This document shows positions 1 to 36,900 of a DNA stretch of 36,900 nucleotides, in pieces. The notes beneath the pieces were generated by a model. It was not told the DNA's origin, did not search any database, and saw only the letters and a program-made list of their open reading frames with translations. The first letter of the stretch is position 1. Every line of letters starts with the position of its first letter. The stretch covers positions 1-36,900 of the forward strand of contig NZ_JADEWH010000027.1 in assembly GCF_015207755.1 (NCBI RefSeq), in the 5' to 3' direction. Source of the stretch: Nodularia sp. LEGE 06071. Lineage in GTDB: Bacteria > Cyanobacteriota > Cyanobacteriia > Cyanobacteriales > Nostocaceae. Made by a program: the position numbers and the translations under genes.

Positions 1-274
1 ACAGTAGTAGGGAGTGTCCCAAGCTGTCTGGTGGGGTGGAAACTGCAACTGTGAGGAAGTTAGCTCCTTCCAGGTAAGATGATGCTAATCCGTGGGAGTA
101 CCAGGAGGTGACGAATGTTGTACCGGTTAGCCAACCGCCTAATGCTAGGTAAGCGCAAGGAAATAATAATATCCCTGACCAGCCTACGAAGACAAAGCGA
201 TCGCGCTTTAACCAGTCGTCTAATACGTCAAACCACCCTCTTGTACTAGGGGCGCGTCCAACTGCGATGGTCAT
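1..274 (-). CDS. psbD: Photosystem II D2 protein, N-terminal part (truncated by window edge)
   Basis: Reverse-strand reading from ATG at 274-272 gives 91 codons without a stop, running off the left edge. The start [10 protein letters not shown], then [20 protein letters not shown], then [16 protein letters not shown] are hallmarks of D2, the PSII reaction-centre subunit that carries QA and sits in the thylakoid membrane. A GGAG lies 11 bases before the start. Compared with the usual cyanobacterial D2 as I remember it, there are small differences: an extra Thr after PS, Tyr in CAYLAL, Ser in WYSHG, and PPDSLGHS where PADSMGHS is common. These could mark a second or condition-specific psbD copy. 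psbC, which often overlaps the 3' end of psbD, would lie outside the window. Confidence 0.96.
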
Positions 275-455
275 TAGAACGAATCTCCAAATGTTTATAA
301 GTACAGGTCTGTTTATAGATAAACTTTTTACAGCTATCTGTATGCAGACAGTTTACCAGATTGTCAATCTAGTTTACAAATTTTTACTGACTCTCATAAT
401 TATAAAGGTAAATTGTTAATTTTTCCAGTTAATTCTTAATTTAATTTCATCTGAC

Positions 456-479
456 TGGTCATTAGTCATTGGTCATTGG
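456..479. repeat. Heptad tandem repeat (GGTCATT/AGTCATT type)
   Basis: About three units of a 7-bp repeat alternating GGTCATT and AGTCATT. The same family recurs at 13974-14019 and 16391-16429. It resembles the short tandemly repeated repetitive (STRR) sequences described in heterocystous cyanobacteria. Confidence 0.8.
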
Positions 480-490
480 GAAGTTACCGT

Positions 491-560
491 CTTCTCCCCC
501 CTGCTCCCTGCTCCCCTGCCTCTTCTCCCCCCTGCACCCTGCCCCCTGCTCCCCAGCTTC
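491..560. repeat. Low-complexity CCCCTGC-type repeat tract
   Basis: A 70-base strand-biased tract made almost only of C, T and G, with repeated CCCTGCTCCC-like blocks of about seven bases. It lies just upstream of the UPF0367 gene. It looks like another heptad-repeat family rather than coding sequence. Confidence 0.65.
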
Positions 561-629
561 TTCATAATTCCCAATTTCCAATCGCCTAACGTTAAAATGA
601 GTCCTACAGTTCTGTTTGACTAATCCTAA

Positions 630-902
630 ATGTTTACCATTGACTTAAGTATCAAAAATACTGCCTTCCCCGTATCAGTACAACGTAAGTCAGCAGAGGA
701 TGCTGAAGCCATATATCAGCTCATTTTGGCAGCCATGCGCTCTGGCAATCCTGACATCGTGGAACTTAAGTGTGAGGGTAAGACGGAAAAGAAAATTGCT
801 GTCCGTTCTAGCGAAATTTCTGGGGTACAGATTGTTCAAAAAGATGGTGCAACGACCAGTGGCGGTAGACCACCAGGGTTTTTTGCAGTCACAGCTGAAT
901 AA
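630..902 (+). CDS. UPF0367 family conserved cyanobacterial protein
   Basis: A 90-residue soluble protein with no signal peptide or membrane segment. The opening MFTIDLSIKNTAFPVSVQRK, the middle block SSEISGVQIVQKDG and the Gly-rich end before GFFAV fit UPF0367, a small family of unknown function restricted to cyanobacteria and relatives. It ends 13 bases before an ABC ATPase gene on the same strand, so the two are probably co-transcribed. The function is unknown. The start is chosen because the family begins with this MFTI-type N-terminus. Confidence 0.85.
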   Translation: MFTIDLSIKNTAFPVSVQRKSAEDAEAIYQLILAAMRSGNPDIVELKCEGKTEKKIAVRSSEISGVQIVQKDGATTSGGRPPGFFAVTAE

Positions 903-915
903 CTAAGGGATAAAA

Positions 916-1593
916 ATGTCAGAAGTTGGCATTGAGGTCAAGGATTTAGATTTTAGTTGGCCTAGTGGGGCGAAGGCAATCGAATCTTGCTCTCTAGAAG
1001 TACCTCTGGGTGAATTTTGGATGCTTTTGGGTACAAATGGCAGTGGCAAATCTACATTACTCCGACTACTGGCTGGGCTATTAGCTCCTCAGTCCGGTGA
1101 AATTAAGGTTTTAGAACCCGTTGGCTTTGTCTTTCAAAATCCTGATCATCAACTGGTGATGCCAACTGTTGGTGCTGACGTGGCTTTTGGACTTGTGGAT
1201 GAAAAGTTACCGCCTGCGACGGTGAGGACAAGGGTTGAGGAGGCTTTAGGTTCGGTGAATTTGTCTGCCTTGCAATTACGCCCGATCTATGCTTTGAGTG
1301 GGGGACAAAAACAACGAGTGGCGATCGCCGGTGCGATCGCTCGGCGTTGTGAAATCTTACTATTAGATGAACCCACAGCTTTACTCGATCCAGATAGCCA
1401 ATTGGACTTGGTGGCTGGTGTCCGTCGCCTAGTCAAAAGTCGGGGGATTACAGCCCTGTGGGTGACTCATCGTCTAGACGAGTTGAATTACTGCGACGGT
1501 GCTTTTTTATTAGAAAAAGGCCGTTTGATTGATAAGGGTGAACCTCAGCGTCTGAAACAACGTTTGATGACAATGGATGATGGATCTGCTTAA
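916..1593 (+). CDS. ABC transporter ATP-binding protein, ECF/CbiO-like
   Basis: A 225-residue ABC ATPase. Walker A is GTNGSGKST (39-47), the Q-loop lies in VFQNPDHQL (about 72-80), the signature is LSGGQKQR (127-134), Walker B is LLLDEP (148-153) and the switch His is in VTHR (about 184). The block QNPDHQLVMPTV followed by VAFGL is typical of EcfA/CbiO-type ATPases of energy-coupling-factor importers for vitamins or metal ions. No transmembrane T or S component is nearby, so the partner must be encoded elsewhere and the substrate cannot be read. It follows UPF0367 at 13 bases and is closed by a strong terminator at 1640-1670. Confidence 0.87.
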   Translation: MSEVGIEVKDLDFSWPSGAKAIESCSLEVPLGEFWMLLGTNGSGKSTLLRLLAGLLAPQSGEIKVLEPVGFVFQNPDHQLVMPTVGADVAFGLVDEKLPPATVRTRVEEALGSVNLSALQLRPIYALSGGQKQRVAIAGAIARRCEILLLDEPTALLDPDSQLDLVAGVRRLVKSRGITALWVTHRLDELNYCDGAFLLEKGRLIDKGEPQRLKQRLMTMDDGSA

Positions 1594-1639
1594 ACAGCCA
1601 TTTTCTTTCATCCTTTTTTTGAATAATTACTAACAATTG

Positions 1640-1670
1640 AGACGCGCCTGAATCAGGCGCGTTTCTTTTT
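1640..1670 (+). terminator. Rho-independent terminator after the ABC ATPase gene
   Basis: Perfect stem ACGCGCCTG / CAGGCGCGT (1642-1650 with 1654-1662), three-base loop AAT, extendable by two pairs, then TTTCTTTTT. It ends the UPF0367-ABC ATPase transcript. Confidence 0.88.
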
Positions 1671-1723
1671 GGGCAAGGTTTTTCCAGTCAAATTCTGTCA
1701 TCTGATCGCATTTTTTACTGATT

Positions 1724-1740
1724 TGTAACATAGAGTTACA
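1724..1740. promoter_or_regulatory. Candidate operator: perfect inverted repeat TGTAAC-N5-GTTACA
   Basis: Six-base perfect inverted repeat separated by ATAGA, 70 bases before the NYN nuclease start. It resembles a dimeric-regulator site (TGT...ACA like CRP/NtcA sites), but the spacing is one base longer than the NtcA consensus GTA-N8-TAC. The regulator is unknown. Confidence 0.3.
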
Positions 1741-1810
1741 CGCAATGCTTCAATTACTATGAAAGTTATGAATGAATTTTGTTAACTCTAGATAACTGTG
1801 ATTAAAAACC

Positions 1811-2362
1811 ATGCCTCGTTCCTTACTCCAAGCCGTCTTGTTAGTAGACGGCTACAATATAATTGGTGCTTGGCCTTGCCTGAAAAAAACCCGTGATCAT
1901 GCAGGATTAGAGGCCGCACGCTGGGAATTGGTGGAAGCAATGACTAGCTACAGTTCTTTTCAAGGTTATGAGACTGAGATAGTTTTTGATGCCCAATATC
2001 ATCAAGCTTCTAGCAATAAAGAAATTATTACAGAACTCTTATCAGTTCATTACACTGATTTTGGGCAAACGGCAGACACCTATATTGAAAAATCCTGTGC
2101 ATCTCTGCGCTATGAAAGGGCGCAATCTCTGATTCATCGCGTGATTGTTGCCACCTCAGACCGCGCGCAGCAGTTGATGGTACAGGGGTATGGTGCTGAA
2201 TGGTTGTCGGCACAGCAACTATGTGGTGAGGTAGAAAGTACAATTTGTCGGATGCGACATAAATATCAAAAGCGCAAACAATCCAAAAGTAGGTTCTTAG
2301 TCAACTCTATTGATGCTAAAGCCCGGCAGCGACTGGCGGAATTACGGATGGGATTACAGTAA
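1811..2362 (+). CDS. NYN-domain (YacP/Rae1-like) putative ribonuclease
   Basis: A 183-residue soluble protein. LLVDGYNII near residue 10, then IVFDAQ (about 57-62), TADTYIEK (about 90) and VATSDRAQQ (about 116) are the conserved acidic motifs of the NYN/PIN-like fold of the YacP family, which includes the ribosome-associated mRNA endonuclease Rae1 of Bacillus. The basic C-terminal tail (KYQKRKQSKSR onward) could bind RNA. An RNA endonuclease role is inferred from the fold; the cyanobacterial target is unknown. It is a single gene between a terminator upstream and tRNA-Asn downstream. The start gives the expected short lead-in before VDGYN. Confidence 0.88.
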   Translation: MPRSLLQAVLLVDGYNIIGAWPCLKKTRDHAGLEAARWELVEAMTSYSSFQGYETEIVFDAQYHQASSNKEIITELLSVHYTDFGQTADTYIEKSCASLRYERAQSLIHRVIVATSDRAQQLMVQGYGAEWLSAQQLCGEVESTICRMRHKYQKRKQSKSRFLVNSIDAKARQRLAELRMGLQ

Positions 2363-2506
2363 AGCCTAAAATTCAAAAGTCTGAAACCAGCCGCCAGAAG
2401 GCGTTTTGGCTATAATGTTATGGGAATTAAACTTCGGTTTAAAAAAAGTTTAAAAAAAGACTTGCCAAATCTTATATTTAGTCTTAAGATGTTTAATTGT
2501 GAGCGT

Positions 2507-2578
<72 letters not shown>

Positions 2579-2696
2579 TTTAATTAAATAATCTCAAGAA
2601 GTCTGAAGCATGGAAGTTAAAATATCCAACTTCTGACTTTTGGCTTTTATGGTATTTTGATGAGCGATCGCCTGTGGGATTCTAAGATTTGACTGG

Positions 2697-2859
2697 CATA
2701 ACATGGGCGGGCATCTTTGCCCTCCCCCACAAGAGTTTCATCTAATTTAAATCTTCAAGCTAGATCACTAAAAGCCAGATTACAGAAGCATAATTGCGTA
2801 TAACGCTATCCTTTTAAGCGATCGCACATAAATTCCTAAAATTAGCGTATAGCTTTTAT
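2697..2859 (+). promoter_or_regulatory. Promoter region P1, duplicate of P2
   Basis: From GCATAACATGGG at 2697 this segment closely matches 4185-4388. Shared blocks include the CATCTAATTTAAATCT type, CAGAAGCAT, TTGCGTATAA, CTTTTAAGCGATCGCAC and the run before the ATG. A candidate -10 is TATAAC (2799-2804), where P2 has the consensus TATAAT. P2 carries roughly 40 more bases in the middle. It drives the truncated membrane gene at 2897. Between the tRNA (2578) and P1 I see nothing coding. Confidence 0.6.
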
Positions 2860-2896
2860 ATGACCTTATCTGTGAGAAGTTGAGGAGAAAGTAGCC
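2860..2896 (+). pseudogene. Deletion scar of the ATPase gene B copy (leaves a 7-codon micro-ORF)
   Basis: The ATG at 2860 occupies the position of the gene B start at 4389 (both read ATGAC after AGCTTTTA[T/C]). The sequence then jumps to a match with the last codons of gene B at 5442-5473: TTATCTGTGA...GTTGAGGAGAAAGTAGCC here against TTATCCGTGA...GTTGGGGATAAAGTAGCC there. Gene B has thus been deleted internally, leaving MTLSVRS and a stop at 2881-2883. The stop overlaps TGAGGAG, which serves as ribosome site for the ATG at 2897. Confidence 0.7.
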
Positions 2897-4171
2897 ATGA
2901 GCAACAATTTTCTAAAATCTGGCGATTGGGCTTATGTGGCTAAGTGTGGACGCTTACTTTATTGGACTTACTTCAAGCCTTTTACCTTGGAAAACTGGTT
3001 GAGTCACATCCATCCAGAACTTAAACCGATAGATGATCCTTTTGATAAGCGGGCTGAATTTAGCACAAATTCCCGGTTACGTCGCTATGCTGATCAGGTT
3101 TGGTGGCTGAGTGTCGTAGTCCCAATATTGGCTGTATTATTAGCTGCACCAGTTTACACTCTGGCTAGTGGTGAGTCATTTAACTGGTTCAGAAGTTGTG
3201 CTTTTTTCGCAGGCTGGTTTTTAGGAAGGGTTTTAGGGCGTGTCGGCTATAAAAATATAATCGTTATTGTCGTGATTGTATCCTTAAGCGAATTTTTAGA
3301 CACTCATTTTTCATCAAGGATGCCAGTAGACATTGTGGAAGGTGTGGCGGTGGGCTTGGTTACAGGCTTGGTGGGAGGTGTGGCGCTAGGCGTGGCGATA
3401 GGTTTGGCGGCAGGCGTTTCAGTAGGGGTGGCAGGAGGCATTTTAGTAGGGGTGGCAGGAGGCGTTTCAGTCAGCGTGGCAGGAGGCGTGTTGTCTACAT
3501 TGTTGGTAGGCTTGGTTTCCATCGTGACGGGAGGCTTGGGTTTGGCGGGAGGCTTGGCGGCAGGTTTGGCGTGGATTTTGGGTGTTTTGCGAATGTACTT
3601 CTGGCTACCAGAATTACTGTGGACACTCATTCTCTTTTTCTCTAATAGAAAAAGGGTAGATTGTTTACGATACCTACCACCTCGCTTTGATGAACGAATT
3701 ATTTTGCCTCTGCCTTTTATGGATCGAATGATTGTAGAGGCTTATCAAGAGAACCCAGCAGCAGCCAGTGAGACTATTAATTACTTGATTAGTTATACCA
3801 ATCAGCAAAAAGTTGCGACAAAGGCAATTACTGAGATTGCGATAGATAGCCTCAATCGTTGTCAAAGGTTGAGCGATATTATAGACATTGACAAGCAACT
3901 GGCTTGGATTCCCTCACCACCACCAAAGGAACTTGGCACGGTTTTTTATCAATTTTTAGATATTAGCGAGGATCTCCGTGCATTAGAGGAAGCTAATTCG
4001 CTCTATGTTCAGTATGAATTACTGAATACTTCCATCAGTGCATTACAGGAACTTTCAAACAGTCTTGCTTCTAAGAAAAATACTTTTATAGCGACTAAGT
4101 TTAGTAGTATTGTGCAACGCTGGCTGACAATTTTGGAGAGGGCAAAGCGCACTTTAGAGGAAACAGCTTAA
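2897..4171 (+). CDS. Truncated paralogue of the membrane STAND ATPase C (anchor half only)
   Basis: A 424-residue membrane protein. Residues 1-60 are a conserved cytosolic head, followed by hydrophobic segments at about 70-90 and 98-135, then a long Gly/Val/Ala stretch at about 148-235 (GVAGGV-type repeats), then a soluble helical part to the end. It matches residues 1-364 of the protein at 5474-7654 throughout, but stops at EETA exactly where the longer protein continues into a P-loop ATPase domain. The DNA identity breaks at 4167/4168. It therefore keeps the anchor and linker but has no ATPase. It could be a regulatory or dominant partner of the full-length protein, or a decaying duplicate; the intact 424-codon frame favours expression. 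The function is unknown. Confidence 0.75.
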   Translation: MSNNFLKSGDWAYVAKCGRLLYWTYFKPFTLENWLSHIHPELKPIDDPFDKRAEFSTNSRLRRYADQVWWLSVVVPILAVLLAAPVYTLASGESFNWFRSCAFFAGWFLGRVLGRVGYKNIIVIVVIVSLSEFLDTHFSSRMPVDIVEGVAVGLVTGLVGGVALGVAIGLAAGVSVGVAGGILVGVAGGVSVSVAGGVLSTLLVGLVSIVTGGLGLAGGLAAGLAWILGVLRMYFWLPELLWTLILFFSNRKRVDCLRYLPPRFDERIILPLPFMDRMIVEAYQENPAAASETINYLISYTNQQKVATKAITEIAIDSLNRCQRLSDIIDIDKQLAWIPSPPPKELGTVFYQFLDISEDLRALEEANSLYVQYELLNTSISALQELSNSLASKKNTFIATKFSSIVQRWLTILERAKRTLEETA

Positions 4172-4184
4172 CCGTATTAAACTT

Positions 4185-4388
4185 GCATAACATGGGGGGA
4201 ACCAGATGCCCACCCCACAAGACTTTTATCTAATTTAAATCTGCAAACTAGATATTTTTCAGATGATCTGGGAGATTTTGCACTTTCGGCACAACACTAA
4301 ACACCAGATAACAGAAGCATGATTGCGTATAATGCTATGCTTTTAAGCGATCGCACTTAAATTATTAAAATTAGGGTATAGCTTTTAC
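4185..4388 (+). promoter_or_regulatory. Promoter region P2 of the ATPase pair
   Basis: Paralogous to P1 (2697-2859). It contains TATAAT at 4328-4333 as a likely -10, a HIP1 site in the leader, and a second weaker TATAGC just before the ATG. No good -35 is visible, which would suit an activator-dependent promoter. It begins within 18 bases of the breakpoint that ends the upstream gene. Confidence 0.55.
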
Positions 4389-5471
4389 ATGACTTCTGGG
4401 GCATTACCTGCGAATCCTTTTGTAGCTGCGGGGATGATTGAAGACCCCAAGCTGTTTGTCGGTCGTAAAGATGAGTTACACGCGATCGCATCTCGAATGA
4501 GTGGTGTCCAGCCGACAAGTATTAATATTGTCGGTGACAAGCGAATTGGTAAATCGTCGTTGCTGTATCACTACTTTTTGACTTGGGAACAGCGAGTACC
4601 AAACCCCAGCCGTTATGTCGTCATTTACCTCTCCCTTCAAAATGTGTCGTGTCAGCGAGAGGAAAATTTTTATTTAGCAGTGGCGCGGGAATTGTTGAAT
4701 TTTCCCAATGTGGCGACAAATCCAGCTTTAAGTGACCCTTTGAGAGTTACACTCCTTGACCGTGCAGCTTTTTCAGATGCGATCAGAGAATGGAAAAAGC
4801 AAGGAATATTACCAGTTCTTTGCTTAGATGATTTTAAGAGGGTGCTTGATAACAAGAACGAATTTAATGATGATTTTTATAATAATCTGCGCTCTTTGAT
4901 GGATAGCAGTAGTTTGATGCTGATCATGGCTTCACAGTACAAACTCGATTTTTACAGCAAAAAGCATCAGTTGACTTCTGATTTTTTCAATTTGGGTCAT
5001 GTAATCAAGTTGCGTGGACTTAAAGAAGAAGAGGTCAAAGATTTGTTACGTCTACCTGCTAGCACTGTTAATGGTGCTGCATCAGCTTTGAGTATGGATG
5101 AACAGCGCCTGAGTCAGCAACTGGCTGGAAGTCATCCTTTTTTACTGCAAATAGCAGGGAGTTTAGTATGTGAGGCGCGTCAGCATGGATATGATGAAAA
5201 TTGGGTGAAAACTCGCTTTGCTGATGAATTTCGCCGTTTACCAAAATCTAAACTAGGTTCTCGCCGATGGTTGCATCAGGTGCGCTGGTTAGTTTGGGAT
5301 TTGCCGATGCGCTTGGGTATCTTACCCAAATTGATTGGTGGAACTGTTGACGATATCAGCAGCTGGATTATGGGGTTAGTTATCCTGCTGATGTTCTTTT
5401 TGGTTTTGGTGCGTGTGTTGGACTGGAATGAAGTTTGGGATTTTATCCGTGACCAGTTGGGGATAAAGTAG
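4389..5471 (+). CDS. STAND/AAA-type P-loop ATPase with C-terminal membrane anchor (gene B)
   Basis: 360 residues. NPF at 9-11 and LFVGRKDEL at 22-30 form the usual lead-in of AAA/STAND ATPases (AAA_16/nSTAND-like). Walker A is GDKRIGKSS (49-57), Walker B is VLCLDDF (143-149), a sensor-1-like strand is LMLIMAS (176-182), and GSHPFLLQ (247-254) fits the GxP motif of STAND NTPases. A membrane helix lies at about 325-343, followed by a short charged tail. The stop is two bases before the ATG of the second ATPase, so the two are surely co-translated and likely act together. No effector domain or sensor repeats are visible in this protein. Signal-transducing NTPase at the membrane is inference. Confidence 0.78.
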   Translation: MTSGALPANPFVAAGMIEDPKLFVGRKDELHAIASRMSGVQPTSINIVGDKRIGKSSLLYHYFLTWEQRVPNPSRYVVIYLSLQNVSCQREENFYLAVARELLNFPNVATNPALSDPLRVTLLDRAAFSDAIREWKKQGILPVLCLDDFKRVLDNKNEFNDDFYNNLRSLMDSSSLMLIMASQYKLDFYSKKHQLTSDFFNLGHVIKLRGLKEEEVKDLLRLPASTVNGAASALSMDEQRLSQQLAGSHPFLLQIAGSLVCEARQHGYDENWVKTRFADEFRRLPKSKLGSRRWLHQVRWLVWDLPMRLGILPKLIGGTVDDISSWIMGLVILLMFFLVLVRVLDWNEVWDFIRDQLGIK

Positions 5472-5473
5472 CC

Positions 5474-7654
5474 ATGAGCAACAATTCTGCAAAATCAGGC
5501 TTTTGGGCTTATGTGGCTGAATGTGGACGCTTACTTAATTGGATTTACTTCAAGCCTTTTACCTTTGAAAATTGGTTGCGTGACATCCATCCAGGACTTA
5601 AACCGAGAGATAACCCTTTTGATAAGCGGGCTGAGTTTGGCACAAATCCCCGGTTGTGTCGCTATGCTGGGCAGGTTTGGTGGCTTACTGCCGTAGTCCC
5701 AATATTGGCTGTATTATTAGTTGCACCAGTTTATACTCTGACTAGTGGTAAGTCATTTTACTGGTTCCTAAGTTTTCCTTTTTTGGCAGGGTGGTTGTTA
5801 GGAAGGGTTTTAGACCTTGGAGGCAATAAGAATAGAGTTGTTATTGCCATAATTGCATTCTTGAGCATAATTTTAGCAACTCAATTTTTATCAGGCGTGG
5901 CGTTCGGCGTGGCGTTCGGCGTGGCGTTCGGCGTGGCGTTCGGCGTGGCGGGGGGCGTGGCGTGGATTTTGGGTGTATTGCGAGTTTACTTCTGGCTACC
6001 AGAATTACTGTGGATACTCATGCTCTTTTTGACTTCTGCCAATGGAAAACGGGTAAATTGTTTACCATATCTACCACCTCGCTTTGATGAACTGATTATT
6101 TTGCCTCTGCCTTTTATGGAACGGATGATTGTAGAGGCTTATCAAGAGAACCCAGCAGCAGCCCGTGAGACTATTAATTACTTGATTAGTTCTACCAATC
6201 AGCAAAAAGTTGCTGCAAGAGCAATTACTGGAATTGCTCTAGATAGCCTCAATCGTTGTCAAAGGTTGAGCGATATTGTAGACATTCCCCAGCAACTGGC
6301 TTGGATTTCCTCACCACCACCAAAAGAACTTGGCACGGTTTTTCCTCAATTTTTAGATATTAGCCAGGATGTCAAAGCATCACAGGAAGCTACTTCGCCC
6401 TATCGTCAGTATGAGTTACTCAATACTCCCATAAGTGCATTACAAGAAATCTCCCAAAGTCTTGCTTTTGGTAAAAATACTTTCACAGCTACTCAGTTTG
6501 GTAGCATTGTGCAACGCTGGTTGACAATTCTGGAGACGGCACAGCGCACTTTAGAGGAAACAGCAAAACAATCACAAGAAATCCGACAAGTTTATATTGC
6601 TGGTAACTCCCTAGATCCCGCAACAGCCAAGCATCGCTTCAAAGGCAGAATTGATATATTTCGAGAAATCGAAACTTTGGTAGTTTCCGAATCGCCACCA
6701 GTATTGTTACTCTATGGTGGACGCAGAACAGGAAAAACCTCAGCGCTGAAATATCTACCCCACAAAATAGGCGCAAATATTACACCTTTGCTGGTGGACG
6801 TACAGGGAGCAGCATCAGCGACAACATTGAAAGGCTTTGCAGAAAACTTAGCTAGACAAATGAGCGAAGCTGCAAGGCAATTACCCCGAAAATTATCCTT
6901 GCCTAATCCAGATAGCAATAAACTGGCTGAAGATCCATTTCCAGCGCTGCAAACTTGGCTAACAGAAATAGAACGCAAATATTCTGATAAGCGATTTCTT
7001 CTCTGTTTTGATGAATATGAGCGACTGAGTGAGGTGGTGGAAGAAACAAATAGCCGTGCGCCTCTCAATTTTATTCGTAACCTGCTGCAACACAAAAAAA
7101 AATGGATTTTGCTGTTCAGTGGTTCTCACCAGCTATCTGAACTTGATGATTATTGGAGTGATTATTTAATTAATACCCGCGCCTTGCAGATGAGTTTTTT
7201 GCAAGAATCAGAAGCCCGTGAGTTGATTCTACAGCCTGTGGAAGATTTCCCCAACATCTATGAAGCAACTGCTGTAGATGAAATTATCCAACTTACTCGC
7301 TGTCAACCTTATCTCGTCCAGTTGGTATGTTACGAGTTGGTGGAGTTACTCAACCGCGATATTAGGAGAAATCAGCGACAAGCAAATACAGCCAAAGCCA
7401 CTGCACAGGACGTACAAGCAATTATTCCCACGGTGCTTGAGCGAGGTAATCAGTATTTCCGCGAATTATGGACAAGTTTAGAAGATAGTGACCGCAATTT
7501 ACTACGGCGAGTAATTCAAGGCGAAACTCCCACACAGCAAGAGAAAGGAGTTGTGCGAAAACTTGCACGCAAGGAAATTTTGACTCAAGAAGGTAATGCC
7601 TTTCAAGTCCCTTTGGTGCAAAGATTTGTAGAAAACTTGCTAGAAGAAGAGTAA
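5474..7654 (+). CDS. Membrane-anchored STAND/AAA-type ATPase with GVAF repeat segment (gene C)
   Basis: 726 residues. Cytosolic head 1-60; hydrophobic segments at about 68-90, 97-113 and 121-140; a glycine-zipper-like array of four GVAF units plus two variants (142-165); another helix at about 166-188; helical linker 200-375; F-K-G-R lead-in near 389. Walker A is GGRRTGKTS (415-423), Walker B is FLLCFDEYE (508-516), a sensor strand is LLFSGS (546-551), and a CQPYLVQLV motif (610-618) matches the GxP region of STAND NTPases. The end (about 670-726) looks like a winged helix. It starts two bases after gene B. A role as a membrane signalling ATPase, possibly in stress or phage response, is inferred from architecture only. 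Confidence 0.78.
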   Translation: MSNNSAKSGFWAYVAECGRLLNWIYFKPFTFENWLRDIHPGLKPRDNPFDKRAEFGTNPRLCRYAGQVWWLTAVVPILAVLLVAPVYTLTSGKSFYWFLSFPFLAGWLLGRVLDLGGNKNRVVIAIIAFLSIILATQFLSGVAFGVAFGVAFGVAFGVAGGVAWILGVLRVYFWLPELLWILMLFLTSANGKRVNCLPYLPPRFDELIILPLPFMERMIVEAYQENPAAARETINYLISSTNQQKVAARAITGIALDSLNRCQRLSDIVDIPQQLAWISSPPPKELGTVFPQFLDISQDVKASQEATSPYRQYELLNTPISALQEISQSLAFGKNTFTATQFGSIVQRWLTILETAQRTLEETAKQSQEIRQVYIAGNSLDPATAKHRFKGRIDIFREIETLVVSESPPVLLLYGGRRTGKTSALKYLPHKIGANITPLLVDVQGAASATTLKGFAENLARQMSEAARQLPRKLSLPNPDSNKLAEDPFPALQTWLTEIERKYSDKRFLLCFDEYERLSEVVEETNSRAPLNFIRNLLQHKKKWILLFSGSHQLSELDDYWSDYLINTRALQMSFLQESEARELILQPVEDFPNIYEATAVDEIIQLTRCQPYLVQLVCYELVELLNRDIRRNQRQANTAKATAQDVQAIIPTVLERGNQYFRELWTSLEDSDRNLLRRVIQGETPTQQEKGVVRKLARKEILTQEGNAFQVPLVQRFVENLLEEE
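5894..5965 (+). repeat. 12-bp coding tandem repeat (GVAF array) in gene C
   Basis: Four perfect copies of GGCGTGGCGTTC (5894-5941) followed by two copies changed in the last three bases (5942-5965). Each unit codes Gly-Val-Ala-Phe, the last two GVAG and GVAW. Being in multiples of 12 it can expand or shrink without frameshift. The related region of the upstream paralogue (about 3340-3570) has diverged repeats of the same motif. Confidence 0.95.
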
Positions 7655-7685
7655 TTCTCATCTTCATAGCTTGATTAGTCTGAAT

Positions 7686-8549
7686 TTAAGTATGAAATAT
7701 TACAGTTACTAACGGTAAAAATGCTAAGAGAAAACTATGCCAAAACTGACAGTTGATTTCTGCTGTGGGTTCTGGTGGTGCTAATAAAGCTTCTATTCTC
7801 TGTTCTAAGCGTAGCTTGCCGCCGTAGGCATCGCTTCCACTAGCCCCTAAAGCCGCACAGCAAATTTCTGATGATACACTGCTACTGCTATTACTCACCA
7901 CCATCAGCAATGACTCTGCTAATAGCAAAGGATCTACCTGCGAAGCTGCGTAGCTGTCCGCCCGTAATTCCCGCAATGCTAAGAGTTCTTCCCACAAAGA
8001 ATCTGTATTGGGTAGCCAACTGGTACAAGCACGTACCCAACCCAGCCAGAAAAACCAAAATGTGTCTCGGTAATGGTAATGACCTTGTTCATGGGCTAAA
8101 ACACTATCTACATGGTCAGGAGACAGGGTTTGCAGCAATCCTTGACTAACTACTAATTCTGGATGCCAAAAGCCTATTTGACCCGCAAAGGGCGCGTCTG
8201 TGTTCAGTAATCTAACTTGTCTACCCTGAATATTTACTAGGGGAGATTTACGGGCAGATTCTACAGATTGGCAACCTTGGAAGGCTAGAGTGATGCACAA
8301 AAGGGCAAAAAATCCTAGCAGAATTAATGCTAGTTCATAACTCCACCAGCCAGTGTGTACCCCGCCCATTTTGCCTTGAGGCCCCATGAAGAGAACTGCG
8401 ATCGCCGTCATAAAAATTAATAATGGGGGGAAGAGAAATAAAAATAGCGATCGCCGCCATCGGAGATCCCAGCTACCTTGGAGATGATTCCCAGAGTGTC
8501 TTAAACTCCAAGCAACTGTTAAAGCAGTCAAAATCATCATCAGATGCAT
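7686..8549 (-). CDS. M56 family (BlaR1/MecR1-like) membrane zinc metallopeptidase
   Basis: 287 residues. Membrane segments lie at about 33-54, 70-92 and 160-175 and near the C-terminus (about 269-285). The zinc motif HEQGH is at 153-157 and the third-ligand region ELRAD at 194-198, as in M56 peptidases. It lacks the extracellular beta-lactam sensor domain of BlaR1, like many cyanobacterial members. It follows the BlaI-type repressor at two bases, so it probably cleaves or controls that repressor; the signal is unknown. Residues 236-246 (GSDAYGGKLRL region) are encoded by a dispersed Nostoc-type repeat inserted in frame. The gene converges on the ATPase gene with a 31-base gap. Confidence 0.88.
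   Translation of the reverse strand: MHLMMILTALTVAWSLRHSGNHLQGSWDLRWRRSLFLFLFPPLLIFMTAIAVLFMGPQGKMGGVHTGWWSYELALILLGFFALLCITLAFQGCQSVESARKSPLVNIQGRQVRLLNTDAPFAGQIGFWHPELVVSQGLLQTLSPDHVDSVLAHEQGHYHYRDTFWFFWLGWVRACTSWLPNTDSLWEELLALRELRADSYAASQVDPLLLAESLLMVVSNSSSSVSSEICCAALGASGSDAYGGKLRLEQRIEALLAPPEPTAEINCQFWHSFLLAFLPLVTVIFHT
7809..7838 (-). repeat. Small dispersed repeat inside the M56 peptidase gene
   Basis: GCGTAGCTTGCCGCCGTAGG followed by CATCGCTTCC on the plus strand. This matches the common Nostoc repeat type GCGATGCCTACGGCGG...GCTACGC, recognised from memory. It stays in frame and supplies the peptide SDAYGGKLR to the peptidase. Confidence 0.65.
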
Positions 8550-8551
8550 GA

Positions 8552-8971
8552 TTATTGTTCCTCCCTAGCTTGGCGTGCGGCTTGAATGCGTTGAGCGATC
8601 GCTTCTAGTTGGTCGCTGGCGGCTGCATCTAGACTATCAGCAAAGGCGGCGATGACATCAGGATTACCCACGGCGAGAAATTTCTGTAACTGGTCATGTG
8701 CCTTAATTACCTGTGCTTGCTGCTTTGTCAGCTTTGGTAGCCAATAAAATGCTCGCCCTTGTTTGTTACAGGCTAGCCAACCTTTATCAGTGAGACGACG
8801 TAAAACTGTAGTTACCGAAGTATAAGCAAGTTCCCGGTTAGGGTCTGAGAGAATGCGATCGTGTACATCTTTGACTGTAGCTGAACCCAGTTCCCAGATG
8901 ATATTCAAAATTTCTGCTTCCAAGGGGCCTACAGACATTTGTTTGGGGCGATAGTCAGGTAAAGGTGCCAT
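8552..8971 (-). CDS. BlaI/MecI/CopY family transcriptional repressor
   Basis: 139 residues. Winged-helix domain at about 13-80: GPLEAEILNIIWELG, TVKDVHDRI, then AYTSVTTVLRRLTDKGWL as the recognition region, and RAFYWLP at the wing. A helical C-terminal half should dimerise, and in this family the linker is cut by the partner peptidase. The stop is two bases before the M56 peptidase start, the standard blaI-blaR order. It probably represses its own operon. I looked for a TACA/TGTA dyad operator in 8972-9010 and found only a direct repeat, so the operator is not assigned. The target genes beyond the operon are unknown. Confidence 0.92.
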   Translation of the reverse strand: MAPLPDYRPKQMSVGPLEAEILNIIWELGSATVKDVHDRILSDPNRELAYTSVTTVLRRLTDKGWLACNKQGRAFYWLPKLTKQQAQVIKAHDQLQKFLAVGNPDVIAAFADSLDAAASDQLEAIAQRIQAARQAREEQ

Positions 8972-9249
8972 ATTGTTCTTGTAACGAATTGTAGAGGTGG
9001 TATCTGCGGATTGCCAAGATTTCCTCTCTATATTGCCAAGTACCAGAGGATTAAAACCGTTTCTGCTGGGATTTATTCTGTTTTCAGATTACCTTTGTTT
9101 GCCCTCGCTGGCATCGATTTTGCCATCATACATAAAAAATACTCTGGTCTAAGGATAAGAAATACTCCGAATTTAACTGTGTTTCTGGTGAATGACACCC
9201 ATTAGAATGTAATCTCGGCAATAGTATTTAAAGCAGGTTTATCCACCGC

Positions 9250-9984
9250 GTGAAGCTATTCATATACCACACTCCGGAATTGACTCCCACCGGCGAAACT
9301 CCAGACTGCGCGATCGCGGTTGATGTTTTGCGGGCTACTAGCACTATAGCGACTGTTTTGGCATCTGGTGGCGAAGCTGTGCAAGTCTTCAGCGATTTAG
9401 AACAATTGATTGCAGTTAGCGAAAAATGGCCACCGGAAAAACGACTCCGAGCTGGAGAACGCGGCGGTGCTAAAGTTGCTGACTTTGATTTAGGTAACTC
9501 TCCTCTTGACTGCACACGGGAAGTAGTGGAGGGACGACGTTTGTTTATCAGTACCACCAATGGAACTCGCGCCTTACAACGGATACAAGACTCCCCCAGT
9601 GTACTAGCCGCAGCTTTGATTAATCGGGCGGCGGTGGTGCAGTATCTCCTGGATAAACAACCGGAGACTGTGTGGATTGTCGGTTCTGGTTGGGAAGGCA
9701 CTTTTTCTTTAGAAGATACAGTTTGTGCTGGAGCGATCGCTCATAGTCTTGCAGAGAAGTCCCAATTTTCTCAGGATGAATTAGCTGGTAATGATGAAGT
9801 AATTAGTGCGATCGCGCTTTACTCACAATGGCAGAATGACTTATTGGGATTATTCCACCAAGCTAGTCACGGCAAAAGATTACTACGTCTGGAATCACAC
9901 GAAGATTTAAAATATTGCGCTCAAACCGATATTTTAGATGTCTTGCCCATACAGCAAGAACTGGGGGTGTTAAAAAGTCAGTAA
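9250..9984 (+). CDS. comB: Probable 2-phosphosulfolactate phosphatase (ComB family)
   Basis: 244 residues, GTG start at 9250 preceding [12 protein letters not shown]. The ComB family signature is seen in [14 protein letters not shown] (about 21-34), RAGERGG (about 66-72), DLGNSPLD (about 78-85), STTNGTRAL (about 99-107) and the Gly-rich VGSGWEG near 145. In methanogens ComB dephosphorylates 2-phosphosulfolactate during coenzyme M synthesis. Cyanobacteria are not known to make coenzyme M, so the real substrate here may differ. It is a lone gene, converging with the AAA fragment. The family match is strong, the reaction less so. Confidence 0.9.
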
Positions 9985-10013
9985 ATAAAAAATTCTTTTT
10001 CTGTTTGAAGATG

Positions 10014-10043
10014 CCCTTTTCTAGATTAAAATCTGGAAAGGGG
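10014..10043. terminator. Strong hairpin between convergent comB and AAA/DUF3226 genes
   Basis: Left arm CCCTTTTCTAGATT (10014-10027) pairs over its whole length, with two G-U pairs, with AATCTGGAAAGGGG (10030-10043). There is no clean U-tract on either side, so it is a likely but atypical bidirectional terminator. Confidence 0.45.
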
Positions 10044-10066
10044 TATACTTAATTAAATGCAATATT

Positions 10067-10792
10067 TTATAAAGCTTGTAAGAATTGCTTCATAGCATTA
10101 AATGCAGGGCTATCCCACGGTAAATAACCCGCCTTTGCTGCTTCTCCTAAACTTTTATCTGGTTCTATTTGCGACGATAACCAAGCACGTATACGTGCTT
10201 TTGAAATATCTTTATATTTGGGTTGCCGTTGTGCTGTGTTGTAAACACACTGGAAGTAATCGTCTATGCATTTTATAGCTTTATCTGTTTTTATCGCCTC
10301 TAAACAGACATCTTCAAGCATTCCACTATCTTGATATTCTGGAAGAATTAATATGCTGACTTTGGGACTATCCCCTATAATTTCTTTAGGGTAATTTGGT
10401 ACAGGTAATTTGGCATTTTTTAAAGAGCCGCATATACTATCAAATGCACTTTTTGTAGACTCATCTGCATCCCTTGTGATACCCAGAGAAACTTGTAAAT
10501 TATTTGCATCTAAATCACTAATTTCAATTACTTTGTCAATATCTTGGTTGAAGAAAAAACCTCTGAGTTCTTCAATATCTTCAAATTTAATTCCTCCTCT
10601 GGGAATACCCCGCAGGCGATTAACCTGAAATAATGATTCAGGATTACTGGGGTTAATAAACATAAAAATAGCTTCTAAAAGAGATGTTTTACCGACATTA
10701 TTTTTTCCTGCGATTAAGTTCACTCGTTCCAGTGGCTCAAGAGTTAAGTTCTGGAAGCAACGAAAGTTTTTTAGTGTCAATGAGCGCAACAT
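10067..10792 (-). CDS. Chimeric or truncated AAA ATPase fused to a DUF3226-like domain
   Basis: 241 residues. The first about 90 look like the N-terminus of an OLD/RecF-type AAA ATPase: LKNFRCFQNL, then P-loop GKNNVGKT (29-36), then SLLEAIFMF. The expected ABC signature, Walker B and later ATPase parts are absent. From about residue 98 (VSLGITRDADES) through ILILP and GMLEDVCLEAI to the end it resembles DUF3226, a TOPRIM-like family usually encoded as a separate protein beside such an ATPase. This suggests an internal deletion that fused two adjacent defence-type genes. The frame is intact, so a product may be made, but ATPase activity is unlikely. Confidence 0.65.
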   Translation of the reverse strand: MLRSLTLKNFRCFQNLTLEPLERVNLIAGKNNVGKTSLLEAIFMFINPSNPESLFQVNRLRGIPRGGIKFEDIEELRGFFFNQDIDKVIEISDLDANNLQVSLGITRDADESTKSAFDSICGSLKNAKLPVPNYPKEIIGDSPKVSILILPEYQDSGMLEDVCLEAIKTDKAIKCIDDYFQCVYNTAQRQPKYKDISKARIRAWLSSQIEPDKSLGEAAKAGYLPWDSPAFNAMKQFLQAL

Positions 10793-10926
10793 GACTTAAT
10801 TTATCGCCTCAGCAAAAGCTTCTTACTATTAACAGCTTATCTTCTCTATCATCTAGCAGTTAACTTTCATAGGATAATTTCTGAAGAAGTCTTTTGACAA
10901 GCACTTAAGAATCACATCCTCAATAT

Positions 10927-10957
10927 AAAAAAATCCCCTAGTATGACTACCAGGGGG
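10927..10957 (-). terminator. Rho-independent terminator of clpC
   Basis: Read on the minus strand: CCCCTGGTA, loop GTCA, TACTAGGGG (one G-U pair), then a run of seven T. It lies 34 bases past the clpC stop. Confidence 0.9.
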
Positions 10958-10990
10958 AAAAATTTTTAATTAAGTGAATTGGTTCAAATA

Positions 10991-13447
10991 CTAGCCAGCA
11001 TTAGCTAAGAGTAATTCTCGCTTTTCTGAGCCATGTATTGTTACCTGATTGTCATCATCAACATCCACGGTGGCTGTAACTCCATCGGTGACTTCACCAG
11101 AAAGCATTGCTTCAGCCAGAGGATCTTCTAACAAGCGCATAATTGCCCGGCGTAACGGTCTAGCACCGTAACTGGGGTTATAGCCTTCTTCAACTACACG
11201 CTCTTTAAAGCGTTCTGTAACTTCTAAAGTGATGCCCTTTTCAGTCAAGCGGCTCGCAAGTTCGCGGAGCATAATATCAGCAATTTGCTTGACTTCATCT
11301 TTAGCAAGCTGAGTGAAGACGATAATGTCATCCAAGCGGTTGAGGAATTCCGGACGGAAGTAAGCTTTCAGTTCCTCATTGACTAAGGTACGAATGCGGG
11401 TGTAGCTAGCATTGGCTTCAGTCTCGAAGTCAAAGCCTAAACCACCACCACCTTTTTCAATTACCTTAGAACCAATGTTGGAAGTCAGAATAATTAGTGT
11501 GTTCTTGAAGTCCACTTTCCGACCTTTTGCGTCGGTGAGGTGTCCATCATCCAAGAGTTGCAGCAGCATATTAAATACATCAGGATGCGCTTTTTCGATT
11601 TCGTCGAAGAGAATCACTGAGTATGGTTTGCGGCGCACTGCTTCTGTCAGTTGTCCGCCATCGTCGTATCCTACGTAACCAGGAGGTGAACCAATCAGCT
11701 TGGAAACCGTATGTCCTTCCATGTACTCGGACATATCTAGGCGGATCATCGCTTCTTCGCTACTGAAGAAGTAAGATGCCAAGGATTTCGCTAATTCTGT
11801 TTTACCAACTCCGGTAGGCCCAGAGAAAATAAAACTAGCAATGGGGCGATTGGGATTTTTTAACCCTACTCTGGCGCGACGAATGGCGCGAGATACGGCT
11901 GTAACTGCTTGTTCTTGACCAATTAACCGCTCGTGGAGTGTGTCTTCTAGGTGCAGCAGCAACTCTGACTCAGATTCGGTGAGTTTGTTGACTGGTACGC
12001 CTGTCCAAGAGGCGACGATTTGAGCAATGTCTTCCTCATTTACAATGGGTGACTTGACAAAATCCTCATTTTGTGTTTCAGCTTGTTCTAGGTCGGCTTC
12101 GAGTTTGATTTCTTCGCCGCGCAGTTCTCCAGCTTTGTCAAAATTCTGAGTTCTGACTGCTTCCTCTTTGGCTTTAGTCACACCGACTAATTGCTGTTTG
12201 AGTTCTTTATTGGTCGAAATCCGGGAGTTCCGCAGCCGTACACGAGAACCAGCTTCATCAATCAGGTCAATTGCTTTATCTGGTAAAAAGCGATCGCTAA
12301 TGTAACGGTCTGACAACTCGGCGGCGGCTAGAACTGCTTCATCAGAAATGTGTACTTTGTGGTGCTGCTCATAAGCTCCGCGCAAGCCGTAGAGAATCTC
12401 CACAGTTTCTTCTACTGAGGGTTCCCCAATCAAAACTGATTGGAAACGACGCTCTAAGGCGGCATCACGCTCAATATGCTGACGATACTCATTCAGAGTC
12501 GTTGCGCCAATACACTGGAGTTCACCCCGTGCTAAGGCAGGTTTGAGGATATTGGCTGCATCTAAACCACCTTCTGTACCACCAGCACCAACCAAGGTGT
12601 GAACTTCGTCAATTACCAAAATGATATTGCCAGCAGAACGAACTTCTTCGACAATTTTCTTCAGGCGTTCTTCAAAGTCCCCACGAAAACGGGTTCCAGA
12701 CACTACCATGCCCATATCAAGACTGATAACTTGCTTATCTAGCAAGATTTCCGGTGCATCTTGATTGACAATGCGTTGAGCTAGTCCTTCGGCGATCGCC
12801 GTTTTACCAACTCCTGGTTCACCGATTAATATGGGATTATTCTTTGTCCGACGACCGAGAATTTGGATGGTACGCTCAATTTCTTTCGCCCGACCAACTA
12901 CAGGGTCAAGCTTACCTTCTTGGGCTAATTTAGTCAGATTTCTGCCAAATTCTTCGAGAGTGACACTTTGGCTGCGCTTGGAACGACTACCTGTACTAGC
13001 AAAAACAGATCCACCTTCACCTAAACGACGGATGACGTTTGTGCGGACGTTTTTCAGGTCAACTCCTAGATTTTGGAGGACTTTGGCGGCGACACCTTCG
13101 CCAGCCTCGGTTAATCCCAAGAGTAAGTGTTCAGTGTTGATGTAGTTATTTCCCAGACTATTGGCTTCTCTAAACGATTGCTCGAATAGGCTTTTCACCT
13201 TGGGAGTAAAAGGAATTTCTGGTGGTACAAAACCAGAACCTCTACCGATAATCTTTTCGACTTCGCGGCGTGCTTCCTTGAGAGTAACGCCCAATTCGGC
13301 CAGCACTTTAGCAGCAACCCCAGTCCCTTCCCCGATTAGACCCAGGAGAATTTGTTCAGTTCCTACGAAATTGTGTCCCAGGCGACGTGCTTCCTCCTGG
13401 GCTAACATAATTACTTTAATGGCTTCGGAAGTGAAGTGTTCAAACAT
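10991..13447 (-). CDS. clpC: ATP-dependent Clp protease ATP-binding subunit ClpC
   Basis: 818 residues, the usual ClpC length. Two Clp N repeats at 1-145 ([20 protein letters not shown] opening), first AAA domain with Walker A GEPGVGKT (209-216), a UVR-containing middle domain (about 420-455), second AAA domain with GPTGVGKT (about 550), and the ClpP-binding loop around GGGLGFDF (near 675). ClpC unfolds substrates and feeds them to ClpP; in cyanobacteria and plastids it is central to protein quality control and acts with adaptors such as NblA or ClpS. It is monocistronic, with a strong terminator at 10927-10957 and a leader hairpin at 13482-13502. Which of the two ClpC copies common in Nostocales this is cannot be told. 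Confidence 0.97.
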
Positions 13448-13481
13448 AATGGGTTCTTGCTCCCTTGCTGCTTTGGGCTTT

Positions 13482-13502
13482 GGGTGAGCTATATATTCAC
13501 CC
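13482..13502 (-). promoter_or_regulatory. Inverted repeat in the clpC leader/promoter
   Basis: GGGTGA and TCACCC flank GCTATATAT, 35 bases upstream of the clpC ATG. It could be a leader hairpin or an operator over a TATATA-type -10. The regulator is unknown; no CtsR-type direct repeat is seen. Confidence 0.3.
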
Positions 13503-13680
13503 GCATTTAAACTTTTTTGTATTTTCTTAAAGATAATGTATCTTTATTTAAAGTTGCATGGCAGTGGTGAGAGCCGTATGGAGTGAGGTGTGGTTGCCGT
13601 CATGATTAATTTTGGCGGTATGGAAAGAATATGGAATCTCGACTGGGGATGAAGTAATAATCCAACTATAGGTATAAATC

Positions 13681-13977
13681 ATGTCTGAATTACACGGAAA
13701 TAAAGACCAACAACATCCTCTTTACAACCGCGATCGCCCCTCTATTAATATTTTACTCGCTCAAGAGGCAACAGAGTACAATTTAGCGGAATTAGCTAGA
13801 TTAAAAATTCGTTATCAAGGCTTTCCAGGGGCGAGAGACATCCAAAAAGACCTGGATCAAGTCTTGCAGCAGTGGGGTTTGACGGAAGCAGAACTTTTTG
13901 AAAAAACCCGCCAAATGCACGATATTGGCGGAATTTATCAAAGTCGGGGCAAAAAAGAAGAGCAGGATTGGAATTAG
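13681..13977 (+). CDS. DUF3288 family cyanobacterial protein
   Basis: 98 residues, soluble and charged. The blocks HPLYNRDR (about 12-19), AELARLKIRYQGFPGARDIQ (38-57) and the Trp-Gly-Leu then TRQMHDIGGIYQ part match DUF3288, a family of unknown function that seems limited to cyanobacteria. It stands alone. Its TAG stop (13975-13977) is the first unit of a heptad repeat array, so the C-terminus may have been set by repeat insertion. Confidence 0.82.
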   Translation: MSELHGNKDQQHPLYNRDRPSINILLAQEATEYNLAELARLKIRYQGFPGARDIQKDLDQVLQQWGLTEAELFEKTRQMHDIGGIYQSRGKKEEQDWN

Positions 13978-14019
13978 TCATTGGTCATTGGTCATTAGTC
14001 ATTGGTCATTAGTCATTGG
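13974..14019. repeat. Heptad tandem repeat overlapping the DUF3288 stop codon
   Basis: Six 7-bp units of TTAGTCA or TTGGTCA followed by a partial unit. The stop codon of the upstream gene lies inside the first unit. Confidence 0.92.
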
Positions 14020-14036
14020 ATATCGCCAACAAAGAA

Positions 14037-14063
14037 TGTAGAGACTCATGCAACGTCTCTACA
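14037..14063. repeat. Hairpin repeat TGTAGAGAC...GTCTCTACA
   Basis: Perfect 9-bp inverted repeat with a nine-base loop TCATGCAAC. It is one arm-variant of a dispersed repeat seen again at 20630-20655. It may also serve as a terminator between the convergent DUF3288 and MCE genes. Confidence 0.75.
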
Positions 14064-14110
14064 AGGGTTTTGGCAGGGGCGAATAATTTTCTCTCTGATG
14101 CGTCTGATGC

Positions 14111-15592
14111 TTATTCATCCATTTTTCGCTCTTCTCCATACTTCCGCAGCTGCTGTAAGAGCATTTCTTGGGATGATTCGGGAATTTCTGGATTAATAAT
14201 TGGTTGGGGATTTTGTTCAAAAATATCAACAGCAGCAGGTATGGGCTTGATGTTCAGCGCCTGTTGCTTTGGTTTGAGGGTGGGAAGCTCAATTTTCGGT
14301 GTGCTAACAGGAGGCTGTTTGACAACTGGTTTGTTAACTGGAGTCTGTTTAACAGGAGGTTTGCTAACGGCTGTTTTGAGGGAGTCTAACGTAGCAGCGA
14401 CCTTTACATCTTGCTGCATTTGTTCTGTAGAAGACACCAAGCCACTTAAACCATTGACCAATTGCAGCAGATTTTGCCGGAAAGCTGGATCACCTGTCAA
14501 TTCGTCTAAATCAGAGGTAATTTTTTGGGTATTTTCAAAAGTTACCCTGGCTGAATCTAAAGTTTGCTGCATTAGCACTAGATTCTGAGGGTCATTTAAG
14601 GCTTTAGAAGCGTCGCGTAAATTGGCTGAGGCTTGGGCCGCATTTGCTGAGAGGCTTTCTAAATTGTTGAGTAATTCGCCTTGGGTAAGTTGATTAAAGG
14701 CAGGTGAGAGGCTACTGACTGTCACCCGGAGTTGGTTGCTAGTTTCAGTGATATTGTTCAAAGCACTAACTAAAGAACCCCGGTTGCTTGTCACAAGTTC
14801 ATCTAGGTTACTCAACAACCGATTAGCTTGATTGGCTGTGGAACTAAATTCACTCGCCGTCGCACCTAATTGATCGACTGTTTTAGTAGCGGATGTAGTA
14901 AGTTGATTTGTGGCTTGTTGGACTGAACTGGCCGTTGTGGAAAATGTCCCTAGTTGTTGTTGAAAGCTTTTGCTCAAAACTTGGAAATCCTGAGTCAGGG
15001 ATGCAACACCTGTGGCTGCTGCTGTTGAGCTTTCTAGAAGTCGATTCAGGTTTTGGTAAAATGCTGGGTCATTGTATGTAGTGGCTAAATTAGTGGAACT
15101 GCGAATCAGTTCATCAATGCTGATGCCAATTTGACCTTTTAACCTAGAACCATTACAAATGATCAGGCTCTCATCACAACTATTATCTAGGGGTTTGGCG
15201 ATCGCCCCAGCCGGAATAGTTTGTTTCGGTGTAATGTCGATGATACTTTCACTAATTAATCCGCTCTGATTAGCTTCAATTACGGCATCACTGGAGATTA
15301 TCAGGTCAGATGGAGCAATTTCAATTTCCACCTCTACGGCATTTGACCCTGCTTGCACTTTAGAAATATTGCCTACTTTTACACCACGATAGCGAACTGG
15401 TGCGCCTCTTTGCATCCCTCCAGCATTAGCAAATTCCACAATGAATTTGTAGGAATTACTACCAGCAGTAAATCTATTCAACCAGAGGACAATCATCACA
15501 AATGCGCCCAACCCCAGTAGTATGAGCAACCCCACTGAGCCTTCTCTTAATGTGCGCCTAGACGCAAAGCTGTTTGTTATGATATCTCGCAT
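14111..15592 (-). CDS. MCE/MlaD family lipid-transport protein
   Basis: 493 residues. An N-terminal cytosolic stretch with one membrane helix (about 19-38) is followed by an MCE domain (about 46-125, with YKFIVEFANAGGMQRGAPVR and VGNISKVQ). Residues about 165-400 are long helices of Ser/Thr/Asn/Gln-rich heptads that should form a periplasmic coiled coil, and the tail (about 405-440) is Pro/Lys/Val-rich. This is the layout of cyanobacterial/plastid TGD2-like MCE proteins, which bridge membranes for lipid import. It lies 17 bases after its ABC ATPase gene. The permease (MlaE/TGD1) is not in the window. Confidence 0.9.
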   Translation of the reverse strand: MRDIITNSFASRRTLREGSVGLLILLGLGAFVMIVLWLNRFTAGSNSYKFIVEFANAGGMQRGAPVRYRGVKVGNISKVQAGSNAVEVEIEIAPSDLIISSDAVIEANQSGLISESIIDITPKQTIPAGAIAKPLDNSCDESLIICNGSRLKGQIGISIDELIRSSTNLATTYNDPAFYQNLNRLLESSTAAATGVASLTQDFQVLSKSFQQQLGTFSTTASSVQQATNQLTTSATKTVDQLGATASEFSSTANQANRLLSNLDELVTSNRGSLVSALNNITETSNQLRVTVSSLSPAFNQLTQGELLNNLESLSANAAQASANLRDASKALNDPQNLVLMQQTLDSARVTFENTQKITSDLDELTGDPAFRQNLLQLVNGLSGLVSSTEQMQQDVKVAATLDSLKTAVSKPPVKQTPVNKPVVKQPPVSTPKIELPTLKPKQQALNIKPIPAAVDIFEQNPQPIINPEIPESSQEMLLQQLRKYGEERKMDE

Positions 15593-15609
15593 AATTTTTA
15601 TCTACCCGC

Positions 15610-16392
15610 CTACCCAGCCACCTGAATTGGTCCTTGTACACTGCCACTAATGAATTGTCTAATCAAGGGATTTTCTGTGCTATCTATGTCACTAACTCTA
15701 CCTTGCCATTGCACTTTACCTTGATAAAGAAACACTAATCTATCAGTAGTACGGCGAATGGTACTATCTTGGTGCGTCACAATGGCATAAGTACTACAGA
15801 CTCCTTGAGTCAATTGCAATTGACGAATTAAATTTTCTATCACTGTTGAGGCTATGGGGTCAAGTCCGGCTGTGGGTTCATCGTAGAGTAAAACTTCTGG
15901 CCCCTCTGTGAGATTATCAGGATTAGAGATAATCGCTCTAGCAAAACTTACTCGTTTTCGCATTCCCCCAGATAGTTCAGATGGGTAGAGATGGCTGATT
16001 CCCGTCAAACCGACCATTTCTAATTTTTCTTTAACTAGTTGTTGAATACGCGATCGCGGTATCTTGGAATGTTGATACAGTAAAAAACCCACATTTTCAT
16101 CGACTGTCAACGAATCAAACAATGCCGCCTGTTGAAACACCATCCCAATACCAATCGGATCAGCACTGTCCTCAATTAACCCATCTCGCCGTACCCCTTG
16201 CACATAAATTTCTCCGCTATCGGGAGCCATTAATCCGGCAATAATTCGTAAAACAGTGGATTTACCAGTTCCTGAAGGTCCAATAATTCCTACTGCTTCT
16301 CCCCGGTAAATCGTCAAATCCACATTATCTAAAACTTTATTGCTACCAAAGGACTTAGAAATACCTTTCAGTTCAATTAATGGTTCATTCAT
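15610..16392 (-). CDS. ABC transporter ATP-binding protein, MlaF/TGD3-like
   Basis: 260 residues. Walker A is GPSGTGKST (38-46), Q-loop VFQQAALFDSLTVDENV (about 86-102), signature LSGGMRKRVSFARA (about 140-153) and Walker B LLYDEPTAGLDP (about 169-180). The AALFDSLTV and SGGMRKR variants are characteristic of the MlaF/TGD3 group that powers MCE lipid transporters, and the next gene is an MCE protein. The start ATGAATGAACC lies at the edge of a heptad-repeat array that fills the whole 41-base gap to the divergent oxidoreductase gene, so the promoter must be in or beyond the repeats. Confidence 0.92.
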   Translation of the reverse strand: MNEPLIELKGISKSFGSNKVLDNVDLTIYRGEAVGIIGPSGTGKSTVLRIIAGLMAPDSGEIYVQGVRRDGLIEDSADPIGIGMVFQQAALFDSLTVDENVGFLLYQHSKIPRSRIQQLVKEKLEMVGLTGISHLYPSELSGGMRKRVSFARAIISNPDNLTEGPEVLLYDEPTAGLDPIASTVIENLIRQLQLTQGVCSTYAIVTHQDSTIRRTTDRLVFLYQGKVQWQGRVSDIDSTENPLIRQFISGSVQGPIQVAG

Positions 16393-16429
16393 TAGTCATT
16401 AGTCATTAGTCATTGGTCATTAGTCATTA
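16391..16429. repeat. Heptad repeat filling a divergent intergenic gap
   Basis: Five units of ATTAGTC/ATTGGTC plus a partial one. It touches the start codon of the ABC ATPase gene (16392-16390) and ends four bases before the ATG at 16434. Confidence 0.93.
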
Positions 16430-16433
16430 AAAT

Positions 16434-17972
16434 ATGAACTCAGCACTCAATACTCAGCACTCTCAAAGTGATGTCATCGTGATTGGTAGCGGTATTGGTG
16501 GGTTATGCGCTGCGGGTTTACTTGCTCGTTATGGTAAGCGGGTAATTGTGTGTGAAAGCCATGCCATCCCAGGCGGTGCAGCCCATAGTTTTAGACGACG
16601 GGAATTTGAATTTGATTCTGGTCCCTCTTTTTATTGTGGTCTTACAGATGCTCAGAGTTTGAATCCCGTCACACAAGTTCTTAAAGTTCTTGGCGAATCC
16701 CTCCAAGTTATCCCCTATGATCCACTAGGACACTACCACTTTCCTGAAGCCATTTTTGCAGTTTATGGCAATGCTGAAAAGTACCTGGCTGAGGTGGATA
16801 AAATTACGCCCCAAGGTGCTAAGGAATTTCAACAGTTTGCCGAACGTTTGTTAAAGCTATACGAGGGGATGAAAGGTATTCCCACTTTAGCTTTGAGAGC
16901 AGATTGGCAGGTGATTTTGGTATTGATGAAACGTTATTTGCCATCTTTGGCGAAAATGTTGCCTAATTTACCCCTTGTCCAGTCTTCTGTGGGCAATGTC
17001 ATGGATGCTACAGTCAAAGACCCTTGGGTACGTCGGCTCATTGACCTGGAATGCTTTTTATTGTCTGGTTTAAAGGCACACGGCACAATTGCTCCAGAGG
17101 TAGCTTTTATGTTAGGTGAACGCTCCCGTGCTGGAGTTGAGTATCCTGTGGGAGGAAGTGGTGCAATTGTCAATGCTTTGGTGCGGGGTTTAGAACGTTG
17201 GGGTGGTCAGTTACGTCTGGGCTGTCATGTAGACCAAATTCTGGTGGAATCGGGCAAAGCTGTGGGTGTAAAGTTGCAAAATGGTGAAGTTCTCAAAGCA
17301 CCGATAGTCATTTCTAATGCCACGATCTGGGATACTTACAATCACCTATTACGCCCTGAAGATTTACCTGCATCCTGTCGGCAAGTTGCATTAGAGACAC
17401 CATTTGTTGATAGTTTTATGCATTTACACTTAGGCATTAAGGCGAATGACTTAGAAAATTTAACGGGACATCATGTAGTAGTTCATGATTCAAATCAAGA
17501 TATCAGCGTACCGGGTAATACTTGCATGATTTCCATTCCCAGTGTGTGGGATGCAACCTTAGCACCAGAAGGACATCATGTGGTTCATGCTTATACTCTG
17601 GAACCTTATGTTGGGTGGGAACGAAATGATGGGTATGAAGCTCAGAAAAAAGAGAAAGCGCAAACTTTATATCGGGCTTTAGAGCGAGTTATCCCAGATA
17701 TTCGTGAGCGTGTGGTGTTAGAACTGATTGGGACACCGCTAACTCATGCTCATTATTTACGACGATATCAGGGAACTTATGGACCAGCTATAGTTGCGGG
17801 TAAGGGGATGTTTCCTGGAATGCAAACACCGATAAAAGGTTTGTATCGTGTGGGTGATAGTACTATGCCGGGAATTGGTGTACCTGCGGTAGCTGCTTCA
17901 GGGATTTTGTGTGCTAATAGTTTGGTGACTGTGCAGGAAATGGGGGAGTTATTGGATGGTTTGAAGTTTTAG
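16434..17972 (+). CDS. FAD-dependent oxidoreductase of the carotenoid isomerase/phytoene desaturase family
   Basis: 512 residues. The dinucleotide fold VIVIGSGIGGLCAAGLLARYG (about 14-34) is followed by GGAAHSFRRREFEFDSGPS, and the C-terminal FAD block reads YRVGDSTMPGIGVPAVAASG (about 475-494). This places it in the CrtI/CrtISO-like amine-oxidase superfamily, on carotenoids or related isoprenoids, but it differs from the CrtH carotene isomerase N-terminus as I recall it. The exact substrate is unknown. No alternative ATG occurs before the FAD fold, so the start is within repeats: the first ten codons (NSALNTQHS) are made by a second repeat at 16437-16463. No ribosome site is visible. Confidence 0.82.
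   Translation: MNSALNTQHSQSDVIVIGSGIGGLCAAGLLARYGKRVIVCESHAIPGGAAHSFRRREFEFDSGPSFYCGLTDAQSLNPVTQVLKVLGESLQVIPYDPLGHYHFPEAIFAVYGNAEKYLAEVDKITPQGAKEFQQFAERLLKLYEGMKGIPTLALRADWQVILVLMKRYLPSLAKMLPNLPLVQSSVGNVMDATVKDPWVRRLIDLECFLLSGLKAHGTIAPEVAFMLGERSRAGVEYPVGGSGAIVNALVRGLERWGGQLRLGCHVDQILVESGKAVGVKLQNGEVLKAPIVISNATIWDTYNHLLRPEDLPASCRQVALETPFVDSFMHLHLGIKANDLENLTGHHVVVHDSNQDISVPGNTCMISIPSVWDATLAPEGHHVVHAYTLEPYVGWERNDGYEAQKKEKAQTLYRALERVIPDIRERVVLELIGTPLTHAHYLRRYQGTYGPAIVAGKGMFPGMQTPIKGLYRVGDSTMPGIGVPAVAASGILCANSLVTVQEMGELLDGLKF
16437..16463 (+). repeat. ACTCAGC/ACTCAAT heptad repeat inside the coding start
   Basis: Units ACTCAGC, ACTCAAT, ACTCAGC, ACTC directly after the ATG of the oxidoreductase gene. 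They code for residues 2-10, an N-terminal extension not expected from the family. Confidence 0.85.
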
Positions 17973-18003
17973 GGTTGCTGAGGGGAAAGGGGTGTTTATT
18001 GCA

Positions 18004-18033
18004 CGCAGAGGCGCAGAGACGCGGAGAGGAGGA
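18004..18033. repeat. Dispersed repeat of GGCGCAGAG type (intergenic copy)
   Basis: CGCAGAGGCGCAGAGACGCG followed by GAGAGGAGG. Related copies are at 24154-24183 (inside metH) and 31431-31460. It is a common Nostoc intergenic repeat, recognised from memory. Confidence 0.75.
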
Positions 18034-18171
18034 GGTGAGAATTAGCGATTTTGAAATTTCATACTCAATTCAACAACGCCGAATATATACCTATCTTTTT
18101 TTTAAGAGAAAATCGTAGAATTTGATAGTATGGTCTATTGCCGTGTAGATAACGGGACTTTGGAGATTAAT

Positions 18172-18564
18172 ATGACAGGCGAACCCACAATTCAATTCAC
18201 CTTTGCTGTTGATAACCCAGAGTTAGATGATGAGAGACGGCAAAAAATAGCTAACAAGCTGTTGCGGGAAATTCGGGATTTGGATGAGGTGGAGAAGGCT
18301 GACCGCGCCGAAGATTTGAACCCAGAAGCGGGAAGCAAAGGTTTTGCCACTTTGATAGGAATGCTTACGGCTGAGGTGAGTCTAAAGAATGTCAAGGGTT
18401 TTTTAAGCTTTTTGGGCGATCGCCTGGGAGACAAGCCCATCAAAATCATTGTCAAGGTTGGAGATAAAGAAGTCAATATTGAAGCTAAAAGCCGACAAGA
18501 GCTATTAGAAAGTGAAAGAATAGTAAAAGCGCTTTTAGGGGAAATGGGTAGCGGGAATGGCTAA
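18172..18564 (+). CDS. EACC1-like effector-associated protein, partner of the caspase
   Basis: 130 residues, soluble. The order of elements fits the effector-associated constant component (EACC1) described beside caspase and other effectors in NTP-dependent conflict systems: two-layer strand-helix start (FTFAVDNPELDDERRQKIAN), the stretch around EVEKADRAEDLNPEAGSKG, a helix, then IKIIVKVGDKEVNIEA. The assignment is by resemblance. I chose the ATG at 18172 because GGAG lies six bases before it; an upstream in-frame ATG at 18130 has no ribosome site and would add 14 residues. The last eight bases overlap the caspase gene, so translation is coupled. Confidence 0.68.
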   Translation: MTGEPTIQFTFAVDNPELDDERRQKIANKLLREIRDLDEVEKADRAEDLNPEAGSKGFATLIGMLTAEVSLKNVKGFLSFLGDRLGDKPIKIIVKVGDKEVNIEAKSRQELLESERIVKALLGEMGSGNG

Positions 18565-19753
18565 AATAGCACTACTGATTGGAGTCAGTGAGTACGGTGA
18601 AGGTATCACTCCCCTATCATCGCCTCTTAATGATGTGGAAGCTATGCAGAGAGTTTTACAAGAGCCAAATCTGGGAGGTTTTGAGCAGGTTAAACCACTC
18701 CTTAATCCCAACGCGATCGCAATGCGAAAGGCAATTCAAACGCTGTTTAAGGAAGCTAGTAAAGAAGATTTAATATTATTCTTTTTCTCTGGTCATGGTA
18801 TTACTAATGATGAAGGTCATCTCTATTTAACAACTTGTGAGACAGCTAAAGATGACTTTGAAGCCACTGCTATAGACGCAAGTTTTATCCAAAGCCAATC
18901 AAAGAATTGTTATGCTAAAAGGCAAGTTTTAATTCTCGATGCTTGCTATAGCGGCGCTTACGCCCAAGGTTGGCGAGCAAAAAGTTTCGGTGTGGATATC
19001 AAACAGCAGCTAGGTGCTGAGGGACGGGTTGTTCTCACCTCTTCGAGTGCAACTCAAACATCTTTTGAGCAAGAAGGCTCAACCCTTTCGCTTTACACGC
19101 AATATTTAGTTGAGGGAATTGAATCTGGCGCAGCAGATAAAGACAACAGTGGCACTATTTTCATACATGAACTACACGCTTACGCTAAGGAAAAAGTTCA
19201 AACAGCAAAGCCGAATATGACTCCAGATATCATTCTGGATAAGGAAGGCTTTAATATTATCATAGCTAATGCACCAAAGAATTCAGAAGCAGAGTATCGC
19301 AAGTTTGTTGAACAATATGCCCAAAATGGTTCTCTTAGTGAATTTGCCTACTTAGTCTTAAAACCAAAACGCAAAACATTTGAACTCACAGATGAACAAG
19401 CTGAGGAAATAGAAAACGAAGTTCTAGAACCTTTTCGTAGGCGGTTGGCGAACCTGGAACTTTACAAACAAGCTTTGACTCAGGCGGTTAAGAAAAAAGA
19501 TCCTCTGGATGAGAACACTTTTAAAATACTGAAGGATTATCAGCAGGATGTTTTAGGTCTGAGGGATGAGGATGTAGAGGCAATAGAGAAAGAGATTACA
19601 TCTGCTAATGCTAGAAGTAATCAGTTCAAACAAGTTGTATCGGTTTTGTTGTTTGTGGGTGGGGTTTTTGCTGGAGGGTGGGTCTGGGGCTTGGTGTGGG
19701 TCATTTTGGGCTTTGTTATTTTAGGCTTGATTGATGGTTTACTGGAGAATTAA
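18557..19753 (+). CDS. Caspase-like (metacaspase/orthocaspase) peptidase with membrane anchor
   Basis: 398 residues. The p20-like caspase fold runs about 1-240: KIALLIGVSEY opening, catalytic His80 in FFFSGHG, catalytic Cys130 in LILDACYSGA. SSSATQTSFE (about 162-171) and the TQYLVEGIESGAAD region (about 181-194) complete the C14 domain. A helical linker (245-350) leads to one or two hydrophobic segments at about 353-394, with a short tail DGLLEN. It overlaps the EACC1-like gene by eight bases. In such systems the small partner is thought to link an activating NTPase to the caspase effector, with cell suicide or immunity as outcome. No STAND NTPase is adjacent here, so the trigger is unknown. 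Confidence 0.9.
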   Translation: MAKIALLIGVSEYGEGITPLSSPLNDVEAMQRVLQEPNLGGFEQVKPLLNPNAIAMRKAIQTLFKEASKEDLILFFFSGHGITNDEGHLYLTTCETAKDDFEATAIDASFIQSQSKNCYAKRQVLILDACYSGAYAQGWRAKSFGVDIKQQLGAEGRVVLTSSSATQTSFEQEGSTLSLYTQYLVEGIESGAADKDNSGTIFIHELHAYAKEKVQTAKPNMTPDIILDKEGFNIIIANAPKNSEAEYRKFVEQYAQNGSLSEFAYLVLKPKRKTFELTDEQAEEIENEVLEPFRRRLANLELYKQALTQAVKKKDPLDENTFKILKDYQQDVLGLRDEDVEAIEKEITSANARSNQFKQVVSVLLFVGGVFAGGWVWGLVWVILGFVILGLIDGLLEN

Positions 19754-19908
19754 GGAATCTCTTCGCTCGTGTCGAGACTTCCAAAGTGGAATATATTATG
19801 CCCCCTTGGCTCTTCACACCCAGAAGTGTCTGTTCAAAAATCAATTCGTAGTCTTATATAACCAAGTAAGTATTCATGCAAAATTAAACTGAGTATTGAA
19901 ACGAGTCT

Positions 19909-20544
19909 TTATATCTGACAAATTGCTTTTAAAACTTGTAATAATTCAACTGCACGGGGAGATTCCATAAAATTTAATAATGGCATAAGATGATAAATGG
20001 GAGGATTACCTTGTTCAATATAAACGAACTGATAAGCTCTACCGTTAGTGCTTAAACCCCAAACAGATGTTTGATTATTTAAACTTTTATAAGCGTAGGT
20101 GAGCAGTTGGGGTAAGCCTGTTGATATATCAATTTGACTATTTTTTGATTCAATTAAAAGTATCCAGAAATATACTTGAGATTTGGTATGCTTAGCTTTA
20201 CTAATAGCTAAAATATCCATCCTGCCTTTAATTGTGGTATCTTCATCTTCAACCTCAATATCAGCAATATCTTCTTCTAGGCGAATCTCAATAGGATAGC
20301 GATAAAAGCCAGCTAATCTCAGTAAGGGTGCAATAACAAGAAATTTGACCTGTCCTTCCGAAACTTTGCCAGATTTCAGGTAACGTCGAAAGTCATCTCT
20401 AATTTGTAGAAGTTCTTGGTGTTCTGCTTCTAGGAGGGGTTCCAGGGATAACAGGTGAGAAAATGATTCACTGTACCGTTCTTGAAAGCCAAACAGACGC
20501 TGAACGTCTTCTAGAGATAAATTACTAGCATTGAGAATTGTCAT
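19909..20544 (-). CDS. HsdR N-terminal-like nuclease domain protein
   Basis: 211 residues. After a helical N-terminus, GQVKFLVIAPLLRLAGF (about 64-80) leads to a PD-(D/E)xK-like core: GRMDILAI with Asp110 and ILLIESK with Glu132 and Lys134, then LPQLLTYAY and the VWGLSTNGRAYQFV strand. This matches the N-terminal nuclease domain of type I restriction subunit R, which in cyanobacteria often occurs as a free-standing protein without helicase, S or M subunits; none is seen nearby. It is probably a DNA-cleaving or DNA-binding orphan; its role is unknown. Confidence 0.78.
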   Translation of the reverse strand: MTILNASNLSLEDVQRLFGFQERYSESFSHLLSLEPLLEAEHQELLQIRDDFRRYLKSGKVSEGQVKFLVIAPLLRLAGFYRYPIEIRLEEDIADIEVEDEDTTIKGRMDILAISKAKHTKSQVYFWILLIESKNSQIDISTGLPQLLTYAYKSLNNQTSVWGLSTNGRAYQFVYIEQGNPPIYHLMPLLNFMESPRAVELLQVLKAICQI

Positions 20545-20629
20545 TGATTTCTATGGGATGTGAGTCAGGAATACTTAATTACATTAATAGCAGTTATTCC
20601 CCATTCCCTAGCTTTTTCCAAAACCATTA

Positions 20630-20655
20630 TAGAGACGTTCCATTGAACATCTCTA
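20630..20655. repeat. Hairpin repeat TAGAGACGTTC...GAACATCTCTA
   Basis: 11-base arms with one mismatch around the loop CATT. It belongs to the same dispersed family as 14037-14063 and lies between the DUF3611 and HsdR-N-like genes. Confidence 0.7.
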
Positions 20656-20673
20656 CATTCTTTATCAAAGATG

Positions 20674-21264
20674 TCAATGCTGATGCACCTTTTCTAGTAG
20701 CCACATAGAAGCAACTGTACCGAAAAAATGAGCCGCAATACCATTGATGTTAGCTACTACTATGAACACATCAAGCGCTCGAATAATCTTGTTAGGGTCA
20801 GTAATTGCGACTCCTGGGGGTTGGGATACAGCTTTTGCTATTAGCACACTGACACTGGTTCCTGCGCCTAAAATGGTGATGAATATTCCCACTAAACTAA
20901 CCAGAATACCCATGCGGATGGCTCTGGTTGTATCCGCTTTACTAGGGTGCAAAGTAGGATTAGGATTGTCTAAGCGTCTACCTATGCGCGTATAACGAAA
21001 ATCCCAAAATACGCTGAATAGCAATAATAAAATTCCCCCAACAGCCCAAAATACTCCTATTCCTAGTCCTGGATTCGATTTATCTGCAAAATTACGACCT
21101 GTAGAAGCAAACAATAATAATAAGCCAGAAACCAATGCTAGCGCCAATTGTACCCATAAGGTAATCCACCCTGTGAGACGAATTTGATTGGCGATGTTAT
21201 GAACTTTGTTTCTATTATGATGTGATGTTTCTAGCGATGATCGCGTTTCTGTTTCTGGTTCCAT
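20674..21264 (-). CDS. DUF3611 family membrane protein
   Basis: 196 residues with four hydrophobic segments (about 20-42, 57-77, 114-142 and 162-188). The pattern IANQIRLTGWITLWVQLALA, then FWDFRYTRIGRRL and ARAIR-like RAIRMG, matches DUF3611, found in cyanobacteria and plastid-bearing eukaryotes, of unknown function in thylakoid or plasma membrane. I chose ATG at 21264 (MEPETETRSS); a start at 21303 would add 13 residues with no family support. Confidence 0.8.
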   Translation of the reverse strand: MEPETETRSSLETSHHNRNKVHNIANQIRLTGWITLWVQLALALVSGLLLLFASTGRNFADKSNPGLGIGVFWAVGGILLLLFSVFWDFRYTRIGRRLDNPNPTLHPSKADTTRAIRMGILVSLVGIFITILGAGTSVSVLIAKAVSQPPGVAITDPNKIIRALDVFIVVANINGIAAHFFGTVASMWLLEKVHQH

Positions 21265-21482
21265 ATTAATTTTAGTTGTCCCCACAGTACATAATATTTG
21301 CAATGCCCTAACTCATGCACCCACCCACAGACCGAATTATCGTAAAATCTTGAGGAATAGATGAAATCAATGAACTTTTATCAAACTCCGGGATGATGAT
21401 AAATTAGTCAAAAAATTGACATAATACTCCTAGAAAACGTGATATTTAAGCCATAGGCAGCAAACCGCAAAGGATAAAGAGC

Positions 21483-21956
21483 ATGATTAGATCGTGGATG
21501 GTGATTGGGGGTGTGGCTTTTGTGATTGCCTTGGCGGCTAATTTGATTACACCAAGTGGTATCCAGTGGTTTAAGCGCTTACAAAGACCCAGATGGTTAA
21601 CTTTTGAGGGGGTGATTCCAATTATTTGGACTGTAATCTTTATTTGCGGTGCTTGGTCAGCTTATATTGTTTGGGAAAGCAACCCAGGAACTACCACAAC
21701 TTGGCTACTTATGGGTTTATATTTACTACTAGAAATAGTGACTATTGCCTATACACCTGTCATGTTTCGGTTGCGTAGTCTGCGGGTGGGGACAATTTTG
21801 GGAGGCACAGGTTTGGTGATTTGCCTAATATTAACACTAGCAGTTTTACCTGTTTCTACTTCCGCAGCATTGTTGTTAGTTCCCTATTTGCTCTGGAGTC
21901 CCATCGGTACTTATACCACTTGGAAAATGATTAACCTTAATCCTCAAGATGCGTAA
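21483..21956 (+). CDS. TspO/MBR family membrane protein
   Basis: 157 residues with five predicted membrane helices. FKRLQRPRWLTFEGVIPIIWTVIF near the N-terminus and YLLWSPIGTYTTW near the C-terminus match the TspO/MBR (translocator protein) family, which binds tetrapyrroles and related ligands. The member is divergent, so ligand and role are not certain. Its 3' end overlaps the convergent fibrillin gene by 20 bases. Confidence 0.78.
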   Translation: MIRSWMVIGGVAFVIALAANLITPSGIQWFKRLQRPRWLTFEGVIPIIWTVIFICGAWSAYIVWESNPGTTTTWLLMGLYLLLEIVTIAYTPVMFRLRSLRVGTILGGTGLVICLILTLAVLPVSTSAALLLVPYLLWSPIGTYTTWKMINLNPQDA

Positions 21957-22599
21957 AATTTGCCGGTAAATCATCAGCTTTACTCAAAATGAATAAACTA
22001 CCATCTCCGCCACGTCCAATTCTGAAATTTTCATCTAAATAAGTAATATCAAGAGTAGGAACTCTACCTTGGGGACCCTTAGCAGGAATTACTTTAAAGG
22101 GGTCAAATTGGGGAGTGTCAAAGCCAAATATCTTCTCAATGGATAGATAACGTTTGTCAAAATTTACATTGATACGTTGATTCGGTAAAGGCGATAAATT
22201 ATCTGTGGCTGGTGCAAAACTAGCTGTTACTTTCACATATCCCGAAACTATTCCCAGAGGATGTTTCACAAATGCCAAGTTGAAAAATAGTTTATTGGTA
22301 ACATCAATGACTTGATAAACTTCACCCAACTGTAATCCTAACGGTAGGGAATCTAAAGAACGGATTTCTCTAGCTGTGGAGTATAGCAATTTCCAAGCAC
22401 CATTGAGCAAAGAAATAGCGTTTAAGAGGGGTTGGGGATGAGGATTACAATTTTCTAGTTCCGTGGTTAATTGGGCGATTTCTGCGGCTGAGGTTTTATC
22501 TAGCTTCAAATCGGTGAGAGGAGAACTGAGATTGCTTTTGGTTTGCATCTCCTCTAGGGAAGCTTGTAGTTTTTGCTTTAATGAAAGTGGATTATTCAA
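21937..22599 (-). CDS. PAP/fibrillin (plastoglobulin) family protein
   Basis: 220 residues. The core starts with NGAWKLLYSTA (about 66-76) and continues through GEVYQVID, VKHPLGIVSGYVKVTASF and a C-terminal TYLDENFRIGRGGDGSLFIL, the typical PAP/fibrillin ending. These lipocalin-like proteins associate with plastoglobules or thylakoids and protect against photo-oxidative stress. The start lies two bases after the stop of the VanX-like gene, so it is the second gene of a two-gene operon. Confidence 0.93.
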   Translation of the reverse strand: MNNPLSLKQKLQASLEEMQTKSNLSSPLTDLKLDKTSAAEIAQLTTELENCNPHPQPLLNAISLLNGAWKLLYSTAREIRSLDSLPLGLQLGEVYQVIDVTNKLFFNLAFVKHPLGIVSGYVKVTASFAPATDNLSPLPNQRINVNFDKRYLSIEKIFGFDTPQFDPFKVIPAKGPQGRVPTLDITYLDENFRIGRGGDGSLFILSKADDLPANFTHLED

Positions 22600-22601
22600 G
22601 G

Positions 22602-23312
22602 TTAAAATATTTTCCGACCATAACGTGCAGTTAAAGGATCAGCCGGATTACTTTGATTATACAACCAAGCCCACATCTGATCACCAAAGGAAAAATGCCA
22701 CCATTCTCTAGGGTTGCGTTGAAACCCAGCTTTTAACATCACATCATGTAATAATTGCCGATGAGCGTGATATTTTGGTGCATCTGGGTGATCACTATTG
22801 GCATAATAATGGGGATGCGATCGCTCTGACAATTCATCAATGGGCGAACCCATATCAACTATTTCCCCAGCATCATTTACCAAAGTCACATCGACAGCAG
22901 CACCCGTACTGTGAGGAGGGGGAGTTTTTTCATCCCAACTGGGTACAGCCCAAATTTCGTAAACCGATTCCCAAATTTCTTGGCGTTGCTTTGGTGATAA
23001 CTCGGCCTCAGTCAAACCCTGCTGTTGTAACGCTTGGGCAAAACTGTAATCTACCATAAACTGTTGTACAGCCACAGGACGATAAGCATCAAAAATTTGG
23101 ATATACCAATGAGGATGCAGTTGTTGTAGATATTTTTGGGCTTGGATTAAATTATCAATCACAGTTTGGCGGAGATAATAAGGTGAATATTCCCCATATT
23201 TCGCACCGAGTTTTTCATAAGGATGGGGAGATTCCACCGCAAATAATTCCAAAGGAATCTGCACCAGCAATTCACCACATTCAAGGATAGGGATTTGGTG
23301 ATAAGGTCTCAT
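22602..23312 (-). CDS. D-alanyl-D-alanine dipeptidase, VanX/DdpX family
   Basis: 236 residues, no clear signal peptide. Catalytic features: Arg78 in DAYRP, zinc ligands His134 and Asp141 in HSTGAAVD, catalytic Glu203 and zinc ligand His206 in EWWH. It should hydrolyse D-Ala-D-Ala, here most likely for cell-wall dipeptide recycling rather than vancomycin resistance, because no vanA or vanH is nearby. It is the first gene of an operon with the fibrillin gene. Its upstream region is crowded by TAATTCG repeats starting ten bases before the ATG. Confidence 0.92.
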   Translation of the reverse strand: MRPYHQIPILECGELLVQIPLELFAVESPHPYEKLGAKYGEYSPYYLRQTVIDNLIQAQKYLQQLHPHWYIQIFDAYRPVAVQQFMVDYSFAQALQQQGLTEAELSPKQRQEIWESVYEIWAVPSWDEKTPPPHSTGAAVDVTLVNDAGEIVDMGSPIDELSERSHPHYYANSDHPDAPKYHAHRQLLHDVMLKAGFQRNPREWWHFSFGDQMWAWLYNQSNPADPLTARYGRKIF

Positions 23313-23321
23313 AGTAATTTA

Positions 23322-23349
23322 TAATTCGTAATTCGTAATTCGTAATTCG
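23322..23349. repeat. TAATTCG heptad tandem repeat
   Basis: Four perfect 7-bp units starting ten bases upstream of the VanX-like gene start. Confidence 0.93.
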
Positions 23350-23656
23350 TAGCTGATGGAATTTTTTACCGTCTGCATAGGCTTTAAATTCCCCCTCCTC
23401 GCTTGCGGCTATGCATTACCCGGATCTTTCTTAACATTTGCGAGAGCGATCGCTCTCCAAATCGCGAAGCCTTAAACCTACGTTGTCCATTCTCAATAAA
23501 AGCAGGTTTTTAGCGAGAATAGCCAAGGCTGATTTGTCAAGCCAGTCATAAATTCTAATCCTTATAAACCTTACAAAACAAAGGTTTCAAGATTGTTAAG
23601 AATTTTGTGGGTAATGGATAGCCTCGCTTGCGGGGAGGGGGTTAGGGGGTGGGGTT
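23350..23656. other. Repeat-rich gap between metH and the dipeptidase gene
   Basis: No gene seen. Contents: a partial C-rich repeat CCCCCTCCTCGCTTGCGG at 23391-23408; a perfect 16-base palindrome GAGAGCGATCGCTCTC with a HIP1 core at 23442-23457; and a C/G-rich repeat at 23622-23656 that abuts the metH stop. Confidence 0.75.
23622..23656 (-). repeat. C-rich dispersed repeat abutting the metH stop codon
   Basis: Minus-strand reading AACCCCACCCCCTAACCCCC then TCCCCGCAAGCGAGG. The same sequence in opposite orientation occurs at 28990-29029 within a TIR-bounded element. It contains a small CGC-AA-GCG hairpin and may help terminate metH transcripts. Confidence 0.85.
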
Positions 23657-26600
23657 CTACGCGCTAAAGTACTTCGCTACCGGGTGATAAGCAATAATCG
23701 CCGTTGTAGACTGTTCTGGATAAATTTGCTCACTTTCATCCATATACAGATTAATTCTGTCAGCCCCCAACAAATCTAACTGCTTGTACTGGTCTTGAAT
23801 ATTCGGACAAGCCGGATAGCCAAAACTATACCGCGAACCTTGATAACGCTGTGCCAAAATATCCCGAATATTATCCGGTTCATCAGCGCCGAAACCCAAC
23901 TCCCGGCGAATCCTGGCGTGAGTCCATTCCGCCAAAGCCTCAGCCACCTGCACCGCCAAACCGTGGAAATACAGATAATCACTGTATAGATTGTCAGCAA
24001 ACAACTTCTGTGCAAACTCCGTCGCAATATTCCCCACAGTCACCGCCTGCATCGGGAACACATCAATCACCCCCGACTCCTTGGTTGCAAAGTAATCTGC
24101 AATACACAACCTTCTCAAAGACCTCTGCCGGGGAAACTCAAAACTGGCTCTTACCTCCGCGTCCTCTGCGCCTTGGCGTTTCGGATCATAAACATACAAA
24201 GTATTCCCCTCAGACTGACAGGGAAAATACCCATAAACCACCTGCGGATGTAACAAATTCTCCTCAATTACCCTTTGCTTCCAACTCTCCAAAATCGGAT
24301 GCACCGTCTCAGCCAAAAATGCCTGATATTCCTCCTTAGACTGTTCCTTCGGCTTGCGGAACTGCCATTGTCCAGCAATTAAAGCTTGCAAATCCAAATG
24401 CCAAAGTATTTCCTCAATGGGAATATCATCAGGCGTTAATAACTGAGTTCCCCAAAAAGGCGGCGTAGGACGTTGAATATCTATCGCCACAGCCTCAGAA
24501 CGGCGGGTATCAATGGGGACTGGAGTTTGGGGAGTGGAGACTTCTTCCGTAATTACTTTGCTGCTGATTTCTGCTTCTTCTGTGACGACTTCATCCAAAA
24601 ATCCCTGGAAATCATCCCAGTTATTACCAGCCTTAGCTGGCATTAATTTATCCATGAAGTGTAAATCAGAAAAAGCATCCTTACCATAAACAACCTTACC
24701 TTTATAGGTGTTTTGGCAATCTTGATGCACAAACTTAGGAGTTAACGCTGCACCACCTAGAATCACCGGAACGGTAATTCCTTTTTCGTTAAACACCTGC
24801 AAATTATCCTTCATAAAAGCAGTGGACTTCACCAACAACCCACTCATAGCTATACAATCAGCTTTATGCTCTTCGTAAGCTTGGATAATATTTTCCACCG
24901 GCTGCTTAATACCGAGATTAATCACCCTGTAGCCGTTGTTAGTGAGGATAATATCCACCAAGTTTTTACCAATATCATGGACATCACCTTTAACTGTGGC
25001 AATGATAAAGGTTCCTTTGCCATTGCTATCAGTTTCTGACTTCTCCATGAATGGTTCGAGATATGCAACCGCCGTTTTCATGGTTTCCGCAGACTGCAAT
25101 ACAAAAGGTAGTTGCATTTGTCCGGAACCGAATAACTCTCCAACAACTTTCATCCCATCCAGAAGAAATGTGTTGATAATCTGTAAGGGGGGATACTGTT
25201 CTAAAGCTGTTGTCAGAAGTTTCTCTAAACCAATGCGTTCGCCGTCGATGATATGACGTTTTAGGCGTTCTTCTAGGGGGAGACTTTCATCAACACCTTT
25301 GTCGCGTTTGGTTGTTACCCCTTCAAATAAGGTGGTAAGCTCTCCTAAAGGATCATAAACGCAGACATCACCATCAAATTTTCGCCGGTCATAAATCAAA
25401 TCGAGACAAACTTTTTGATGCTTGGATTCAATTTTAGCTAGCGGTAAAATTTTGTTAGGGCTGACAATGGCGGCATCCATTCCGGCTTGCATGGCTTCAT
25501 GCAAAAACATCGAGTTCAGGACAACTCGTGATGCAGGATTTAAACCAAAGGAAATATTCGATACACCCAAAATTACATGACAACCGGGTAATTCTTGGCG
25601 AATACGCCGAATTGATTCAACTGTGGCTTTACCATTGGCTCGGTCTTCTTCAATCCCAGTAGAAATCGGTAGAGCTAAGGTATCAAAGAATATTTCTGTG
25701 GCAGGGATACCATATTCTACAGCTTGACGATAGGCGCGTTGGGCAATTTGAAACTTTCTCTCGGCTGTCCGTGCCATCCCATCTTCATCGATAGTACCAA
25801 TTACTATGCCAGCACCGTATTTTTTCGCTAAGTCCAGCACTTTCAGAAAACGTGGTTCTCCGTCTTCGTAGTTGGTAGAGTTGAGCAAACACTTACCACC
25901 GGCTACCTTTAAACCCGCCTCCATTTTTTCCCATTCTGTGGAGTCCAGCATTAAAGGCAGTGTAACATTATTGACGATGCGCGAAACTAGTTCGTGCATA
26001 TCATGTACACCGTTACGTCCCACATAATCGACGTTGACATCAAGAATGTGTGCGCCTTCTTTGACTTGCGCCCTGGCCATGGACACCAAGCCGTCCCAGT
26101 CTTCGGCATTCAGCAAATCGCGACATTTCTTGGAACCACTGGCGTTGAGACGTTCACCGATAATCAAGAAGGAGTTATCTTGGTCGTAAGGCTGAGTGGA
26201 ATAAATTGATGCTGCGGCTGGTTCTAAACTATGCTGTCTGACTTTTGGTTTCAGGTTTTTGGCAAGTTCTGCCAATTGTTGAATGTGTTCTGGACGTGTC
26301 CCACAGCAACCCCCAATCACTTGGACACCCAAATCTTCAACAAAGTGCATTAACGCCATGCGTAATTCCATTGGAGTCAAGCGGTAATGTGCTTGTCCGC
26401 CGACGTTCTCTGGTAAACCTGCGTTGGGTATACAAGAGACTATGAATGGTGAATGTTCGGACAAATATTTGATATGCGGTTTCATCAAGTCTGGCCCTGT
26501 GGCACAGTTTAAACCGAGGATATCTATGGGATACGGGGCTAATATTGTCAGGACAGCGCTGATTTCTGAACCGACAAGCATTGTACCCATGCTTTCCATT

Positions 26601-27187
26601 GTGACAGATACCATTAACGGGCGGCGATCGCCTTTTTTGGCAAAAACTTCTTCTATACCATTCAATGCGGCTTTGATTTGCAGCACGTCTTGGCAAGTTT
26701 CTACGAGGAATAAATCCACACCGCCATCAAATAGGGCTTCGGCTTGTTCGGCGAAGTTGGCTTTGAGGGTGTCAAAGTCAATGTGTCCCAAGGTGGGGAG
26801 TTTGGTTGTGGGACCCAGGGAACCGGCAACAAATCTCGGTTTTTCTGGGGTAGAAAATTCGGCGGCGACGCGCTTGGCTATTTCTACGGCTTTTTTGTTG
26901 AGATAATAGGTTTGGTCTGCTAGGTCATATTCTGCTAAGACAATGGATGTCGCGCCGAAGGTGTCTGTTTCGATGACATCAGCACCGGCGGCGAGAAAAT
27001 CTCGGTGAACTTTGGCGACGGCTTCGGGGTTGGTATGGACGAGGTATTCGTTACAACCTTCGTACTGCGCCCCTCCGAAATCTTCGGCTGTGAGGTTTTG
27101 CGTTTGCAGGTTGGTTCCCATTGCACCGTCAAAGACGAGAACTGGGCGATTTGGACTATGTAGATGTTCTAGGAAAGGATGAGTCAT
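23657..27187 (-). CDS. metH: Cobalamin-dependent methionine synthase MetH
   Basis: 1176 residues, full length. Homocysteine domain with zinc cysteines Cys228 (GLNCATGP), Cys294 and Cys295 (GGCCGTRPE); folate domain from about 340 ([15 protein letters not shown], then [10 protein letters not shown]); cobalamin cap and Rossmann domain with DVHDIG (735-740, His737 as axial ligand); and an AdoMet reactivation domain to the end ([10 protein letters not shown] motif). It methylates homocysteine from 5-methyltetrahydrofolate. Residues about 1002-1012 ([11 protein letters not shown]) are encoded by a dispersed repeat inserted in frame in the reactivation domain. No cobalamin riboswitch B12-box was found upstream. 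Confidence 0.97.
24154..24183 (-). repeat. Dispersed GGCGCAGAG-type repeat inserted in frame in metH
   Basis: Coding-strand AAACGCCAAGGCGCAGAGGA then CGCGGAGG. It matches the intergenic copies at 18004-18033 and 31431-31460 and codes QGAEDAEV within MetH. Confidence 0.75.
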
Positions 27188-27577
27188 ATTTTCCTACGGG
27201 AAATTGCTTCGGTCTTGTAGTGTTCTATTTTATTATTTTCCCAAATTGTCTGCGTTTTACCAGAGTTTGATTAAAGGATGGGTTGAGAAGTTTCCCTAAG
27301 TAGAGTATCTGGCGTGGATTTAGGGGGATATACAAGTGTTGAAGACTACACCAAAGAGTTTTTAGACATTCTCTGAAATAATTAAACGCAGACGCAGATA
27401 AAGGCGGATAGTTTTGTACTTTATTAGACTAGTACCGCAAGGCGGAAGTCAAAAGTCAAAAGTCAAAAGTCAAAAAGCTTATAAAATGGGCTTTTCATGG
27501 ATTTTGAATGGTCTATTTATTTACGCCGACTTGTACTAGGAAATGGTATAGCGAATTATAGTCGCCCAAAATTTTTA
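27188..27577. other. Upstream region of metH
   Basis: A 390-base gap between metH and the acyltransferase gene. It should hold the metH promoter, but I cannot assign it firmly. A degenerate CGCAGACGCAGATAAAGGCG repeat lies at about 27388-27407 and an AAGTCAA tandem at 27446-27473. No riboswitch or ORF was recognised. Confidence 0.55.
27446..27473. repeat. AAGTCAA heptad tandem repeat
   Basis: Four perfect 7-bp units downstream of the acyltransferase gene, of the same length class as the other heptad repeats in the window. Confidence 0.92.
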
Positions 27578-28699
27578 CTATTTCAAAAATAATGTAGCAA
27601 GAAGGTCCGAGTTATGTTGACCAAATTTAGTCTTTTTGATGAGTCGAGAAATAGTTATTTTTTGAAGATAAGTTGCGGCGATTGATAGGAAAACAACTAC
27701 GATAAAAGACATGAGACTGTTTTTAAACAAAATTAGTTTTATTTGCAAAAAGTAATTTGGTAAAGTTAGAAAGAAAATATGCCATAAATATATCCATAAA
27801 CTTGAACTACTGATAAAAATTATAATTCTCGTTACTGAATTTTCTTGCTGGTTTAAATTGTAAGTTGTAGCTAATTTATCTACTAGCAGAAACGCTAGAA
27901 TTGACGCAAAAATCCCATAGGATTCATAATAAAGCCTTGGTGGATATTTGAAAGTTTCAGGGTATAAGTTAGGTTCTTGTATATAGTAATAGTAGCCATT
28001 CATGATCAGAAATACTATCAAAAAGATGCCACAAATAATTAATAGTGATTTTCGTGTCATCTTTGGTAAAGTAAGACCTAAGCCAAATAAGCAACCATAG
28101 GGAATAATAAACAAAAAATAATTCTGGATCAAAACTGATAATAATTTATTTTCTATGGTGATATTTTCAAGTAAGAGCAATATCAATTCATGGCAACCAT
28201 AAATTATTAATAGTAATCCCAGGAAATGATTGCTATTTTTACAAGCTCTGAATAATCTGAGAACTAATGTTGAGATCATAGCCACAAGAATAAATACACG
28301 AATTATCCATACGTAGCCAATCCCCCATAAGAATAAAAAACTCCCGATAATATCGCTTTTCAAAGAAAAAGGATAGTTGCTGCCCACTAGGAGAAATATG
28401 AGATAATATGAGATAAAGAAAAAAGTCAGAAAAAACCACACAGGAGCTATGAGCCGAGGGATTCTTTTTTGCAAATAAATTCTTAAAGTATAATTTTTAT
28501 TGTGACTAGAAGAATAAAAAAGTGCGCCAGATATAATTACCATGAGGGGAACATCAAAGCTTCTTATATGGAATAAAATATTTTGCGGAATAACGTGGGC
28601 AAGAATAATTAAAAGTATACCTATAGTTTTTAAGATATCAAATCTTATATCTCTATTTGCATTTTTTTTATGTTCTTCTAAAACTACTTTGTGCTTCAT
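27578..28699 (-). CDS. Acyltransferase family 3 (OafA/WecH-like) membrane protein
   Basis: 373 residues, about ten membrane helices. The N-terminus RDIRFDILKTIGILLIILAH (about 15-34) is the acyltransferase-3 signature with the catalytic-site His34, followed by VPLMVIISGALFY. Near the C-terminus is SSLWIYLWHIFF. Such proteins O-acetylate or otherwise acylate cell-surface polysaccharides or lipids. The gene is clearly richer in A+T and in Ile/Phe/Leu/Lys codons than its neighbours, stands alone, and has repeats on both sides, which suggests horizontal acquisition. Confidence 0.85.
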   Translation of the reverse strand: MKHKVVLEEHKKNANRDIRFDILKTIGILLIILAHVIPQNILFHIRSFDVPLMVIISGALFYSSSHNKNYTLRIYLQKRIPRLIAPVWFFLTFFFISYYLIFLLVGSNYPFSLKSDIIGSFLFLWGIGYVWIIRVFILVAMISTLVLRLFRACKNSNHFLGLLLIIYGCHELILLLLENITIENKLLSVLIQNYFLFIIPYGCLFGLGLTLPKMTRKSLLIICGIFLIVFLIMNGYYYYIQEPNLYPETFKYPPRLYYESYGIFASILAFLLVDKLATTYNLNQQENSVTRIIIFISSSSLWIYLWHIFFLTLPNYFLQIKLILFKNSLMSFIVVVFLSIAATYLQKITISRLIKKTKFGQHNSDLLATLFLK

Positions 28700-28956
28700 T
28701 TTTTTTAATTGCTAGCCTTTAAAATTAGTTAAACAGTTGTAATCCATAAGCCTAGACTCAAAGATTTTTTAGCTGTTGAGCAACAACAGCCTCGGCTACT
28801 TAATTTAATGATCATGTTTTAAATTAAACCATGAACAGCCTAGATATATTCGGCTGTGGGATAAGAATTTTCAGAATGTTCAATTTATGAGATTTTCTGA
28901 ACAAGGATGTCGGCACTTTAGCAGGTAACAGGGTTTTATGAGCAATTTATGTCCTC
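28700..28956. other. AT-rich gap upstream of the acyltransferase gene
   Basis: No gene seen. It contains a hairpin GCTGTTG-AGCAA-CAACAGC at 28772-28790 without a U-tract, and probably the acyltransferase promoter, which I cannot place. The remaining gap 29080-29199 also shows nothing recognisable. Confidence 0.5.
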
Positions 28957-29079
28957 ATACCAATTATTTGTGAGGCTGCATATTATTTCGACCCCACCCC
29001 TAACCCCTCCCCGCAAGCGAGGAGGGGAACTGGATTTCTGGTTAAATTCTATTTATGCATCTTTATATTAAATTGGTAT
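28957..29079. mobile_element. MITE-like element with ATACCAATT terminal inverted repeats
   Basis: Bounded by ATACCAATT (28957-28965) and AATTGGTAT (29071-29079). Inside lies the C-rich repeat 28990-29029 that also abuts metH. The right arm, read inward as ATACCAATTTAATATAAAG, is a sequence I recall as common in Nostoc intergenic regions. At 123 bp it codes for nothing and would need a transposase in trans. Confidence 0.55.
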
Positions 29080-29199
29080 CAGCTATCTGGCAACTTCTAG
29101 AGGTAGTTACTGAATCTCAAGTTTCCTAGAAAATCTTACCACTTGTCAGATGAATCAAGGTGAATTTGGTGCTTGGTTGTTAACCCATTTGCGATTTAA

Positions 29200-30549
29200 T
29201 TACTTGAAGATCAAATCTAATCGCTGTTGGGTTATTTTGAGTGCCTCTGCTGGGGAATTTTGACCGAGTAAGACTGATTCAATTGCCCGACCTAAACTAT
29301 CGGATATGCGATTATAACCCGGAAAGATGGGACGCGATCGCCCATGTTCGGCTTGGTCTAAAAATACTTGCACCGGGGGCAGTTTCTTGACAAATTCTTG
29401 ATATTGTGGATTTTGGCGAGACTTCAAGTTGATTGGTAAATAGCCTGTTCCTAATGCGAGTTCTGTCTGAAATTCGGCACTCATGGCATACTCGGCAAAG
29501 GTGAAGGCGGCTTGTTCTCGTTCAGGTGTGGTTTTGAACAAGAATAAATTTTCACCGCCGACGCTGGTAGCGGGTTCTTGACTAACAGGAATGGGAAAAA
29601 CTCCAAAATCTACCCCACTCTCAGTAAATTCTCCCAAACTCCAGGGGCCTGTGACTTGCATTGCTACGTTACCAGCGATTAAGTCACCTGTTTCATAGCC
29701 TCTTTCGGGGCCGGATAAAATAGCGGAACCATCGTCAATCAGATTACGCCAAAATTGCAAAGCGGCGATCGCACCTGGATTATCTTGTAACATCACTGCT
29801 GCTGCATCCCTTGATTCCCCGTTCACCAATTCGCCGCCGCTACTCCACATAAATGGTAGCCAGGTGAAGACTGTAAATTCTCCTTTCCCTAATGGCAAAA
29901 ACATTCCATACTGATTGATGCGTCCATCGCCAGTGGTATCACGAGTCAATTTTTTGGCGACTTCCCGAAACTGTTCCCAAGTCCGGGGTAATTCGGTAAT
30001 TCCGGCGGCTTTAAACAAACTGGGACGGTAATAGACAGCGACATTATTAGTCGCAAATGGCAATGACCAAAGTTTCCCCTGATATTCCATTGACTCAAAC
30101 AAAGCCGGGTCAATTTCGGCTTTAACTGGAGAATTGTCTAGCTTTTCGTCTAAGGGAATTAAAGCTTGCAGTTCGACTAATTGACCTGCAATGGTGGGGT
30201 TATACCATAATAAATCCGGTGGCGCATTTCCTACGACTGCGGCTAAAATTTTCGGCGTTTGCTGGTCTTGTTGTCCAGCATAAAGGGACTCTACTTGAAT
30301 TTTCGGATGAGTTTGATTAAATTTATCTACAAGCTTTTGTAAAACATCTCGATTGGCTGGTGGATTCACACCTTGCCATAAAGTCAGATGAATTACATCT
30401 GTTTCGGCTGTTCGTATGGTTTGACATCCACCGATAGCTAGTATGCCCACCAGCAGTAACAGCAGTAAACTTTTCAAGTAGTACTGCACGTTCTGGCTTT
30501 TTCTCCTATATTTCTGGGGTATGAAAAAAAGCCGTGCATCACGTTTCAT
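29200..30549 (-). CDS. ABC transporter sugar-binding lipoprotein (extracellular solute-binding family 1)
   Basis: 449 residues from ATG at 30549. A basic N-region and a Leu-rich hydrophobic core end in lipobox LAIGGC with Cys42 as the lipid anchor. The mature part starts VIHLTLWQG and includes FNQTHPKIQVE, GNAPPDLLWYN, LPFATNNVAVYYRPSLF and GNVAMQVTGPW, typical of family 1 solute-binding proteins for oligosaccharides or glycerol-phosphate. Permease and ATPase genes are not adjacent, as is common in cyanobacteria. An upstream in-frame TTG at 30588 would add 13 residues, but ATG gives a better signal peptide. It is divergent from yebC. Confidence 0.9.
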   Translation of the reverse strand: MKRDARLFFIPQKYRRKSQNVQYYLKSLLLLLLVGILAIGGCQTIRTAETDVIHLTLWQGVNPPANRDVLQKLVDKFNQTHPKIQVESLYAGQQDQQTPKILAAVVGNAPPDLLWYNPTIAGQLVELQALIPLDEKLDNSPVKAEIDPALFESMEYQGKLWSLPFATNNVAVYYRPSLFKAAGITELPRTWEQFREVAKKLTRDTTGDGRINQYGMFLPLGKGEFTVFTWLPFMWSSGGELVNGESRDAAAVMLQDNPGAIAALQFWRNLIDDGSAILSGPERGYETGDLIAGNVAMQVTGPWSLGEFTESGVDFGVFPIPVSQEPATSVGGENLFLFKTTPEREQAAFTFAEYAMSAEFQTELALGTGYLPINLKSRQNPQYQEFVKKLPPVQVFLDQAEHGRSRPIFPGYNRISDSLGRAIESVLLGQNSPAEALKITQQRLDLIFK

Positions 30550-30666
30550 AAGGTATCGCACAATTGAGGTAATTTTTCCACAATTCAATAGGCTATCCTT
30601 TGCATCTAGGCAAAAACTATATATATATATCCTAAACTTTGAAGGAAGCGTTCATCATTTTAGATT

Positions 30667-31422
30667 ATGGCAGGACACAGTAAATGGGCAAATATTAAGC
30701 GTCAGAAGGCGGTAGTAGATGCCAAAAAGGGCAAGACTTTCGCTCAGTTGTCTAGGGCAATTATTATTGCTGCTAGAAGTGGTGTACCAGACCCTAGCTT
30801 AAATTTTCAGCTACGTACAGCTATTGATAAGGCTAAGGCTGCGGATATTCCTAATGATAATATTGAACGGGCGATCGCTAAAGGGGCGGGAACTTTTGGC
30901 GGCGATGGTGCTAGTTTTGAGGCGATTCGCTATGAGGGTTATGGACCCGGTGGTGTGGCGATTTTAATTGAAGCCCTGACGGATAATCGTAATCGCACGG
31001 CGGCTGATTTGCGTGGGGCTTTTAGTAAATGTGGTGGAAATCTGGGTGAAACGGGTTGCGTTAGCTGGATGTTTGACCAAAAGGGTGTGTGTGTGGTTTC
31101 TGGGGTGGAGGATGAAGACCGGCTTTTGGAAGCGTCTCTGGAAGGTGGGGCTGAGTTTTATGAGATGACTGAGGATGACATGGCTGAGGTGTTTACTGAG
31201 GTGTCAAATTTGGAGGTTCTCAGTCAGAGGTTGAGGGATATGGGTTTTGAGGTGAATGATGTGGAGTTACGCTGGATTCCTAGCAATTATATTGAGGTTG
31301 TTGATTTTGAGCAAGGGCGATCGCTTCTCAAGTTAATTGATTCTCTTGAGGGGTTGGATGATGTCCAGAATGTGACTGCTAATTTTGAAGTGGCTGACAG
31401 TGTTTTGGATTTGTTGGTTTAA
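30667..31422 (+). CDS. yebC: YebC/PmpR family protein (translation or transcription regulator)
   Basis: 251 residues, full length. The opening MAGHSKWANIKRQKAVVDAK, then FQLRTAIDKAKAADIPNDNIERAI and YEGYGPGGVAI, are diagnostic of YebC/TACO1. Members bind DNA or the ribosome; recent work points to relief of ribosome stalling at proline stretches. A TATATATATATA run at about 30620-30631 upstream probably contains the -10 region. It is followed by a dispersed repeat at 31431. Confidence 0.97.
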   Translation: MAGHSKWANIKRQKAVVDAKKGKTFAQLSRAIIIAARSGVPDPSLNFQLRTAIDKAKAADIPNDNIERAIAKGAGTFGGDGASFEAIRYEGYGPGGVAILIEALTDNRNRTAADLRGAFSKCGGNLGETGCVSWMFDQKGVCVVSGVEDEDRLLEASLEGGAEFYEMTEDDMAEVFTEVSNLEVLSQRLRDMGFEVNDVELRWIPSNYIEVVDFEQGRSLLKLIDSLEGLDDVQNVTANFEVADSVLDLLV

Positions 31423-31430
31423 GAGTAACG

Positions 31431-31460
31431 AACCGCCAAGGCGCAAAGTACGCAAAGTCA
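31431..31460. repeat. Dispersed GGCGCAAAG-type repeat after yebC
   Basis: AACCGCCAAGGCGCAAAGTA followed by CGCAAAGTCA, nine bases after the yebC stop. It is a relative of 18004-18033 and of the metH insertion. Confidence 0.75.
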
Positions 31461-31515
31461 AGAAAGATCAGGAAGAAATGTTTGGTGTAGCTGGAATTTC
31501 TCAAGGCAGGCGAAT

Positions 31516-32142
31516 ATGCACACTGTAATTACACCTGAAAGAATTGAGTTGCCGCCTGGCACAGTTGTCAGGATGTTGGGATCTTGGCAAGACTATCAAG
31601 TACTGAGTCAGCAACTTGCAAATCGCTGCTCGCCTCGCATTAAATATCGAACTGGAGAGATTTTGCTCATGGCACCGTTACCAGAGCATGGCAGGGATGC
31701 AAGCTTGCTGGCAGATATTGCTAAGGTTTTGCTAGATCATTTAGAACAAAGATACGATTCATTTACGCCCATCACCATGAGTAAGCCTCTGGTAAGCGGC
31801 ATTGAGCCTGATTATTGCTTCTACATTCAAAATTGGAGATCCGTAGTAGGTAAAAACCGGATCGACTGGCTCAATAACCCTCCACCAGATTTAGTGATTG
31901 AGGTAGATGTTACTAGCTATACTAGTATTGATGACTATCTTCCTTATAAAGTACCAGAGGTTTGGTTGTTAAAGAATAAGCAGCTATTAATTTATAAATT
32001 GCAGGGTGAAATTTACACAATTACAGAAAGCAGCTATTTTCCTAACCTCAGAGAAATTGTGCAGCAATGCCTTCAAATTGCAAATGAGCAAACAACAAGT
32101 GAGGCAATTAGGTGGTTAAGGAAATTTTTGCGTGGAAGTTAG
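31516..32142 (+). CDS. Uma2 family (DUF820) putative endonuclease
   Basis: 208 residues. Uma2 pattern: EILLMAPLPEHGRDAS (about 49-64), GIEPDYCFYI (about 95-104), PPDLVIEVDVTS (about 126-137), then YLPYKVPEVWLLKNKQLLIYKL. This is the PD-(D/E)xK-like fold greatly expanded in cyanobacteria. In most members the second strand reads EV(L/K)S followed by a KxxxY block; here it is EVDVTS and DDYLPYKVPEVW, so catalytic competence is uncertain. It is a single gene converging with the ABC exporter gene over a seven-base gap. Biological role unknown. Confidence 0.87.
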   Translation: MHTVITPERIELPPGTVVRMLGSWQDYQVLSQQLANRCSPRIKYRTGEILLMAPLPEHGRDASLLADIAKVLLDHLEQRYDSFTPITMSKPLVSGIEPDYCFYIQNWRSVVGKNRIDWLNNPPPDLVIEVDVTSYTSIDDYLPYKVPEVWLLKNKQLLIYKLQGEIYTITESSYFPNLREIVQQCLQIANEQTTSEAIRWLRKFLRGS

Positions 32143-32149
32143 ACGTTAA

Positions 32150-33961
32150 TTACTTATAGCCCGCAGCTTGCAGGTAGAATAATTTGGCGTAACGTCCCCC
32201 GGTTTGTAATAATTCCTCATGGGTTCCCTGTTCTGCAACTTTACCCTCTTCGATAACGGCTATTTTGTCGGCCATTCTCACAGTAGAAAAGCGATGAGAA
32301 ATTAAAAATACCATCTGATTTTGCGTCAGTGTGCGAAAATGATTGAAGATATCAAATTCGGCTTGAGCATCCATTGCTGATGTTGGTTCGTCTAATACTA
32401 AAATATCTGCTTTTGTTCGCATAAATGCACGGGCTAAGGCGATTTTTTGCCACTGTCCCCCGGAAAGTTCTTGTCCACTTTTGAACCAACGCCCTAGTTG
32501 GGTTTGGAAGGTTTGGGGTAATTTCTCTATGAAGGGTTGCGCCATACCTTTTTCGGCGGCTATTTCCCAGCGCTGTTTGTCTTCTAAATGTTCTACGTCG
32601 CCTACGCCAATATTTTCGCCGACGGTGAATTGGTAACGCACAAAGTTCTGGAAAATTACTCCAATACGTTTTTGCAACACATCAACATCCCATTCTTGTA
32701 AGTCTAAGCCATCTAAATAAATCCTCCCGGAATCTGGGGTGTAAAGTCGGGTGAGTAATTTAATTAAGGTGGTTTTACCTGAACCGTTTTCACCGACAAT
32801 GGCTAGTTTTTCTCCCGGTTTTAAATGTAGAGAAATATCTGTTAATGCAGGTTGAGAACTTCCCGGATAAGTAAATGATACGTTCTCAAAACGAACTCCA
32901 TCTTCAGGATTTATCCCTCTGGTTGCATTACCCCAAGATTTAGGAACTTCTTCTTCTAAGAAATCGTAAAGGTTGGATAAATATAAGTTGTCTTCATACA
33001 TTCCGCCAATTGAAGTTAAGGCATTAGAAAATGTAGACTGTCCTTGGCGGAAGACGGTGAGATACATTGTCATATCTCCCAAAGAAATCCTCCCCATCGC
33101 TGTTTCAACGACTATCCAAGCGTAAGCCAAGTAAAAAGCAGTCGTACTCACTAAACTTAGGAGATATCCCCACAAACCCCGCCGCAAAGTTAAATCTCTA
33201 TCTTCGCCATATAGTTGATGAAACAGGTTGCGGTAACGTTCTAGCAGGGTTTCGCCTAGTTGGTAAAGTTTGATTTCTGTGGCATAGTCTTCTCTGGCTA
33301 AGATATTTTCTATGTAGTGCTGTTGGCGGGCTTCGGGGACGCGCCAACTAAATAAACGAAAGGCTTCCCCAGCAAATTTGGTTTCGGCAATGAAGGAGGG
33401 CATGGCTGCTAAAATTAATACTATGACTGCCCAAGCGGAGAAATTGATTAATAAAATGCCGTAGGTAACTAGGGAGAGGGCGTTTTGTACTAAGCCAAAG
33501 GTACGGGTTACTAAGGAAAGGGGACGCACTGAGGCTTCGCGCCGAGCGTTGGTGAGTTTGTCATAAAATTCTGAATCTTCAAATTGGCGCAAATCTAATG
33601 TCAGGGCTTTTTCTAATATCAGTACATTTACTTTTTGCCCTAGTAGCACCCGTAACAATGATTGACAAATAGAGATACCCCGTTGACTACCTGCGAGGAG
33701 TGCGATCGCCACTGCTTCTAACCCCACATATAATAAAGGTTGAGAAATATTGCCGTCATTGACTTGCGCCGCCAAAACCACCGCATCCACAATTAATTTG
33801 CCAATATAGGCGATCGCGCCTGGTAAAAGACCCGCGACTAAAGTTAAAGTAGCAAGGATAATGGTCAAAATCTGGCTAGTATTCCACACTAAGCTAATAG
33901 CCCGTCCGCTATAGCGAAAAACAGCCAAAGACTGACGCAGAGTGTTTCTTATTTTTTTCAT
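32150..33961 (-). CDS. ABC exporter, fused membrane and ATP-binding domains
   Basis: 603 residues from ATG at 33961. The six-helix transmembrane domain spans about 25-320. The ATPase domain has Walker A GENGSGKTT (about 388-396), Q-loop VIFQNFVRYQFTVGENIG (about 434-451), signature LSGGQWQK (about 498-505) and Walker B ILVLDEPTSAMD (about 518-529). The FVRYQFTV pattern is seen in peptide/lipid exporter-like half transporters; the substrate is unknown and it should work as a dimer. An upstream in-frame ATG at 34048 would overlap the divergent Tab2 gene by 60 bases and is rejected. Confidence 0.9.
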   Translation of the reverse strand: MKKIRNTLRQSLAVFRYSGRAISLVWNTSQILTIILATLTLVAGLLPGAIAYIGKLIVDAVVLAAQVNDGNISQPLLYVGLEAVAIALLAGSQRGISICQSLLRVLLGQKVNVLILEKALTLDLRQFEDSEFYDKLTNARREASVRPLSLVTRTFGLVQNALSLVTYGILLINFSAWAVIVLILAAMPSFIAETKFAGEAFRLFSWRVPEARQQHYIENILAREDYATEIKLYQLGETLLERYRNLFHQLYGEDRDLTLRRGLWGYLLSLVSTTAFYLAYAWIVVETAMGRISLGDMTMYLTVFRQGQSTFSNALTSIGGMYEDNLYLSNLYDFLEEEVPKSWGNATRGINPEDGVRFENVSFTYPGSSQPALTDISLHLKPGEKLAIVGENGSGKTTLIKLLTRLYTPDSGRIYLDGLDLQEWDVDVLQKRIGVIFQNFVRYQFTVGENIGVGDVEHLEDKQRWEIAAEKGMAQPFIEKLPQTFQTQLGRWFKSGQELSGGQWQKIALARAFMRTKADILVLDEPTSAMDAQAEFDIFNHFRTLTQNQMVFLISHRFSTVRMADKIAVIEEGKVAEQGTHEELLQTGGRYAKLFYLQAAGYK

Positions 33962-33988
33962 GCTTATTTTTATACTGATTCTTATAAA

Positions 33989-34786
33989 ATGATCAAAATT
34001 TGGCAAGTTGATTTTTATCGTCGTCCGGTGCAGGATAAATCTGGACAAATTCTCTGGGAATTGCTGATTTGTGACGCAACTCGTAGCTTTAAATATACAG
34101 CCACTTGTCCCCAGTCAGCAGCCAACTCTCATTGGGTTGCGACTCAACTTCAGTTAGCAGCTGGTGACAATTTACCAGATATCATTCAGGTATTTCGTCC
34201 CCAGTCTTTGAGTTTAATTCAAGCAGCTGCAAACAACTTAGATATTGATGTCGAACCTACCCGCTACACTGAGGCGTTAAAACAGTGGTTAGAAGAAAAG
34301 CAATATCCCTTAGCCCTGGATAAACCACCCCCAACACCATTACCCGAAAATCTCTGGGGGGAAGAATGGCGGTTTGCTACACTTCCAGCTGGCGAACTCG
34401 TGGATATGTTTGCACAACGCCCGATGCCGATTTTATCTATACCAGAATTTTTGCAACCGATAAATCTGGGTTTAGCATCCATAGTCCCTGTCCCTGGTGT
34501 CATTATCTATGGTGGCAGAAAATCGATGCGTTTGGCAAAGTGGTTAGAAGCAGCACATCCAGTGGCGTTAAATTACATAGCTGGCGAGCCAAATGGCTTA
34601 ATATTAGAAGCTGGTTTAGTTGATAGATGGATTGTGGCAACCTTTGAAGATGCAGATGTGGCTACTGCTGCAAAAACGTATCAACAGCGTCAACAACAAA
34701 GCCAAGGATTGCATTTTTTGTTAGTTCAACCCGATGATTCCGGTATGACTTATACAGGCTTTTGGTTATTAAGGGCAGAACAATAA
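33989..34786 (+). CDS. Tab2/Atab2 family RNA-binding protein
   Basis: 265 residues, soluble. IWQVDFYRRPVQDKSGQILWELLICD at the N-terminus, FRPQSLSLIQAA (about 69-80), LPENLWGEEWRFATLPAG (about 118-135) and a C-terminal GLHFLLVQPDDSGMTYTGFWLL match Tab2, a cyanobacterial and plastid family. In Chlamydomonas and Arabidopsis it binds the psaB mRNA leader and supports photosystem I and II translation. In cyanobacteria the role is less known. It starts 27 bases from the divergent ABC exporter start. Confidence 0.9.
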   Translation: MIKIWQVDFYRRPVQDKSGQILWELLICDATRSFKYTATCPQSAANSHWVATQLQLAAGDNLPDIIQVFRPQSLSLIQAAANNLDIDVEPTRYTEALKQWLEEKQYPLALDKPPPTPLPENLWGEEWRFATLPAGELVDMFAQRPMPILSIPEFLQPINLGLASIVPVPGVIIYGGRKSMRLAKWLEAAHPVALNYIAGEPNGLILEAGLVDRWIVATFEDADVATAAKTYQQRQQQSQGLHFLLVQPDDSGMTYTGFWLLRAEQ

Positions 34787-34839
34787 AATCTGTACAAAAA
34801 TTTAGTAAGATAATAAAGTCATACTATCGAGTAAGACTC

Positions 34840-35070
34840 ATGCTCAAAGTCACAATTACCTTAGAAGAAGACATTCTCCGGTTTGTAGATCAGTATGCAC
34901 AGGGAAACCGCAGTGGATACGTCAATGCACTGTTAGCAGAACACCGCCGCCAAATTTTAGCAGCAGAAATGATCACCGCCCTGAAGCAAGATGCTGAAGA
35001 CCCGGAATATCAAGCTGAAATTGCTGATTGGGATCATGTTGTTGGAGATGGCATTAATGCCAAGGGATAA
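34840..35070 (+). CDS. Antitoxin, MazE-like/ribbon-helix-helix type
   Basis: 76 residues from ATG at 34840. LKVTITLEEDILRFVDQYAQGNRSGYVNALLAEHR is a ribbon-helix-helix DNA-binding start (strand, two helices), followed by an acidic C-terminus suited to toxin binding. It overlaps the MazF-type toxin gene by 14 bases, the usual toxin-antitoxin arrangement; the antitoxin probably autoregulates the pair. An in-frame ATG at 34762 lies inside the Tab2 gene and is rejected. Confidence 0.85.
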   Translation: MLKVTITLEEDILRFVDQYAQGNRSGYVNALLAEHRRQILAAEMITALKQDAEDPEYQAEIADWDHVVGDGINAKG

Positions 35071-35416
35071 TTTAACTTATCAACGGGGAGAAATCCGTTG
35101 GGTGAATCTTGATCCTACCTTCGGGGCTGAAGCACAAAAAACTCGTCCTTGCTTGATTGTGCAGAATGACATCATGAATCAGTATGGATTACTGACAATT
35201 GTCATGCCATTTCGCCGAGGAAAGAAACAAGCCCCCTATATTGTGAATGTGAAAGCAACAGCAAATAATGGATTAGACCAAGACCGTTTTATTGATGTTG
35301 GGCAAATCCGCGCTGTCGATTATCATCGAATTTTGGGCTTGGTGGGTGTATTAGAGGCAGAATACTGGGAACTCATTCGGACATCTGTCAATGTAGTTCT
35401 GGGATTTGTATTTTAA
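35057..35416 (+). CDS. MazF/PemK family mRNA interferase toxin
   Basis: 119 residues from ATG at 35057. QRGEIRWVNLDPTFGAEAQK, then TRPCLIVQND, is the PemK/MazF signature (beta-barrel endoribonuclease with the GxEh-type loop), and IDVGQIRAVDYHRI follows at about 77-90. It cuts mRNA when the antitoxin is degraded, causing growth arrest. GGAG at 35044-35047, nine bases before this ATG, supports the start; ATG at 34991 would overlap the antitoxin much more. Confidence 0.9.
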   Translation: MPRDNLTYQRGEIRWVNLDPTFGAEAQKTRPCLIVQNDIMNQYGLLTIVMPFRRGKKQAPYIVNVKATANNGLDQDRFIDVGQIRAVDYHRILGLVGVLEAEYWELIRTSVNVVLGFVF

Positions 35417-35434
35417 GTCTAACTAATGCAGTTT

Positions 35435-35719
35435 TTACTTACTCTGAACCCGTGCTTGCTTCACCATCGCAATCAGAGTTTGGTGAGCATCTTCCGAGTC
35501 TACTAACACATGATCGAACTGAATCCGAACTGGCACAGTTTCGGCATTGACTTGTGCTGCTAAATTCATCCCTTGAGAATCAATTGACAGCATTTCTGCG
35601 GTTGTCGCATTTGTAACACCGCCAAAAGCCTGAGCATAAAGAACGATCGCATTAGCATGATCCTCGTTCATATGAGTGCAAATGCGTGAGCTAATTTCAG
35701 CAGAGAAGTTATCAGACAT
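35435..35719 (-). CDS. DUF2470 domain protein
   Basis: 94 residues. ICTHMNEDHANAIVLYAQAFGG (about 13-34), then MLSIDSQGMNLAAQV and VRIQFDHVLVDSEDAHQTLIAMVKQAR, match DUF2470. This domain forms the C-terminus of HugZ-type heme utilisation proteins and of plastid glutamyl-tRNA-reductase-binding proteins. Here it stands alone, without the flavin-binding split barrel. A heme or tetrapyrrole link is a family inference only. It converges with the MazF toxin gene over an 18-base gap. Confidence 0.88.
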   Translation of the reverse strand: MSDNFSAEISSRICTHMNEDHANAIVLYAQAFGGVTNATTAEMLSIDSQGMNLAAQVNAETVPVRIQFDHVLVDSEDAHQTLIAMVKQARVQSK

Positions 35720-35918
35720 GGTGTGCTGGGGAGTTAGTAATAGAGCGATTGCCTAAATTTTAAGCTAATTTGGCCAAAATTTGCAGCCTAAGAAATTGCC
35801 CATAAAAACTTCAGTCTCACTCCAATACTTTCGTCGGCGATGTCTGATGAATAAATCTCACTTTGCGTCTTTTTCAGCCAATGTAATTTTATAGGTAAAA
35901 ATTCAATTAAGATAAAAG

Positions 35919-35930
35919 TGACATTTGTCA
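35919..35930. promoter_or_regulatory. Inverted repeat TGACA-TT-TGTCA upstream of the phosphatase gene
   Basis: Five-base perfect arms in the 295-base gap between the divergent DUF2470 and phosphatase genes, followed by TATATA at 35940-35945. A possible operator; weak evidence. Confidence 0.25.
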
Positions 35931-36014
35931 AACACTGTTTATATATCGTTGTGGAAACTAGACAATTTCAACAGTAGCAAAATTATTCAATCAAACTATT
36001 TAAGCTGAGAACCG

Positions 36015-36773
36015 ATGAGCGAAACTAGCCAACGTCGAATTGTGATTGGAGATGTGCATGGCCACTACGAAGGTTTGATGAAATTGATGGAGGCGATCGC
36101 CCCCGCATCAGACGATCAAATATACTTTCTCGGAGACTTAATTGATCGTGGTCCTAAAAGCTGCCATGTCATTGATTTTGTCAAGGACAATAATTATGGG
36201 TGTCTCCTGGGAAATCATGAGCAAATGTTATTAAGCATCTTGACTGGTGAGAACACTTCCACCCCAGCAACGCAAGCATGGCTGTATGGTGGGGGACAAG
36301 CAACTATAGCCAGTTACGAAGAAGCTATTATTCCGGACGAACACTTGGAATGGTTGAAAACTTTGCCTCTGTATATCGATTTGGGAGACATTTGGTTAAC
36401 TCATGCTGGCGTTGACCCTAACCTATCTTTAGCAGAACAAACTGCCGAGCAATTTTGTTGGATACGCGACGAATTTCATAGCATTGAGCAACCATACTTT
36501 TCTGATAAACTAATTATCATCGGTCACACCATCACCTTTACCTTCCCTGGCGTTCAGCCTGGCAACTTGGCACAAGGGCAGGGATGGCTAGATATAGATA
36601 CTGGTGCTTACCATCCCCGCAGTGGCTGGTTAACTGGACTAGATACTACAAATAACTTAATTTATCAAGTCAACATTTTTAACAATACTCTCCGCACTTT
36701 GCCCTTAGCCGAAGGGGTGATCATGGTTAAACCGTCAAAAATAGCTGGTCGCCGCCATAAGCAGCGAGCATGA
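36015..36773 (+). CDS. Serine/threonine (PPP-type) protein phosphatase / metallophosphoesterase
   Basis: 252 residues, soluble. Metal-site motifs are in canonical order: GDVHG (12-16), GDLIDRG (40-46), GNHE (66-69), a THAG block (about 128-131) and an IIIGHT His near 169, as in bacterial PPP phosphatases (PrpA/B, diadenosine tetraphosphatase-like). It should remove phosphate from proteins or nucleotides with Mn or Fe. The basic C-terminus (KIAGRRHKQRA) ends at a TGA directly followed by the right end of an IS200/IS605-type element, so the last codons may have been altered by insertion. Confidence 0.93.
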   Translation: MSETSQRRIVIGDVHGHYEGLMKLMEAIAPASDDQIYFLGDLIDRGPKSCHVIDFVKDNNYGCLLGNHEQMLLSILTGENTSTPATQAWLYGGGQATIASYEEAIIPDEHLEWLKTLPLYIDLGDIWLTHAGVDPNLSLAEQTAEQFCWIRDEFHSIEQPYFSDKLIIIGHTITFTFPGVQPGNLAQGQGWLDIDTGAYHPRSGWLTGLDTTNNLIYQVNIFNNTLRTLPLAEGVIMVKPSKIAGRRHKQRA

Positions 36774-36900
36774 TTGACATCCTCACCGGACTGAAGCCAC
36801 GGTGATTCCAAGAATCACTTCTTGGGTTTCCTCTTTCCGCGACTCGACTTACTTGGAGGGATTTCTCCACCCAAGCAGAGGTCGATGTCTCCAGAGGCGT
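36774..36900 (-). mobile_element. IS200/IS605-type element, right end (continues past window)
   Basis: On the minus strand the element ends in TGATTC-CAA-GAATCA (36803-36817), a second imperfect hairpin CACCG...CGGTG (36784-36804), and a terminal GAGGATGTCAA. This layout, subterminal hairpins just after a tnpB stop, is typical of cyanobacterial IS200/IS605 right ends, where the 3' part also encodes the omega/re RNA of TnpB. The exact end is not fixed by sequence alone. Confidence 0.72.
36815..36900 (-). CDS. tnpB: TnpB transposon-associated nuclease, C-terminal end (partial)
   Basis: 27 codons before a TGA at 36817-36815. The peptide ASGDIDLCLGGEIPPSKSSR followed by GKRKPKK resembles the variable, basic C-terminal tail of TnpB proteins after the zinc ribbon (a G-x-x-D/N-L-C-type ending). 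The RuvC and zinc-finger parts lie outside the window, so activity cannot be judged. Confidence 0.65.
   Translation of the reverse strand, partial: ASGDIDLCLGGEIPPSKSSRGKRKPKK

What the first reader, a model, noticed from the sequence alone, without database searches (positions are those of the whole stretch)
2697..7654. Tandem duplication of a promoter-ATPase B-ATPase C module, with B deleted from the first copy
P1 (2697-2859) matches P2 (4185-4388), and the gene at 2897 matches the first half of gene C. The junction at 2860-2896 keeps the B start codon and then the last B codons (TTATC[T/C]GTGA...AAAGTAGCC). So the left unit is an older or reduced copy of the right one, with two precise losses: internal B and the ATPase part of C.
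Basis: seen in the sequence. Interest (0 to 1): 0.72.

Follow-up and report, generated by a model that had tools for sequence, protein, structure and literature searches.

The report
Partial tandem duplication of ATPase operon
A cyanobacterium has copied part of a two-gene membrane-ATPase operon next to itself and the copy has since lost one gene, which looks like ordinary duplication and decay of an accessory gene system.

Summary
Block 2687-4167 is a diverged tandem copy of 4176-6567 that lacks B (4394-5441) and stops at codon ~365 of C. The two gene copies are sisters in a tree with 28 orthologs (UFBoot 100), so the duplication belongs to this lineage. Three corrections. (1) Part of the 'promoter' block is a ~102-nt repeat dispersed through the genus. 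P2's copy begins at 4165, where C homology ends (3-nt overlap). One tandem duplication with that endpoint makes the shortened C directly, so only B needs a later deletion. (2) The left copy is not 'older': the right copy has its own loss, a ~40-aa membrane tract against ~102 aa on the left and 102-143 aa in 22 of 23 measurable orthologs. (3) The genus is very probably Nodularia. B-C, a membrane-linked pair of STAND-like ATPases, has genes of this locus beside it in 11 of 21 relatives and is broken or lost in the four other genus members held. The left gene evolves fast with weak constraint (no stop: P=0.02 under neutrality). It is probably a decaying duplicate.

The parts
2687..2765 (+). Left copy of the dispersed ~102-nt repeat (consensus positions 13-89; 3' end lost)
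   Evidence: G000:C27:2687-2765, 85% to consensus
2766..2864 (+). P1: upstream region of the lost left B gene, 89% identical to 4295-4393; TATAAC where the right copy and G001 have TATAAT
2860..2896 (+). Deletion scar: B start codon plus one codon fused out of frame to about the last 30 nt of B (7-codon ORF 2860-2883), then the ribosome-binding region of the left gene (read by eye)
   Evidence: alignment jumps from 4393 to 5442
2897..4171 (+). Left gene X (424 aa): membrane part, ~102-aa GV-rich tract and following part of C; no ATPase domain; stop codon lies inside the adjoining repeat
4165..4167 (+). Duplication junction: 3-nt overlap (AGC) between the end of C homology and the first bases of the dispersed repeat
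4165..4262 (+). Right copy of the dispersed repeat (consensus positions 2-98, 87%)
4263..4388 (+). P2: upstream region of B; its last ~64 nt align with B upstream regions of relatives
4389..5471 (+). Gene B (360 aa): STAND/AAA-like ATPase (Walker A GDKRIGKSS, Walker B VLCLDDF) with a C-terminal hydrophobic segment 318-350
4394..5441 (+). Part of B absent from the left copy (1048 nt)
5474..7654 (+). Gene C (726 aa): membrane part, contracted ~40-aa GV tract, middle part, nSTAND1-type ATPase 386-721 (Walker A GGRRTGKTS, Walker B FLLCFDEYE)
5894..5963 (+). 12-nt repeat array in the tract of C, 5.8 copies at 93% match, so recently homogenised or contracted

Best explanation
An ancestral single unit, repeat-P-B-C, lay between a tRNA gene and the M56/BlaI pair, as in relatives. 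One tandem duplication of about 2.4 kb ran from the 5' end of the dispersed repeat upstream of P to codon ~365 of C, joined through a 3-nt microhomology. It gave repeat-P-B-C' | repeat-P-B-C, so the left C' never had its ATPase domain. A later 1048-nt deletion removed B from the left copy and put C' 37 nt behind the former start codon of B; 41 nt of the left repeat/upstream region also went. Since then the right C has contracted its membrane tract from about 100 to about 40 aa. B-C probably works as a membrane-anchored pair of STAND-like nucleotide switches: B is the smaller ATPase with a C-terminal membrane anchor, C an ATPase carrying a multi-segment GV-rich membrane domain that could act as the output. 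It may be a stress or conflict system. The left gene is most likely a decaying, ATPase-less membrane fragment. Shown: anatomy, sister relationship, breakpoints, fast evolution of X. Inferred: the order of events and all function.
For: Collinear blocks and breakpoints. X and C sisters, UFBoot 100. Single B-C units in relatives, 11 of 21 loci with flanking genes of this locus (tRNA also seen in L112-L120), and a decayed single unit in G001. Flank left of P1 orthologous to all four other genus members. The repeat's first bases coincide with the end of C homology at 4165-4167. dN/dS of X against C is 0.64, versus 0.21-0.26 between either gene and four Nostoc orthologs (NG86; YN00 gives 0.66 versus 0.23-0.34). 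X lineage 52 nonsynonymous and 20 synonymous changes, count-based omega 0.83. Both ATPases keep Walker motifs and match AAA_35/nSTAND models. Hydrophobic segments.
Against: The X frame is open although about 3.7 stops were expected for 72 neutral changes in 328 codons (P=0.021), which hints at some constraint. The C lineage shows the same recent omega (0.85 on 33 changes), so relaxation is not specific to X. P2's repeat 5' edge looks nearer the repeat consensus than those of P1 and G001 (by eye). Of 12 comparable sites where P1 and P2 differ, G001 agrees with P2 at 9 and with P1 at 3 (its printed total of 17 and 3 includes 8 sites beyond the deletion scar, which are not homologous). Conversion or repeat-repeat recombination may therefore have touched the junction. 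Nothing here tests function.
Confidence: 0.72

Rival explanations
1. One reading: a complete P-B-C unit was duplicated, then two separate deletions removed B and the ATPase part of the left C.
For: Gives the same final arrangement. Two complete tandem units exist in another genome (L110/L111), and broken or partly deleted B or C genes occur in several relatives.
Against: Needs one more event; the second deletion would have to end at the 5' terminus of the dispersed repeat; no trace of C ATPase or of downstream flank remains next to 4168.
Confidence: 0.2
2. The left gene is functional: the duplicated unit has split its work (duplication, degeneration, complementation), with X supplying a full-length membrane tract and C the ATPase, or X acting as an ATPase-less regulator of C.
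For: Reciprocal losses: X has a ~102-aa tract, C only ~40 aa. X frame open (P=0.021 under neutrality). A ribosome-binding region (by eye) and an upstream region are retained.
Against: L097 (same protein as in L052) carries a 39-aa tract with no second copy seen in L052, so a short tract does not need X. X omega ~0.83. A T shared by P2, G001 and 15 of 16 relatives at the TATAAT position is C in P1.
Confidence: 0.2
3. The right unit arrived by horizontal transfer or recombination from another lineage, so left and right are not a tandem duplicate.
For: B is a mosaic: in residues 81-280 it is 75-85% identical per 40-residue block to B of L040/L043, which lack the flanking genes of this locus, but 35-60% to same-locus genes.
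Against: X and C are sisters with UFBoot 100 to the exclusion of 28 orthologs, including L093 and L101, whose C proteins are those of L043 and L040.
Confidence: 0.04
4. Chance similarity, a shared dispersed repeat only, or an assembly artefact.
For: 79-98 nt of the P1/P2 match belongs to a genome-wide repeat.
Against: The 99-nt block outside the repeat (E=6e-33) and ~1.1 kb of coding sequence match at 82-89%; 11-18% divergence rules out a simple assembly duplicate.
Confidence: 0.01

Closest known systems
STAND / AAA-like P-loop NTPases (Pfam AAA_35 PF14516, nSTAND1 PF20703, nSTAND2 PF20702)
   Same: B scores above Pfam's gathering scores for AAA_35, nSTAND1 and nSTAND2, C for nSTAND1; Walker A and B motifs are kept.
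   Different: No WD40/TPR/lectin sensor domain among the Pfam matches; C carries an N-terminal GV-rich membrane domain, B a C-terminal hydrophobic segment.
Predicted NTP-dependent conflict systems of multicellular prokaryotes (PMC7159879 and PMC10907252, passages seen)
   Same: STAND ATPases of filamentous cyanobacteria, patchily present; System 4 of PMC7159879 is also a membrane-associated two-gene system with a glycine-containing patch in its TM segment.
   Different: No MoxR, vWA, VMAP, EAD, caspase or trypsin domain among the Pfam matches of B, C and X; PADLOC gave no confident match. System 4 is described as prevalent in actinobacteria.
Ordinary microhomology-mediated tandem duplication followed by degeneration (recalled, general knowledge)
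   Same: Two diverged tandem copies, short overlap at the junction, fast evolution of one copy.
   Different: One endpoint sits at the terminus of a dispersed repeat, and both copies have lost something.
Small dispersed or MITE-like repeats of cyanobacteria (recalled; the listings showed no description of this one)
   Same: ~100 nt, in all 5 genus members, short inverted ends (TAAGCT/AGCTTA, by eye).
   Different: No target-site duplication or parent transposon was tested.

Membership tests
STAND-type NTPase (B) | Score above Pfam gathering cut-off | tested here: met
   AAA_35 32.4 (27), nSTAND1 28.5 (27.1), nSTAND2 27.3 (24) bits; 24 of 28 B proteins match AAA_35 and 15 of 28 nSTAND1 at E<=1e-3
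STAND-type NTPase (C) | Score above Pfam gathering cut-off | tested here: met
   nSTAND1 34.5 bits (27.1); 18 of 34 C-like proteins match at E<=1e-3
STAND-type NTPase (X, the left gene) | ATPase domain present | tested here: not met
   No ATPase family at E<=0.1, only a weak HsbA match; X matches only C residues 1-365
STAND-type NTPase (B, C) | Walker A and B motifs conserved | tested here: met
   B: G54 K55 S56 S57 and D147 D148 invariant in 28; C: G420 K421 and D513 E514 invariant in 34
STAND-type NTPase (B) | STAND fold (recalled: P-loop core plus winged helix) | tested here: inconclusive
   Model of B: mean pLDDT 76.3, pTM 0.64, alternating strand/helix core; fold comparison was switched off
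Known anti-phage defence system (PADLOC) | Confident match to a PADLOC-DB model | tested here: not met
   Only weak matches (E>=0.0039) for the three window proteins; 1 of 34 C-like proteins at E=6.6e-4
Ternary MoxR-vWA / EAD conflict systems | MoxR, vWA, VMAP or EAD partner in the operon | tested here: inconclusive
   None among the Pfam matches of the three proteins; neighbours were not scanned, only recognised by similarity or by eye
Tandem duplicate (paralogous pair) | Copies are each other's closest relatives | tested here: met
   UFBoot 100, 28 orthologs
Tandem duplicate (paralogous pair) | Single unit in relatives at the same locus | tested here: met
   decayed single unit in G001, which could also be a collapsed duplicate
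MITE-like repeat | Dispersed copies with defined ends | tested here: met
   End-to-end 1-102 matches at several places in G002 and one or more in G000, G001, G003 and G004; 24-43 matches per genome, many of them partial
MITE-like repeat | Target-site duplication and related transposase | not tested
   -

The most novel reading that the evidence does not exclude
The duplicated operon is being divided between its copies: the left gene keeps the full-length GV-rich membrane tract without an ATPase, while the right gene keeps the ATPase with a contracted tract, so one STAND membrane ATPase now works as a two-chain complex (membrane subunit X plus motor subunit C).
Probability: 0.13. Interest if true: 0.5.

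Novelty: new member of a known kind. Interest (0 to 1): 0.26.

Why it matters
It is a clean example of how accessory STAND-ATPase operons in cyanobacteria are duplicated, trimmed and lost, with a dispersed repeat at the breakpoint. The seven literature searches made here did not turn up a description of the B-C cassette. It is a recurrent pair of membrane-linked ATPases with a length-variable GV tract, and would be a reasonable target for a first functional test.

Tried and rejected
Horizontal origin of the right unit: rejected on the tree, although B is mosaic. Timing against speciation: dS(X,C)=0.19 is about the genus-level dS of flanking genes (0.11-0.29, NG86), and P1/P2/G001 site patterns conflict, so whether the duplication predates the split from G001 is unresolved. 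Stand-alone X-like genes as an ancestral state: the candidates I fetched were contig ends (L124, L130, L131), a C cut off by what reads like an IS (L127, by eye), a C split in two frames (L125), a C with a deletion and split (L129), a lone fragment (L128) or a truncated copy near a full one (L126). Rfam found only the tRNA in 2300-7700. The promoter scan found no site in P1 or P2 and no terminator between X and B, so read-through from X into B is possible. The plasmid search gave one remote match. PDB sequence searches gave nothing convincing. Literature searches listed no description of this cassette, its duplication or this repeat; for PMC7159879, PMC10907252 and PMC3610870 I saw passages and abstract text, and PMC9679502 and the other listed papers only in search listings.
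Full report
OBSERVATION. The window is one whole contig (36,900 nt) of a 5.58-Mb genome. Aligning 2650-4230 to 4131-6640 gives 2687-2710~4176-4199 (83%), 2725-2765~4213-4253 (90%), 2766-2864~4295-4393 (89%), then 2865-3315~5442-5892 (85%), pieces of the 12-nt repeat tract (79-81%), 3567-3643~5958-6034 (91%) and 3644-4175~6041-6572 (88%). The reported duplication is therefore real, and B's interior (4394-5441) is missing on the left. The gene at 2897 encodes 424 aa and has no ATPase family match; C encodes 726 aa with nSTAND1 at 386-721; B encodes 360 aa with AAA_35/nSTAND1/nSTAND2.

WHAT THE 'PROMOTER' BLOCK IS. A DNA search with 2380-4400 in the five genus genomes hit many unrelated places with two short stretches, about 2687-2765 and 4164-4268. 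Aligning a set of these copies (13 fetched loci) gave a ~102-nt consensus that begins AAGCT and ends AGCTTA. Searching with this consensus gave 24-43 matches in each of 5 genomes; many are short and partial, the number scored per genome was capped, and several run end to end; the window holds positions 2-98 at 4165-4262 and positions 13-89 at 2687-2765. So roughly half of P1 and P2 is a dispersed repeat. The other ~99 nt is the upstream region of B; its last ~64 nt align with B upstream regions of relatives.

BREAKPOINTS. C homology on the left ends at about 4167, and repeat homology begins at 4165; the overlap is AGC. The left gene's stop codon TAA (4169-4171) lies in the repeat. A single tandem duplication whose segment began at the repeat's 5' end and ended at codon ~365 of C gives this arrangement directly, with the left C already truncated. 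B was then lost by a 1048-nt deletion that keeps ATGAC(C) and about the last 30 nt of B, out of frame. The flank left of P1 is the ordinary single-copy flank shared with G001-G004.

RELATIVES. The collection scan returned 21 loci. In 11 of 21, genes of this locus (ABC, NYN, M56 or BlaI at high identity) lie beside the unit; in the other 10 they were not seen in the DNA held. None of the 21 shows a second partial copy, but L036, L042 and L050 are cut at contig ends just upstream. Some genomes recur under two handles, so the loci are not all independent. In the genus, G001 has one decayed unit at the locus (a 290-nt insertion at B codon 29, and a deletion joining B codon ~117 to C codon ~480), G002 and G003 keep small C remnants, and G004 has none at the locus. 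The left protein has no match in the 4 other genus members (125 of 217 family genomes match in all, many of them remote paralogs; the row list was cut). G001's contig length (5,462,271) equals that given for Nodularia spumigena CCY9414 in the abstract of PMC3610870, so the genus is very probably Nodularia. Duplication and partial loss recur: two complete tandem units in L110/L111, a fused B-B followed by C in L132, C without its membrane part in L150. A search of 291 genomes of the order found B in 37 (E<=1e-30); of 13 of those places that I fetched, 6 showed no C in the stretch held (L138, L139, L140, L141, L143, L148).

AGE AND SELECTION. In a tree of 28 distinct orthologs (identical proteins, and ORFs lacking any of the three parts, were left out), X and C are sisters with UFBoot 100; branch lengths are 0.256 and 0.091. 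dS(X,C)=0.19; flanking genes of G000 against G001-G004 give 0.11-0.29 (NG86); dN/dS(X,C)=0.64 against 0.21-0.26 with four Nostoc orthologs (YN00: 0.66 against 0.23-0.34). Polarised with ten orthologs, the X lineage has 52 nonsynonymous and 20 synonymous changes and the C lineage 24 and 9, with 23 sites not assigned; count-based omega is 0.83 and 0.85; 72 neutral changes would give 3.7 stops on average and none in 2.1% of 5000 simulations. The left copy thus changes about twice as fast, both copies look recently relaxed in this region, and the open frame is weak evidence for constraint.

RECIPROCAL LOSS. The GV-rich membrane tract, measured from residue 128 to the conserved LR-YFWLPE motif (approximate, within a residue or more where N-termini differ in length), is 102 aa in X, 40 aa in C, and 102-143 aa in 22 of the 23 orthologs where it could be measured; the exception is L097 with 39 aa (28 proteins looked at, 5 not measurable). 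C's array is 5.8 near-identical 12-nt units. So each copy has lost something the other keeps. L097/L052, with a short tract and no second copy seen, argues that this need not be complementation.

B IS MOSAIC. In 40-residue blocks the window's B is 75-92% identical to B of L040/L043 (no flanking genes of this locus seen) through residue 280, but only 35-60% to same-locus genes in residues 81-280. In the last 40 residues it is 70% identical to L040/L043 and 55-75% to 12 of 14 same-locus genes (L082 42%, L049 30%) (locus assignment). Exchange of the middle of B is likely but was not tested further.

FUNCTION. Both ATPases keep Walker motifs across 28 and 34 sequences. Hydrophobic stretches (19-residue Kyte-Doolittle mean of at least 1.5): B 318-350; C 64-95 and 117-189; X 64-95, 112-140 and 142-237. 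The B model has moderate confidence (pLDDT 76, pTM 0.64); no fold comparison was possible. PADLOC and PDB sequence searches gave nothing convincing. A membrane-linked STAND switch in a conflict or stress response is an inference from domain type, patchy presence and frequent loss, in line with general descriptions of such systems (PMC7159879 and PMC10907252, passages seen).

VERDICT. The finding is a correct observation of an ordinary process: tandem duplication and degeneration of an accessory operon, with a repeat at the breakpoint. Interest is low to moderate.

Noticed in passing
window 4389-5471: B is a mosaic: residues ~81-280 match B genes from another genomic context, while its ends match those and same-locus genes about equally.
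   Followed up: partly
L132:5698-7944: A fused tandem B-B protein (749-aa open frame) directly upstream of a C gene.
   Followed up: no
L110:7676-15399 and L111:4178-11901: Two complete, strongly diverged B-C units in tandem; the two contigs give the same hits and the assembly is rated 38% contaminated.
   Followed up: no
L138, L139, L140, L148: B without C a few kb from the NYN gene in genomes of another family, so B's neighbourhood with NYN may be older than its pairing with C.
   Followed up: no
L039, L046, L112, L113: C is split into two overlapping open frames in or near the GV tract in several relatives; real frameshifts, sequencing errors or programmed shifting were not told apart.
   Followed up: no
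L106/L107 (G003): The tRNA flank and the M56 flank of this locus lie about 58 kb apart and in inverted orientation in G003, so a large insertion or rearrangement occurred at the site of the lost unit.
   Followed up: no
L104:2892-3181 (G001): A ~290-nt insertion interrupts B at codon 29 in G001 (very probably Nodularia spumigena); possibly another small mobile element.
   Followed up: no
L127:2700-3110: A C-like gene is cut off by what reads like an insertion-sequence transposase (judged by eye).
   Followed up: no
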